Positions 1 to 64,000 of a stretch of 64,000 nucleotides of DNA are shown here, piece by piece. A program made the position numbers and the translations under genes. The stretch covers positions 558,001 through 622,000 of the forward strand of contig JASFAU010000007.1 in NCBI GenBank assembly GCA_039704465.1, written 5' to 3'. The number at the start of each line of letters is the position of its first letter. The stretch's first letter is position 1. Source of the DNA: Plasmodiophora brassicae. Taxonomy: Eukaryota; Endomyxa; Phytomyxea; Plasmodiophorida; Plasmodiophoridae. The notes under the pieces were generated by a model. It did not search any database. It was given only the letters and a program-made list of their open reading frames with translations, and was not told the DNA's origin.

Positions 1-1935
1 TGGCAGATCTGGAGTGGGTCCCACAGCAGTGCATTGAACAGTGTCATGGAGCACCTGCGTCCGAATTCTGATACCGTTTCCTGCAGCGAAAGCGCTGAAC
101 CCGTCGAAGAACGTCCGGCTGGCGAGCCGGTTCAGGGAAGGATGTTTGGCGACAATGAAGTCGATGACTTCTGGCAGCGGTCTTGGATGCCTTAGGAAGT
201 CGACAAGGTCTTCCAGGATCGCATACAGCGAACTTTCAAGAGAGTGCACCTGCAGTGCAGGGCCGTCATCTTGAATGATATCGTTGTACGTCAGCTCCAT
301 GTCGATCGTGTCGAACGGCACCAACGTTGATCGAAGAAGCTCCGGGCATGGTTCTTCGTGGACATCGCGAGGGCACGGGTCTCGTTCACTGTTCGTATCC
401 TGCTCAACGCGGTATTGCCTCCCAATCAGGGTGCCTCGTCCGGTTAGACGAATGATGTCGCAGCCGGGCCCTTGATGGCGATGCAAATCACTGCTGATGG
501 CAAGGCCGCACAGGTCGACACCCCCAGCAACAGTGTCCAGCGCCTGGCAGTTTCCAAGCGAGACGCGCCCATCCGACGCGAATCGGTACACATCGACTGC
601 TGACGACTCGCTGGAGTACGTCACAATCGCCTGCTGTTCGCTGTCGAATTCGTGCACGATAACCTGGTCGTGCCGTTGGTCGTTGCGATGATGCAACCAC
701 TGCAGCAGCGGTCGCGACGTGTAGCGCTCATCGTACAGGGCCACCCGCGACCAGTCAACGAGCGCGAATCGAAACGCGTCTGCAGGACAGCGATCAAACG
801 CGGTGATGACAGCCGGTCCGTCAGGAGTGAACCCAGAGACCACCTCCCTGGCAGTTTGCTGCATACGGTCTCGTACGTCAATTCGACGAACGGCACGTTG
901 GGACGCAACGAGAACAACACGCGGATGTGCCGCGTAGGCGCCGCGGAGCCACTGGACGAACACCACGATGAGTGAACCGTCGATACTTGAACGGTTTGAC
1001 ACTGTTCTTACAGGTGGGCCATCTTCGACAGTGAACACTGCCGAGGTCTGCATGGCGCTAGCATCCCACAAGACCATTCGACCATCCTCGGCAAGGATGG
1101 CACACTCATGCTGGATGACGTTGTTGGCAAACGACGGGAACGGGCGAGCTTGCCCTAACGGGATCGTCTGAAGGTCGTCAATGTGGAACGACCCAACGCC
1201 GACGTTGGACAGTCGCAGCAAGTGAACCTGTGGGGTACTCATGGACGCCACGACAAGCTGATCAGATCGCAGCGCCGATTCCGACTGAAGCGGTACCGGC
1301 GACAAATGAATTACAGTCGACGATAGATCAACAGAATCCTGAACAGTCATGAAGCGGGGATGACCGCTTCCGAGTCTGGACGACGACGACGACGACGACG
1401 AACGCGTTTGTGCACTGGACAAGATCCCAGCGGACACACAGTTCATCATGGGGCCAGTCGCGAACAGGAGGCCGTCGGCGTGGTCATGCGAATGGAACAG
1501 TCGCACAGAATTCCCTCGCAGGTAATGGAATCGTTCCATTCGCCATAATTCCATGTCCTCGCGCAGCAAGCCATCGAGCAACGGGCGCGGGACGCCATGG
1601 AACGGGAGCATGATCCGCAGCCAGTCCGTGCTCGCCGTCATTATCGACTTCGCTGACGCTCCCGACCAACGCATTCGTTCGCTCTGTACCCGGTGGTCGA
1701 TCTCCTCGTTCTGGACCAACGTGTACGACCCGCCAACGGCAACCATGCATCGCCCATCTGCACGCAATCAGCGAGCACCGCCCGCGAACACACGAACCCG
1801 GCCCTCACCGTCGTCGTTCACGGTCCTCCCATTGTCGAACGGCATCGCCAGGCCGGCGCCGACCCCGAAATCGGCATCGGTGAACGGCGGCAGGTACGGC
1901 GTGCCGAGGCTGGCGTCCAGCGCGGTGCACCGCAT
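1..1935 (-). CDS. Beta-propeller-like protein, 3'-truncated; possibly Rrn6/TAF1C-like
   Basis: Reading the minus strand from the ATG at 1935 gives a two-exon reading frame that runs off the window start (at least 628 codons). Exon 1 is 1935-1809, the intron 1808-1758 (51 nt, GTGAGG...GCAG with CTGAT near the acceptor), and exon 2 begins at 1757. The frame is open across the whole region, with an upstream in-frame TGA near 2180 and no other ATG before 1935. There is a run of eight serines near residue 190. Further on, short WD-like phrases such as VLWDAS and HPRVVLVASQ followed by RRIDVRDR recall the propeller of Rrn6/TAF1C (RNA polymerase I initiation factor). That assignment is inference from a few phrases; a generic WD40-like protein is equally possible. 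The C-terminus lies outside the window. Confidence 0.55.
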
Positions 1936-2100
1936 CTGACCTCGTCGTGTCGCGGGAACTCCGCCGCTGCAGAGTCGTCCCGGGCACCCGACTGCGCCGG
2001 ATGACGATCCAGCACTGGCGTAGGGACGCGTGCGACACTTCCCCGCCCCATCCTCTGGATTGAACGCGCTGGCTACCCCATGAGGCGGACCGCCAGTGGT

Positions 2101-2175
2101 CCGGAATATTCGAGATGCATGCCGCGTGTCGGCGGTTTCCGTTGTGCGACTGGGACAGGCCCGGAATATTCGAGA
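2101..2175. promoter_or_regulatory. Two 15-bp repeats with heat-shock-element-like core
   Basis: The 15-mer CCGGAATATTCGAGA occurs twice, at 2101-2115 and 2161-2175, exactly 60 bp apart. The region lies between the start of the minus-strand propeller gene (1935) and the start of the plus-strand secreted-protein gene (2254). Each copy contains GAANNTTC followed by NNGA, the arrangement of heat-shock-factor binding units. A regulatory role is inference; only the repeat and its position are observed. Confidence 0.4.
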
Positions 2176-2253
2176 ACGTCACAGCCGGTCGCAGTCATGA
2201 GGTGCCACGAGGGTACCCCTGAACTATGTTATTCGTGAAACTGCGCTCCAACC

Positions 2254-3484
2254 ATGAAGGCGATCGTCCTGCTTGCGCTACCGGCGCTGATCAGCGCCCA
2301 GTGCGTGATCAACATTCCCGCGGACCCGTTGTCGGCCAAGGGCCTGGCCACGCCCTTCACCGTGAAAGGATGCGACCAGACAGACCGGGCGCAAGCGTCG
2401 TTCATTGAGGGCATGGTCTACGATCCGGCCAACAACCAGGTCTCCGTCTACAGCCCGCTGTTGATCAACGACGGCACGAAGCCAGCCATCATGCCGAAGA
2501 AGCCGAAGCTTCCCAAGAACGCTGTTGTCGGGCTCTGGTTTGGATCGAACGCGGACTCGATCACGCTGACGGGGCCCGGTCTGGCGACGGGCAACTGTGT
2601 GAACGGCCTGGGCAGCTCACTGTTCGGCCAGGTGGCGTTCTGCAACGCCAAGGAGTGGTTCGCGGCGACCCAGGCTGTTCCCGTGCCGCCACTGGGCACC
2701 GCCGTTGATGGGAAACCCTGCTTGACCACGCGTGACTTTGGCCACGTCGACATGGACCCAAGCGACAACGTCGTGACCCAGTACCTGCTGTCGGCAGACA
2801 AGAAGCTGGCCCAGGACACCGCAGCGAACCGCAAGAAACTGAAGAACTTCACGGTCCTCGCGAACGGGAGTGACAATCGTCTCCTGGAGGTTGTCGATGG
2901 TGTCCTGGGCTGCTCGGCGTTCCAGGCTCCTAACCTGGCCGACGACAACGCCCTGGTTGGATCGCAAGCGTTGAACGAACTGTCGGCCGCCAAGCACCAG
3001 CGTACGTCCCGAAATGGCGTATCTGAATCAGATCTGATCCCTGCCCGTTAGAGCCGCCACTCGCCCTGGTCCCGCTGGGTGACGGCATGATCCTCGTGAA
3101 TGGCGGCGAGTCGATGGACAAGCTCGCTCTGTACCGCCAGGGCGTTAATCAACCGCCATGCGCGCCGGCGTCTACGAAGGATTTCTGCCAGAACCTTCTG
3201 AGCATCGGTCCGGCCCGAATCCAGCTCGACTCGAAGTGGACGGCGAACGCAACGTCCGTCGACCCGGCCACCGGCAACAACCTGTTCACGTTCCTCTGTG
3301 CCCGTCTCCAGTAACGTGGAACGCTGCGGCAACAGATGACGAGCGCTTACACTCTGTCAACAGGGGAGCGTTGGGGGCTGATGGCCTGAACTGCGTTGGC
3401 CTCCTCAACGTTCCAAACCCGATCTCGACCACGACCGACGCGAACGGCGTTGCCACGTCGTGCACGATCACGCTGCCAAACTAG
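2254..3484 (+). CDS. Secreted protein of unknown function
   Basis: Three exons, 2254-3001, 3052-3310 and 3364-3484, separated by 50-nt and 53-nt GT-AG introns, encode 375 residues. The N-terminus (MKAIVLLALPALISAQC) is a textbook signal peptide with likely cleavage after ISA. The mature part has scattered cysteines and no predicted membrane segment, so export is likely. Phrases such as ADSITLTGPGLATGNCVNG suggest a beta-rich fold, but I do not recognise a family. The CDS ends in TLPN followed by TAG. Its promoter faces that of the propeller gene. A secreted effector or cell-surface role is possible but not shown by sequence. Confidence 0.8.
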
Positions 3485-3615
3485 GTAGGCGCTTCAGATC
3501 GCGGGTCCGTCGCGCCAGGAAGCATATTCGTTCTGCCGTTACGCTCAGTCATAATCAAGCAAAGACAGGCCCGAATACACTGTCATCTAATTCGTGTCTT
3601 GCATGCGACGTGCGC

Positions 3616-4299
3616 CTACTCAACGGGTTCGTTCGATCGGTGCGCGTCGGCGTTCTTCACGTAAATGCGAGCGGATTCTTCCAGGAAGGCGGACTCTTCT
3701 GGTTTCATATCTCGAAGATACCTGGCCGGATTGCCACCCCAAAGCTGAAGGCAGGAAATGAATCATCGTGCCAGCGAGCGCGATCGGCAGGATGTCACAG
3801 AACCTGTCCAGTCTGCACGACGGATCCGGGATGCACAACGGCGCCAGCCGCCACTTGCGATCGTTCCTGCAATTCTGCATGGACAATCACCGACCCGATG
3901 CCAACGAGACTATAACTCCCAATCGTGCTCGACACAATCCGGGCCGCATGCCCAACCGTGACCCCTTTCTGCCAAACGCAGAGCATCAGGACATTGCCAC
4001 ACGTAGAACACGTCAACCGATTCCACCCCAATTGCGGTTGGGCTATTGGCGTCCCCCAGGACCACCGACCCATCTTGAATATTCGACTCCGGTCCAACAG
4101 CCACGTCTCCTGACAGGCACGTCACTCAAGAGCGAGCGCGCGCGCGCGCTCGGCCACAGCACGCACCTCGTACGACGCTGTTGTACCAGACGGACGACTT
4201 CTTCCCGAGCCGTACGTTCGTGCCGACGACGGCCCCAGGCGCAATCCAGGCGCTAAATCGTCGCCGCAGCGCTGACCCCAGGTGCGGTGTCGGGCGCAT
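3616..4299 (-). CDS. Gamma-carbonic-anhydrase-like hexapeptide-repeat protein
   Basis: Four exons (4299-4167, 4109-4027, 3968-3804, 3744-3616) encode 169 residues forming a left-handed beta-helix of the gamma-CA family. Diagnostic phrases are WIAPGAVVGTNVRLG, SVWYNSVVRGD, NIQDGSVV, TVGHAARI and the closing LWGGNPARYLRDM. Family members are found in mitochondria, including the carbonic-anhydrase domain of complex I in several protist lineages. Of the three zinc-binding histidines, only the one in TVGHA is retained; the positions usually occupied by LVH and LHG read VVL and VSS. The protein is therefore probably non-catalytic (gamma-CA-like). The ATG at 4299 is the first in frame; the N-terminus is short, so an upstream targeting exon may have been missed. 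Confidence 0.85.
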
Positions 4300-4363
4300 C
4301 GCCGTCAAAATACACCAATCAGACTTTGGGGGGCCAACCTACACTCGCGACATGCCATCGACG

Positions 4364-4807
4364 TCATCTCGACAACAGACGTCGACATATCATCCGCCAT
4401 CGGCCGCGGGACGTGATCTGTTCCCTTGGCCTGATTCGAGTTGCGAAGCAGCTCGAGGAAGACGTAATCCGTCTCGAACTGAGCGTCATCCTCGAAGGCC
4501 CAAACTGACGTTCCCGGCGGTGCTGACAGCGTCCATCTAGCGTAGCAACGTCAACAGCGGGACGGCGCATGTCCAGGGCGGCTGCAGTCAGTCCATTAGC
4601 GACGTGAACGGGTCTTCCCAGTGTCCCCCCTCCTAGGGCGCCAACGCGGGACTCGTTCAGGACCTTTTCATTCATATTGCAACCAGCAGTCCGCACACAG
4701 CTCCTGTCGCAGTGCAACGTGTCAGATAGCCGTGTGGCCCTGGCCAATGGAGTGTTGTACTCTAACCATAATGCCTTTTCGGAAACGCTCTCTCGAACAG
4801 CAATCAT
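4364..4807 (-). CDS. Unassigned minus-strand reading frame, low support
   Basis: A frame of about 140 codons is open here, and a second overlapping minus-strand frame around 4320-4540 also has coding-like composition (it contains VWAFEDDAQFETDYVFLELL). The two could be parts of one spliced or frameshifted gene lying upstream of the gamma-CA-like gene, but no junction or family was found. The rest of 4808-5026 shows nothing clear. Treat this as a hint only. Confidence 0.25.
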   Translation of the reverse strand: MIAVRESVSEKALWLEYNTPLARATRLSDTLHCDRSCVRTAGCNMNEKVLNESRVGALGGGTLGRPVHVANGLTAAALDMRRPAVDVATLDGRCQHRRERQFGPSRMTLSSRRITSSSSCFATRIRPREQITSRGRWRMICRRLLSR

Positions 4808-5026
4808 CCTGAGGGCCGCGCTCTGGGCTAACGCCGACGTCCTATAGCTTCGGACGAGGCCAAAGGTCCAACCGGGGCCCTCAATCGGTGGTCACCACTA
4901 ACATCCGTCACCGTCCTCCAGAATGGAAATGCCCTGGAAAGCGTTTATATGTTTCCTCAAGAGCTGGCCAGGCTGGGCCGTGGCAGGCAGACACGTTTGT
5001 TTATCATGACGGATAGTCGGATAGGC

Positions 5027-5986
5027 AAGCAGCGACAGGAGGTTGTGACGTGGGGACGGGCCGAAGGAGGTGCAGGGCGGCTACGGGGCAAGAGGATGGC
5101 GACTAGCGAGGGCGACGTCGCACACGCGCGATCTCCTGACGCAGACGACGATTGTCAGCTTGAATTCGTGCGTTGCCAGCTGGAACGCGACACAGCTGAC
5201 TTTGTAGGTCATGAACAATCTGACGGAGCTGTTCAACCTCTCTATGTAAACCTGTGAAACGTGATGTGAACATCAGTTCTGCTTTCATTGTGGCACATCC
5301 GCATGGTGGTAAGCAGTATGTCGAGCATGCAGGCGCCTGAACCATTGTGTAGAATGGGATCGATCGAGCAATGAAAGGTTCATAATCCAAACCAACTCGC
5401 CATATGGAGTCAACTGGGAGGCGAGAGGGGATCCCGCCCTTGGACCTATCCGGTTTAGAACAGGGATCGCCTATCTCGCCGCCGGCCGTTGGAGAGCCTG
5501 AAGGTACATGATTTGGCTCGCCAACGGCGGGCGGCGAGATAGTCGATCCCTGGGCTAACCTGGATAGGTCCAAGGGCGGGATCCCCTCTCGCCTCCCAGT
5601 TGACTCCATATGGCGAGTTGGTTTGGATTATGAACCTTTCATTGCTCGATCGATCCCATTCTACACAATGGTTCAGGCGCCTGCATGCTCGACATACTGC
5701 TTATCACCATGCGGATGTGCCACAATGAAAGCAGAACTGATGTTCACATCACGTTTCACAGGTTTACATAGAGAGGTTGAACAGCTCCGTCAGATTGTTC
5801 ATGACCTACAAAGTCAGCTGTGTCGCGTTCCAGCTGGCAACGCACGAATTCAAGCTGACAATCGTCGTCCGCGTCAGGAGATCGCGCGTGTGCGACGTCG
5901 CCCTCGCTAGTCGCCATCCTCTTGCCCCGTAGCCGCCCTGCACCTCCTTCGGCCCGTCCCCACGTCACAACCTCCTGTCGCTGCTT
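5027..5986. repeat. Large palindrome: 466-bp inverted arms, 28-bp spacer
   Basis: The left arm (5027-5492) is repeated in reverse complement at 5521-5986 with only a handful of differences, mostly near the centre. The 28-bp spacer at 5493-5520 is unrelated. Outside the boundaries (AAGCAGCGAC at each outer end) the flanks do not match. Each arm carries the same short reading frame. Such near-identity implies a recent inverted duplication, ongoing arm-to-arm gene conversion, or a mobile element. I found no transposase in it. Confidence 0.9.
5668..5910 (+). CDS. Short coiled-coil ORF carried in each palindrome arm
   Basis: From the ATG at 5668 an 80-codon frame runs to the stop at 5908-5910. 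Its mirror copy lies on the minus strand from 5345 to 5103. The second half is heptad-like (LHREVEQLRQIVHDLQSQL) and ends in an arginine-rich tail. The two copies differ at only a few residues. It may be the degenerate end of a mobile-element protein or simply an open frame inside the repeat. No family recognised. Confidence 0.35.
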   Translation: MVQAPACSTYCLSPCGCATMKAELMFTSRFTGLHREVEQLRQIVHDLQSQLCRVPAGNARIQADNRRPRQEIARVRRRPR

Positions 5987-7986
5987 TCGGCGACGCCGGG
6001 CGTCCCCGATGCGCACCTGGGCCCATGGTACGACTGCGTGCCGCGTCGGAACGTACCAGCGGCCACAGTCAGCAAAGTGGCGAATGAACACCCACAAGTC
6101 CGCAACTGCAGCGGGCAACAGGCGAACGAACACCCACAAGTCCGCAACTGCAAGCGGCCCACGGCGGCACGGCCCACGGGCACGGGGCGATGGGCCACGT
6201 AGGGGGTCTCTACGTTCTGACAGGTGTACCCTCGCAAAAGACAGGTGAGTGCCTCCAAAGTCCCGCCGGGCGGCGGGTGCGGGGTGCGGTATCGTGGGCA
6301 GATCGCGGCGCGGACGCGCGGTGCACCCAACTCCCCCGTGCACGAGTCAGTGTGTAAGCGTGCGACGTCCTGCATCTTCAGCACAGGTGCGCGTCGCCGA
6401 CTCCTGACAGGTGACAACGCAAGACGCAAGAAGAAATCGGCCCCAAAAAAACAGGGTTCGAAGGGACCGTGCTTTGTCTGGGCGGTTAGCCGAGCTCGGT
6501 CCCGACGTCCCGTGCATGGTTGCCGAATGCCGGGGTTCCTTCCGCCCAGCCATCGCCGGCATGCCTCTTATGGGACCCTTCCATGTATCGTCCTTCCCAG
6601 GGTGTCATATATCGTTATTTGACCACCCCGCAGCCGATTAAGCAGGCGTCATCGTCGTTCTATTGACAAGCGCCGGTCGTGTGCGGCTGGAAGGACGGAC
6701 GTAAGCGCCCTGCATGCTGCCCAGCAGCAGGTCGGCGGCGCTCAGCGTCCGTTGCCGCCGGTCGACATGCGAACGCCTGCGTCCATCGGCGACCCGCCCT
6801 CATCCATATATTGCCACAACGAGAACCGTTCAATCCAAGTAGGGCATAAACATCCCGACGGCGCCCACTGCATCGTCGTACACGCCCGCCCGACTTGCCG
6901 GTGTATCGGCATCGCACGTCGCGGGCCCTTGACACCCTGACGCGCCTGCCTGCACCCGCACCGAAGTCGCCGCCTCCCAGCGGCACTGCCGAACGGACCC
7001 AAGACGACCAAAACTCCTCCTGCTGGGTTCCTGCCGACGTGCTCGACCTGTCCGGGTGAACGTCCTGCACCTTCAGCACAGGTTCCAGTGGTCGTCTGAT
7101 GCAGAGGCGCCCAGGCGCTCTGTCACGTGCTGGACAGGACACGCCTGCCCATCCCTGCCGTCGTCCGTCCAGCATGAGCACCTGCAGGGCAGCAGACGTC
7201 TGCGTAGGCGGGGCGGGGCCAGCGTCGCGCCGACCTGCTCCTCAGGCGGCGCCCTGGACGTCCGCCGATCGCTACAATCGGTCTCGCGCGCCCCTTAGAG
7301 ATTGTCGAATCTGAGGAAGGGAAAGGGGTGCGATCAATCCCGTTCCGACATAGTTTGTCGTGGCGCCTGTCCTGAGCCCCTCTCGCCCTCTCCCGGCTGT
7401 CTCCCCAGATTCTATACATGTAATGCTGTATTATACACTCTTCATGGCCTGAGCGTGTATAATACAAAATACCTGAGCCCCATCGCCCATCAGCCATCAG
7501 CTATTGCCTATTGGGATCGACGTCGACAGGCACCCAGTATTCCTGTTATGAAAGCCGTACTCTACGCCAACCATCCCAGAGGTCAACGGCATGGCGGGAT
7601 CGCGACCAACTACATATCGACACTGGCGCGATGGTGGGGGGTGTCTCTAGGTAATCGATACGGATGTCGCGAGCCATCACCACAGTGACTCGCGCCCGTC
7701 ACCTTCGACGTCTGGAGTGCAGCCACGTTCCGGCACCAACCCAGATGCCCAGGCCTTGACTCGGCGTCCTGGTTCTTCAGTCGTCATTCTCAAGTCTATC
7801 CGGTGCACGCTACGGTAGGCTTGTTCTTCACAACTGGTTGCGTTCGCGCGATACCGTTGATCTCTCGCTATGTAGGACGGTTGCCATATACCGTTCCTGT
7901 GCCAGGAACGCAGATCCCGGGTGTCCATGCTCAAACGGTCAAACAGATGTTTAAACATCGAAAACGTTGACCGCTTCCGTAACGCT
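5987..7986. other. Intergenic, repeat-containing region without a clear gene
   Basis: About 2 kb without a convincing gene. A 28-bp unit, GAACACCCACAAGTCCGCAA followed by CTGCA, is duplicated near 6084 and 6125. A shorter unit, CGTCCTGCA-(T/C)-CTTCAGCACAGGT, occurs near 6366 and again near 7059. A CACCCCGCAGCC and GGGCGG-rich stretch has high GC. Reading frames here show biased, arginine/cysteine-rich composition typical of non-coding DNA. Confidence 0.5.
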
Positions 7987-9556
7987 TTAGACTGTTTCGC
8001 TTGCTTTCGCGTCTCGCGTAGTGCCCCAGGGTTTGCCATCTGACTTGGTGGAACGCACGTGCGAGCCGGTGTGCCACGTGAGGCGAGGCATGAACATCAG
8101 GACACGGAATACCGAATCGAGAGAACGGCCCATTACAATGCAGGACCAGATCAGGGTCCAGCCAGTCGGCGAATAGAAGAACTCTGGGAAGACCGCAATA
8201 CCAACGAGACCGGCCACGTAGCTTAACATTGAGATCGATAGCCCGAGAGCACAGCGGCTCAGACGGAGAAGGACGGCCTGCAGCGCCTGGTCCTTTGGAC
8301 GATCCGTCGCCGCCGCAAGCGTCACCCAGCGAGCCTCCCTATAGTACGCGCGAACACTGACGATCAAATGCCCGCTGACCATGATCTGTAGTGAGGCAAA
8401 TATGCAAGAGTTCAGCGTATCCGTTAGCGACGTTTCGAAATACGCGGCGTACAACACTGAGGTGAACGTGTCGATTACCAAGGGAATGACGCAGAGGACG
8501 GCGGTGGCCCATCGATGGTCGCCTCGTAAAATGGACGTTAGGCGAGATGAAGAAGCAGCGCCAGGGAGAGCGCGGTGCAGCTGACGACTCCACACAATGG
8601 AGGACATAATGGTTGATACGAACCCGAATCCGGACAGGAGTGTGATGAAGAACAGCACTGCGGACAGAGGGAGGTTCGGTGTTGAGAAGAACCCTCCAAT
8701 ACCAAACGCGACAACGCCGAGCGTTGTCGCACTAAGCGACTCGACGATAAGAGCGAGGTGCTGTGGGCCGAAATGTGCCTGAACGTACTGGACCCATCGA
8801 CTGAGGGTTTGCAAATTCTCGGGAACATCGCTCTTGTACTTCATGAGCATTCGCTGGTAATGCATGGTGGCGAATACTGTGGCAGCGAGACCTGCAAACG
8901 ATAGCATGCACGCCGGCAACCATCTCAAGAAGATCTGGTACGGTGCCGACGTGAGTGCCGGCACCCATACGTTTGGATCGGGGAACAATGCCACCGTTAA
9001 GTTGGTCGTCGTCACCATGGCATTGTACACGCTTTCGGTGTACGCGAATTCCAGAGATAGCATTTTCAACGACCTCGTCCGGGCTCCTCTGGACCCGTCG
9101 TGCGAATACGCGTTGTTGCCTGGCGTGTAGCTCCAGCCTGCAGGCAGACAGCTGTTAGGTTGGCGATACGCTGGCATATGGAACGATTCACTGACTCAGG
9201 ATCGCAGCGGCACCCTTGGACTGGAATGCCAGGTACGTCTGCTCCTGAGAGCAGGCTGTCTCGAAAATGGGGCCGACAATGACAGCCTTGTCCCGAACGA
9301 TATCGGCAGAGATGCCATCTGCATCGCAAATGCTGCCTTGATAGGCAAGCAAGACGGCGAACACAGGGTCGATTTGGTCTTCCGGCTGTGGTCCGATGTA
9401 CTGCGTCAGGGCTGGCGAGTAAACCGACGCGCCTGCCAGTGGGCCGGCCGCCTCGTTCGGGAACGTGATCGATGCCCATGCTCCAATGCTCCGGATGCAG
9501 GTTCCAAGAACCAGAACCCACTCCCAGACGCCACGCCGCATCGGGTGCTTTTTCAT
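7987..9556 (-). CDS. Seven-TM protein with PA-like ectodomain, copy 1
   Basis: Two exons (9556-9192 and 9151-7987) joined across a 40-nt intron (GTGAAT...CTAACAG) encode 509 residues. The protein starts with a signal peptide (MKKHPMRRGVWEWVLVLGTC). A luminal or extracellular part of about 170 residues follows, containing RDKAVIVGPIFETACSQEQT and KGAAAILS, reminiscent of a protease-associated (PA) domain. Seven hydrophobic segments and a short tail complete it. Copy 2 (9735-11288) lies immediately upstream in the same orientation and is about 70-80% similar by eye. A receptor-like topology is inference. Without the 40-nt intron, stops would break the frame, so the alternative is a frameshifted pseudogene; restoration of the frame favours the intron. 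Confidence 0.7.
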
Positions 9557-9635
9557 CCGCCTAGATGCCCGGATCAACGCACGCGACTAGATACCAACCT
9601 AACCAGATTCTTACGACAGTATCCTGCCTGTTCAT

Positions 9636-9759
9636 GGTATCATGTCATGGCTTTCACTCTTGACTCTTTCCACTGGCACATTTGCCTACTACTGGCCGTA
9701 CAAGAATAGCATGCACGGTATCATGTCATGGCTTTCACTCTTGACTCTTTCCACTGGCA
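9636..9759. repeat. 43-bp direct repeat at the 3' end of 7TM copy 2
   Basis: The same 43 bp (beginning GGTATCATGTCATGGC and ending CCACTGGCA) occurs at 9636-9678 and 9717-9759. The second copy overlaps the last codons (ASGKSQE) and stop of the minus-strand 7TM copy 2; the first copy is a duplicate just downstream of that gene. It is likely a by-product of the tandem duplication. Confidence 0.85.
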
Positions 9760-11288
9760 TAGTGACGATTATTGTCCCCAGACTTGTTGGAGATCAGCTG
9801 GAGTTTCGTCGGCATGCCAGACTGCCAGATGAGGCGGGGCATGAACATCAGGACGCGGAATATGGAGTCGAGGGCGCGGCCCATGACGACGCAGGACCAG
9901 GTCAGGGTCCATCCGGTCGGCGAGTAGAAGAACGCTGGAGACGTTGCCATGACGACGAGGCCCGCCACGTAGATCAGCATTGAGACTGACAGCCCGAGAG
10001 CGCACCGGCTCAAGCGACGAAGAACGCCCTGCAGCGCCGAATCTACCGGGCGGTCGTTCGCCGCTGCGAACGTCACCAGACGGGCTTCCTTATAGTACGC
10101 GCGGACGCTGAAGATGAGATGCCCGCTGACCATGATCTGGAGTCCAGCGAACATCAGCGAGTTGAGCGTGTCCGTGAGTGACGTTTCGAAGTAGGCGGCG
10201 TACAGCACCGACATGAACGTGTCGATTGCCAGCGGGATCAAGCAGAGGAGGGCGGTGGCCCACGGATAGTCGCCACGAAGAGTGGACGCCACCCGGGACG
10301 TTGCACTCGAGGTTGGCAGGGCGCGGTGCAGCTGACGGCTCCACACGATGGACGACATGATGGTTGATACGTACCCGAATCCGGACATGAGCGTGGTGAA
10401 GAACAGCATCGCCGGAGCGGGCAGGTTTGGCGTTGAAAAGAACCCTCCGATGGCAAACGCAACCACGCCGAGCGTCGTCGCCGACACCGACTCGACAATG
10501 AGCGCAAGGTGCTGCGGGCCAAGCCGAGGCTGGAGATATTCGAACCATCTTCTAAGAGACTGTGCGCTCTCGGGGACGTCGTGCATATACTTTTCGTGCA
10601 TTCGCCGGTAATGCACGACACCGAACACCATGGCAGCGATACCCGCGGATGACAGCATGCACGCCGGCAACCATCTCAGAAAGATTTGGTATGGAGCCGA
10701 TGCGAACGCTGGCACCCAGACGTTGGGATCGGGGAGCAGCGATACTGTCAAGTTGGCCGTCCCTACCATGGCATTGTACACGTCGTCGGTATACGCGAAT
10801 TCGAGTGACAGCATTTTCAAGGCGCGCGTTCGGGCGCCTCTGGACCCATCATGCGAGTACACCATATTGCCTGGTGTATAGCTCCAGCCTGCAGGCACAA
10901 CGTCAGGTTGCTGACACAGTTGCACACTGGGCGCATTCTGACTCAAGATGGCAGCTGCGCCTTTCGACTGGAATGCCAGGTATGTTTGCTCCTGAGAGCA
11001 GGCTGTTTCAAAGTTGGGCCCGACAACGACCGCCTTGTCCCGAACGACATCGGCATCGACGGTGTCTGCGTTGCAGATGTTGCCTTGGTATACGATCAGA
11101 GTGGCGAGCACGGGGTCCATTGGATCCTCTGGCTGTGGCCCGATATACTGCGTCAGAGGCGGTGAGTATACAGACGCGCCTGCCAGGGGGCCGTTTGTCT
11201 CCATCGGGAACGTTATCGCTGCCCATACTCTAGCGTATCGGATGTAGGTGTCCAGTGCGACCCATACACAGAGCGCATCGCACCGCAT
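9735..11288 (-). CDS. Seven-TM protein with PA-like ectodomain, copy 2
   Basis: One uninterrupted exon encodes 517 residues from the ATG at 11288. A short hydrophobic N-terminus precedes a roughly 190-residue ectodomain with the PA-like stretch VVRDKAVVVGPNFETACSQE and KGAAAILSQ. Seven TM segments follow, near residues 195-220, 255-280, 285-310, 335-360, 370-395, 415-440 and 450-475 by hydrophobicity. They are separated by short basic loops such as RRWFEYLQPRLGPQHL. It is the tandem paralogue of the gene at 7987-9556. I do not recognise a named receptor family. The segment corresponding to the copy 1 intron is coding here. Confidence 0.8.
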   Translation of the reverse strand: MRCDALCVWVALDTYIRYARVWAAITFPMETNGPLAGASVYSPPLTQYIGPQPEDPMDPVLATLIVYQGNICNADTVDADVVRDKAVVVGPNFETACSQEQTYLAFQSKGAAAILSQNAPSVQLCQQPDVVPAGWSYTPGNMVYSHDGSRGARTRALKMLSLEFAYTDDVYNAMVGTANLTVSLLPDPNVWVPAFASAPYQIFLRWLPACMLSSAGIAAMVFGVVHYRRMHEKYMHDVPESAQSLRRWFEYLQPRLGPQHLALIVESVSATTLGVVAFAIGGFFSTPNLPAPAMLFFTTLMSGFGYVSTIMSSIVWSRQLHRALPTSSATSRVASTLRGDYPWATALLCLIPLAIDTFMSVLYAAYFETSLTDTLNSLMFAGLQIMVSGHLIFSVRAYYKEARLVTFAAANDRPVDSALQGVLRRLSRCALGLSVSMLIYVAGLVVMATSPAFFYSPTGWTLTWSCVVMGRALDSIFRVLMFMPRLIWQSGMPTKLQLISNKSGDNNRHYASGKSQE

Positions 11289-11399
11289 GGGATGCTATGC
11301 CCGCCAACAAGATATTTACGTCAGCGCATGCGTCAAAAGATGGTATCAGACACACGACCCAGTAGGCACGCGACAGATCCTGTAGGTTCAATTCAAAGC

Positions 11400-12120
11400 G
11401 CGCACCTAGCGAACAAGTACAGGTTATATCCCATTGCGGTGGATTACCTGGCAGCCCCAGCTACATCGATTCCATCTGAGCGTGCTAACAGTACAGCTAG
11501 GCAGATTTTTGATGATCGCGAAACGTTGTCCAACGTCATGTTCAAAGCGGATGACAGCGTGTTGCGAGCAGCAACAGGTTGTGCTTGCCACCATCATTGC
11601 GTTTCGACACTATGTCTACCTTAGGTATCTCTGGACGGCATCGACAAAGAGCTATCATCTTACATTGCCGCAGTCAACGAGAACTTGCAGCCGAGGCATA
11701 CAGATATAACCCGCTGGTGGCAAGATCATCGGAACATAAGGTTATATCCCATTGCGGTGGATTATCTGGCAGCCCCAGCTACATCGATTCCATCCGAGCG
11801 TGCTAACAGCAACATCCTCCATCCAAGACGAAACACAGATTTCCGCTTTGAACATGACGTTGGACAACGTTTCGCGAGCATAAAAAATCCGCCTAGCTGT
11901 GCTGTTAGCACGCTCGGATGGAATCGATGTAGCGGGGGCTGCCAGATAATCCATCGCAATGGGATATAACCTTATGTTCCGATGATCTTGCCACCAGCGG
12001 GTTATATCTGTATGCCTCGGCTGCACGTTCTCGTTGACTGCGGCAATGTAAGATGATAGCTCTTTGTCGATGCCGTCCAGAGATACCTAAGGTGGACATC
12101 ATGTCAAAACGCAATGATGG
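11400..12120. mobile_element. hAT transposase C-terminal fragments, three copies, two inverted
   Basis: Three stretches encode the hAT dimerisation signature (DYLAAPATSIPSERANS): plus strand 11420-11552, plus strand around 11700-11810, and minus strand 12026-11830. The second and third copies are arms of an inverted repeat (about 11591-11810 and 11901-12120) around a roughly 90-bp centre. The preceding ITRWWQDH is also typical of hAT C-termini. None is a full transposase (normally 600 or more residues) and no DDE core is present. These are relics of one element that was duplicated and inverted. Confidence 0.8.
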
Positions 12121-14100
12121 GTCGAACTGGCGCGACAATGGCGTTCGAGGGGTTCAACTTGACGCTGAAAACGCTGGGCAACGTAGGCAACTTACGTTCG
12201 AGAGGCTGCCGGTCATCTTCAGAGTTGACCAGACTCCTGCACAAATACGTGGAGGAGGAGCGCCTTTCACAACCTGGGCTGCCGGTTGGCGTCCTGGACA
12301 CGCCTGTGTCCTGAAGCCAGATAGCAACCGGGGAGCTCATGTCCTCACCAGTCGACATGACGGTTTTCGGCAACGGTACGATTGCTTTCGACGCCGACAT
12401 GGGCGACCCCGACAGCGCGTGATCACGATTCAGCATTGTATCGGGCTGTCAGAACCACGGCGGACACTGAGACAAACGCGGCTCCGCTGCGCGCCAACGA
12501 CGTCGTATACGTCCACGTCCGACGCGTCGTCCACATCCAGCCTGCCGCTCCGACTCCTCGTGTCGTCCAGGACGAAGAATTGGGGACCAGCAGGCGTAAC
12601 CAGTCGGTTGCGCTCTGGATCAATTTCACCGTTTCCTGGCTGACCCTGCAATGCGGGAGATCACCTCGGCACGACATTCTGATGATCTCACGAGTGACGA
12701 TGCCACAGTGGACCTGTTCGAGCGGTTCGGGTCGTTCCTGATCGGCAGACCCCCTTCGGTTACCAAGTTCGGAACGGCGAGTTCCTACGTGTCTCGGATG
12801 AGGGACCGTCTCGTTCGGCGCTTCGGAGCGAACAATCCTGTATACGGCCTCCTCAACGAGAAGTGGTACAAGGACGTTGGTAAGAAATTGAGGAAGGCGT
12901 TCAGGAATCCGCCAACGACCCTGGGACCGTTATCATCGATAGGGCACCTGGCCGGCACAAAGGCGTAACGACTTTCGGGCCGACTTCTTTCACACCCTCG
13001 GCAGTCTCGTGGCAACTGTCCCCGACCAGAACAGGTACGTTGAACTAGGGGACTGGTGGCAGAACTTCTTTCAAACTGATTTATCTGGTTTGCAGAGAAT
13101 GTGTCCATTCATCCGAAAGACATCGTGGCGTACCCTGAACAATATGATCAACACCCTGGTGGCCCGGTACGAGCACCTGGTGACGATGTCCCCCAGCAGG
13201 GGCGACAGGGGCGGCCATATGCTTCCAGGGACGAGGTCGCATTCCCTACGTCGTTGCGAAACGTCTGCTGCTGCCGACGCCGGCGGGGTCACCGTGTCCT
13301 GCATTCCTTTCCGTGGTGGGCGGAAACTTGAATCCATGTGTACTGCCCTCGAGTACATCGTTGGCGGCGGCATCGGTGACGTTCGCCTCGGTCGTGTTCT
13401 GGCTGGGTGGCCGAGCGACTCAGGGGAAATCGATGTCTTTCGCCTTCGCCACAGGCGACACGGCCGAGCAGCAACGTGTTGACGATTGGATACTTGCGCT
13501 CTTCGGTCCAAACTGGAACCTATGGAATAGGAGGTCCCCTGGGTTCCTTACAGTGTGTGCTGCGAGCGTGTTGATGTATCTACCCCACTCTTTTAAAGGC
13601 GGTCAACGACTCGCGCGAGCAGCCTAATCATCGTAAGCTCCGTGTGCAATGGCAGCAACGGGGATGTTGCATTAATCGTTGGGTTGTTTGTCAGCGTTGC
13701 ATCAGGCTCTGGCACGTGCGTGCGACGACGTTGGTCTACCGAGGCAAACGCTCCTTGCATGGTCAGGAGAAATTCTGCTGGAGTTCCTTGCTGTTAACAT
13801 TGCCGCGATACCCGGCGACATGCTTCGAAAAGTCAACCCGGAGATAGCGGCGCGCCTAATAGTGGACGCGTACTCGATGAAGGAGACGGTCGAGAGGCTA
13901 TGCACATCAGTCCTAGTCGTGAACGAGGACTTCGCCAAGTTGTAGAGGGTTGTCAGCAGACGCTTGAGACTGCTGAGATGAAGAGTCTTCCCAAGCAGGT
14001 GCTGGCGTCCGACAGACAGATGGAAGCAACTGCAGATGAGGATGTTCACTTTCTTGAGCGTCGGTATGCCGGCGGCCCCCCCTACCAAGGCAGTTATAAC
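12121..14100 (+). pseudogene. Decayed gene, possibly mobile-element derived
   Basis: Coding-like segments follow one another on the plus strand but in different frames, interrupted by stops. One starts at the ATG near 12138 (MAFEGFNLTLKTLGNVGN). Another, at 12651-12968, contains TASSYVSRMRDRLVRRFG and WYKDVGKKLRKAFRNPP and resembles the N-terminal core-binding helices of tyrosine recombinases. Further pieces lie at 13313-13627 and 13679-13945, followed by a C-terminal coiled coil. That coil runs from ETVERL...VNEDFAKL into QQTLETAEMKSLPKQVLAS only by changing frame past a TAG near 13943. Splicing could explain some gaps, but at least one frameshift and one stop look genuine. A Crypton-like origin is speculative. 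Confidence 0.4.
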
Positions 14101-14177
14101 TAGCCCCCCTAAATCCGGCCTCGAGTTATAACAAGTTATAACTTAATATAAACTAGTTACATCAAAAAAGTTATAAC
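14093..14177. repeat. Four copies of the palindromic octamer GTTATAAC
   Basis: GTTATAAC, its own reverse complement, occurs at 14093-14100, 14125-14132, 14135-14142 and 14170-14177, in an AT-rich island within GC-rich DNA. GTTATAACTAG occurs at both ends. The cluster sits between the decayed gene and the ATG of the next gene at 14240, so it could be a promoter element or the terminal part of the decayed element. Confidence 0.6.
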
Positions 14178-14239
14178 TAGGTCTCGCAACCTTGCACGGG
14201 CCACGGGGTGCCTTCCTTCGGTTCCGGGTGAGTGGCTTG

Positions 14240-17239
14240 ATGGAGACCGTTGTTGCGATTGACCCGGGTTGGTTGCTGAGGAGCGGTCAGGCGGCAGCGT
14301 CGTTGGCCGATAATGATATCGGCGTACAGGCAGCGGCACAGCTGCGAGGCGTGCTCGGGACGCCTCAGGCGGTCGTGTTTCTCTCTCAGCTTCGCGCGCT
14401 GATCCCGTCGCCGCCTTCGGCATCGCCTTCCTTGCTCTCGTTTATCAACCTGGTGCAATCATCGATCTTTATTAAGCTGTCGCGAGATATCGACAACGAA
14501 AGGTTATGGGAAGCGCTCGAAACCCTCGTCGAGGTGATTGTCGCCGTCAATGACGACAAATCTGTGCGAAACGTCATGCGATGGGTATGTCGTCTTCCTG
14601 CTCGACACCAGTTACCAGCGAACCTATTCACGCCTGCGACATCTGCAGCGTTCATTGACATTCTGTCTGAAGTGCCTGTTAAGGCTGCCTGGGATGTTCT
14701 GGCATGTCTTCCCGTGCCTCACTGGACTGCTGTGCTTGCTTTGCTCAAGCGAGACTTGTCGACAGCACTTGATGATATTCTGTCCCACCTGGTCCCCCTT
14801 TTCGTAAACTGGAACGAACAGACGCATCGTGATGCAGCGGCTGTTATCCAGTGCTGTTTCTCCCGGCTCTCCGATCTACCTACAACAGCATCGTTTCCAA
14901 GTAGCCTACGGAAGCATGCTGATGGGATGGAGTTCACAAGGGCTTCATCCATAAGTGATGGTCCTCTCGGCAGATTCCTGCACATTTTGTATGTGCACGG
15001 GAGACGTCTCAATTCTACACTACTTCTGCGCTTGTACACGAAGCTCGGGGCTCTATGCGCTTCCTCTCCGTCAACCCTTTCTGTGTCTACTCTGATTGTG
15101 ATGAGCATGCTCGCTCCTCACCAACTTGAATCAGTAGCCAGGATCATGATCGGCTGGTTGGGCTCAGCCCCACGTCCCATCCTTGTTGAATCGACATTTT
15201 ATATCGCAGCAGCTGCTGCTGAACGACAGGCTGGGGTCGAGGAGTTTCGGTCGTTATCGCTACTGGCCTCTGCAGTATGGCGGAGCGTGCGGGACGATGC
15301 CGTCCAGGCAGATGCCTTGCGTACGGCAATCGCTCATGTCATTGCTCGTGCTCCCGATGCGCACTGCATCCTATCAGGTTGGTTTGCCGAATGTGCATGC
15401 GATCTGACATTACCATCTGCTGTCTTCAATGCAAACCTAGCAATCGTCGAGTCGCTGCTCGACATGGTGGCTGGCTGTGAAGATCGCCAGACGGCCATTC
15501 TTCCGACTCTGATGCCGGTCGCTCTGGCGCTGAAGCGATGGGTCGCTTCTGACCGCGTTGAGACGATCAACGAACTGACAGCGTCCGCCCTCGTTCGCTC
15601 GATCAGCCAAGTGGCAACGCACGCCATCCGCTGTCAACAACCCTCTGCCGCCTGTGATCTAATCGGCGACATTGTAAAGCAGCAGGTGTACAACTGGTGC
15701 CATAGTCCACGCCTGTTCGTCAGGCGCATACCTAGTGCCATAGTCGGTCAGGTGCGCAACCTTCAAGTCCTGAATCTGCCTGACCTTCAGCTGCTGCACA
15801 TATGGCTCAACGCTGTCTTTGACGTCGGGGATATGCCTTCTTGGGAAATCATTACCGCTGCAAAAGGCCTCATTGTTGACATCAGTGTCGCAGCTCAAAA
15901 CCGCACGAACGCTGTCGTCGCCGTGGTTCGCGCCACCCGCCACCTGTTTGACTCCAAGCCCCGATCTTCAATGCTGGCATTGCAGTTTGCATCGCCATTC
16001 ATGAATTTGTTGTCCGTCACTGAATTGGCCCGTCGAGCCGATCATCCTAGTTGGTACGACGAGTTTTCGAATCGCGCCCTTGGCAGCGTTTTAGTGCATT
16101 GCGCACCGTTCCTGCATCTGAACACAACGAGCACGACGCTATTCAGACGACTGGTAGACATCTTTCTTCGCGCTCCTGAAGGCAACGACAGCTCTGTCGA
16201 ATATGTTCTGCCGTCTCTGGCGCAATTGAATTACGTTCAAGACCGCGGCCTAAGCCAAACCCTTGCACGTGCCGTTGAACGGTTTTTACCAAAGTCCCCA
16301 TTCGAAGCTTGGGTTGCCGCGATCCAAAACTGCCCTGATGAGTTTATTGGCTACCTGGTCCACTGGTTCTTCCTTCCTGCCATTAATCATATCGAATCAA
16401 GACATATCCTGTCATCGACTAGACGTGCGTTGCAGTTGTGCTTGTATTTGCTGGGGCAGCCGCGTCCTACAGCCCCTGATATTGGCCTTGTAATCCCTCG
16501 TTGTTGCCGCCTTACTCGTGATCATTCTGTTCACATTCGTTCGTGCATCGCCCGAGCGGATGTACTGCAGCACAATGGCATTGTGACGGCCGCCAGCGTT
16601 GAATTTCAGACGCTAATATATCAGTTTGCGTCGAGAAGCATCGAGCTAGATGCGTCTCGCCCCGTTGCGAGTTGGTCCTGCGCTCGTGCTCTGCACGACT
16701 TGGCGAATATCACTCTAATGGTCGCGGCAGAATGCAGTGAAATGCGCGCGGACGCTTTAGCGAAGCTTTCCAATGATGTTTGGGCATGTGTCCCGAATCG
16801 TGATCAAGTGAACGCCCTTGCGATGTGCCTGGTTGTTGAAGGCCTTCCATACGTGCAACGGGTTTCAGTGGTGGAACCCCTAGATGATGCTGCCCTACCC
16901 CGGTCTATCTCTGACACCATGCCGCGCTTGATTGCAGCAATCTTCGACCATCTTCTGACAGTGGCAACGACTCTCGGCGATCTCAGTTTCGTTCAGCTTG
17001 AAACAGTCCAGTATATTGCATCGTGCTGTGCCCAGCTTCAGCCATCACCAGCCTACACCACTGTGCGCGACAGTGTCCTTTCTGGATATTCTGTCCTGAT
17101 TAGCAATCTCCCCCATGAATGGAATCTTCGCGAACCGCTGCCATCTGCACGTTCTGATTTGCACCGCCTGCATCCTCAACTTGTATTCGAAAATGAGCGC
17201 GTCTCCAACCCATGGTCCATAGACGGTTTCATTATTTAA
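14240..17239 (+). CDS. Large intronless predicted alpha-helical repeat protein
   Basis: A single frame of 999 residues starts at the ATG at 14240 (METVVAIDPGWLLRSG). A longer frame exists only with a non-ATG start. Throughout, 30-45-residue units of amphipathic helices rich in Leu, Ala and Val alternate (for example WDVLACLPVPHWTAVLALL), as in ARM/HEAT solenoids. There is no signal peptide or TM segment. I do not recognise a family. It differs from its neighbours in having no intron over 3 kb and more AT-ending codons, which could reflect a retrocopy, transfer or different expression. Confidence 0.7.
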   Translation: METVVAIDPGWLLRSGQAAASLADNDIGVQAAAQLRGVLGTPQAVVFLSQLRALIPSPPSASPSLLSFINLVQSSIFIKLSRDIDNERLWEALETLVEVIVAVNDDKSVRNVMRWVCRLPARHQLPANLFTPATSAAFIDILSEVPVKAAWDVLACLPVPHWTAVLALLKRDLSTALDDILSHLVPLFVNWNEQTHRDAAAVIQCCFSRLSDLPTTASFPSSLRKHADGMEFTRASSISDGPLGRFLHILYVHGRRLNSTLLLRLYTKLGALCASSPSTLSVSTLIVMSMLAPHQLESVARIMIGWLGSAPRPILVESTFYIAAAAAERQAGVEEFRSLSLLASAVWRSVRDDAVQADALRTAIAHVIARAPDAHCILSGWFAECACDLTLPSAVFNANLAIVESLLDMVAGCEDRQTAILPTLMPVALALKRWVASDRVETINELTASALVRSISQVATHAIRCQQPSAACDLIGDIVKQQVYNWCHSPRLFVRRIPSAIVGQVRNLQVLNLPDLQLLHIWLNAVFDVGDMPSWEIITAAKGLIVDISVAAQNRTNAVVAVVRATRHLFDSKPRSSMLALQFASPFMNLLSVTELARRADHPSWYDEFSNRALGSVLVHCAPFLHLNTTSTTLFRRLVDIFLRAPEGNDSSVEYVLPSLAQLNYVQDRGLSQTLARAVERFLPKSPFEAWVAAIQNCPDEFIGYLVHWFFLPAINHIESRHILSSTRRALQLCLYLLGQPRPTAPDIGLVIPRCCRLTRDHSVHIRSCIARADVLQHNGIVTAASVEFQTLIYQFASRSIELDASRPVASWSCARALHDLANITLMVAAECSEMRADALAKLSNDVWACVPNRDQVNALAMCLVVEGLPYVQRVSVVEPLDDAALPRSISDTMPRLIAAIFDHLLTVATTLGDLSFVQLETVQYIASCCAQLQPSPAYTTVRDSVLSGYSVLISNLPHEWNLREPLPSARSDLHRLHPQLVFENERVSNPWSIDGFII

Positions 17240-18328
17240 GGCGAATTGTGTCGCATCGAGCGGTGCTGCCTGAGAGCCAACATGGCAGCATTTCCGTCGC
17301 TGCTACCGTTTAGTCACATTCCCGAGTGGGGCGGGCCAGTCCGGGTGATCCAGACGCTTTTCTTAAATGCCCTTGCTACACGCCGAACGGTCGACTTTGC
17401 TCGCAGAGGCGTAAACCCGAGCCTCGCACAGGCGTAGGTCTTAATCAGTAAACAGTAGGGTGTCGGTGAGGGTGTCTATGAACGCACGGACCAGTTGCCG
17501 TTGGTCTGCGCCGATAGCAAACTCGCAGATAGCCTTCAATCATCGTCAAAACCATGTTTGGACTGATTCCCGGCGGTTAACCTCAGGTTCCGTCGCATAG
17601 GTTGACGGTGGTAGTAACGGGTAGCCGAACAGGCCTGCAGGCTTACGTGAGGCGAGCTAAAGTTCCGCGTTTGTGTCGAATACGATCCGGACCCTCTTTG
17701 AACGGGTCTTCGACTGGTGCCGAGCCCAGCTTTCAGGACGTGTGCACAAGAACGCTCAAGCAGTACCACTGCCACCGCATCGAGGAAGAGTCGGACAACG
17801 CTCAGTGTTTCATTCGGACCGTGAAAGACGTCCGAGCCTTGGGAATTCAACGCTGACCTATTCAAAGAGATGCACTGGATCCTCTCGTGGAAGCCTCTGA
17901 CAGCGCGCTTTGACACGCTGATCAGTCGAGCACTGCGAACGGGCAACAACGTACAACCAGGCGCGCTCGCTCAGCGGCTATCGCAAATGGACGCCGGTCT
18001 GCAATGAATGAGCGTACCCGGCCGTACGTGTATGCCGGTTCGACACCTGGTGAAGCGTTCGACAAGGTTGCGGCCGCAGTTCGCGTCCATTCCTGGCCAT
18101 CTTATGGCCCTTCGTTCGTCGCTTGGACTGCAGAGCTGCTCTAGTACATCCATGGCACACCATGTGCACTCAGGTAGGGGCGCTGCGGGTGATGTGCGTA
18201 TCCGTCGTCCATCCATCCAACCCCGTCGGCATAGACACGCCATCCGAGTCTGGATCGACGACCTCGCTTCGCAGCATAGTTCGAAGGGCTGACACTGGAC
18301 GATTGCGTTTTATGACCACGGCGCGCGT
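17240..18328. other. 1.1 kb without an intact gene; coding-like remnants
   Basis: No complete gene could be built. Around 17830-18007 the plus strand reads FKEMHWILSWKPLTARFDTL to a TGA without an ATG. Another frame at 17670-17760 reads IRTLFERVFDWCRAQLSG. These may be pieces of a decayed or heavily spliced gene. The segment 18008-18328 shows nothing. Confidence 0.3.
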
Positions 18329-19908
18329 CTAGACAGGGTCGAATACGTTAAGGTCAGACTTTTGCTGCTGCTGCTGCTGCGGTGCCTTCTTCGGGACGAT
18401 GGCCAGCTGCGAAAGGAGCGCATCAGCAGCCGACAGCGGGTGGCCGTTGGCGTCAACGGGTGCCGACGCGCTGAACACGTCGAACGGATCCTTCTCGGCC
18501 GACGGTGACGACGCCTGCGCCGACGACTTGAACGCGTCGTTGCTCTCGTCAACCATGATGGCCTTCTGCGCGTTCCTCGATTTCGCATTGCTTCGCGGTG
18601 GCGCCAGCGCCTTCGATGCCAGCACCAGCTCCCGGGACGTTTCCTCGTTCGGCTGCGATTTGTTACTGGACGGCGACTGCTTGTTACTAGACGGCGCCTG
18701 CTTCGCCTTCTGAGGCACCTCTGCTTCGCTGTCGTTCTCATCGTCATCGTCGTCACTCTCGTCTTCGCTTTCAGATTCGTACGGAGGTGGCGACGTCGAG
18801 TTCAGGCCCAATATGTCGACAGGGTCCTTGGCGAAGACCGACACGCGCTGGCCCTTTGGTCGCTCCTTCTTCTGCGACACCTTCTTGTTCTTCGGCTTGA
18901 CCTTCCCCGACCGGATGCCTTCGTAGAACTCCATGGCCTGGCAGATCTCGTCGTTGACGATCAGCAGCTCGGCCATGAGCTCCTCGGACGGGTCCTGCCC
19001 AATCCGGTTCATGATCTCCTGCTGCGACGCCTCCAGCGACGCCTTCAGCGACACGACCGCATCGTTCGCCGTCAGGTTCTCGTTCGGCTTCGTGCCGTTC
19101 AGTACGTCCATGAACAACTCGATCGTGGCCAGGTCGTTCTGCAGGCCGTAATCCTTGACGGGCCCGGTCGTGTCCGTTTCTGGCAGGACGCGTGGCTTCG
19201 CCGCGGGCGTGAACACGGGCGACACCTCGTCCTTCAGCGGGGCCGGGAACGTGAACCCTTGTCGAAGTAGGTCCTCGTACGTGATCCTGTAGATCTCCAG
19301 CGCGTCGTTCGGCTTCTTGTTGGCGCGCGCCCAGCTCTCGACCAGCAGCAGGATCTTGTCACGACGCTGGAGGCGGCTCACCTCCGACACCTTCTGCTCC
19401 TGCAGCTGCAGGTGCTGCAGCAGCGTCTTCTTCTCTTTCTGCACCAGGGGCACGTTCAGTACAGCGCTACTGACAAATCCTGCCAAAGCACGCCCACCTT
19501 GCGGTACAGCTCCTTGAGCATGACATCCACGAAATCGGGATGCGCGACGTGGGCATGGAATGCTGGGCAGTTCTTCACGAGCGCCTCGGTGATCTGGGGT
19601 ACCATTAGCGAACGCGATGCGGGCAAGGGCGGCCTCACGCGAACATACATGCAAGGCCAGCAAGCCGACGTTCGGGTTCCAGTGCCGGATGCGCTTTCTC
19701 AGCACTCGGGCGACATGCGGAATGCTACAGGGGCAGGTTATCAGTACCGCCACAGCGGTCGACGCGCGCAGCATGCATACTAGTGTTGGTTTTCGTTGAG
19801 GAGATCGACGATCTCCAGGTTGGCCGCCCAGTCCGGTTCGTCCATGATGGCGCGACTGGCGGCCTTGACCTTGGCCTTCAGCGCCAAGTACAAGGATTCG
19901 TCCTCCAT
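18329..19908 (-). CDS. VHS-GAT domain clathrin/ubiquitin adaptor (TOM1-like)
   Basis: Four exons (19908-19781, 19724-19649, 19593-19498, 19438-18329) encode 469 residues. The N-terminal 140 residues form a VHS domain: MEDESLYLALKAKVKAAS, then IPHVARVLRKRI, ITEALVKNCPAFHAHVAHPD, and LLLVESWARANKKPNDALEI with YEDLLRQGFTFP. A helical GAT-like region follows (residues about 200-300; MNRIGQDPSEELMAELLIVN). The C-terminus is long, disordered and acidic with DPFDVF and NVFDPV motifs, as used by endocytic adaptors, and a six-Gln run. Family members bind ubiquitinated cargo on endosomes. Start chosen at the ATG giving the standard VHS beginning. No FYVE domain is present, so this is TOM1 rather than HRS type. 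Confidence 0.85.
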
Positions 19909-20239
19909 CGGTGCCGTCCGCGCTGCTGTCCACCACCCGACGCCGACAGTGTTCTGACGATGGGGATGGGCGCGTGCCCCACCTAAACGATGACGCAACC
20001 CACCAGGTCACCGCGAGCAATAACGCCGCCGCCCGGCTCCTGCGGGGGGTGGCCCCGCTACCAACGCCGGGTAACGCTGGACGCTGTTAGTATCGGAGAA
20101 TCGGAGCCCCTCTCCGGAGCAGCCCCGTCCACTGTGGGGTGCCGTAGGGCAGCTCGCAGTACGTTCTGCGCGACGGTGGGCCCCGTGGAGGCTGCCGAGT
20201 TGTCGGCCTGTGCGAGGAAAATAGAAATGCGTTACATCG

Positions 20240-21052
20240 ATGGGTTTGACGGCGTTCCGGGTCAGTTGGCGTTGTGGGTTGCGTCGGATGGCAACGGCGA
20301 TGGACCCGGTGCAGCGCGAGCTGATGTCGGAGACGATTGCCCTGGTCGACGTCGACGATCGCGTGCTGGGGTCGGCGTCGAAGCGCGAATGTCACGAGCG
20401 GACCGCGGAGCACCCGGGCGGGCGCTTGCATCGCGCGTTCAGCGTGTTCCTGTTTGATACGACGGGGAGGTTGATGTTGCAGCAGCGCGCCAAGTCAAAG
20501 ATCACGTTCCCGATGATGTGGACCAATACGTGTTGCAGCCACCCATGGCACACCGAAGCGGAGCTTGACGACGCCCAGCGGATCGGAATCAAAAGGGCCG
20601 CCGTTCGCAAGCTGGGCGACGAGCTCGGGATCAGATCGGTTGACCCGAACGACCTGCGCTTCATCACTCGTATTGAGTACCAAGCGTTCCAGGGCGATGG
20701 CATCTGGGTCGAGCACGAAAGTCAGTATCATAATTCGACTCGGAAGAATTCAACTGACTGTCCGTTCTGCTTTGTAGTGGATTACATTCTGTTCTGTCAA
20801 GTCAGCGCCGTCAAGATCGACGCGAATCCCAACGAGGTAGCTGCCTGGCGATGGGTGACGAAGCAAGAGCTTCACGACCTTATGGGACGACGAGATAGTC
20901 TTGGCATGGTGTTCACGCCATGGTTCGACCTGATTGCCCAGGGTCAGCTGGGCTCATGGTGGGATCGCCTGAGCGACGTGATCTCCAAGGAACCAAACGA
21001 ATCGAAGATCCATCGACTTGGTGTCTACGACGCACCTACAGGCAGCAAGTAA
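20240..21052 (+). CDS. IDI1: Isopentenyl-diphosphate delta-isomerase, type I
   Basis: Two exons (20240-20720 and 20778-21052) encode 251 residues. The enzyme interconverts IPP and DMAPP in isoprenoid synthesis. The Nudix-fold catalytic cysteine lies in TNTCCSHPW and the catalytic glutamate in GIWVEHEMDYIL. The metal-ligand region SVFLFDTTGRLMLQQRA is also clear. The 57-nt intron (20721-20777) is a multiple of three without an in-frame stop, so unspliced RNA would carry 19 extra residues right after the catalytic glutamate. The N-terminal 20 residues are basic and could target an organelle; a second in-frame ATG would remove them. Confidence 0.93.
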   Translation: MGLTAFRVSWRCGLRRMATAMDPVQRELMSETIALVDVDDRVLGSASKRECHERTAEHPGGRLHRAFSVFLFDTTGRLMLQQRAKSKITFPMMWTNTCCSHPWHTEAELDDAQRIGIKRAAVRKLGDELGIRSVDPNDLRFITRIEYQAFQGDGIWVEHESQYHNSTRKNSTDCPFCFVVDYILFCQVSAVKIDANPNEVAAWRWVTKQELHDLMGRRDSLGMVFTPWFDLIAQGQLGSWWDRLSDVISKEPNESKIHRLGVYDAPTGSK

Positions 21053-21150
21053 ACGCGCTACCTACTGCCATTGGCCCTGCACTGTTTTTGTCCTGCCGGA
21101 TGGACATTGACACCAGATTGATACCTACTTTCCAACACAGACTAGACTGT

Positions 21151-23522
21151 TCATTGGTCGCTGTCGACACTCTCCAGTTCCCAGGCGTGGTCTTCGACGG
21201 TGCGTTTCATGGCAGCAAGGCCGCTGTGCTCTTCAAGGGCATCCGGGTTGTTGACGGCCTCTAGGACGAAATCCCACCCGCGATCGACGAAGGCTTGTAC
21301 GATGGGCGGCGAACAGGCAATGCATTTGTCGAATGCATTTGTCGTCAGAGGACGCGTTTCGTATCGAGAGACCCATCCGCGAATCTGACTTGGGCACAGG
21401 CCGAGCTCGCTTTCCCCGCCTCCATTGCGATGCAGTAATGCCATGTACAGTTCGACGGCGATCGCAGATGCCCAAGGGGATACGCCTACCGCATATGAAG
21501 TAGCATGCAAATACGGGAAATGGGCACGCTTACCTGGGCGAGTCACTGTGCACTGCTGGTCGAGACTCCTATCGGAAAGGGAGTCGGCAGGAGCCGTGAC
21601 ATCGGCACAAAAGTAGCAACCGATGCCAGGATCGCGTTCGGTTGAATGTCGCATAACGACAAACGTGTCAAAGCCGAGGGCACAATTCACGAGAGAAACG
21701 TTCTTGGCACGCGCGATCACGGTTGGCAGCCATCGCGATTCGCGTGAATCAGTCAGGAGGAACACAACGTCAGCTTCCTCGACACATCTCGTAAGGGTGA
21801 CGAAGTCTTGCTGGCACTGAGAAGCATTCTTGTCTGACACCGGGTGTCCCACCATAGGGATAGTCAGGGCCACGCCTTCGTTGGGTCAGCCAGTGATATG
21901 CGACGTGAGAATGTGCACCCAATGCACACCTTTTGCTGAAATGGACGGGCATATGTCTTGCATTGCTCTGGCGGCTGCCTCGACTTTGAACATCCCTCCG
22001 TTGAGGCAATCTTCGAGGCGGAACAGCGACTGCCTGACGGGATTCGAATGCGCGACTCGGCCGTTATCGATGAAGGCGAACTGCCGAACACCCTGTGTTT
22101 GACATGTCCATTCAGCTGGTATGCAGTACAGTGCCGCAGACCTAGATCACCCATGCAGCAAGGTTCCTGGCAACATTGCAGCCAAGCGTGCCGGCACCCA
22201 GTATCAGCACCTTCAGTGACGACAAACGTTCAAGGTTCAGGCCGGGAAACTGTCTCCATTTCATCAAACGCAAGTTGAGGTCGGCACCAGATGACGCCAG
22301 CTGTTGCGGGTTCATCAACGAACCTATGTGTCCCAATCAGCATACCGAGACGTACGCGCTGTGTTCGTCCGCACCCAGATCGACGGTTCGCGTCACAAGG
22401 GGACCCTTCACATTGCGTTCCCATCCAACTGGTTGTACGTCGGATGTTGTGACGGATGCCTCCATGACGACCGTCAAAACGACCGACAACTTGACAGCGT
22501 CAGGTGACCTAATGCACAGGAAGCGATACTCCTGGACATTACAGACGGTCAGCACTGACGAGCAAGGCAAGTACTACGACCGTTTACTCCAGCACCACGC
22601 GTCCGGGCGATTAATGTGGCAAAGTTTCGAAACAGCCAGCATGGGTTGTCGTTGCCCGTTTTACGCGAGGTGAGGTCAACCATTGCGAGCAGCAATGACG
22701 AAGTCCCACGCGCAGATGCGACCGCGTCATACTGTGCAAGGGTCAACACAGCCACACGTTCCAAGTCAACGGCAAAGAAGCCGTCCTTCATTGCGCCCGA
22801 CGTCAGGGCTCGCGAAACCGCCCCACATTGTTCATGAGTCAGAACCTACACGAACGTGTTAGGTGCCAGACGCACCGCAGCCTCTCCCGCTACCTACATT
22901 CGTTGCGGGTTCGGAACTCTTCAACTCCAGCGGCAGCTTGGGCGCGATGGCTGGAATCCCAAACAGATAGTGGAACTTGTGCTGTTTCAGATCAGGGTAT
23001 GCCGCCAGGACAAAGCGAGCTAACAACGCAGGCTTTTCAAGCACAGCACCACTTGCGATGTCGTCCCAGATCATGTTCGCCGTTGCCTGGAGCGACTGTT
23101 GCGTAGAATGAGCCACCCATGACGACCACTGCTGATACGTCCCGAAACACATCAGTGTCCCTGGAGCACGATGCCCCTGTGCGTCACTGCAAACATGATG
23201 AGAACCTGCAGGCTGCGCGATGGAGTCGAAACATCACCTGCCGGTAAAACCATTCGCGTCAATCGTGATCAGCGGACCCTCTGGGAATGGATTCCGGCGC
23301 ACGTCGTAACGTGCAATGATCGCCACCGTTCGGCTCGACTCGCGTTGCCACTCTGCCAGGACCTGTCGATACCCCCATCTATCAGGCGCATGTCGGCGGT
23401 GGCCCACGCACGGGGCCGCAGCCGCCCACCTTCTCCGACAAGGCGCACCAGAACCCGACATCGATCTCGCTGCGCACACGCACGAACTGCAACGGCCTCC
23501 GGTTGCCGTCGTCACCGGCCAT
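21151..23522 (-). CDS. ATG7: ATG7, E1-like activating enzyme of autophagy
   Basis: Nine exons encode 644 residues: 23522-23430, 23362-23238, 23186-22898, 22845-22588, 22531-22375, 22323-22151, 22092-21930, 21875-21534 and 21485-21151. ATG7 activates ATG8 and ATG12 with ATP and passes them to ATG3 and ATG10. The N-terminal domain starts RPLQFVRVRSEIDVGFW and contains IWDDIASGAVLEKPALLARF. The adenylation domain has PVGWERNVKG, DLNLRLMKWR and LILGAGTLGCNVARNLAAWG. The catalytic cysteine is in DQQCTVTRPG. The C-terminus has LGLCPSQIRGW and FDKCIACS before an acidic tail. All introns are 48-67 nt. It is divergent from prolidase, sharing a 200-bp intergenic region. Confidence 0.95.
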
Positions 23523-23722
23523 GGCCTGCGCGTGCAGCCCACCGGCGGGGCACACTGTACGGTAGTATGCAGTTGTAACTTGTACCCGGCGACGCCGCCG
23601 ATTATTGCAGTCACGCGGACGGCGCGGCCTCCATCGGCCTCGTCCGAAAATCAGCACCTGGTCCTGGGGACGTCGGCCCCCGGTTAGCGGGTCATCACAA
23701 GTCAACCGCCTCGGCATCGCTC
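23523..23722. promoter_or_regulatory. Shared divergent promoter region, ATG7 / prolidase
   Basis: The ATGs of ATG7 (minus) and prolidase (plus) are 200 bp apart with nothing else between, so both promoters and 5' leaders must fit here. No TATA-like motif stands out. Confidence 0.5.
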
Positions 23723-25312
23723 ATGGTGGCCACCAGCCCCGATGTCGACCTCGTGGCCATGCATGCCGAGATCCGGGCGGCGGTGATGGGGCGTATGCCG
23801 CCGGGGTCCACGGCCGTGTTTCGGGGCGGGGCGGCTGCGTTTCGGTACGGGGCCGTCCATCGTTCTGGGTCTGTGGCTTACCGCTACGTACTCCTAGGCA
23901 TGATACGGATCACGAGCACTTGTTCAGGCAAGAGTCGCATTTTCATTATTTGTTTGGCGTGAACGAGCCTGGCCTGTATGGTGTTCTGCATGAGAGCACA
24001 CGTACGGCAACTCTGCTGGTGCCGAGGCACGGCGTGGAGTACGAGATTTGGTGTGGGAAGTTGCCTTCGCAAAGCATGTACAAGGAGCGGTACGGTGTCG
24101 ACAAAGTGATGTTTGTTGATGAGCTCTCCGCGTACTTGAGCGACCTGGGCGTGAAGAAGATCCAGGTTCTTCAGGGCGTCAACAGTGACAGCGGAACAGC
24201 GATCTCCCCGATGGCGTTTGATGGGATTGAGCGGTTCGAAGTTGATGGGTCTGTGCTGCTGGAGATCTTGACCGAAGCGCGGTTAATCAAGACCGCGAAA
24301 GAGCTGGCTGTCATGCAATATGTCAACGACATCAGCTCGAAGGCTCACGTCCATGTCATGCAGAACTGTCGACCTGGTCTGCACGAGTTTCAGCTGGAGG
24401 CAATGTTTGTTCATTTCACCGAGTTCTATGGCGGTTGCCGGTATCAATCGTATACGTGCATCTGTGGATCGGGCCCGAATGGCGCCGTCCTGCATTACGG
24501 CCACGCCGGCGCTCCGAATGATGCACCCGTCAAAGACGGTGGCATGTGCCTGCTGGACATGGGTGCAGAATGGCATTGCTACGCTTCCGATATAACCTGC
24601 TCGTTCCCTGCCAACGGTAGGCGCTATCGGGCTCCTGCAGCACTGCCCAAGGTTGCTGATCTCGGCATTCTGCAGGAAAGTTTAGTCCTGAACAGCGCGT
24701 CATCTACGAAATCGTACTGGAGGCTCAGCGAGCAGTTGAGTCTGTGGCCCGTCCTGGCGTCGAATGGGCCGACATGCATTCGCTGGCGCTGCGAGTCATC
24801 GGAACTGGTTTGCTTCGGCATCGATTCCTTGTCAATGCAACGGTTGACGAGGCCATGGCCCTTCATCTTCCCGATCTGTTCATGCCTCATGGCCTCGGCC
24901 ATCTCATGGGTCTGGACACGCACGACGTTGGAGGGTATCCACGCGGGCGCACTCGCTTGACAGGCCCAAGTCTGTCTCGCTTGCGCATGAACCGTCCACT
25001 GCAAGCCGGCATGGTCGTCACCAACGAACCTGGCCTCTACTTCATCGAAGCTTTACTGCTCCCCGCCCTCAACGATCCGAAATTGTCGACATTCCTGAAC
25101 CGCGACAAGATCATGGATCACCTCACGTTCGGCGGCATCCGTCTCGAGGACGACCTTGTCATGTCGGTCACCGATCGCAACGTTGTCATTTCCGTTATCT
25201 CACCGTGTCTCGGTCTAGCACGGAGAACGGCTGCCGCAACCTGACGCGCGTACCACGATCTGTCGAGGACATCGAACGAGTTATGGCTGGCGCCGACTTC
25301 CCATGCATATAG
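23723..25312 (+). CDS. PEPD: Xaa-Pro dipeptidase (prolidase), M24 family
   Basis: Four exons (23723-23844, 23898-24616, 24676-25181, 25226-25312) encode 477 residues, the usual length. The enzyme cleaves dipeptides with C-terminal proline in the cytosol. Recognisable regions are FRQESHFHYLFGVNEPG, GVNSDSG, YTCICGSGPNGAVLHYGHAG and SFPANGKFSPEQRVIYE. The dinuclear metal ligands are visible as DMGAEWHCYASDIT (two Asp), HGLGHLMGLDTHDVGG (His), NEPGLYF (Glu) and GIRLEDD (Glu). The last intron (25182-25225, 44 nt) was placed so that VPRSVEDIERVMAG stays in frame; its acceptor CGGAG is less certain. Confidence 0.93.
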
Positions 25313-25638
25313 GGTACATCGGCAATGCATCTGGAGGACTGTGTGTGACAATGTACATGGAGGACCATTGTACGGCATTGGCCAGATACGGCGCTATGTA
25401 CATAGGTATAGTTATGTTGGTGCAGGCGCGGTCAGAATGGACTGCGCGCGCAATGCGCGTCCGCGTGAGTGTCCACTGCCGCGGGAGTGGGACAGCCGTC
25501 ATAGCTACGGGTAGGCGTTGTACATCACTCAGTCCCACAGCCGCCGGCCAAACACGGTTGTCGCTGGCCCCGTACACTGGTGCGGTCGTCTGCTCCCACA
25601 CCCGTCATCGCGCAGCGCTGCATCGCCCCGCGCTGTGA

Positions 25639-27105
25639 ATGTTCATCCTCAATGAGGCGATTGCCATTTCGTTCGTCTTGATCCTCGGGTCGCTTGCGAG
25701 TGGCGCCGGTGTAGGAGGTCGGTTTACCAGCTGCTGCCGGCCCACGATGCAAGCGCCGTAATCAGTGGTGAATAGGCGGTGCGCTATACATTCCCCTGTT
25801 CGTTATACTGCTGTCGCCGAACAAGGTCGCGATTCCCTTGTCAAAAGCATGCGCATTCGGCGCCAGTGTGGCCATGTTCATCAGGAATTCCCCGAGGACC
25901 CGTCGGCGCGCGAACGGGTCAGGTACGCGGCCGTTGATTGACTATCGCATGGTCTGCATGCACATGGTGGCACGCATGCTGTTGGCCAATGCTGATATTC
26001 GGTTAGGCTCTCATCCTGGAACCGTATACGCTCGTCGGGACTGTCATTGTACGATCATTGACGGCTTGCATGTCTGATGCTCGGTATAATGTTACGACGT
26101 GGCATGTAGGGTGTTCGACTGAACAAGTTGTTGCCGTTCACGGTGATCGCCACGTTAATGGTGATATTGCTGGTTCCGATCGCGCTGAAGACGTTCCATC
26201 GTGCGTTCGCGCTGCACCGCGCTGAGCAGGCATTGGCAGCGACGAATGAGATCGCCATCGGTGGAGATGCGGTTGCCAGCGATGCGAACGCCGACGGGGC
26301 TGCCTCTGTCAATCAGCCGGTGGAAAACGAGGAACAGTTCCCGTGGTACCCTATCACGATGTTGTTCGTGTATTGGGCGATCGGGATATTCCCGACGTTG
26401 CTTCTCAGTGGACGCTTGGGCGTTCATTTCGAGTGTCCCTCGAAATCGTACAGTGCGATCATGACGTTATCGCTCCTGTTGCTGATCGTCATATCGTTCT
26501 TCGTCGCGCTTCACGAAGTCAAGCTCAGTAGTAAACGGCAGCATGCATTGCTGCGGTCGGAAGCGGAAGATGACGAACCTCAGTGGACTGCGAAGAACGT
26601 GGTCACCCTATCTGCAGTGTCCTTGTTCGCAGGCATCCTGTCTGCACTGGTTGGTGTCGGTGGATCAAGTATGTGGCTCGATGTTACCCGTCTTTGTCAG
26701 CTGAAAGTTCGTCGTAGCAATCAAGGGTCCGTTCCTGGCCCACATTTGCGCACCCGATGTCGCATCGAGCACGGCCGCGTTCATGCTGTTGTCAACCTGT
26801 TCATCGTCGATGGCACAGGTAGGCATGAACGCCCTCATCGCCAATCATCCGCTCATTCACCCCAGTTCATTTTTCTCGACATGCTCGACCTCCCGCTGGC
26901 TTTGTGCTTCATCGTCGCCGGCTTCACCGCCGCGTTCTTCGGAACGCGCCTCTGGAACGCCCTGATCCTGTCGCTGAACAAGCGGTCGATCATCGTCTTC
27001 GTCCTGGCGAGCTACGTCTCCATCGCCACCGTCGCCATGACCGCCCTCTCCATCTACGAAATCGTCACGAAACAAACCATCGGCGGCATCTCATCCGCCT
27101 GCTGA
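25639..27105 (+). CDS. TauE/SafE-type membrane transporter
   Basis: Six exons (25639-25717, 25776-25951, 26007-26048, 26110-26668, 26718-26818, 26866-27105) encode 398 residues. The family signature occurs in both halves: GAGVGGGALYIPLFVIL then PLSKACAFGASVA, and later ALVGVGGSTIKGPFLAHICA and SSTAAFMLLST. Between them come PLIDYRMALILEPYTLVGT and several hydrophobic segments. The family exports or imports small organic and inorganic anions such as sulfite or sulfonates; the substrate here is unknown. An in-frame TGA directly precedes the ATG at 25639. The 320 bp before it contain no gene. Confidence 0.88.
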
Positions 27106-27545
27106 TGCAGTAGTACACCCGATATGCCTTAACAGTGCCAACATGTCGTGTAACGACACAGGCGGTCCCACCTGTCGGAGCAGGAACTAGGAACGCAGCA
27201 TGTGGGAGGCGGTCCACGTCGGAGCGTCGGATTTTGTTGGCCCCGTGGCGAACGTGTGTGTCTGTGTCGGAGGCGGGGGGAGGTGGCCGCGCCATCGTCG
27301 GTCAGCGCCTCGTGCCATGGTGTAACGGGGGGGATCGTTGGCAGACGGGGGGGGCGGGTGGCCATGCCCCCGGTCGGCCCACGTTCCACTCGTGTGTAAC
27401 CGTGGCGGCGGGGTACGCGCGCGCACGTCCCCCCGACCGCAACGCAGTAACATGATCAACAGTGGGCTGGAGATTGGACTCGCCCGCGAGTCCCAGCCTG
27501 GTCCATCAGTTTGAAAATCTCGTCGTGCGCTCTACGAACGGCATC
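27106..27545. other. GC-rich intergenic region
   Basis: About 440 bp of very GC-rich sequence with G-runs (for example GGCGGGGGGAGG near 27274 and GGGGGGGGC near 27350) but no convincing gene. It should contain the promoter of the zinc-finger gene. G-runs could form quadruplexes. Confidence 0.4.
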
Positions 27546-28280
27546 ATGGGGCTCTTCGACAACGCGTCCGGCGTATGGCGACGGGTTCAGCCCGGAACGC
27601 ACCGCGCGTCCCCGGCCTGGGGCGCGCCGTCGCCCACGGGCGTGCGCGCCCCGCCCGCCAACGGCAACGTCTTCAAGTGCAACGTCTGCTCGAAGGTGTT
27701 CGTCCGGGCCAGCCACCTGACCAGCCACGCCGTCTCCCACTCCGGCACGAAGCCGTTCCCCTGCACCGTCTGCAACAAACGATTCACACAGGCCGGCAGC
27801 CTCAACCGACACATGCGAGGTTGTGCGCCCCCTGGATCGCGCCCCATGGCCCGTCGTCTGACAATTGCTCAGTGCACAAACTGGAGCTCCCGTTCCCCTG
27901 TATGCACTGTGATACCAGGTTCGCGACTCAGAAGGTACGACGCGCCGCCGGCGATGGGCATTGCCGGGCCACCTTTGCTGATCGGGTGCCGCATTCAGGG
28001 ACTGTCGGGCCATCTACGATGCGGCAGGAAGAACCAGAGCTGTTCGATGCGAGCGAGCGCCGAATCGATGATCTCGCTGGCAAGGAATCAGTTCGGGACG
28101 CTGGAGAAGGACGCGAAAGGGGAATGGGTGTGCCGGTATGGGCCGGGGAGCCCCCGTACGGTGCAATCCGTCGCATCGTCGCCCACCAGCCAGTTCGAGC
28201 AACGTGCCGCCGCGCAAGCCACCACGGAAGGCGAGCCAGGATCCCAGCTGAAGAACGACGAAGCGCTCATTGCCGCATAG
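27546..28280 (+). CDS. C2H2 zinc-finger protein
   Basis: Three exons (27546-27819, 27873-27934, 27999-28280) encode 205 residues. Residues about 40-110 contain two canonical fingers, FKCNVCSKVFVRASHLTSH and FPCTVCNKRFTQAGSLNRHM, and a third, FPCMHCDTRFATQKGLSGHL, formed only after splicing. Such proteins usually bind DNA. The C-terminal half (ARNQFGTLEKDAKGEWVCR) is basic and unassigned. The start is the first ATG in frame (27546); an upstream exon cannot be excluded. The gene converges with the RAP-domain gene. Confidence 0.75.
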   Translation: MGLFDNASGVWRRVQPGTHRASPAWGAPSPTGVRAPPANGNVFKCNVCSKVFVRASHLTSHAVSHSGTKPFPCTVCNKRFTQAGSLNRHMRGCAPPGSRPMARRLTIAQCTNWSSRSPVCTVIPGSRLRRYDAPPAMGIAGPPLLIGCRIQGLSGHLRCGRKNQSCSMRASAESMISLARNQFGTLEKDAKGEWVCRYGPGSPRTVQSVASSPTSQFEQRAAAQATTEGEPGSQLKNDEALIAA

Positions 28281-28399
28281 TCAAGCCCTGTAGCCTCGCC
28301 GGCGTTGTCTTGATTATTATTTCGGGCGTCGTCCGAGATGCACAAAGGTTGTACATATACACGTGTCATTATTGTACAAGCGCGCGCCAGGTTCTGCTT

Positions 28400-30931
28400 T
28401 TATTCGCCCGAGGTCGACGACGAGTCGTGTCTGGGCAGGGCTTTGAGAGCGGCGCCCAGCCACTGGCGTCGGGCGTCGGCGTTGCCGAGTTCGACCCACT
28501 TCGAATGGGGCACGACGAGAACGCGGTACCCAGCGGCACGTAGGAGCTTGTGCCGAGCGATGGTCGACATTCGCAGGCGGGGCTTGCTGCTGCCCACCAC
28601 CGAGTAGTAGTGGTGTGGGCCATCGACCTCGACGACGACGCGGGTGCCGGTGATGACGAGGTCAGCGTGGACGCAGAGCTCCGGGATCCACTGTTCCAGC
28701 GAGTTCACGTGCCCGAGGCGGTTCAGCTCCCGGGAGACCTGCTGGGCGAACTTGGACGGTTCAGGGCGCTGGCTGAGGGGTACCAACTGCGACAGCCACC
28801 GCTTGGTGAGTTTGTCGACCGATTCCGGCATCGGGTGGTGGTCGACCAAGTACCGCCAGATGATGGCCGCGTGGCAGAATCGCCACCTGGTGTCGTCGGC
28901 AACGTCGTCCGTTGATTCGGACCCGTCGTGCATGGCCGTCAGGCGCTTCGCAATGACGTCGAGGATACTGGTCGGGTACGGCTTGCTCAACGGAGACATG
29001 GTCGCTTCCAGGCCGAACAGGGTGACAGCGCTGAGCACCTCCGGATCCATCTTCATCAGGCGCTCCGGCGTCAGGACGGCGACTTCGTTCATCTTGAGCT
29101 GGCCCAGGTCGCCCATCGTGTACAGCAGCGTGCCGATCTCGTCGTCCAGCTGGAAATCCAGGGCGCCCACCACCGACAGCTTGCGGTGGATCTCGGCGAA
29201 CAGTTTCAGGTCGACGATCGACGCTGTGCAGTACGAGGCGGCCACCATGGCGACATCGGCGCCACTTAGACTTGGCAGGATCCGCAGGACGCTGTCCGCC
29301 ATGAGCGCCATGATCTTCTTCTTCTCCTGGTCGCCGTCGTCCCCGAAACGGATCCGCGCCACTTCCTGAATGAAGAACATGATGTCGACCGGGTAGTCGT
29401 CGACGGACATGGTCAGGTCCTGGACGCGACGGACAATCGACACGATGACGTCGTCGTCGCGGGACAGGCCGAACGCGTTCAGGCCGTGCATGACAATGAC
29501 GAGATCGTGCAGGTTGGCGATCTTGTCGGTGGATTCGTACAGCGCCTTGCAGACGTTCGACCGAATGTTGATGTTGGACGCGTGGCGCTTGACGAGAGCG
29601 ACGGCGGTCTCGGCCAGGTCCTTGATGGGTAGCGTGCGCCACGCGTCCTTCTCGTTCAGGTGCTTGGCCGCCTTGTTGTAAAACTTGGAGTCCGCGTACG
29701 ACATCGTGTTCATCGACGCAACCAGGCTCGCGACCTGCAGCGGATCGAACGAGTCCATGTGAGTCATCGCATGCCAGACGATCTGGTCGAGGAGCCCGGG
29801 CGGTCGCGTCGATTCGGCCAGGAACGCGACGGCCGCGACGAAGTCATGCGGCTTCAGATACCGTAAGTCGGTCTGGAGGCGTGCCAGGAACGCATTGTGC
29901 CACTCGTGGCAGTACGGCACCGGCGAGATGACGGTGCCGAGCTCGATCATGTTCGCCCACGACATCTTGGGGACACGAGCGGCCGCCACCTTCGCCAGGA
30001 CGCCGTAGATCGGGTCGTGGAACAGGACGTTCAGCCGCTCAGCGGCCGTAACGACGCGTACAATGGCACGATCGTCGAGGTCGTTGCGAAGGTCCATGGC
30101 GCGTTCGATGAGAGCAGCGACAAGCGGACGATGGCTCAGGAGGATCTGCCCAGCGGCCCACATGCACGATCCGACGTCGGTGCCGTTCAAGTCCTCGGCG
30201 ATCGCAAGCAGACGCGATGTCAGCCCTGGCAGCGCTTCCTTCTGCACGGCCTCAGACAAGGGTGCGACGGCGCCCAGGCACCAGAACATGTTCGCCAGCG
30301 ACTGCGGCGGCGCCAGCAGCGATCGCAACGCGATCTCGCGCGCGGCCGACGTCCAGAACACTTCCGAGCGTTCGCCGAGATGCGCGAACCCGAGAATGAT
30401 GCTGTTGAACGCCGGGTCAGCCAGCGATCGAAGGTGGTTGGAGCAGTGTGCGGCCAGGTCGGCGAGCAGCGCTTTATCGAACGCGTCCTTCCGATTGCGC
30501 GTCAACCTGGGAAGCGCCCACAGCACGTTCGGCAGTTCACGAACGGTTAAATCCGTAACGCGCTTGCGGAGGACGTCCAGCAGCCATCGATGCATTTCGA
30601 GCAGTTCAGTCGGCGGCTTCCGGGCCATCATGAACAGCGCCGTGGCGACATTGACACCGGTCATCGGCACCCCGTCCTTCCGCAACTGCAACAGCAGCGA
30701 GTACAGCGCGGCATGCGTTCGGCACTCGCTGATTCTCATGTTGATCTCGTGCGATTCGGGGAGCGACGCCTTCGGCGACGGCGCCGCCGCCGCCTGCCCG
30801 GCATCCGCCCTCACCGACGGATACGCCGCCGCCGATGCCGCCCCGCCATACGCCCGGAACGTCCAAGCTGCACGTGCGACCTGTCGGCAGAATCGCCGGC
30901 GCACAACATGTAACGCCCGGGGCACCACCAT
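28400..30931 (-). CDS. RAP-domain organelle RNA protein
   Basis: One intronless frame of 843 residues starts at the ATG at 30931. The N-terminus (MVVPRALHVVRRRFCRQVAR) is arginine-rich without acids, as in mitochondrial presequences. The body is made of repeated helical units such as LPNVLWALPRLTRNRKDAF and VASLVASMNTMSY, like the repeats of FASTK and OPR proteins. The C-terminal 60 residues are a RAP domain: TRVVVEVDGPHHYY, then RHKLLRAAGYRVLVVPHSKW. RAP proteins bind and process organellar RNA; the domain has a restriction-endonuclease-like fold. A long plus-strand frame on the opposite strand is an artefact of GC composition. Confidence 0.9.
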   Translation of the reverse strand: MVVPRALHVVRRRFCRQVARAAWTFRAYGGAASAAAYPSVRADAGQAAAAPSPKASLPESHEINMRISECRTHAALYSLLLQLRKDGVPMTGVNVATALFMMARKPPTELLEMHRWLLDVLRKRVTDLTVRELPNVLWALPRLTRNRKDAFDKALLADLAAHCSNHLRSLADPAFNSIILGFAHLGERSEVFWTSAAREIALRSLLAPPQSLANMFWCLGAVAPLSEAVQKEALPGLTSRLLAIAEDLNGTDVGSCMWAAGQILLSHRPLVAALIERAMDLRNDLDDRAIVRVVTAAERLNVLFHDPIYGVLAKVAAARVPKMSWANMIELGTVISPVPYCHEWHNAFLARLQTDLRYLKPHDFVAAVAFLAESTRPPGLLDQIVWHAMTHMDSFDPLQVASLVASMNTMSYADSKFYNKAAKHLNEKDAWRTLPIKDLAETAVALVKRHASNINIRSNVCKALYESTDKIANLHDLVIVMHGLNAFGLSRDDDVIVSIVRRVQDLTMSVDDYPVDIMFFIQEVARIRFGDDGDQEKKKIMALMADSVLRILPSLSGADVAMVAASYCTASIVDLKLFAEIHRKLSVVGALDFQLDDEIGTLLYTMGDLGQLKMNEVAVLTPERLMKMDPEVLSAVTLFGLEATMSPLSKPYPTSILDVIAKRLTAMHDGSESTDDVADDTRWRFCHAAIIWRYLVDHHPMPESVDKLTKRWLSQLVPLSQRPEPSKFAQQVSRELNRLGHVNSLEQWIPELCVHADLVITGTRVVVEVDGPHHYYSVVGSSKPRLRMSTIARHKLLRAAGYRVLVVPHSKWVELGNADARRQWLGAALKALPRHDSSSTSGE

Positions 30932-31220
30932 ATGCAGCTGCGGCGACTGTGCGACACGACGGGGAGCTGCAGCACAACGCCGTGGTGGCCACCCGGCAAC
31001 TGGCGGTGCGCCCCCCGTCCGCAACGCCGGGCCTCTATTAATAACTGCGCGCGTGGCGGCGTATCCGACGCCGCCGACGGCCTGGCTGCTGGGACGACAC
31101 AAAATCATTGTCGTTCGGGTTTGTTGCGGCCGTCCTTTTCGGAACGTGGGGCTGTGCGGGCGGGATCGTTCCAGGACGATAGCGGCTCGCGTGCGACGCC
31201 AGGAGGACGACGTCCATGTC

Positions 31221-32829
31221 ATGCGGGACTGGATCGTGTCGTTGCTGCAGGACGTGCTCGAGCGCCTGAAGCTGGCGGTGATGTTGCCGCGACGCGTCGT
31301 CGAGTGCATTGCCCGGTTGCTGCGGTACGTTTTCTCGGCCAAGGCGCTGACGCTGTGGTTGCCGGGCGGGGTCTCGATTTCGATCGAGAGGAACCGCCGC
31401 TGCGAAATCGCACGTTCCGCCCCGCCGTCATCGAAGGCGGCGGCGGCGAAATTGGTTGTCGCGCCCGGTGAAGATGTCGACCAGATCACGCCGCCTGTAT
31501 TCAACGTGCCGGCGCCGCCTGCCCCGCCGGCGCCTCCAGCACCACCGGCGCCGCCTCCATCGTGCCCTCCGACGCCGACGACACCAAAGAAGGCCCGAAC
31601 GTTGAAGTCGTTCCATTGGGAGAAGATCCCGCCGAAGGACATTGCAAATACGAGCGTCTGGTGCATGGCTGGCGATTTCTGCAACCTGGGCGCCCTCCAT
31701 CATGATATCGTGCTGCACTTTGGCAGGGAAGATCTTCGGCGGCCGTCAACGCCGAACCCGAAAAGCGCGGGGGGCGAAGACGACGTTCGCCTGGCGACCT
31801 TCGTCGATGGTCGCCGGGCGCAGAACCTGGCGATCCTGATGAGGCGGATCGCGTCGCGTGGCATGGATAGCGAAACGATCACCGTCGCCCTGTGGGCCAT
31901 GAACACGTAAGTGGACGGACCACCCGCTGCTTGTCCATGATAACGTTCTGATTATCGTTCGGGCAGCGATGTCATCAATGGCGACCTTCTTGACACGGTA
32001 AGCCGCTAGTCACGTCTGTACGGCGCCGTTTACTGAATCTGCGTGTTCGAAGTTGTTTCAGGCGGTCCCAACAGAATCGGAATTGTACATGATCTCCAAA
32101 CTGCCGCGCGGGTGCAACGTTGCTGTTGAGTTGCGCAAGCAGGAGCGATTCCTGGTCAGGCTGGCGAGCGTCCGTGACGTTAACAAGCGACTCCTGCTGC
32201 TGCGTTCCTGGGAGATTCTTCCTCAACGCATTCGTGAGGTTCGATCCCGGATTGAGCGCGTCCTCGCCGCCGTCCACACCGTTCGGCACAGCGAGAGCTT
32301 CCGTCGTGCCCTCCATGTGACGCTCTGCATCGGCAACTTCCTGAACAGCGGTCAAAGGCATGGGGAGGCCCAGGCGTTCGCCATCGACAGCCTGAACCGG
32401 CTGTCGATGACCAAGTCGACGCTCGACAAGCGGAAATCGCTGCTGCACCTACTGGATCAGCACGCGGACCTGTCCAAGCTGGTGCAGGAGTTCTACTGCT
32501 TGCGCGGCGCCCGCCATATCGACGCCGACGAACTCCAGGCCGACATTGAATCCATTCGGGCCGTCGTGTCACCCGGCGGTTCCGTCAGCGCCCCTGCGAG
32601 CCCGTCCCAGCCCGACGACGGGTTCCCTGCGTTCGTCGCCAAGTTCAAGCGTCGGTTCGGGCCGCGAATCGACCGCCTTGTCCAACTGCATCGCGACCTG
32701 CTGTCGGCGACGGCGGATCTGAGATCCTACCTGAGCATGACGGACGGCTCGCTGAATAATTTATTCGACACCCTCGCTGAGTTCTGCGCCATGGTTGAAC
32801 GCCTGCACAAGCTGGGCCGGCCAGCGTGA
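31221..32829 (+). CDS. Formin with short proline-rich FH1 and FH2 domain
   Basis: Three exons (31221-31906, 31967-31997, 32062-32829) encode 494 residues; the middle exon is only 31 nt. After a basic, partly hydrophobic N-terminus comes an FH1-like (PAPPAPP) proline tract near residue 100. The FH2 domain begins with LKSFHWEKIPPKDIANTSVW and includes FVDGRRAQNLAILMRRI, LPRGCNVAVELRKQERF, LCIGNFLNSGQRHG and FAIDSLNRLSMTKS. FH2 dimers nucleate and elongate actin filaments. There is no GTPase-binding or DID region, so regulation must differ from diaphanous formins. The ATG at 31221 is a choice; earlier exons are possible. It is divergent from the RAP gene (290 bp apart). Confidence 0.88.
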
Positions 32830-32891
32830 GCGACGTACGGGGGCTGTCACCCACTGCCCTCTTATTGGCAATACAGCCTTTATCCATGCGA

Positions 32892-33576
32892 TTACGCGTC
32901 CTCGGTCGCTCCCCGCCTCTTGACAGCCTCGACCATGGCGAGGACGGCCTGGGACACGTTCAAATCTCTTGCAATGTCGATGATGAATATGCCGACAACG
33001 CCATCTGGAGGCACAGTGGGCGCGCCGCTGTCATGTTCAGCGACCTGCACGCCGATCAGCCATCAAATACTGCAATGAAACGTGCTCGACGACACCTTGT
33101 TAACGAGCACGAAGGTGAGTGGGCGCTTATGGCCCGCTTGCGACAAGCAGTGATCGAGGATCTGGGTCCAGGCTGGGATAGACCGCAGGTGGTCATCATC
33201 GGCAGCGTCATTCGCCACGATGCAGACTGCGTCGGCGTCGCACAGGCAGGCCGGCGAATGATCCAGGATCTGGTGGGGTGGAACGTCCCACAGCTCGATG
33301 AAGTCACCAGTCTTGAGCATTTGACATCCGATGCTGACTGCACCACAGGTGTGATGAACGGCACCCGGCACCGACCGCTAGAGGAGCCCAGCACCGACCT
33401 CGGTCGGATGGTTGATATGCCCGCGAGAACGTATTCGTTATCAGTCGGTGGAACAGGGCGGTCTTGCCCTAGCGTTCCGATCAGCCTGACATGCGAGCGC
33501 TGCCCATCTCGAATGGCCTACGAACCACTCCGTTGTCCCCCACAAGCAACATCTTCAGCGACCCATCGCTCAGCAT
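32892..33576 (-). CDS. Atypical Ras-like small GTPase, probably inactive
   Basis: Four exons (33576-33526, 33468-33399, 33337-33096, 33044-32892) encode 171 residues. A P-loop is created by splicing, LLVGDNGVGKTALFHRL. The core strand IELWDVPPH replaces the usual WDxxGQ motif, so glycine and glutamine are missing. ILDHCLSQAGHKRPLTFVLVNK is followed across an intron by VAEHD, so NKxD reads NKVA and lacks the guanine-specifying aspartate. The C-terminus has no prenylation cysteine. Rab-like fold is clear; loss of G3 and G4 motifs suggests weak or absent GTP hydrolysis and base selectivity. It converges with formin (62 bp between stops). Confidence 0.75.
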
Positions 33577-33838
33577 GACGATCGGTTGAGGTACGGTGGA
33601 CTGGATCGCGAGTATCCACCTCGCTCTAGTGTATACAAGACATGTAGGGATGGTGTGAACATGTGTTCAGTCCGCATGATGATGGTGCCTGGGGACCGGG
33701 GCCGGGCTCCGTTCCTCCCATGTCAGGATGTTGTGCTTTCCATTACATCGTTCCTCGCAGCGCCTGCTTCGAAGGAAATCCCGATACTAGCACCGACCAC
33801 GATCAGTACATTTCTCGGGCCCAGCCATGTACAGCAGA

Positions 33839-34407
33839 TCACGTTACGTGTTTGGCGTTCTCTTCGTGTTTGAGGAGTTGCCCGTACAGGCCGGGGAACC
33901 GGCACTGATTGATAATGTCATAGCTGACGGACGACGCCGTGGGCGACGTCTTCGCCATGAGGACGGCCAGCTTGGAGAACTGCTTGTACTCCAACCGCTT
34001 GATCCGCTCCACGTCATCACCCAGGTGCTGCTGTCGCTTCACCGCGTCTCTCTGCCTGATCACGTCTCGGCGGCGCTGCCGCTCCCTGCAGAACCGCAAT
34101 AAGAATGCGCAATGGCGGAACCCCTACGGGAAGGCCGGCCGAACCTTGACTCGTACTCGCACCAGGGCAGTGCACCAAACCGGGCGGACTCGGTCGCGAA
34201 CGCGGGCGCTGTCTCCTTCTGCTCGACCGGGTGGTCGATCGCGTCGCGATGCGAATCCGTCACGCCGATCCGCTGCTTAATCCTCGCCTTCATCAGCTGG
34301 TCGCCCCGAAGGGCCGGCACCCGACCCGACGGTTCCACGTTGCGAACGGGGCCTTCCACGGGCGGCAGCATCCACAATCCCGTCGGCTGGCTCCGCTGCC
34401 ACGACAT
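33839..34407 (-). CDS. Small charged protein of unknown function
   Basis: Two exons (34407-34145, 34085-33839), 59-nt intron, 169 residues. The C-terminal half is a charged helix (RRRDVIRQRDAVKRQQHLG, then VERIKRLEYKQFSKLAVLM) followed by SYDIINQCRFPG. No signal peptide or TM. I do not recognise it. It lies head to head with the gene at 34568. Confidence 0.6.
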
Positions 34408-34567
34408 TGGGAACACCACCACCACTGAGAGAGCGTCAGATGGCACGCGTCGCCCAGGGATGACGATATCTTTACACTGTCGGGCACCTGCTATCCTCTG
34501 CGATTTCAAAGTGATACATCACAGAGTCGACGCCGATCAGGGTAGACACGCGCGTTGCGCCCCGACG

Positions 34568-35500
34568 ATGGCGACCGGGGTGGCAACGGATCGCTGGTGG
34601 CGATCACTGCAGAAAGGGATGCGCCCGACGCCCACAGAGAAGGCGCGCGTCCACCATCGCTTCATCGAATCCTACCGAACGCGACCGATAATCGGCGACG
34701 CGTTCGCCAAACGGACACCGGCGACGAACCAGCACGACCCGGTTGCGTTCGCCAAGTTCCTGGATCGCGCACAACGCCATCAGCTGCTGCCGACATGGTG
34801 GTCGGCCCAGGACGTCGACGAAGTCATTGACAAGGTGGACACGGTTGCTCGCAAGAAGAACGAAGACGTATCGATCGTCCGGGAGCTGTCGGAGAGGGTG
34901 GTCGGCTACAGGGTCACGGGCACGCTCGCGGGCGCACACATCCTGATCACTTGCCATGACGATCGGTACCGCGTAGCTGTTCTGCATGAGGTCCTGCAGG
35001 CGAACGATACGAAGACGCTGGTCCTGGTCGAGTCGAGCTTCGAGGCGCGTCAGATGGCGGAAGCGCTGTCGTCCAATGGCCTGCCGACGTTGTCGCTGCG
35101 GGAGGGGAGGGACAACACGGAGCGCGACTGGATGTCCAGGCTGTTCAAGAACAGCAACGTGATGGCGCTGGTGAGCACCGACGACGCACTACGCTCGATG
35201 TGGTTTCCCGACGTGCACGCTGTGGTCAACATGGGCCTCCCGCCGACCGTGGGCGCGTTCTTCGGAAGGTTGTCATTCGCGGCTAGAAAAGCGATGGCCA
35301 TCACGATTGCTCCCGTCGAGGCCGCTGAATGCAATCGAGACCTGATCGACGTTCTCGTACGCGCACGCGTCGAAGGACGAGATGGTACGGCCACTCGCGC
35401 AACGGGAGGCGGCGAGACGTTGCCGCCAGAGCCCGCAAGGGGTCGTCGATCAGCACGGCGAGGCGTTAAACGAGGGTCCCATCAGGGTCGCGCGCGATGA
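34568..35500 (+). CDS. Protein with degenerate SF2 helicase C-terminal domain
   Basis: One exon, 310 residues from the ATG at 34568. Residues about 15-95 contain PVAFAKFLDRAQRHQLLPTW, similar to a segment seen near MYND-type proteins, but no zinc cysteines are present. Residues about 130-275 look like the RecA2 lobe of a DEAD-box helicase: TLVLVESSFEARQMAEAL, LVSTDDALRSMWFPDVHAVV, then FFGRLSFAARKAMAITI where motif VI (HRIGRTGR) should be. The arginine fingers are gone and the DEAD lobe is absent, so it cannot be an active helicase. The tail is basic with RG repeats, suggesting RNA binding. Family assignment is inference. Confidence 0.6.
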   Translation: MATGVATDRWWRSLQKGMRPTPTEKARVHHRFIESYRTRPIIGDAFAKRTPATNQHDPVAFAKFLDRAQRHQLLPTWWSAQDVDEVIDKVDTVARKKNEDVSIVRELSERVVGYRVTGTLAGAHILITCHDDRYRVAVLHEVLQANDTKTLVLVESSFEARQMAEALSSNGLPTLSLREGRDNTERDWMSRLFKNSNVMALVSTDDALRSMWFPDVHAVVNMGLPPTVGAFFGRLSFAARKAMAITIAPVEAAECNRDLIDVLVRARVEGRDGTATRATGGGETLPPEPARGRRSARRGVKRGSHQGRAR

Positions 35501-35539
35501 ACAGGATAGGCAATGATTCACCAATACAGATGTATCGAT

Positions 35540-36254
35540 TCATGGGCGCTCACCGAACAGAGAGTCAGCGTTGACGATGGTGAACGACCTGAAGACCTCC
35601 GCGGCGATGTCACGCGTGATCCTCGCGTCTGGCGTTAGACAGTGACGACTAGAACTCTCCGGTGATATGGACGTTGGCGAATTCAATGTCAACAGGATGT
35701 CGGCCCCGTATTCGGCAAGCCGGATAACGCCAAGGTACACCTAGCGGCGCACGTTTAGAAAGTGCTGATTCGCAAAGAGCGTTGCGGGCCACCTCGACTT
35801 GGTTCGCGGCCGACGGCGCATCCTTGAACTTTGCAACGGTCTGATGCCCGATAACGTACGTGGCCGTATGCCCTTGACAGGTCTGGACGTCACCCGTGTC
35901 GGCAGTGTCCGACGCGATCGCTGAGTTGACTTCAGCCAAGTCCTGGAAGTAGTACCTGACGAGGACGCATCAGGAAACGCCGTCGGCAACCGGTACAAGC
36001 TCAACGCTGACTTTGCACAGTCACTGTCAGCGACCTCGGAGCGGTCCACGATCTCGACAATGACGCTTTGGTCCGTGTCGGCGCACGCGAACACCTCCTG
36101 ATGGTCTTCCGATGACCGCGCAGTCAGTGCCCGAGGGCGGTACCACGCACGCACCCGTCGTACCTGGCACCTGCCGGAACTGGCTGACGTCGACCAACGA
36201 CGCTGGCACGTCGATCGTGAATGCACCGCCATACAGCGTTCTCGTATTCATCAT
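35540..36254 (-). CDS. MOG1: MOG1-like Ran-binding protein
   Basis: Four exons (36254-36171, 36097-36012, 35955-35793, 35740-35540) encode 177 residues. The start RTLYGGAFTIDVPASLVDVS with QFRQ, then EVFACADTDQSVIVEIVD, and YLGVIRLAEYGADILLTLN near the end follow MOG1/RANGRF layout. MOG1 binds Ran and stimulates nucleotide release in the nucleus. Introns are 73, 56 and 52 nt. It is divergent from the LisH-WD40 gene with 295 bp between ATGs. Confidence 0.82.
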
Positions 36255-36549
36255 CCAGCCTGCAGGTCGTCGGCTGACAAAAAGTGCGGGCCAGTCGTCG
36301 GCAGGCTGGCCAACGTTCCGCAGAGTAAACCGCACTGGAATGGCGCGCGTCGCCCAGTGCAGAAGATTAGGTGGGCATGTTCACAACCAGTAATTGTCCA
36401 ACGGGACCGACGTTCATCGTGTGTTTGTCGTTGCCTGCCGAATTGGAAGGTGGGGAGTCGTTCGCGACGACTGCGGCTGCCAAAACGGTGCGTGCAGCAG
36501 CAGCAGGGCGCGTCGCTGTTACGCGCGCCGACGTCCGCCCCGCAACGAG

Positions 36550-38841
36550 ATGCAGCCGACGCTGAGCGACAAACAGGAAGAGTATGGCGGGCGCTCCGAA
36601 ATGGCGTTTGGTTGGGCTGATGGGGAGGCGGCAGGCTGGACAAGTTGCTGTCCAATGTCGTCGAGGTGGATTTGCGGTGCAAGCGGATCGACCCGAAGGG
36701 CGAGACGTTCGACCCCGCCGACGCCCGGATCAAACGGGTCCGCGATGATGGCAGCCCGGTGGTTGCCACTGCTGACGATCGGTTGCCTAGGATGTCATGC
36801 GTCTCATCATTCAGTACCTGCGCGATGAGGGGTACATGGCGTCCATGCTGACGGTCCAGGACGAGACGAACGTCAAGATTGCGGAAAGCGCTCAGAGGCG
36901 GGCGCGAATACGCAGGTTGCAATCGTCAATATGTGCAGGGGAATGTCAGACATCGTCCTGCTGACAGACGGGATCCGTGTCAATCGACTGTCTCTTCCAG
37001 GGTCCGAAGTCGAGTCGCTGTGCCAGAAGATACCGTTCAGCCTGAGCAAGTGCCTGCTGTACGCGACGTACAAGCAGCAGTATCTCGAGCTGATTGACCG
37101 GCAAGAGTATCAAAAGGTAGCGGGCCTTGGTTCGACTGTAGTCGATTGGCCTGGGACAGCTGATGGTCGCAGGCGTTTTCGTTCCTGACAAAGTACTTGA
37201 AACCGTTTGAGGCGACCGCGGACGCGAAGGAATTCGCCGACCTGTGCTACCTGCTGACATGCCGCTCCGTTCAAGAAGCGCATTCGTTCAAGGATTGGCT
37301 TGGGGTCGCTGCCTCTCGGGACAGGTTGGCGGAACAGTTCGAAGCCATTCTCCAGAGCGAAGTCGATACAATCAGAAGTGCGTCAGCCATTGCCGCATCG
37401 TCAGCGATGTGTTGATGTGTGGACAATAGGTTGCGACGACGTCCCCGCCGGTCGACTGGTTGAGCTATTGCAGGTACTGTGATTGCCCAGGCTGCAAATT
37501 GATGGATCCTCAATCGCGGTCTCTAGCAAGCGGTCGCTTATCAGATTGAATTCTCGCGGTATCATCCCAAGCTCAAGACTAGAGTGACGAGTTTGCTTAG
37601 CGATCACTGCAACTTCTTGTTGCCCAACGTTGGTGATGGCTTGCTCCACGATGAAGTTCGTGTCACGATTGATTTGCGCTCGCAGGTCGTCAGGAACACA
37701 TTCATTGGGCACGAAAGCAATGTGAAAGGCATTGACTTCGTCGGTGAAGAGTCCCGACATATTGTGTCGGGTTCAAGCGATAATACGATCAAGATATGGG
37801 ACACTGAAACGGCGCATTGCCTCTCCACTTTTCAAGGACACACATCTCGTGTTTGGGATGTCGCCAGCAACGTCTTTGGGACCATGGTGGCTTCTTGCTC
37901 TGGAGACTCCACTGTCAAGGTAACTGCCGCAGGGTTTCGTGAAAGTTGATGGACCCAGGCATCGTGCCGTAGGTTTGGGACACGCGACCAAGCGCTCTAG
38001 AAGCTGCCAGCAGCAACTCTCTGTTGACGTTGGCGGGCCACGAAGGCGATGTATATTCTGTCAAGTTCCATCCAAACAACGTAAGCTGCCGATGTCGGGA
38101 GCCTGTTCCACGCGACGTCATAGCCGTCCCCACCTGTCTGCATAGGCCCATCTCGTCACCGGCGCTTACGATAGGACTGCCCGCCTGTTTGACCTGGAAA
38201 CCGGCTCGAACACGGTTACGTTCCGGGACCATCAGTCGTCAATTGCGTCTGTGGTGTTCAATCCATATGGGAATCTCGTCGTGTCTGGTTCCAAAGACAA
38301 CTCCATCAAGTTCTGGGATATTCTCAGCGGAGTCTGCATCAAGACGTACAGCCTATTGCTGGGCGAGGTACGGCAACAGAACATCAGACTGAACCTGTCA
38401 GCTCAGCACATCGTGCTGTAGGTGACATCAGTCGCAATGAACGCGAGCGGCACTCAGTTGCTGAGTTGCTCCAAAGATAACAGCAACCGTATTTGGGATA
38501 TACGGGTCGGGCGACCCTTTCAGAGACTTAAAGGCCACCAGAACACCAGTAAGAATTTCGTTCGTGCTGAGTTCGGGCCCAGTCAGGTACACTCTCCTCC
38601 TGCATCCCACTGGCGCACGCGACTGACTGCCTGGCAGAATCTCGTCGCTGGAGGCTCGGACGACGCACGGGTCTACATATGGGATATTGAGAGCGGCGAA
38701 TTAGTCCAGCGCCTCCCTGGCCACAAGGGCGCGGTCTTCAGCGCGCGATGCATTCAACAACAATCTGTCCTGGCGACGTGTTCGCAGGACGCAACCATCA
38801 AGACGTGGACGTTCGACCCTGACCAGGCCCACTTTGTATAG
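36550..38841 (+). CDS. LisH-CTLH-WD40 repeat protein
   Basis: Eleven exons sum to 581 residues: 36550-36581, 36635-36737, 36791-36944, 37001-37116, 37173-37377, 37430-37473, 37527-37919, 37973-38080, 38146-38367, 38422-38586 and 38638-38841. LisH is DVMRLIIQYLRDEGYMASML; the CTLH-like part runs from ICAGEWSEVESLCQK through YATYKQQYLELIDRQEYQKA to CYLLTCRSVQEA. The C-terminal 330 residues form a seven-blade WD40 propeller (GSSDNTIKIWD, GAYDRTARLFD, GSKDNSIKFWD, GSDDARVYIWD, CSQDATIKTW). LisH-CTLH-WD40 proteins work as scaffolds in ubiquitin ligase or co-repressor complexes; the exact orthologue is unclear. Confidence 0.88.
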
Positions 38842-38898
38842 CGATGCACGAGCAGTCCCAACCACGCCAGTTACGAATCATGCATTGTCGAAGATCGT

Positions 38899-39723
38899 TT
38901 ATGTACCCCCTTTTGCTTTCTCGATGGCGGCTTCCAGCGCAGCGCTCTGTGCACGTAACGCGGCCATCTGCTGGATCAGCGCGTCGAGCTCCGCCTTCCT
39001 GACCGCGTCGGCCTGTGGGGCCGCACTCGGCGGCTGCGTCGGGTTCTCGCCCTGCTTCTTGTTCATCCCCTCCTGCAGGCGTGCCAGCTGGTCCTGGATG
39101 GCCTTCAGGCTCTGCTCGAGTGCGTCGCTGGCGTCCTGTCGTGGTGGGACGGCGTTGGCAGCGGGTGCCTCTGGCGCAGGTACCGCGTCCGCCTGATTCT
39201 GGAATGCATCCGCGCCCTTCACTTCATGCGCGATCGCTTCCGGCTCGGGCGACGACGCCTCTCGGGCCTGTCGCTCCTGCATCTCCTGCATGTGCGCCAG
39301 ACGCTGATGGTACTTCTCGCGAACCTTCCTCGCGTACGAATCCGCACGGTCATCCTGCGACACGGGCGACACCGGGTGGATGTTCCGCTTGCCCGCTGAC
39401 GTTGCTGCGTCGTCCGCGCTCCTCGCCATCTGCTCCTCTATGCGCTTCTTCGGGTTCGCCACCCGGTTCATGGCCGTGTACCGGTTCTCGATCTCGGCCA
39501 CCCGGTTGCCCGAACTATCGACGAACAGCAGGACGCCGCCGACAAGGATCACCAGAAGGACGACCGCAGCGATAGCAAACGTAACCGCCGACGACCCCTC
39601 GAAGATGGCGTGGCGCGCGCGCGCGTGCTCTTTGACTTCGTCGCGCCCGCCGTACTGCTGCGCCTGTTCGTACTCGGGGCGTCGTCCCCCGCGCTGGTGA
39701 ACATCATGGGCCGACGACAGCAT
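38899..39723 (-). CDS. Single-pass membrane protein with coiled coil
   Basis: One exon, 274 residues from the ATG at 39723. After about 45 polar residues comes one TM segment, VTFAIAAVVLLVILVGGVLL. A long charged region follows with coiled-coil stretches (ARKVREKYHQRLAHMQEMQE and, near the C-terminus, LIQQMAALRAQSAALEAAIE). No signal peptide, so a type II or tail-out orientation is possible. No family recognised. It converges with the WD40 gene (57 bp between stops). Confidence 0.7.
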   Translation of the reverse strand: MLSSAHDVHQRGGRRPEYEQAQQYGGRDEVKEHARARHAIFEGSSAVTFAIAAVVLLVILVGGVLLFVDSSGNRVAEIENRYTAMNRVANPKKRIEEQMARSADDAATSAGKRNIHPVSPVSQDDRADSYARKVREKYHQRLAHMQEMQERQAREASSPEPEAIAHEVKGADAFQNQADAVPAPEAPAANAVPPRQDASDALEQSLKAIQDQLARLQEGMNKKQGENPTQPPSAAPQADAVRKAELDALIQQMAALRAQSAALEAAIEKAKGGT

Positions 39724-39819
39724 CGGTCTCTGTCCGTGCTCCTGTCACAAACCGCAAATGGTAGGTGGGCGAGGCACACGCCCCGTCCGAGTGACTCAAG
39801 TCGCAGCTCGCATGTCACG

Positions 39820-39892
39820 AGTGCGCGCACACACACACACGCACCCATTCCGGCGCGGGCGTTACACGCACGCACGCACGCACGCACACAGT
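39820..39892. repeat. CA and CGCA microsatellites
   Basis: A (CA)n run ends near 39842 and a (CGCA)n run covers about 39866-39890. Both lie in the 190-bp gap between two minus-strand genes. Confidence 0.85.
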
Positions 39893-39914
39893 CGTCACAA
39901 AACAGTCTCCGGCA

Positions 39915-42374
39915 CTATAGTGCTGGTTGCCTAGCCAGGGTCCGGTTAATGGACGCTCTTCTCAGCATCTTGTTCTGCCCTTCCCGGACGGCGTCCAGGA
40001 ACCGGGCGGCCTGCTCGGGCGTTGCGGCGACCCGTTCGGCGAACTCCTGCAGGCGCACGAGCGCGTTGGCGCGCCCGTACGGCGTGGCCAGCCAGGCGAA
40101 CACGGTCTCCATGCTCTTCCTGTAGCTGGAGCTGAAATGCAGGTACGTCGCTTCGCACTCGTCCAGGCGGCCGCGGAACGCGAACGACGTGACCAGCGCC
40201 CTGAACACGTAGAACTCCATCGGGATGCCACGCGACTGGAACTCGCCAATCATCCGGCCGCATTCGTCGAACATGGCGTTGCGCGCCAGGACATGCAGCA
40301 TGGCGTTGTAGGCGTTGATCATGCAACGCTCGGGTGGCGAACGCTGCATCAGCAGAGAGAAGAGCTGTTCGGCGATCTCGACCATGCCGACGTTGCCGAA
40401 CGCGACGATCATGGAGCTGATGGCCGCCGGGCGCGGGAACCCGCCCGCTTCTTCGAGAAGGGCACAGATGCGCTCGCAGCGCTCGAGCTCGCCTCGGCCG
40501 GCCAGCGCCTCGATCAGGCTGCTGCAGGTCGTGATGAAATCGGCCAGGTTGTCCCGGGACAGCTCCTCGACGAGGTGCTGGGCGTCGTCCAGCAGGCCGC
40601 GTGCGACGAACACCTTGACGACATCGTGCAGAAGCGTGAACGACGGCGCGTGTCCAGCAACGGTTCGCATCTCGCGGATCAGGCCCAGCGCGCGATGCGG
40701 GTCGCCAGATTTGACAATGACGGCGACCATGCTGTCGTACTCGAGGCTCGACGGCGTCCGCTTCCCGCCTTGCTTCAGCATGTCGAACAGGTACGTGCAC
40801 GCCTCGAGTTGCCCACGGGCGGACGACGCCACCAGCAGGTACTGCGCGTTGTCCACGTTCAGCTCGTAGCCGAGCCGTCGCGACTCGTCGAACAGTTCGT
40901 CGATGCGGACGATCGAGTTGGCCTGGATGGCGGCGGTCAGGTGCGCGTTCAGCGATGCCGCCGTCGGGACCATGCCCAGGTCCTTCATGATCGCCGCCAT
41001 CTCGTCGCAGCTTTCGAGGTCGGCACGGTTCGATCCGGCGAAGATGACGGTGGCGAACGCCTCCCTGTAGACGGGTATGCCCCGGGCGACCATGTACCGG
41101 ATCAGGGCGTGGCACCCGCTCGGGTTCGACTGGGCGCACTTCTGGATGATCGAGTACCCGAGCGACTGCGGCGACAGGCCCACCTTCTCCATCGTCTCGA
41201 ACACGACGATCAGCTGGTCCAGGTCGCCGTACTCGTAGAACCAGTCCCGCAGCGCCTTCATGACGGCCTCGTTGGCCGGGAAGTTCGCGTGGGCAGCCGC
41301 CGACAGGATCATGGTCAGGATCTCGTTCCTGCCGATGTAGTCACGAAGGAGTTCGTGCAGGTATGGCAGGACGGGTCGTAGCGTGAGCCGGACGCCGCCT
41401 GCCAGCGCCCTGGCCAGCACCCGGTTCAGTTTCTCCTTGCGTTCGTCCCAGTTGTCGGTCTCGCCCTCGAACAGCCACGCGACGTACGAATCGAACACGT
41501 CCGGGGCCGGGCGCGTCTGCTTCTGGTCGACGAGCTCCCAGATCTTCTCGACAACGTCTCTGTGCCGTCGTCGAATCGAGTACCTCATCAGCGCCGTGAA
41601 GGTCGCCATCGAGTACGAGCTCTCCTCCGCCTGCAGAAGCGAGTCGCGAATCGAATCGGCTTTGTCGAAAATGCCAACGTCGCCGTACAGCGTCATGACC
41701 TTGGCGAGCGCGTTCGGGGTGGGTGAGATCGCATCGCCCAGCATCGATTCGATGGTGGCGTCGACGAGCTGGACTTCGCCGTTGGCCGCCAGCACCTCCA
41801 GCATCGTCGAATGCGTGTACCGGTCCGGTTCCACTTCCCGTTTCTGCATCTCGTCCAGGACGGACTGCATGGCGGGCAGGCTGGCGTCCATCTTGGCGAG
41901 CGCGTCCAGCCAGATGTTGAAGAACTCGGTGTCGGGCGTGATATCTTCCCGGTCGATACGCGCCAGCATTGCGTTGCACTGGCCAGGCGAGTGCCTTCGG
42001 AACGAGTCCATGAGGACATTGTAGTGCCAGATGCGCGCCTCGAACAGCTTCTTGTACGCGTCCAGGCAGATCTCGGCGCGGGTGATATCCCGGTGCCCTT
42101 CGCGCTGAAGCACCATCTGGAACTGGTCGTGCAGGTGCTCGAGCCTGGTCTGCGCCGTCCCGGCACGTTCTCTCGCCTTGTGCCCGTGCGGGTTGTACCG
42201 CGCGATGTACTGCGCCGATGCGATCTCCTTCTGTATATCATGGAACGACGACGTCAGGTAGCCCAACTCGCGCTGCAGCTCCTGCTGCAGGTCCGGTCCA
42301 GCTGACAGGAACCGGCATCGTTGCGGACGATGTGATCCTCCAGGCCGTAGCAGCTGGCGCAGGACACGTCGCAT
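39915..42374 (-). CDS. Pentatricopeptide repeat protein, probably mitochondrial
   Basis: One intronless exon of 819 residues from the ATG at 42374. The N-terminus (MRRVLRQLLRPGGSHRPQRC) is basic like a mitochondrial presequence. The body consists of consecutive 35-residue helical hairpins, for example YNVLMDSFRRHSPGQCNAML, FNIWLDALAKMDASLPAMQS and YSIIQKCAQSNPSGCHALIR, characteristic of P-class PPR proteins that bind organellar RNA. No C-terminal E, DYW or SMR domain is visible. Together with the RAP protein it points to nucleus-encoded organellar RNA control. Long frames on the opposite strand are shadows. Confidence 0.88.
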   Translation of the reverse strand: MRRVLRQLLRPGGSHRPQRCRFLSAGPDLQQELQRELGYLTSSFHDIQKEIASAQYIARYNPHGHKARERAGTAQTRLEHLHDQFQMVLQREGHRDITRAEICLDAYKKLFEARIWHYNVLMDSFRRHSPGQCNAMLARIDREDITPDTEFFNIWLDALAKMDASLPAMQSVLDEMQKREVEPDRYTHSTMLEVLAANGEVQLVDATIESMLGDAISPTPNALAKVMTLYGDVGIFDKADSIRDSLLQAEESSYSMATFTALMRYSIRRRHRDVVEKIWELVDQKQTRPAPDVFDSYVAWLFEGETDNWDERKEKLNRVLARALAGGVRLTLRPVLPYLHELLRDYIGRNEILTMILSAAAHANFPANEAVMKALRDWFYEYGDLDQLIVVFETMEKVGLSPQSLGYSIIQKCAQSNPSGCHALIRYMVARGIPVYREAFATVIFAGSNRADLESCDEMAAIMKDLGMVPTAASLNAHLTAAIQANSIVRIDELFDESRRLGYELNVDNAQYLLVASSARGQLEACTYLFDMLKQGGKRTPSSLEYDSMVAVIVKSGDPHRALGLIREMRTVAGHAPSFTLLHDVVKVFVARGLLDDAQHLVEELSRDNLADFITTCSSLIEALAGRGELERCERICALLEEAGGFPRPAAISSMIVAFGNVGMVEIAEQLFSLLMQRSPPERCMINAYNAMLHVLARNAMFDECGRMIGEFQSRGIPMEFYVFRALVTSFAFRGRLDECEATYLHFSSSYRKSMETVFAWLATPYGRANALVRLQEFAERVAATPEQAARFLDAVREGQNKMLRRASINRTLARQPAL

Positions 42375-42593
42375 TGACCGAGTGAGAGACGCCCCGCAAG
42401 GAGCTACCTACCTGCCGCAACGCAGTCCGCGGCGTCGGGGGGCAGCAGCACCCGTATCGCGGCACCACTGGAGCTGCACCGTTTGTGCAACGGAGGAACT
42501 ACAGGTACCCGTGCCAGTCGGTAGGCCTGCACCCGTGTCTGTACGCCGAAGCTTCACCGGCTGGTCACCGTGGTCCACTGACGGTGCTATAGT

Positions 42594-45099
42594 TTATGCG
42601 GGCGGAAGCATTTGAAGTGTCTTCAGGAGTGTGCTGCCGTTGACGATGCCGGTGCTGCAAATCAGGTAAGGGGATTGTCGGTTGGATTTGGCGTTGAGGA
42701 AACGGAGCGCGGCGATCTCCGTTCGGGTGATACCCCCGACGAAGTAGACGAGGGTGGCACCGGGGAGTGTACTGTCGCCTTTCTTTCCGACGCGGTTGAT
42801 GTAAGACGGTTCGTCGTTGTCGAGCACGGCGTTCACGTTTGACCAGGATTTGTCAGCAACTCTCTTCTCTAGTCACGCGCAGGAGTTATACATCATCCTG
42901 CGCCATGAGCATTGACGCATTTTACCTATCAGGCGGACCGAGAGTGGAGCATAGCCACAATAGGAATGGACGCTACGTCAGCATTCAGGTGTCGTAAACC
43001 GTTTCCCATGAGGTACGGTACTAACAAGTGGATGTCATGTGCAACCTTGTCGGAGCGGAGCTCGTTGGCTCTAGGGTCGATCAACTGGAGGTCTGCTCGT
43101 AACGCTTTCCAGTTCAGAGGAGGCTTTAGGGTTCCAGATCTGCCGAGGAGACCACAACGTTGCATTCGCGACAGGAGTGGTAGCATCAGGGCGGCACCAT
43201 ATCCATGTATCAGCCAGCGGCTACGACATGAAATCACTGACATGCTGCTGAAAAGAACATGCAGGTCGGCCTACCAGCACAAGTCGTAGTCATCGTTTTT
43301 GAGGCCTCCTTCAATTTGCGACCACAGACACATGAGGCGTACAGCGCGCTGCCAAGGCCTCCCTTGCACGATTGAATACCTGTTACGGAATGAGCACATG
43401 AGCTATTAGATGCGGGCGCACTCACTCGATTGTGTCCAGCGCAGTGGAAATGTCACCCCTTTGGAAGAGGGTGTCCTCACACCGTAGAGCGCTGAGGAAC
43501 TCAGCAGAAGTCGTCATAGGACCAAGATGGAGTAGCAAATTGGTATGAGTAGAAATAGAGTCCTGCACATTTATCGTCAGCCACGCTGGCCCGGTAAGCA
43601 GCTCGATAATAGCAACCTTTTCAGATAAGTACCCTGGGAGGCACTTCACGAACTCCTTCAGCTCCTTGACATTCTTGAGACCCTTTTGCTCCTCGAGCTT
43701 TCGTGTTATATCAGCAACAAACCGGGGCATGCTTTCCAGGACATGGGGAAAACTTCATAAGACATGTCAGAGACCCAGCAGTGGGAAGCCATCGAGGATT
43801 CGCTGACCTGCGATCGCGAATTTTCTCGTACAGCGGGTCAGTACTAAACAGCGGACACTTCACCGTCCCTTGGCTAGTTGGGGGGACGGACAATGGTGAC
43901 GCTAGCTCCCCTTCCGGATTACTGGCAGGGTCTCTACCCTTCTTCTTCTTGCTCGATACAACAATGTGCGGTTGGACCGCAGCGAATCCCGACTCGATTC
44001 CAAGCACTTCATCAATTACGCCTATAGCCTCTCGAGTCAACAAAACGAGCTTCCAAATGTGCTTGTTGAAGTACCTTCGTACGTGAACTGGGTCAGCATC
44101 GGCGTTATCATGTCCAGGGAGCGATCGAGGAGAATAACCCGGGAAATCCTTTGTTCCTCGGGCAGGTTGCCGGCTGTGGGGATGGACCCCATATTAGGAT
44201 TGGCTTCGAGGTGCCTGGAAAGCGCTTCGCCAACAGAGGACGACACTCGTCCTTTGGCGGTGATTTCACTGAACCGCCCATACACATTCTGGATCTCGAC
44301 GAGGCTCTGGACAACACTGTCGACAACGAACGGGTCGCCATCCAGTACAGCGCGTTTGAAAGCGCCGACGTTCTCGCCTGATGCGAGGTCGTCATCCAGA
44401 CACAGGACAGATAGCGATGGTAATGAAGTGACATGCAGACGTCCATACAAACCCAGCGTCTCCAGCTGTCTGGCGCAAACTGAGGTCGCTGCTGGTACGA
44501 ACGCGACGAATACGGGAACTTGAGAATCAGACATCTCTGGATCAGCTTTGATCGCCGGCAGCCTCAGCACTTGAAATACGAGCCGTCCACTACACTCATA
44601 TAGCAAATGAGATCGGACACGTTTCTCGGGCGATACATCGTACAGACATCATTTCTTCGGTCGGCCGCACCAGGTACAGTATATGTTCACAGTTCGTCTC
44701 CAGTGGTTCGACGCCGCCGAGCTCACAAACCGTCCCGATCTGATGCTCTTTCATGGTTCCCTGGACACGTGTTTAGACTAAAGGACTGATGGTTCGTACC
44801 GTTACCGACCATATCGACCAGGCGCGAGACGGAACTGGAAAGAGACGGGTCCAGCACAACGCAAGTCTGGGCAGCGCCTTGGGGCGCCGCCCATTTCAGC
44901 ACGTTCTTAATCTCGCCAGCGGCATGCTTCGCCATATGTGACCACGACATCGTGCTAGGCCAGGCGACAGGCCACTTTGGCGCCAGCTCCGGTGGTTCGC
45001 TCGCCCGAGACAGCGCCTGCAGCCCCCTTGGACGGGCTCCACAATCGACGGTCACAGATTGGGCCATCCAAAGCGGACGCTGTGAGAAAGGGTAGCCAT
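42594..45099 (-). CDS. VPS33: VPS33, Sec1/Munc18-family tethering subunit
   Basis: Multi-exon gene on the minus strand. Well supported exons are 45099-45056, 44954-44810, 44760-44644, 44594-44075, 44021-43808 and 43731-43426; later junctions to the stop at 42594 are less certain. Evidence includes QTCVVLDPSLSSSVSRLVDM, HILYLVRPTEEMMS, ILLDRSLDMITPMLTQFTYE with GVIDEVLGIE, LKEFVKCLPGY, WQRAVRLMCLWSQIEGGLK and the C-terminal LVYFVGGITRTEIAALRFL. VPS33 is the SM protein of HOPS/CORVET, chaperoning SNARE assembly at late endosomes and vacuoles. A very short intron (about 27 nt near 43250-43274) would be needed and should be checked. It lies upstream of the PPR gene on the same strand. Confidence 0.85.
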
Positions 45100-45398
45100 G
45101 TCTTCGCGACGTGATGGCATGCAGCAACACGATTGACAAAGTCGAGCAATTTCAGGTACGAGGCGCATGAGCGAATCTTCAAAGGTAAATATCGTACGTT
45201 GACCGATCCGCGACGTCAACGATGCGAGGACGGAGCTCTTCTAGCACGTCCATTGGACATTCGTCGGATCGCTGGAATCCGGTGCCGTCCCGTCGAAGGC
45301 GTAGGCCTGCATCCGCGCCGATGCACAACATGCCAGAACACAGCCTTCTTGTCGTTCGTTCCCTTCACGTTGGCCGTGACTATAGCCCTGGGCCTCTA

Positions 45399-45902
45399 AT
45401 GCTGAGACGTCCTCGCTCCGCCGCTGCCACACCGGTTCGACCTTTAATGGCGCCGCTGCGTTTACGTCAAGCGACAGGTCGTCCGCAGCCGAACAGCTTA
45501 ATGCTGGTGGGCACCAGTCGGCCAGCATCGGATCGGCCGGCGACCATGTCCCGATCCTCATCATCTCCTACCATGGAGACCTGGCGGCGAGTCGCCCTGA
45601 TTCGGTCTGCAAGTAGCCAACAAATCGGTCTTCGTAGCCTTCTTCGGCAGGAGGGCGGCGAATCTCTCAAAAGCCACGCCCTATCGAAAATCACAATCGG
45701 TGGCACCACCGTAAAATCTACAACCAGACCGGGACGCCCTCCGCAATTCGATGTGCACGCCGCCATCGAGGCGACCAAGCGACAGCAGCGCATCGCCGGA
45801 CGCCGGCCTGTTCGCGTATCACGCCACCAGGCCGTCCTGCCCACCGGCATGATTCGTGTCTGCGTCACCGGCCAGCAATCCACGTGGCGGTCGCCCAGGT
45901 AA
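45399..45902 (+). CDS. Hypothetical basic protein
   Basis: A 167-residue frame from the ATG at 45399, rich in Arg and Ser (for example RVALIRSASSQQIGLRSLL, then KITIGGTTVKSTTRPGRPPQ). Composition is protein-like in the second half. It may splice downstream (a GT near 45860 and AG near 45900). No family and no long conserved motif; possibly spurious. Confidence 0.35.
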   Translation: MLRRPRSAAATPVRPLMAPLRLRQATGRPQPNSLMLVGTSRPASDRPATMSRSSSSPTMETWRRVALIRSASSQQIGLRSLLRQEGGESLKSHALSKITIGGTTVKSTTRPGRPPQFDVHAAIEATKRQQRIAGRRPVRVSRHQAVLPTGMIRVCVTGQQSTWRSPR

Positions 45903-46094
45903 CGCCACTGCGCAGCGAAACACATCTCCACGATATGCAAACGGTCGATTCCCAGTCGGAGCGGTGCAGGGCGCGGGCCGGATAGCCGCTGCTACCTACC
46001 AAGGTACACTTTGTCCGGAATCGGATAAACGTGAGTCATCGATTTTTGCGCGCGCCGTGAACGGCACGCAGCTGCGCGGCAGAGCCGAATCGCG

Positions 46095-47350
46095 ATGTAC
46101 TCGTCAGACGACAGCTATGACGACGACTACTGCGTCAACCGTAGGCCGGCGAAGATCGTCCCGGCGCATATCGAGGTCGGCCTGCGGCAGCTGGGGCGGC
46201 AGCTGCAACGCCTGCTGGATCAGCAGCCGGAGCACCGGCTGAACATCTGCAAGCTGCCCGAGGTGTACGAGCGGTATTACGGACGACAGGTCGACAAGCT
46301 CGGGTACTCTAAGCTGATCGATTGCGTTCGAGCTGTCCCTTCGCCGGTCTCGACCCGGAATGTCCGCCCGCATGGCAGCGAGATCTATTTGACGGGCCCG
46401 ATCGGGAAATCGTGTCAGAAATTCCAGATCGGCGACTGCGAGCTAACCAGCGCCGAATGTGAGGACGAACATGAATGCCTAGACTGTGGCTCGTTTGACC
46501 ACGGTGCCCACGAATGCGGACGTTCTCGTCGTCCACAATCGACTGCGACGATGTCGTACAACGACGCATGTCTTACCGTTGCTCGAGATCCAGCGATATG
46601 CGGTGCCAGGGACCCGAAGGCCAACTGGGGTACTACCGCTCAGCCGACACCGTCTGAACCTGCAGCGCCCGTCATGCGGTCGTCTTCGTGGGCGGATCGC
46701 TGGAACAGCTACTGGGACAATCAGGAGGTTCAGGAGGCGGTGGCCTCTGATACTACTCCAGCATCATCGGAACCAGAATTTGCAGTTAGCGCCGAGAAGG
46801 ATGGCAATTGGGGCCGCCCGATTCGACGTGGAGCTCCGGCTAACCAGGTAGTAAGCACAGCGTACCTAAACTGATTATTGCTTATGCGCTGTTAGGGTGG
46901 CCGGGGCAATGGGTCTGGTCGCGGGGGCGCTAACCGTGTCAACAATCAACCTGCTTCTTCTGCACCGCCCAAACCACCTGCTTCCTCTGCACCGCCCAAA
47001 CCTGTGCGCACCGTGCTGGGCGTCATTTCACTGAATATGCTCGTCTCTGATTGCTTATGCTTGAACAGCCTCAGCGCCACCCTGCTTGGGGCAGCGGAGC
47101 TGTGCAGGCCACCAACAACCCTGTTCGCGACCGCGACCAGCCAAATGCACCGGTATGTCATATTTGAATCGGGAGGTACACTCTAACTGTTGTACTGCAG
47201 CGCGAGTCTGGTTGGGGCAACAATGGTGCCGATCGAGGTCGTCATGCCAGCCACGACAGCAGCGACGGGTGGACCGACGTCGGGAATCGTTTCAACCAAG
47301 GTCGTGGTCGCGGACGGGGTCGTAGTAACAATCGGCCTGCTCGGCGGTGA
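46095..47350 (+). CDS. LOTUS/OST-HTH protein with CCHC knuckle and RGG tail
   Basis: Four exons (46095-46847, 46896-47021, 47069-47152, 47201-47350) encode 370 residues. Residues about 20-95 match a LOTUS (OST-HTH) winged helix: LGRQLQRLLDQQPEHRLNIC, KLPEVYERYYGRQVDKLG, YSKLIDCVRAV. A zinc knuckle, CLDCGSFDHGAHEC (CX2CX4HX4C), follows near residue 130. The rest is low-complexity with repeated SSAPPKP, WGSG/WGNN tryptophans and a C-terminal RGRGRGRGRSNN. LOTUS proteins such as Oskar, TDRD5/7 and MARF1 bind DEAD-box helicases or G-quadruplex RNA in RNP granules. This layout suggests a granule-associated RNA regulator. Introns are 47-48 nt. Confidence 0.8.
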
Positions 47351-47829
47351 CCACCTGACATATAATGGTGCAAGTGGAATACATTCATCAAACGTCACGG
47401 ATGCTTCAACCCGTCAGCTGCTATCACGGCTCATTGTCGCCGAAGCAGCCGGTTGGGCTGGCTGATGAGGAGTAGGTAAAGCAGGCAAACTGGCTGAAGA
47501 GCATCTTCGCCCAGAGACTGTGAACCGGGCTGGCCAGGAATAAAGTAAAGCACAACTGGCCGAAGCCTGCCTTTGCAAGGTTCTGCCCCAGTGCGGCCCG
47601 GAAAAAGCGAATATGCGCCGGTGTGCGGAGCACCGTACCCGAACGCTGGACCTTGTGCACAAACTCCGCATCGTTGCCAGCCGGTCTACCGCGGCAGAAG
47701 ACGGTCATGATGAGGTGTACTAACCTGCAACATGAGGAGCGTTCCAGCAAAAGGGTTGCCGCAGGCCCGCGGACCGCGGTCCGCAAATGGAGAGGACGCC
47801 TTCGCGCGGCAAAGAACCCTGCGCAGAGC
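47351..47829. other. Intergenic region before the SLC19-type gene
   Basis: About 480 bp with no clear gene. The reading frame of the transporter stays open upstream of the chosen ATG, so an earlier start (for example near 47707) is possible. Confidence 0.4.
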
Positions 47830-49630
47830 ATGCGCGCGCACGCAGTAGTACTCCGCAGCAACAATAACGGGCTGGTTGGAGCCGCAGGTCCCTGGTCGCC
47901 AATCCAGAACGACGATTCTGACGAAGCGATGGTGACGAAACCTGTGCCAGAGGTGGATGCCGTTCAGACTGAAGTCCCGATCGATGCCAATGAATGCCAG
48001 AACGAACCGGACGCATTCCAAGAGGAGGCTACCAGTGCGGAAGACATTCCACGGCGGCGGTGGAAGCTGCTATGCGTCCTGTTCATGCTGAGCACCCTGG
48101 CGCAGAGTTTCAAGCCGTCCGGGTCGTTCCTCCCTCGTTACCTCACCGAAATCAAGAAGCTCAGTCTAAGGGAGCAAAACCATTATGTGTTCCCGATCCG
48201 CGCCTACTCCACGTTCGGCTTCATGGTTCCGATGATCGTCTTGGCAGAGTTTGTCATTGGTCAGTCACCGTCCGCATCGTATGCAAAATCTGGTGGTTCT
48301 GATGCGAGAACTCAGGGTACAAGTGGGCACTTTTCATCGGTGTCACCGCGCGTCTCTTTGAACAAGTTCTGCTGTTCTACGGGAATGGCCTCGTTGAAGT
48401 ATGCATATCGCAGGGATTGCGCGGTCTGGCGTCGACAACCAGAACTGTGCATGGGTTAGGATGTTGGCTCTGGTGTACGATTCGCTCTGCTAAACCCTGT
48501 TCCATCTAGGGCATTCCTCTACCTGATTGTCCCTTCGTCCGCCTACCAGTTCACGACTGGCTGGAAGCGAGCAGCCAACCTGTTCGGGCAGGTCTCCGAA
48601 GGCATCGTCAGCAACCTCATCGTCAACTTCGCAGCGAACCCATTCACCGCTGTCTTCATGATTACGCAGGTAAGCTCCTATAGGACACGCTGCGACATAA
48701 TAATTCTAGTGCCAATCATCCGAAATCGTCGTTAGGTGTCCGTCTTCGTTGGAGCTGTACTCATGGTTGTGCTTTTCCTGGTTATGTCTGTGGGTGGTAA
48801 CCGGCAGCAGCCAAAGAACACCACGGGCCATCTTTCAAACTCCCCATCGAAATTGTCGTTATCACGTCTGCGCGGGATATACTCGTCACCGAAAGTGCTA
48901 CTGTGGTCTTTCTGGTATTGCAAATTGGCGTTATTTCCCTATACCAAAATCGTGATACCCGTGTTCAGGTGGTGGACTGCATATGCGATTATCGAACTCT
49001 CCAGAGACATGTCGTTTCCATTGTTTTCGACGTTCGGCGATGACAAGGCGACCCACAATGGTTACGTTTCTGCCCTGATTGGGGTCTTCGCTGTTCTCGG
49101 AGCGCTTGTTGCTGGACGTTCCAATTTTATTCGCAAGAATAACATGACGGTTGTCTTAACAGGTATGCACGTAAGCATATTGATTCCAGGTTGGACTCAT
49201 TGAGAGGGGTTGTCCATGTATACAGGTCTGCTTGTCTCAGGAAGCTTCCTCGCAGTAGCAGCGGTCGCTCCGAATGTTTTAGTATGCTATGCCATGATTG
49301 TACTGGTCGCATTTGTCTTTGAGGTTGAAACAGTAGCCGCCTACAGGTACGTGCTGCATCTCTGCCAATTCCAGCGTGTGTCTTATATCCTCATTGAACA
49401 GCATCATTGCCGTCGAGATTCCCGAGTCAATTCGGGGCTTGGTCCTGTTCTACAATACCGTTGTCTCTCTCGGCGTGCAATCGACCATCCAAGCGCTGAC
49501 ATCCACGTTCGGGCTCACCATCAACCAGAAATTTATCGTGTTCGGCAGTCTCCTCTACCTTCTAGCCGCTGTAATCGTATGCTGCCGGGTCCTGCGCCTG
49601 TCCACCACAACTGACAAACGGGATCCTTGA
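47830..49630 (+). CDS. SLC19-family thiamine/folate-type transporter
   Basis: Six exons (47830-48259, 48316-48472, 48510-48669, 48736-49162, 49226-49346, 49402-49630) encode 507 residues. An acidic N-terminal tail precedes about 12 hydrophobic segments. SLC19 features are LSTLAQSFKPSGSFLPRYL near TM1, then YKWALFIGVTARLFEQVLLF, and WKRAANLFGQVSEGIVSNLI for the conserved R-A-x-L-x-G-Q segment. Members carry thiamine or reduced folates across the plasma membrane; sequence alone does not decide which. The second intron (48473-48509) is only 37 nt. The start codon is uncertain; an alternative ATG lies at 47929. Confidence 0.85.
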
Positions 49631-49733
49631 ACGTGTTACATACACAACCAGAACTGGAAGCACATGCAACCAAACCAGGTTCAGACTCCAGTCCACCTAC
49701 CTATTCTTGTGCCCGCGAGCGGACTGCGTGAGG

Positions 49734-50497
49734 ATGAAGACGTCGGATCCGAAGTTCCAGCAGGAACGCGTTGTTCCCGAGTCGCGCCGCCCGGATGGGT
49801 CGATTCGCCCGGCCCGACGCATACGCGCTGGATACTTGAACGATGCGGACGTAACGCCATATCGGCCGAGGATCGTCCTGGTTGGAGATCAGGTGGTCAG
49901 CCTCTTATGCGCGCGCGCCTGAATGGAGGTGTTAGGAAGCACGCCGTTGCGCCGCACAAACAGAAACGCCAACGAAGGAAGCCGCGAAGGATACCGAGGA
50001 GTGCAAAGTAGAACGAAGTACACGAACTGACCGGATTACGCGAACCCCTCGCCGACCTCGAGGGTCTGGGGTGAGGAACGAGACCACACCTGTCACGGTC
50101 GTTCCTGATTGCTACTGTACCTGTGCGCTGCGCTGACGACCGCTCCTTCTAGGAAACGCGATCAAGAAAGGAACGCATCGTGGCCAAGAGGGTGTCTACG
50201 ACTAACGCTGACACAGAGGCCACGACCGAAGAATCAACCCTATCTGAAGCGCTTGCATCGCTGGCGATCACGGGCGACGCGCCGGCCTCCGAACTACAGG
50301 AACTCCTATCTGCGGTCGGCATGGATCGATGGTGGGCCCCAATGCAGAACGCATCCATCGATTCCCTCGCCGGCCTCACCGATGATCGCCTAACTGACCT
50401 TGGCATGGACGTTACCCATCGGCGGAAACTTCTCAGCGCCCTGCGAACTCGAAATAACGCATCGGACGGCGACACCGACCCGTCGAAAATACAGTAA
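49734..50497 (+). CDS. PYM-like exon-junction factor fused to a SAM domain
   Basis: Three exons (49734-49892, 49936-50070, 50153-50497) encode 212 residues. The N-terminal 45 residues match PYM/WIBG: ERVVPESRRPDGSIRPARRI followed by RAGYLNDADVTPY; this segment binds the Y14-Mago core and dismantles exon-junction complexes on ribosomes. A charged linker follows. The last exon encodes a SAM domain (LQELLSAVGMDRWWAPMQNA then LAGLTDDRLTDLGM). That exon has no ATG before the SAM core, so it must be spliced to upstream sequence, which supports the fusion. The 82-nt second intron is inferred from frame. Confidence 0.7.
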
Positions 50498-50612
50498 TCG
50501 TGTGAGGATGTCAGACGTGCGCGGTGGCGGTGCGTGCTCACCAAAAAGAAGCGTCCTGCGCACGCCTTGTCGCTCGTCAAATCGTATTGGCTGCTGCACG
50601 TTTCGTATCGTG

Positions 50613-51326
50613 ATGGGCGCCGGTAGCGACGACGACAAGCGACGGCACGACACGTGCGAGGAATGGAAGAACTCGGCGATGAAAGGTGCGTGCTTGGGTC
50701 TGATGGTGACCGCGTCGATTGACATCGCGATAGACGCGTACGTCCGCTTCATGGTGGCGGCCATGGCGACGGCCGGGTGTCGTATTGACGCGTCGTATTT
50801 CAAGTGTCAGCCGTGCGATAGGCTGGTTGGTGGTGGGTTGTACTACGATGACGATGGGAACAGCTCGGTAAAGTAGGAGACGTCCGGATGCGATCCACGG
50901 TTTGCGAATGTCAACCATAGGTCATTCTTTGTGAGAACCGTCTGACTTCGGAGAGCCAGACGGCTACAGTGGCCGCCCATGAGCTCATACACGCGTTCGA
51001 CAATTGCAGAGCGCACCACGATCCTGGTAACTTGCAACACCACGCTTGCACGGAGGTCTGGGATCGACTAGCATCCCTTTGTCGATAGTTCTGATTGCCA
51101 ACAGATCCGGGCCGCAAGCCTAAGCGGCGACTGTCGCTTCATGAACGAGATCATGCGAGGTCACTACAAGGTCATGAAGCAACACCAGGCCTGCGTCCGT
51201 CGTCGAGCGATCTTGTCGGTTCGGATGAACCCGAACTGCCAGAACGACGAACAGGCCGCCACCGCTGTCGATTCTGTATGGGATACTTGCTTTGCAGATA
51301 CAGCACCCTTCGAACGGCTCCCGTAA
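50613..51326 (+). CDS. ATP23: ATP23-like mitochondrial metalloprotease
   Basis: Three exons (50613-50867, 50921-51055, 51105-51326) encode 203 residues. ATP23 is an intermembrane-space peptidase and chaperone for ATP synthase subunit 6. Family features: CEEWKNSAMKG, GCRIDASYFKCQPCDRLVGGG, the zinc motif AAHELIHAFDNCRA, then HHACTEIRAASLSGDC, and the cysteine-bearing tail VRMNPNCQNDEQA. An in-frame ATG at 50508 would add 35 residues; the later one gives the more usual start. The active-site HELIH is intact. Confidence 0.9.
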
Positions 51327-51552
51327 ACCGTCGGTGTGTGATCGCAGCTTCAGCGCGTCAATTCTGTCCTTGGGAAACTGTTTGATCTGTGCCAGAAGAC
51401 AACCACAGTGTTTGTTGTTAGTGTATAGCCCTACATGGTCATCTCTGGCAGGACTGAGGAGCATGTGACTGCCTGACCCTGCCGAGTTAACTGCTCGGGT
51501 TAGCACTTCATCATCGCCAGTGAAGCGCCCGTACGTGAATTAGTTTGGGTTG

Positions 51553-54500
51553 ATGGCGACATCTGGGGTCGTTGTGGCCGTCCGATGCAGACCGTTTAAT
51601 GCCCGAGAGGTCTCCATGAAGGCGACATTGATCATTGACATGAACGGGCCGCAGACGTCGATAAAAGATCCTGAGACGGGTAAAGTCTCCAACTTCGCAT
51701 TCGACTTCTCCTACTGGTCCCATGATGGGTTCGACGTTGATCCGAGCGGGTTGGCGGTTTCAAAACCAAACAACGACAAATACGCCGACCAACGCAGAGT
51801 TTTCAACGATATCGGCGTTAGCGTTCTCAATAACGCGTTCCAGGGATTCAACTGCTCCCTGTTTGCGTATGGGCAGACCGGTGCTGGGAAAAGCTATAGG
51901 TTTCACTCGCCTGGACCATAATGTCGGCAACTACTAACCTGTGTTTCATCCAGTATGGTTGGCTATGGACCTAACAAAGGAATCATCCCAATTACCTGCG
52001 ACGAACTGTAGGCTGGTGCTGCTGAATGGTGGTGCGACTGAGTGAACTGATGACCTGGTAGGTTCAAGCGTATCGAAATGAACACGGACGCGAATATGTC
52101 GTATGAAGTGCAAGTGTCCATGCTTGAAATCTATAACGAAGCCATTCAAGATCTGTTCAATCCGGGGAAGAACCCGGCAGGGGGGCTGAAGATCCGGGAG
52201 AAACCTGGTGTCGGCGTCTACGTTGACGGGTAACAAAGCATTCAGGAGTCTCGCTCGTGAATCATGTAGAGGCTTGGCGTTTCTAGGCTGATCAAGAAAC
52301 CGGTGACCAGTTACAAGGAAATCGATGCGAAAATGGAGGAAGGGACAAAGAACCGGACGGTCGCTTCCACAAACATGAACGCAACCAGCTCACGTGCTCA
52401 TACCGTGTTCACGATTGTCTTCCGGCAAGTGTCCAGTGATCCAAACAATCCAAAGGTGAAATCTGTCAAGGAGTCCAATGGTCAGTGGTGGGGTTTGCCA
52501 ATCCGACAGGTTCCTTCAGCCATAAACTGAGCACCTATTTCAGTGAACCTGGTCGACCTGGCCGGTTCCGAGCGAGCCGATTCGACAGGAGCGACCGGTG
52601 ACCGGCTCAAAGAAGGCTGTGCCATTAACCAGTCGTTGTCGGCGCTCGGTAACGTCATTTCTTCGCTTGCTGACATGGCGGGCGGCAAGAAGGGCGTCTT
52701 CGTCCCATATCGATCGTCGAAGTTAACTCGGCTGCTCCAGGTGCAAACGCGCTCCTTGCCATACGCATGCTTGATTGCACACCTAACAGTGTCAGCTGAC
52801 AGGACGCGCTTGGTGGAAACTCTAAAGTTCGTTGGCGATGATTTGGTGCTTGTCGATTTGATGCTAATGGTCTACAGACTGTCATGATTGCGGCTTTGTC
52901 TCCAGCAGACGTGAACTATGACGAAACGCTTAGCACTCTAAAAGTTGGTTCTGATATGTCCTCGAGCTAGCATTTGCTAACTGGCTTCAACAGTATGCCG
53001 ATCGTGCCAAGAAGATTCAGGTGACATTGCCGTCTGCCGACTCTGTGTTCGTGGCATTGTCTGATCGCATGAAACACAGAACAAGGCAGTTATCAACGAA
53101 AATCCCGCTGATACGATGATCCGGTTTGACAGAAGTGCTGTGATAATGTGCATTTTACAAAGCCGGTCTTCAGGAAACTGAAAGAGGAGAATGCGCGGTT
53201 GCTGAAACTTCTCGAGAGCAAGGGTATTGATGGTGGCGTGCCAGGAGGTCTGGTGGACATCCAGCTGTACCTTCACATCATGATCTCAATGACCATGGGC
53301 TTCTTTCAGAAGCCCCTGCCGCTGACGGTCAAGGCGCCTCCCATATCGCTGAACTGCAGAAAACCATCGAGGAGAACGACAGTAAGCAGGAGATGCCATG
53401 ACGTCGTATCGGTGCTTCACTCAAAACGTTGCAGGGCTAATGCAAGAAATGGCCAAATCGTGGGAACAGAAGCTGAAAGAGGTGCAGTTGCAAACCTGAA
53501 CGGCCGGACGACTGAACTGAACGCTCGCGTGCAGGCACGGGAAGCCGCTCTAGCAGCAGCACAGCAAGCCGGGCCCAGTGATGGATCTGTCAGCGTTCAC
53601 AGCGCAGAAGCCAGTCGCCTTCCACATCTCGTGAACCTGCACGAAGACCCCATGCTGTCCGAGTGCGTCGTCTATCCGTTCAAAGCCGGCATCACCAAGA
53701 TTGGACGTCCGAACGCCGACACGAAACAAGACGTAATGCTGAGCGGGCTGAACATTAAGAAGGAGCATGCTGTTGTCGAGAATGTGGACGGGAAGGTCAC
53801 TATCCGGCCCGTCGAAGGGGCCCAGGCGAAGATTTTTGTTAACGGCGACCTTGTGGCCGCTGGTCAAAGCACAGAGCTCTCTCCTGGCGATGCAGTCATC
53901 CTTGGAAACAACTTTGTCTTCAGGTTCTGCACCCGAGTGTCGGGGGTTGAGCTGTGCCTGAATACCGTAATCCGTTAGGTTCATGCCACCTGGATCAGTG
54001 GACGACTCCGCCGAATGGAAAGACTGGAACAAGGCTATGGAGGAGCTGTCGATCAAGCAAGGGTTCAGGACACAGCAGAACATGGACAAGGAAGTGTCGC
54101 AGCTGGAGCAGGAAGAAAAGAAGATGCTTCAGGAGAAGATTGCCGAGATGGAGGCGAAGATGGAAAATGAGCGTACCGAAGCCGCGCGTCGCCTTGAAGA
54201 GCAGCGGCGATTGTTCATTGAGAACGGTGGCGACCCTGAGGATATCGATACGTTGATGAAGGAGGGCGAAGAAGCGATGAAAGCCAAGGAGAAAGAAATG
54301 CAAGAGTCGTTAATGGCGCAGCGCGAATTGACGAAGAAAATCGTTCAGGATCAGATGAAGCGGAAACGGCAAACGAAGAAGATCGAGCAGGTCTCGATAG
54401 GCAAATGTGCCAACGGTTGCTGTGCCACTGAACGGTTCCGCAGGAGCTTGGACGTCTAGTACCTCTGGTTAACGAAGCGAATTCGATATCAGAGGTTCTC

Positions 54501-56112
54501 AAGAAGAATATCAAATTCGAGGCGAAACTGACAATTGAATCGCCCAACGTCGTCGACGTACTCGACGAGTTGCGCCACCTGAAAACAATCAAGGTGGTCG
54601 TTAGGGTCACCAACACGGTCAGCCAGAACGTTTGGACTTGGTCCGCCGAGAAATTCGAAAACAGGTTTCAGGGCATTCATGAAATTTGACGTGCTTGCCG
54701 TGCCCGACTGTAATGACATACTTTGTTCAGATTGTTCATGATGCGAGACCTGTACGTTAGTCGAGAAGAACGCAACAACGCTGACGATCCGTTCTACGAT
54801 CCGCCTGAGCCGTTCGAAATCGGCAAAGCGTATGTGTACCTGAAGGTACGGCGTGTTCAATGCCCGATAGTTGGCTGCGCGCTAACCGATTCGTTCCCAT
54901 CAGGCCCTGTCGCACCTGGTCGAAATCGAGAACGAGTTCACTATCGTGAATTATAAGGGCGACACCGACGGTGAGCTGCGGGTCGAGATTCTCCCCCAGG
55001 GTCCCAACGGTGAAGACCTCGACTACCTGCAGGGCGGAGCATCTGAGCTGAAAGGCATGACCGTTGGTTGGACGGTATGCCATGTCGTCGGCGATGCCGG
55101 TAATTCGTCATTGATGATTGCATAGATTCGCATTGTTCGGGCAAGCGGGCTGCCGTTGATATTCTCTCACGATGTGTCGGTGACGTTTACGTTCATGGGG
55201 GTCGAGTACACCTGTGGGCCGATGGAAGAACAGACGACACAGCCGGAATTCGCGTACGAGGCCGATATCCCACCCGCTGTCGTCACCGAGGAAACCTGCA
55301 GGTACTTCGAGAACGAAGCGATCATGTTCCGCGTGTTCGGGTTCCGCGAAAAGCAGACCGCTCTGAAGCAAACGACGCTGGTGGCACTCGGTGCCAGCAT
55401 CGGTGAGGGCACCTGCCGGCACTGTGAGAGCGAGAAGGCCTTCTTCAAATGCAACGAATGCGCACTTGAGCTGTGCGTATCGTGCGAAGACCTCCTGCAC
55501 CTGGCGCCCAGCAAGGCATCCCACAAACGAGCCCCGTTGCAGGTTCCCGCGGCATCTAAGGCGGACGTTAAGGATCCTGCAATCCCATCTCAAAAGCAGG
55601 TTCCTGGAGCACAGGCATCCATGTGCCAGCAATGCGAAGAGCAACCAAGCACCGGCCGTTGTCAGCAGTGCAACGTCTCGCTTTGCAATGGCTGTTGGGA
55701 TTTCCTGCATATGGCCCCATCGAAGGCGTCTCACACTCGTGTCGGTGAGCGATATGTCATTACGAGCGGTACCTCGGCACCTGGCGCTGGCCCCGGCTGC
55801 CAGCAATGTGAAGAGAGACCGGGAGCTGTGCGCTGCCAGGAGTGCATGTTATCGTCATTATGCATGGATTGTTTCGATTTTCTGCACATGGCGCCATCGA
55901 AGGCAAGCCATGCTCGACTGCCAGTTGGCCCTGCCGATGCACCATCACCTTCACCGGCAGCGCCTTCCGGTGCAGTCAAATCGTGCCAGTTCTGCGAGGA
56001 GCGACCCGTCCAGATAAGCTGTGCCGAGTGCAGTCAGGCGCTGTGCGCCGAATGCAACGACCTGCTGCACCTGGCGCCTTCAAAAGCGGGACACACCAGA
56101 ACAGCCGTCTAA
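51553..56112 (+). CDS. Kinesin-3 with FHA domain and four C-terminal B-box-like modules
   Basis: Eighteen exons sum exactly to 1,207 residues. The motor has [15 protein letters not shown], the P-loop [30 protein letters not shown] (switch I) and [16 protein letters not shown] (switch II), plus YADRAKKIQ at the neck. A coiled coil and an FHA domain follow ([27 protein letters not shown]), then more coiled coil and a KIF1-like C2/DUF3694-type region ([20 protein letters not shown]). The last 230 residues hold four Cys/His modules, each CxxC...CxxC...C...LHxAPSKAxH, spaced 60-90 residues. Kinesin-3 motors move vesicles to microtubule plus ends. Exons of 24 nt (52803-52826) and 27 nt (52994-53020) fall inside the motor. 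Confidence 0.9.
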
Positions 56113-56184
56113 TGAATGTCACGCGCTTGGGATCCTGCCAGACAGTAAAATCTTGCGAGGAATACTGGTCGTCATTATTATTAT

Positions 56185-58389
56185 TCAAACCCGGTGGACA
56201 CTGGAGTCGGGCTCCTGCTTGACTTCCTTCGAGGCATCGGTATCGATCGACAGCTTCTCAGTTGCCACGGCACCAAACGCGCCGCTCTTGGAGTCCATGA
56301 CAGCGTAGTGTCGTCCGACCTTTGAAGTGGCATCTCTGAGACGCTCCGAGCTGCTGATGGCGTCTCCGCTGACAGCGTGCTGGGCTTTGATCTGCTGTTG
56401 CATCTCCTTGAGCAGCTTCTCGCGCTTCTTCGCACCTGGCGCATGGCCGTGGAATACGTAGGACAATTCCCGGAAGGCTTCCTTGGCGGTCATAGGCCTT
56501 CCGAACTCGTCTACGCGGTCGAGTCGGATGTGTGGTGCCGGGTCCTGAACAACAGCCGTCAGACAAAGATAATGTAAAGAGACAGAAGAGCATCACCTTG
56601 TATTCCTCACGTCTGGCATCATGCGATCGGCCAGCAATGAGAATGGGTTTCGTTTCCCGCGTCAGACCGCGACTCCTGATTAGACGGAGGGCGTCAGATA
56701 CACCTCGCGAAGCATGCGCGACATCGTCCATGAATTTAATTTCCTACACCACAAGGTTAGTGCCAGACAAACTGGTTCGACAATGCAGACGCACATCATG
56801 GTCGATTTCTTCTTCCGTGTCCTCTTCCTCGTCCGACCCAGCCGTTTCTTGTGATGGCGCTTTTGGCTGAGGACCGTCGACATCCATGTCTTCTTCGTCG
56901 TGACCGCCGACGTCCTGCCGATATCCTCGGTTAACACCATGAAAAGGTAGACGCTGTCGAAAACGACATACCATTGCAACAGCCTCTTTCGGGGCGTGCT
57001 CCTCTGGATGCATCCCATTTTCAACCTGTACTTCCTTCCTTACAGGCCGATGCCGTTCCTTCAGTTCTTCGGTGGATACGCGAAGGTTCGTCATGAATTC
57101 AGATGTTGCAGAGAACGCCACAGTTTCAATGTCGGCTGGGTTGGCTGCAGCTGAGATTTTCGCAGTTGGCTGGGATCTCCTAGCCGGAAGCTGTTCTTCT
57201 GCCTGCTCATCGTTCTTGCGTTGCGCAACGCGCCGGGCCTTCGCAAGCGATATCTGTAACTCAGGGTCGTCGAGATCTTGTTCGAACACAAGGCCGTCGA
57301 CTAGTTGATGGGAGCGGGCATCCGACTTTTGCATGGCAGCCTGGAACCGTTCTCTTCGTGCAGCAAGTTCGGCGTTGGCAGCGTCTATCCGGGCTAGTAC
57401 GGTTGTTCGCACCGCCCCACGACTGCCGTGATCAGCACTAGGACCCAGAACTGGCTCATCATCGAGAACCAGTTTGGCACGGGCGGACGACTTCGCCGCT
57501 CTCTTCTTCTTCGACGGCTTCTTGAATGCAACCACCTCGTCCTTGGAGTAGTAATCCGAAGAGGGCGCAGCTGCAGGCACATTCGCATCGTATGCCACTT
57601 TCGCGGCAGGCTTGCTGTTGTTCAGTTTCGCACGTATTGCCCGATCGCGATCGGCAACGACATTGGTCGCTGCCGTAATTCGAATGCCCCCACGTTTAGC
57701 ATCAAGCTCGTCCTTGACTTCGTCGTATTTCTGAAGGACCCCACGTGATGCGTCGATATCGTCCTCATCACCCACTCTGGGCTTCTTCGCCTTCCTCGCC
57801 TTATTCCTTTCGACGGCTTTGGACGCGACAAGATCAAGGTTCTCCAGTTCGTCTTCGGCGTCGTCGTCACCTTCGCCGATACGTCGATCTTTCAAGGTGA
57901 GCACAACCGTCTCGCCTTCAGCGAACTCATCGGCGTCATGCCTGACACGAAGTTCTGCAGGCGGTCCCGTTGAAACTGGCCGCGAACGCTTTGGAGCAGC
58001 GGATGCACGCACAGCGGGTGTACCCTAAGAGATTACGATTAGATGACGTTTCGACGGCGCTCTGTTTGACAATGTCGTCCCTGTACCTTGGCCTTAATGT
58101 TCTTGACCCAGTCAGCAGCAGATACCGATGCATCATACTCTTCGGCGATAGACGCCCCTTGGATCGACGCATTATACAGTCGCTCCTCCTTATGGGCCAG
58201 GATTTTCGCGGCCGCCTCATCCAGGTCGGCTTTCCGCCGGCGCGCCTCGTCGACCGCGCGCGCCGCGGCGACCTCCTCACGCTCCTGCGCCTCGGCATCG
58301 TCGCGGTCTCCGCTGAGCGGCTCCATGCCTAGCTGGGCCCGCATGGCATTGGTCTCCGCCAGCGACAGCGATTTCGCCGACGACGCCAT
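56185..58389 (-). CDS. SART1: SART1/Snu66 tri-snRNP splicing factor
   Basis: Five exons (58389-58087, 58024-56972, 56914-56795, 56743-56597, 56544-56185) encode 660 residues. SART1 holds U4/U6.U5 tri-snRNP and is needed for its recruitment to the spliceosome. The N-terminus SLSLAETNAMRAQLGMEPL is the family hallmark. Then come ETVVLTLKDRRIGEGDDDAE, a charged middle part, FMDDVAHASRGVSDALRLI and the closing RVDEFGRPMTAKEAFRELSY with VFHG. It converges with the kinesin (72 bp) and is divergent from RAB28 (305 bp). Confidence 0.92.
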
Positions 58390-58694
58390 TGGCCAAACTG
58401 CAGCGACCGGCCACGGAATAACTCTGACGACGCGACGGCTGAACGGAGTGCGGCTGCTGCCCGCATCATGGGTCGGCTCAGCGATAGGAATAATCATAAT
58501 ACCGTTTGAGGAAACGAATTCGTATGCAGCTCGTATGGGTCTACAGAGGCATCCAGCCTCCAGCTGCGAGCGTTTTGGGCATGGCGTTGGGCGTCGCGTC
58601 GAGGCCGTGCCGCCGAGGCCGTGCCGCCTGGGCTGTTGCTGTGTGACGTCGACTGGTGGCAGGTCGTGGTAGGTCGTGTGGGCAGGGGCGTGGG

Positions 58695-59556
58695 ATGGTG
58701 TCCGATGGGAGCTCAGACGACGACGACGGTAACGTCCAGCTGCAGTATAAGGTCGTCGTCCTTGGCGACGGCGCCGTCGGGAAGACGTCGATATGTCACC
58801 GGTTCACGGATGACAACTTTGAGAAGTCGTACAAGCAGACCGTCGGTCTCGACTTCTTCATCAAACAGGTCGTCCTCGGTACGCTGTCCCGCTTAGCCGT
58901 TTCTATGCACTGTTGTTGAAGCATTATTGCGCCAGACTCTATGACGGTGTCGCTGCAGATCTGGGACATTGGAGGGCAGTCCATCGGTAGCCAGATGATC
59001 AAGAATTACATATTCGGCGCCCACGCCGTCCTCCTCGTCTTCGACATTACGAATTTCGAGTCGTTCCAGAACCTGGAGGACTGGCTCGCGCTTGTCAAAT
59101 CGACTTTCAACAACGCGAACCTCCCCATCCTGGTCCTTGTCGCCAACAAGCGTAAACCACGTTACTCGGATGACGGCGGTCGTTTGTACTGAAAACAGGT
59201 AACGGCAGAGGATTTGATTCACCTAAGGGTTGTCAAGAGCAGAGCGCAATCGACGTTTGCCGAATCGAACAACATGACCGTGTTCGAGGTGTCCGCGAAA
59301 TCCGGCGACCAAGTCAGCACCTGCTTCACGAAAGTCGCCGCCGACCTCGCCGGCATCAAACTGTCCCGACATCAGCTCGAAACCGCCACGGTCGGTGGGC
59401 GGCCCCCCATCCGCAGGCAGAATTGCCACTGACGCGCCCCCCTCTCTCTCCCTACAGAAGATCGTCCAGGCCGAAATCGTCAACTACCAGCAGAACGACC
59501 CAGACGAGAAGCCGATCGTTCTTGAGCAGGCCAAAGGGAAATGTGCAATACAGTAG
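58695..59556 (+). CDS. RAB28: RAB28 small GTPase
   Basis: Four exons (58695-58878, 58936-59151, 59209-59390, 59458-59556) encode 226 residues. G1 is VVLGDGAVGKTSICHRF, effector region KQTVGLDFFIKQV, G3 LQIWDIGGQSIGSQMIKNYI, G4 NKQDLIHLRVV (restored by choosing the acceptor at 59208) and G5 VSAKSGD. The C-terminus CAIQ is a CaaX box, as in animal RAB28 (farnesylated, unlike most Rabs). RAB28 is associated with intraflagellar transport and ciliary membranes. All nucleotide-binding residues are intact. Confidence 0.93.
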
Positions 59557-61493
59557 TCGGTGTTGAGTGTTGACGTGGGCGCCGGCAGTGCCGTTTTGCC
59601 GGCAGACGGATCGCACGTAGGGTGCGCCGAACAACGGTCGCGCTCATGGTGCCTGCGGGCCGGTTCACGCTCGGCACGGCGTCCACGCCTGACATAGAAG
59701 CACATCTTCTTCCATGCGCGATTGATTATACTGGCAAGGCGTCTGTTAGGTGTTGTTCCGCACGGGATGCTGCTTGGTCGCCCACGCTGATGACCGTTTC
59801 GCAGTCGCTTCTTCCATCCGACAACGTCCGTCGACGGGCCCCCTGTTATGAGAGCCACTTTCCGTAATATGTGGGCGTAGTGCATGGGAGAACGTGTAAT
59901 GATGTCAAGTTGCCAGGTGGACGTCAACTGACGGGGCAGCAAGTTCAAGTTGGGGACGATGCCAAGGTGGTTGTCGTCCAACGAGATTTGATGAATACGA
60001 GCTGGAAGGTACGCGTACTGTACAATCGTTATTCTGAGGCGGTACATTCCATTCATACTTATGTAGACGTGCGGTCGTGTAAATAAGCTCGTCGTCTGGT
60101 CGCCTGACGATGCTCTCGACGACGAACAGCATGTCCGAGAAACCGTTCCGTCCTGGCTAACACTTTCAAAACTGGTCCGCCGCGTCTACACGATGAGATG
60201 CTGGATGCGAACGCTGATTGCAATGCCTTCTTTAGATCCACGACCCCTGATAGCAACACAGTTTGCCTACTATGTATAATGTCGATTCCAAATATACGAG
60301 GTATATACTTCTTCCAGTTTATTATAGCTCACGACTGGCAGGCGCTACCGAGATGTAAATCAGTTCATTTTCTGCCCGGGAGCAAACGCAGACAAAGCCC
60401 CGTCATCATGTACAGTAATGTTTTATTATTACTCGCAACTTCATATACCACATAGGATGAGGTTAATGCAAGCGCTGGCGTTGTTTACGCAATGAACAGT
60501 CATTGACCCTGTCATACTATGTAAGTGGATGTTCGAAATGAAACAGGTGCCTCACGTCAGACCGTCACTGGCATGTAGATACTGCAAACGTATGCATGAA
60601 ACTGCTCTTTCGCCTTCTCGACGACAAGGTGTTTTTCTGGTTCTCATGCGCTCGGTGCCAGTTCGTGGGCAGGTATGCCTTTCAAGTACTAGGTGAAACT
60701 CAGGCGTAGCCAGCATGGGACACGCGCGCTTGCTATCACGCATAGGACGAATGTCGTTGCGCAATGAGGATTGAGGATATCGCGCAACGATGCGCGATTT
60801 CTTCATCGATGCATTCAGGCGCCCGTAGTAGTACGTCTTCGGGCCGTCTTTCGTTGCCAAATGACGTGGCTACTCGGGTACAAAGGACGCGATCGGTGAT
60901 ACCAGGTGTAGTGGGAAAGGATCCACTAGGGGGAAGTGAAGTGTGGCGAGGCAGCTTGCCGGAAGCTGGGTCGGCTCTGCCTTGGTGACGTCGCGGTTTG
61001 AGACACGGCGTCGATGCCGTGACACCAAAGCCGCGCATACCATTTCTAATGTAAACAAGTCGCCACTTCGGTCCTGAGCAACGATGACGGCCTGCACGTC
61101 ATCTAAGGAAGTCGAGACGGACGTCTTCAGGGTGAAGATCATCGCCATACAGATGACAACTCGATCTGTCTTGATCGTCACGTCCCGATGCCCTGCCGGT
61201 GCGTCACCAGCCACCAGATGTCCCCCTCTAACCTTTTAGTTTGGCATGTTCGTTTGCTCTCATCCTGTAGAGGAAGCCCGACTCGAGAACCGTGTGATTG
61301 AGGTAGGCCGTCCCGTAAAATTGCACAAGGTTGCAGACTTTCCATGTTCGCAATGTTCTGTCCTGCACCTGTATCGTTATGATAAAGCAAACTTCGTAAT
61401 TAACGGACGCTCCCGCGCCTCCCAGCAGGGAACAGTTGCCAATTCCAAAAATTCGGCGCGTCGTGTTCGGATTGCGCCGCGGGATTGCGAACG
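59557..61493. other. 1.9 kb unresolved; possible minus-strand fragments
   Basis: No complete gene could be assembled. Minus-strand stretches with protein-like composition occur at about 60260-59850 (containing VVDLKKALQSAFASSISSCR, RPDDELIYTTARLHKYEWN and ISLDDNHLGIVPNLNLLPRQ). Others lie at 61518-60870 (NYEVCFIITIQ, then TDRVVICMAMIFTLKTSVST). Several GT and AG sites could join them, but no frame was decisive and no family was recognised. The segment 60280-60560 is comparatively AT-rich. Confidence 0.3.
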
Positions 61494-62011
61494 ATGTCGT
61501 CGTCTGCTGCACCGCTGAGTCTCAACAAGTCCAGATGGAACATCGTCTATCCGATCTACATGGACAGCACGAAACAGATCGCCGAAGGCCGGAAGATTCC
61601 TCTTGACAAGGCTGTGCAGAAGCCGACGCTCAGTGAATGCGTCGAGCTGTGCCGGTACCTGAAGCTTCCTTTCGAAATCGAGGTTGACGTTATCGCGTAT
61701 CCATTGTCATTGCACGTGCTTAGTGTACGTCGATCAGGCGAACAAATGCTATTCCCGCGATTTCTTCCAAGTTGGACGGCTACGCGTCCTTCTGAAACAG
61801 GATGACGGCTCGCCGATCCGTCCCGACATCCGTCAACGTACAAACGCGTCTGTGCGTTAACGGCATCTTCTAACCAATCGCTGCAGGTCGCGATCTGCTC
61901 ATCATGATGGCGTCGCTGATTCCCAAACTAAAATCACGAACCGAGGCGCCGTCAGTGGAGGCACAAGCAGCGGCCAAGAAGGGCAAGAAAGGACGCAAAC
62001 ACAAGAAGTAA
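61494..62011 (+). CDS. SRP19: SRP19 signal recognition particle protein
   Basis: Three exons (61494-61682, 61738-61837, 61887-62011) encode 137 residues. SRP19 binds SRP RNA helices 6 and 8 and lets SRP54 join the particle. Family landmarks: RWNIVYPIYMDSTKQIAEGR, KAVQKPTLSECVELCRYLKL, CYSRDFFQVGRLRVLLKQDD and LIPKLKSRT, with a lysine-rich tail KKGKKGRKHKK. The first acceptor (61737) was chosen to keep the RNA-binding strand in frame. It converges with the MMTAG2-type gene (42 bp). Confidence 0.92.
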
Positions 62012-62053
62012 TGAAGACTGTTGCCGGTTGCATAATATCGCTCCGCTTCTGCA

Positions 62054-62961
62054 TTATCTTCTTCTAGGGCTTCGCGAACGATCGCGGCGGCGACCACGCT
62101 CAACGGAATCGTGGCGTCTGCGCTTCCCAAGTTCGCGGCCTCGATCTGGCGAGTCATGGCGTCGACGGCCTCGTGAGGGGGATGGCGAATCGTGACGCTT
62201 GCGACGTTCCTCTTTCTTCAGACGCTTCTCGCGTTTGCGCTCTTCCTTGGCGGCACGCTTCTCCAGCTTGCGCTGCTGTTCACCTGTGAGTCCTGAGGAC
62301 GTTGCCGGTACCGACCCCGATTGCTCAAAAGCGGCGTCGTCGCCAGTCCAGTTGGATGCAATGACTTGCTCAGCAGGACCGATTTTAGTGTGGTGGAACG
62401 AGGTACCACATCCGAGACCGCTGACGCGTTCCACGTCAAACTTCTCGTCACGTTCGATTTGACCGCGCGCGAGAATCTCTTTCATTTTCACAGTGTCGAC
62501 GCCTTCTTGCGCCTGCCGCTTCTTCCGCGGGATTGCCCCACTGTACGAACACAATGAGCACTGCTGTCAACACAGATACAGGCGCTTATCACATTTGTTC
62601 CAACAACATTTCCTGCTCTTGCTGCCTAACGACCTCTAGCATTTGTCGTTCTCGTTCGCTCAGATGCCCTGACAGGCCCGCCTTCTTCTCTTTCGCATAC
62701 CAGGTCAGATCGCGACCTAGATCGACGATCAGCAACAGACACATATACCACAGGCGCTGTCCGACTACGATACCTTTCTGCCATCGACCTAGAGGAGCCT
62801 TGACGCTGTGTCCGAGGTAATTCTCCCGATATTTATCCGATTTTACATCTTCCCATTTGAACTGATCCTGGCCACCACGCGTCCCTGCAACACGTATCAG
62901 CGTCGCACGTCTTCGCGTCGACAGACGCAGACGCACCTCCTCGTGCCGGTCCCGAATACAT
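62054..62961 (-). CDS. MMTAG2-like (Kinase_phos_N-type) nuclear protein
   Basis: Four exons (62961-62937, 62884-62774, 62716-62593, 62540-62054) encode 248 residues. A 25-nt first exon plus a 52-nt intron restores the conserved start [20 protein letters not shown], then [34 protein letters not shown] and a helical [19 protein letters not shown]. The C-terminus is basic and SR-rich ([20 protein letters not shown]). The animal homologue is multiple-myeloma tumour-associated protein 2; its molecular role is poorly known, but the SR-rich tail suggests RNA association. Confidence 0.88.
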
Positions 62962-63019
62962 TGTGTAACGATGACCCAGCGACGGAGTCCGCCACGGAGT
63001 TCGCTGCTGATCACATCCG
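62962..63019. promoter_or_regulatory. 58-bp divergent intergenic region
   Basis: Only 58 bp separate the ATG of the MMTAG2-like gene (minus) from that of the exosome gene (plus). Both start sites and leaders must lie here or inside the neighbouring coding sequence. Confidence 0.55.
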
Positions 63020-63921
63020 ATGGCCCTGGACCCGAGCGTCTTCCGCGTGGTTAACCCCAGTCAGTTTTACGACCGGTTCCTGGGCAACGATGTCAGGCCC
63101 GACGGGCGCGCACTGCTGAAATGGAGGAAGACGAGCGCGACGTTGCGGACCATCGGGACGGCGGATGGGTCGTGTACTGCGAAAATCGGCAACACGACGG
63201 TGATCTGCGCGATCAAAGCCGAGGTTGCAAAACCGGATGTTGATGCACCCGCGGCCGGGTTCATCGATGTTAACGTCAATCTGAGCCCGCTGTGCTCGAC
63301 GTCGTTCACGATTGGGAAACCCAACGAACTCTCCCATGGCATTGCCGCTCGCGTCTCCAACATCCTGAAAACGTCGGGCGCAGTACCCTTGGAACACCTC
63401 GTGATCCAAAACGGCGAGCACGTCTGGGTTCTCTATGTCGACGTCGTCTGCCTCAACTACGATGGCAATGCGTTCGACGCTACATTACTGGCCGGTAAGG
63501 GCAGGAGGCGATACGTGTGGAATCGGAGGACCCTGATGCGTGTCTGCTTCCAGTTAACGGCGCCCTTGCCGACCTACGCATCCCGGTTCCAGTTCTGGAT
63601 ACGTCACCGAAAGCGACCGGCATGGTTCGCGTTAAAAACGATGAAACGACAAAGCTGCCCGTAAGGCACGTGCCCCTCTCGCTGTCGTTCACGGTCGTCA
63701 ACGGGCATGTGATCGCCGACGCGAACGCCGAGGAGGAACGCCTGGGCGCTGGTACGCTCTCCATTGTCATCAACGACCGCGACGAGATCTGCTCCATCTA
63801 CAAGCCCGGCGGGGCGACGATGGGCGACGCCACCATCCGGCAATGCATCGCCATTGCTAGAACACGCTGCAGTGCCCTTCAGAAAGTGCTGCGGAAATCG
63901 CTCTCTAAATTGTCTACCTGA
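63020..63921 (+). CDS. EXOSC8: Exosome core subunit, RRP43/EXOSC8 type
   Basis: Two exons (63020-63494, 63554-63921) encode 280 residues of an RNase-PH-fold protein. [20 protein letters not shown] and [20 protein letters not shown] with [11 protein letters not shown] are typical of the RRP42/43/45 branch, and the start (PxxFYxRFL) fits RRP43. Later [19 protein letters not shown] and [19 protein letters not shown] complete the fold. It forms part of the hexameric ring of the RNA exosome, which threads RNA to the 3'-5' nucleases. Subunits of this branch lack catalytic residues. Confidence 0.9.
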
Positions 63922-64000
63922 TTGCCGCCCAGACGTCGTCCCGTGCCCTCTGCCTCTCTGCACAGTCCATCGGTATATTAGGCGATAGGGAGGGCCTGCG

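What the first reader, a model, noticed from the sequence alone, without database searches (positions are those of the whole stretch)
51553..56112. Kinesin-3 motor ending in four B-box-like zinc modules
The 18-exon model sums to 1,207 codons and joins an intact kinesin motor, FHA domain and C-terminal kinesin-3 region directly to four tandem Cys/His modules with the shared tail LHxAPSKAxH. Kinesin-3 proteins normally end in PH, PX or CAP-Gly domains. A tandem array of B-box-like modules on a motor suggests a different cargo or ubiquitin/SUMO-type interface. I do not know of a described kinesin with this end.
Basis: partly seen in the sequence, partly recalled or inferred. Interest (0 to 1): 0.75.

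Follow-up and report, generated by a model that had tools for sequence, protein, structure and literature searches.

The report
Kinesin-3 motor ending in B-boxes
A microtubule motor of the clubroot parasite Plasmodiophora brassicae ends in four small zinc-finger "beads" (B-boxes), and related motors from other protists end the same way, so this looks like an undescribed, conserved way for a motor to grip its cargo or its own kind.

Summary
My splice model (18 exons, 1,202 aa) equals an NCBI Plasmodiophora brassicae protein in length, with 12 differences. One exon (55126-56112) encodes both the end of the kinesin-3 tail and four B-boxes, so this is not two genes. Pfam B-box models score above cut-off; single predicted boxes match solved B-boxes. 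The ending is shared: of 23 proteins found (this one included), 19 carry 1-4 modules; of the other four, one shows a partial box, one fits boxes out of frame, one is truncated, one distant relative has none. The two named sources are Endomyxa and Cercozoa (the latter by a partial box), both Rhizaria. Among solved structures the core is most like kinesin-3 KLP-6; the array follows where KLP-6's resolved structure ends. Of eight KLP-6 autoinhibition residues checked, four are invariant in 23 of 23, one is mostly kept, three are not. I read it as a self-inhibited KLP-6-type motor with a multivalent B-box tail for adaptors or motor clustering. The ubiquitin/SUMO reading has no support. No description was found in the papers searched.

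The parts
51553..53020 (+). Exons 1-8: kinesin motor domain (residues 1-359; Pfam Kinesin 11-358)
   Evidence: motor alone (363 residues) best matches KLP-6 (423 bits), then KIF1A (371), KIF13B (329), KIF14 (297) among solved chains
53080..53481 (+). Exons 9-12: neck coil and first coiled-coil region (residues 360-438); includes N421 and W432, aligned with KLP-6 N410 and W421
53535..53923 (+). Exon 13: FHA domain (residues 492-562, about 53694-53906); E475 and D476 align with KLP-6 E457 and D458
53979..54390 (+). Exon 14: second coiled-coil region (residues 568-705)
   Evidence: long helices in the model of relative P0012
54444..55074 (+). Exons 15-17: MBS region and start of MATH-like region (Pfam KIF1B 776-806; R779 aligns with KLP-6 R662)
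55075..55125 (+). Last intron, 51 nt
55126..56112 (+). Exon 18: one open frame with the end of the MATH-like domain (55126-55356), a 19-residue linker, the four B-boxes and the stop
55414..55524 (+). B-box module 1 (residues 971-1007)
55624..55734 (+). B-box module 2 (residues 1041-1077)
55798..55911 (+). B-box module 3 (residues 1099-1136; one extra residue before the fifth Cys)
55984..56094 (+). B-box module 4 (residues 1161-1197), five residues before the C-terminus

Best explanation
The gene encodes a KLP-6-type kinesin-3: a microtubule motor that rests folded on itself (coiled coils, FHA, MBS and MATH-like domains locking the motor), carrying at its extreme C-terminus a string of zinc-stabilised B-box beads on flexible linkers. 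The beads most likely form a multivalent protein-binding tail in the place where other kinesin-3 proteins carry other cargo modules. They bind an adaptor on the cargo, B-boxes of neighbouring motors, or both, so that gathering on cargo unlocks and clusters the motors. Shown here: the gene, the domain order, the module sequence, its conservation, and predicted B-box folds. Inferred: zinc binding, motility, autoinhibition, cargo or self-binding by the array, and activation by clustering.
Against: No binding partner, zinc content, oligomeric state or motility was measured. Of eight KLP-6 interface residues checked, three are not kept: E564 and F698 (minor effect in the paper) and R606, which is E or D in 23 of 23 rows although R606A is in the list whose members mostly restored activity; I570 could not be checked. 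The full-length model of P0012 is weak (pLDDT 65.7, pTM 0.36) and says nothing about docking or oligomers. CONSTANS/COL2 matches span two boxes with rmsd above 10, so relative box placement is not matched; only single boxes superpose well. Box 2 is modelled at lower confidence. The motor was compared only with solved structures and two outgroups, so the KLP-6 assignment is provisional. The box part of exon 18 has lower third-position GC than the MATH part (0.61 against 0.75), for which I have no explanation.
Confidence: 0.52

Rival explanations
1. The array acts inside the molecule: it packs on the motor or MBS/MATH region as a further lock, or it is a second microtubule-binding tail.
For: [quoted passage not shown] Lys is frequent around the seventh ligand: position 34 in 47 of 52 modules, position 30 in 41 of 52.
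Against: Stretches between boxes are predicted disordered and vary in length between relatives, which suits beads on a string more than fixed packing. In P. brassicae the KSxKK stretch reads APSKA, so most of the basic patch is not kept there.
Confidence: 0.2
2. The array is a ubiquitin- or SUMO-linked interface, making the motor an E3-like or modification-reading protein.
For: B-boxes occur in TRIM E3 ligases (recalled); single-box folds match TRIM28 and PML B1; a RING-like model touched P0003's boxes below its cut-off (15 against 27 bits).
Against: No RING family reached its cut-off in 23 of 23 proteins scanned; no RING-B-box-coiled-coil order; the nearest tandem match is a plant transcription factor.
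Confidence: 0.07
3. Two neighbouring genes, motor and B-box protein, wrongly merged.
For: Kinesins with B-boxes are not described as far as I recall, so a merge would be the default suspicion.
Against: Tail end and array lie in one 328-aa open frame; NCBI model identical in length; the same tail-to-box join in 18 further proteins, one named as a Trinity transcript.
Confidence: 0.01
4. The array is a recent, near-neutral add-on, for example a tandem duplication without function.
For: Module number varies 1-4 between relatives, and the P. brassicae modules resemble each other in the APSKA tail.
Against: Ligands are nearly invariant in 52 modules; between the two P. brassicae sequences 6 of 7 changes after residue 970 lie in linkers and none at a ligand; last modules keep Asn after the sixth Cys in 15 of 18 proteins, first modules Phe or Trp in 14 of 18.
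Confidence: 0.05

Closest known systems
KLP-6 (C. elegans kinesin-3; PDB 7wrg)
   Same: Motor, coiled coils, FHA, MBS and MATH order; four of eight checked interface residues invariant in 23 of 23 rows; best solved match.
   Different: KLP-6's resolved structure ends with the MATH domain (a C-terminal stretch was unresolved); here four B-boxes follow. R606, E564 and F698 are not kept.
KIF1A / UNC-104, KIF13B, KIF14 and other kinesin-3
   Same: Kinesin-3 motor.
   Different: Lower motor scores than KLP-6. Their usual ends (PH, PX, CAP-Gly; partly recalled) were not reported here by Pfam.
CONSTANS / COL2 tandem B-boxes (7vsq, 7wsj, 7vsp)
   Same: Tandem boxes; best fold matches of the array.
   Different: Plant transcription regulators with two boxes; the relative placement of boxes is not matched (rmsd above 10).
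ANCHR (ZFYVE19) B-box, PF22586, and zf-B_box, PF00643
   Different: ZFYVE19 carries a FYVE domain by its name, not a motor.
TRIM proteins (PML, TRIM28)
   Different: No RING reported in the window protein.

Membership tests
Kinesin-3 | Kinesin-3-type motor domain | tested here: met
   Pfam Kinesin 343.7 bits; the highest-scoring solved motors are KLP-6, KIF1A, KIF13B and KIF14
Kinesin-3 | FHA domain after the neck and first coiled coil | tested here: met
   FHA 29.9 bits, cut-off 20.7, residues 492-562
Kinesin-3 | KIF1B/MBS and MATH-like tail region | tested here: met
   KIF1B 24.8 bits, cut-off 22.2; exon-18 residues 1-77 superpose on KLP-6 766-841
KLP-6 type of kinesin-3 | Closer to KLP-6 than to other kinesin-3 types | tested here: inconclusive
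   Motor 423 bits versus 371, 329, 297 among solved chains, but in the tree KLP-6 is a long branch placed by weak support (68/71; two outgroups)
KLP-6 type of kinesin-3 | Interface residues that lock the motor | tested here: inconclusive
   Of nine mutated in the paper eight were checked: W421, E457, D458, R662 kept 23/23, N410 17/23, R606, E564, F698 not kept
B-box zinc finger | Eight Cys/His ligands in fixed order | tested here: met
   4 of 4 window modules; 52-module tally
B-box zinc finger | Profile and fold match | tested here: met
   PF00643 and PF22586 above cut-off; predicted box 4 versus TRIM28 B1 rmsd 1.4 over 45 residues
B-box zinc finger | Binds two zinc ions | not testable with these tools
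   needs purified protein
TRIM (RBCC) E3 ligases | RING followed by B-box and coiled coil | tested here: not met
   no RING family in the Pfam scan of the window protein at E up to 1; boxes lie C-terminal of the coiled coils

The most novel reading that the evidence does not exclude
A separate kinesin-3 subfamily, dating at least to the common ancestor of Endomyxa and Cercozoa (the Cercozoa case rests on a partial box), in which the B-box string is a built-in multimerizer: boxes of neighbouring motors associate and turn a monomeric, KLP-6-like motor into a clustered processive one without a lipid-binding PH domain.
Probability: 0.25. Interest if true: 0.7.

Novelty: new variant of a known kind. 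Interest (0 to 1): 0.52.

Why it matters
How kinesin-3 motors are unlocked, dimerized and tied to cargo is an open question; for KLP-6 the factors that induce dimerization are still to be found (PMC10945585 passages). A natural KLP-6-like motor with a compact, multivalent protein-binding tail would let one test whether tail clustering alone activates the motor. It would also add to kinesin-3 a cargo interface other than PH, PX or CAP-Gly, in Rhizaria, for which no paper in the searched library held both "kinesin-3" and "rhizaria".

Tried and rejected
Separate genes: rejected, one exon and the same join in relatives. Viral relatives: a scan of viral contigs with the family alignment gave 21 pattern hits, none confirmed. 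Second copy in the genome: a tail search returned 4 matches, all at this locus. Other B-boxes in the genome: the PF00643 search returned 13 matches (a lower bound): 3 at this locus, 6 at C1:293 kb (5 above cut-off), 2 at C20:408 kb, 1 at C10:395 kb, 1 weak at C9; none of the others lies at a place where the motor search found a kinesin. NCBIfam: no hit for P0001 and P0012. Full-length model for docking of the array: too weak to use. P0007 in shifted frames: no module; only a partial first box CGECEEDSVSVYC, a pattern chosen after seeing it (2 of 20,000 shuffles of its last 90 residues). P0006 in shifted frames: one shift allows 8 of 8 ligands at two positions (500 shuffles reached at most 7, once), the other shift at best 3.

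Literature: kinesin-3 with B-box, 0 papers; kinesin, B-box, rhizaria, 0; kinesin-3 with rhizaria, 0; kinesin motor domain with B-box, 7 papers, two opened by passages (PMC9958989, PMC4053983: separate table rows), five seen only in the listing; zf-B_box with kinesin, 3 papers, one opened by passages (PMC2837644: separate table rows), two seen only in the listing; three of kinesin, B-box zinc finger, domain architecture, protist: 66 papers, 20 listed, of which PMC2867816 (passages and section 6), PMC5795050 (passages) and PMC2837644 (above) were opened; kinesin with Plasmodiophora brassicae, 14 papers, listing seen, of which PMC5795050 (above) and PMC5118790 (one passage) were opened: the latter names a kinesin motor domain protein on lipid droplets, whether this one is unknown. 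The 2010 kinesin survey PMC2867816 has no "B-box" in its main text, but its supplementary list of 105 architectures was not readable here, so an unremarked listing there cannot be excluded. Searches for KLP-6 and for tandem B-boxes served the mechanism. The library holds open-licence papers only.

Limits: proteins were found through shared 5-residue words, so relatives with diverged tails, or other kinesins with unlike B-boxes, could be missed; one search scored only the 7,989 candidates sharing most words. The B-box-only search returned 3 proteins among 6,081 candidates, all kinesins of this family; it did not return several family members, which shows its limited reach.

Full report
The window lies in a genome of 25.3 Mb in 21 contigs. 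The organism is most likely Plasmodiophora brassicae: the window's protein matches an NCBI record of that species over its whole 1,202 residues with 12 differences. P. brassicae is a rhizarian of the Endomyxa.

Gene structure. I read the exons by eye and joined them in a script: 18 exons, 17 introns of 50-66 nt, all GT...AG, 1,202 codons and a stop ending at 56112. The interval 55075-55125 is the last intron. Exon 18 (55126-56112) is open for 328 codons and holds both the end of the kinesin-3 tail and the four Cys/His modules. That the two parts belong to one gene is further supported by relatives, including P0009, whose name marks it as a Trinity transcript and which carries part of the motor, FHA, KIF1B and three B-boxes.

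Domains. Pfam above cut-off: Kinesin, Microtub_bd, Kinesin_assoc, FHA, KIF1B, zf-B_box, ANCHR-like_BBOX, and CEBP_ZZ just above its cut-off (31.1 against 29.8 bits) on the same modules; Metal_resist and Yop-YscD_cpl lie below theirs. The modules read C-x2-C-x8-C-x2-C-x4-C-x2-C-x4-H-x7-H, with one extra residue in module 3; none of 2,000 shuffles of exon 18 gave one.

Relatives. Three protein searches gave 23 distinct proteins, P0001 of P. brassicae among them. Nineteen of 23 hold modules by pattern: two have four, twelve three, four two, and one has one (window counted in place of P0001). Three of the 19 (P0005, P0015, P0018) lack the motor as given. The pattern misses P0022's middle box, with a longer loop, where Pfam reports three stretches; P0013 has a second, degenerate box. 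The four without: P0006, where a shifted frame can hold 8 of 8 ligands at two positions (500 shuffles reached at most 7, once), so boxes out of frame are likely; P0007 (Cercozoa sp. M6MM, a rhizarian), which ends in a partial first box; P0023, which stops before the MATH region; and P0008, a distant transcript with the tail but no boxes, ending in CIIM. So the two named sources are Endomyxa and Cercozoa, the latter by a partial box only.

Tree. On 25 rows cut before the array, the two named Rhizaria lie on one side of a branch from KIF1A and KLP-6 in the best tree (support 70/91; 77% of bootstrap trees). P0001 falls among 19 unnamed rows (86/72); P0007 and P0013 branch off near KLP-6, whose branch is long and whose place is unsure; KIF1A joins P0008, which the program flags as possibly false. 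The tree neither shows nor excludes a single gain of the array.

Conservation within the array. In 52 modules seven ligand columns are invariant and the eighth is 51 of 52 (one Asp). Outside the ligands Glu at position 6 (51/52), Lys at 34 (47/52) and Leu at 28 (46/52) stand out. Last modules bear Asn after the sixth Cys in 15 of 18 proteins, first modules Phe or Trp in 14 of 18, so first and last places keep their own character, which suggests an old array of at least two unlike modules. Fifteen of 19 proteins end 5-7 residues after the last His. Between the two P. brassicae sequences, 6 of 7 changes after residue 970 lie in linkers and none at a ligand.

Mechanism. The core looks like an autoinhibited KLP-6-type motor. 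In KLP-6 the coiled coils, FHA, MBS and MATH domains wrap the motor (PMC9314371: passages with the abstract, sections 7 and 14). Of nine interface residues mutated there I could check eight: W421, E457, D458 and R662 are kept in 23 of 23, N410 in 17 of 23; E564 and F698, of minor effect in KLP-6, are not kept, and neither is R606, which is acidic in 23 of 23. So the lock is probably kept but not identical. KLP-6 stays monomeric even when unlocked (PMC10945585 passages). B-boxes are known protein-interaction modules: those of CONSTANS oligomerize (PMC11696179 passages) and the PML B1-box forms multimers (PMC6706441 abstract and passages). A string of such boxes on flexible linkers at the very end of the motor fits a multivalent tail that binds an adaptor or other motors and so couples cargo binding to clustering. 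This last step is inference. An added lock or microtubule-binding role is the main rival; an E3 role is unlikely without a RING.

Novelty. Kinesin-3, FHA, MBS/MATH and B-boxes are all known; their combination as a conserved family was not found in the searches, nor in the main text of the kinesin survey. The P. brassicae protein itself is in public databases under a generic kinesin name, and the search tool lists these domains for it. I rate it a new variant of a known kind.

Noticed in passing
window 56184-58024, - strand: The convergent neighbour matches SART-1 in two open frames (56184-56592 and 56747-58024); its end lies about 70 nt from the kinesin stop.
   Followed up: partly
G000:C1:293062-294186 (loci L005, L006, L008-L010): A second B-box array of six boxes (five above the Pfam cut-off) in a 663-aa open frame; the motor search found no kinesin at that place.
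   Followed up: partly
P0008 (EukProt transcript): The one tail relative without boxes ends in CIIM, a CaaX-like end (label recalled), hinting at a lipid anchor where the others have B-boxes.
   Followed up: no
window 39918-42407 and 28403-31699, - strand: A long PPR-repeat frame and a RAP-domain frame, both types usually tied to organelle RNA (recalled).
   Followed up: no
window 14177-17236, + strand: Open frame of 1,020 codons without any Pfam match at E up to 0.001.
   Followed up: no
P0020 (1,122 aa): A version of this motor on a 61.7-kb contig, named by its source only as an FHA protein; whether its gene has introns was not seen, while the window's gene has 17.
   Followed up: no
window 55126-56109: Third-position GC drops from 0.75 in the MATH part to 0.61 in the box part of the same exon.
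   Followed up: no
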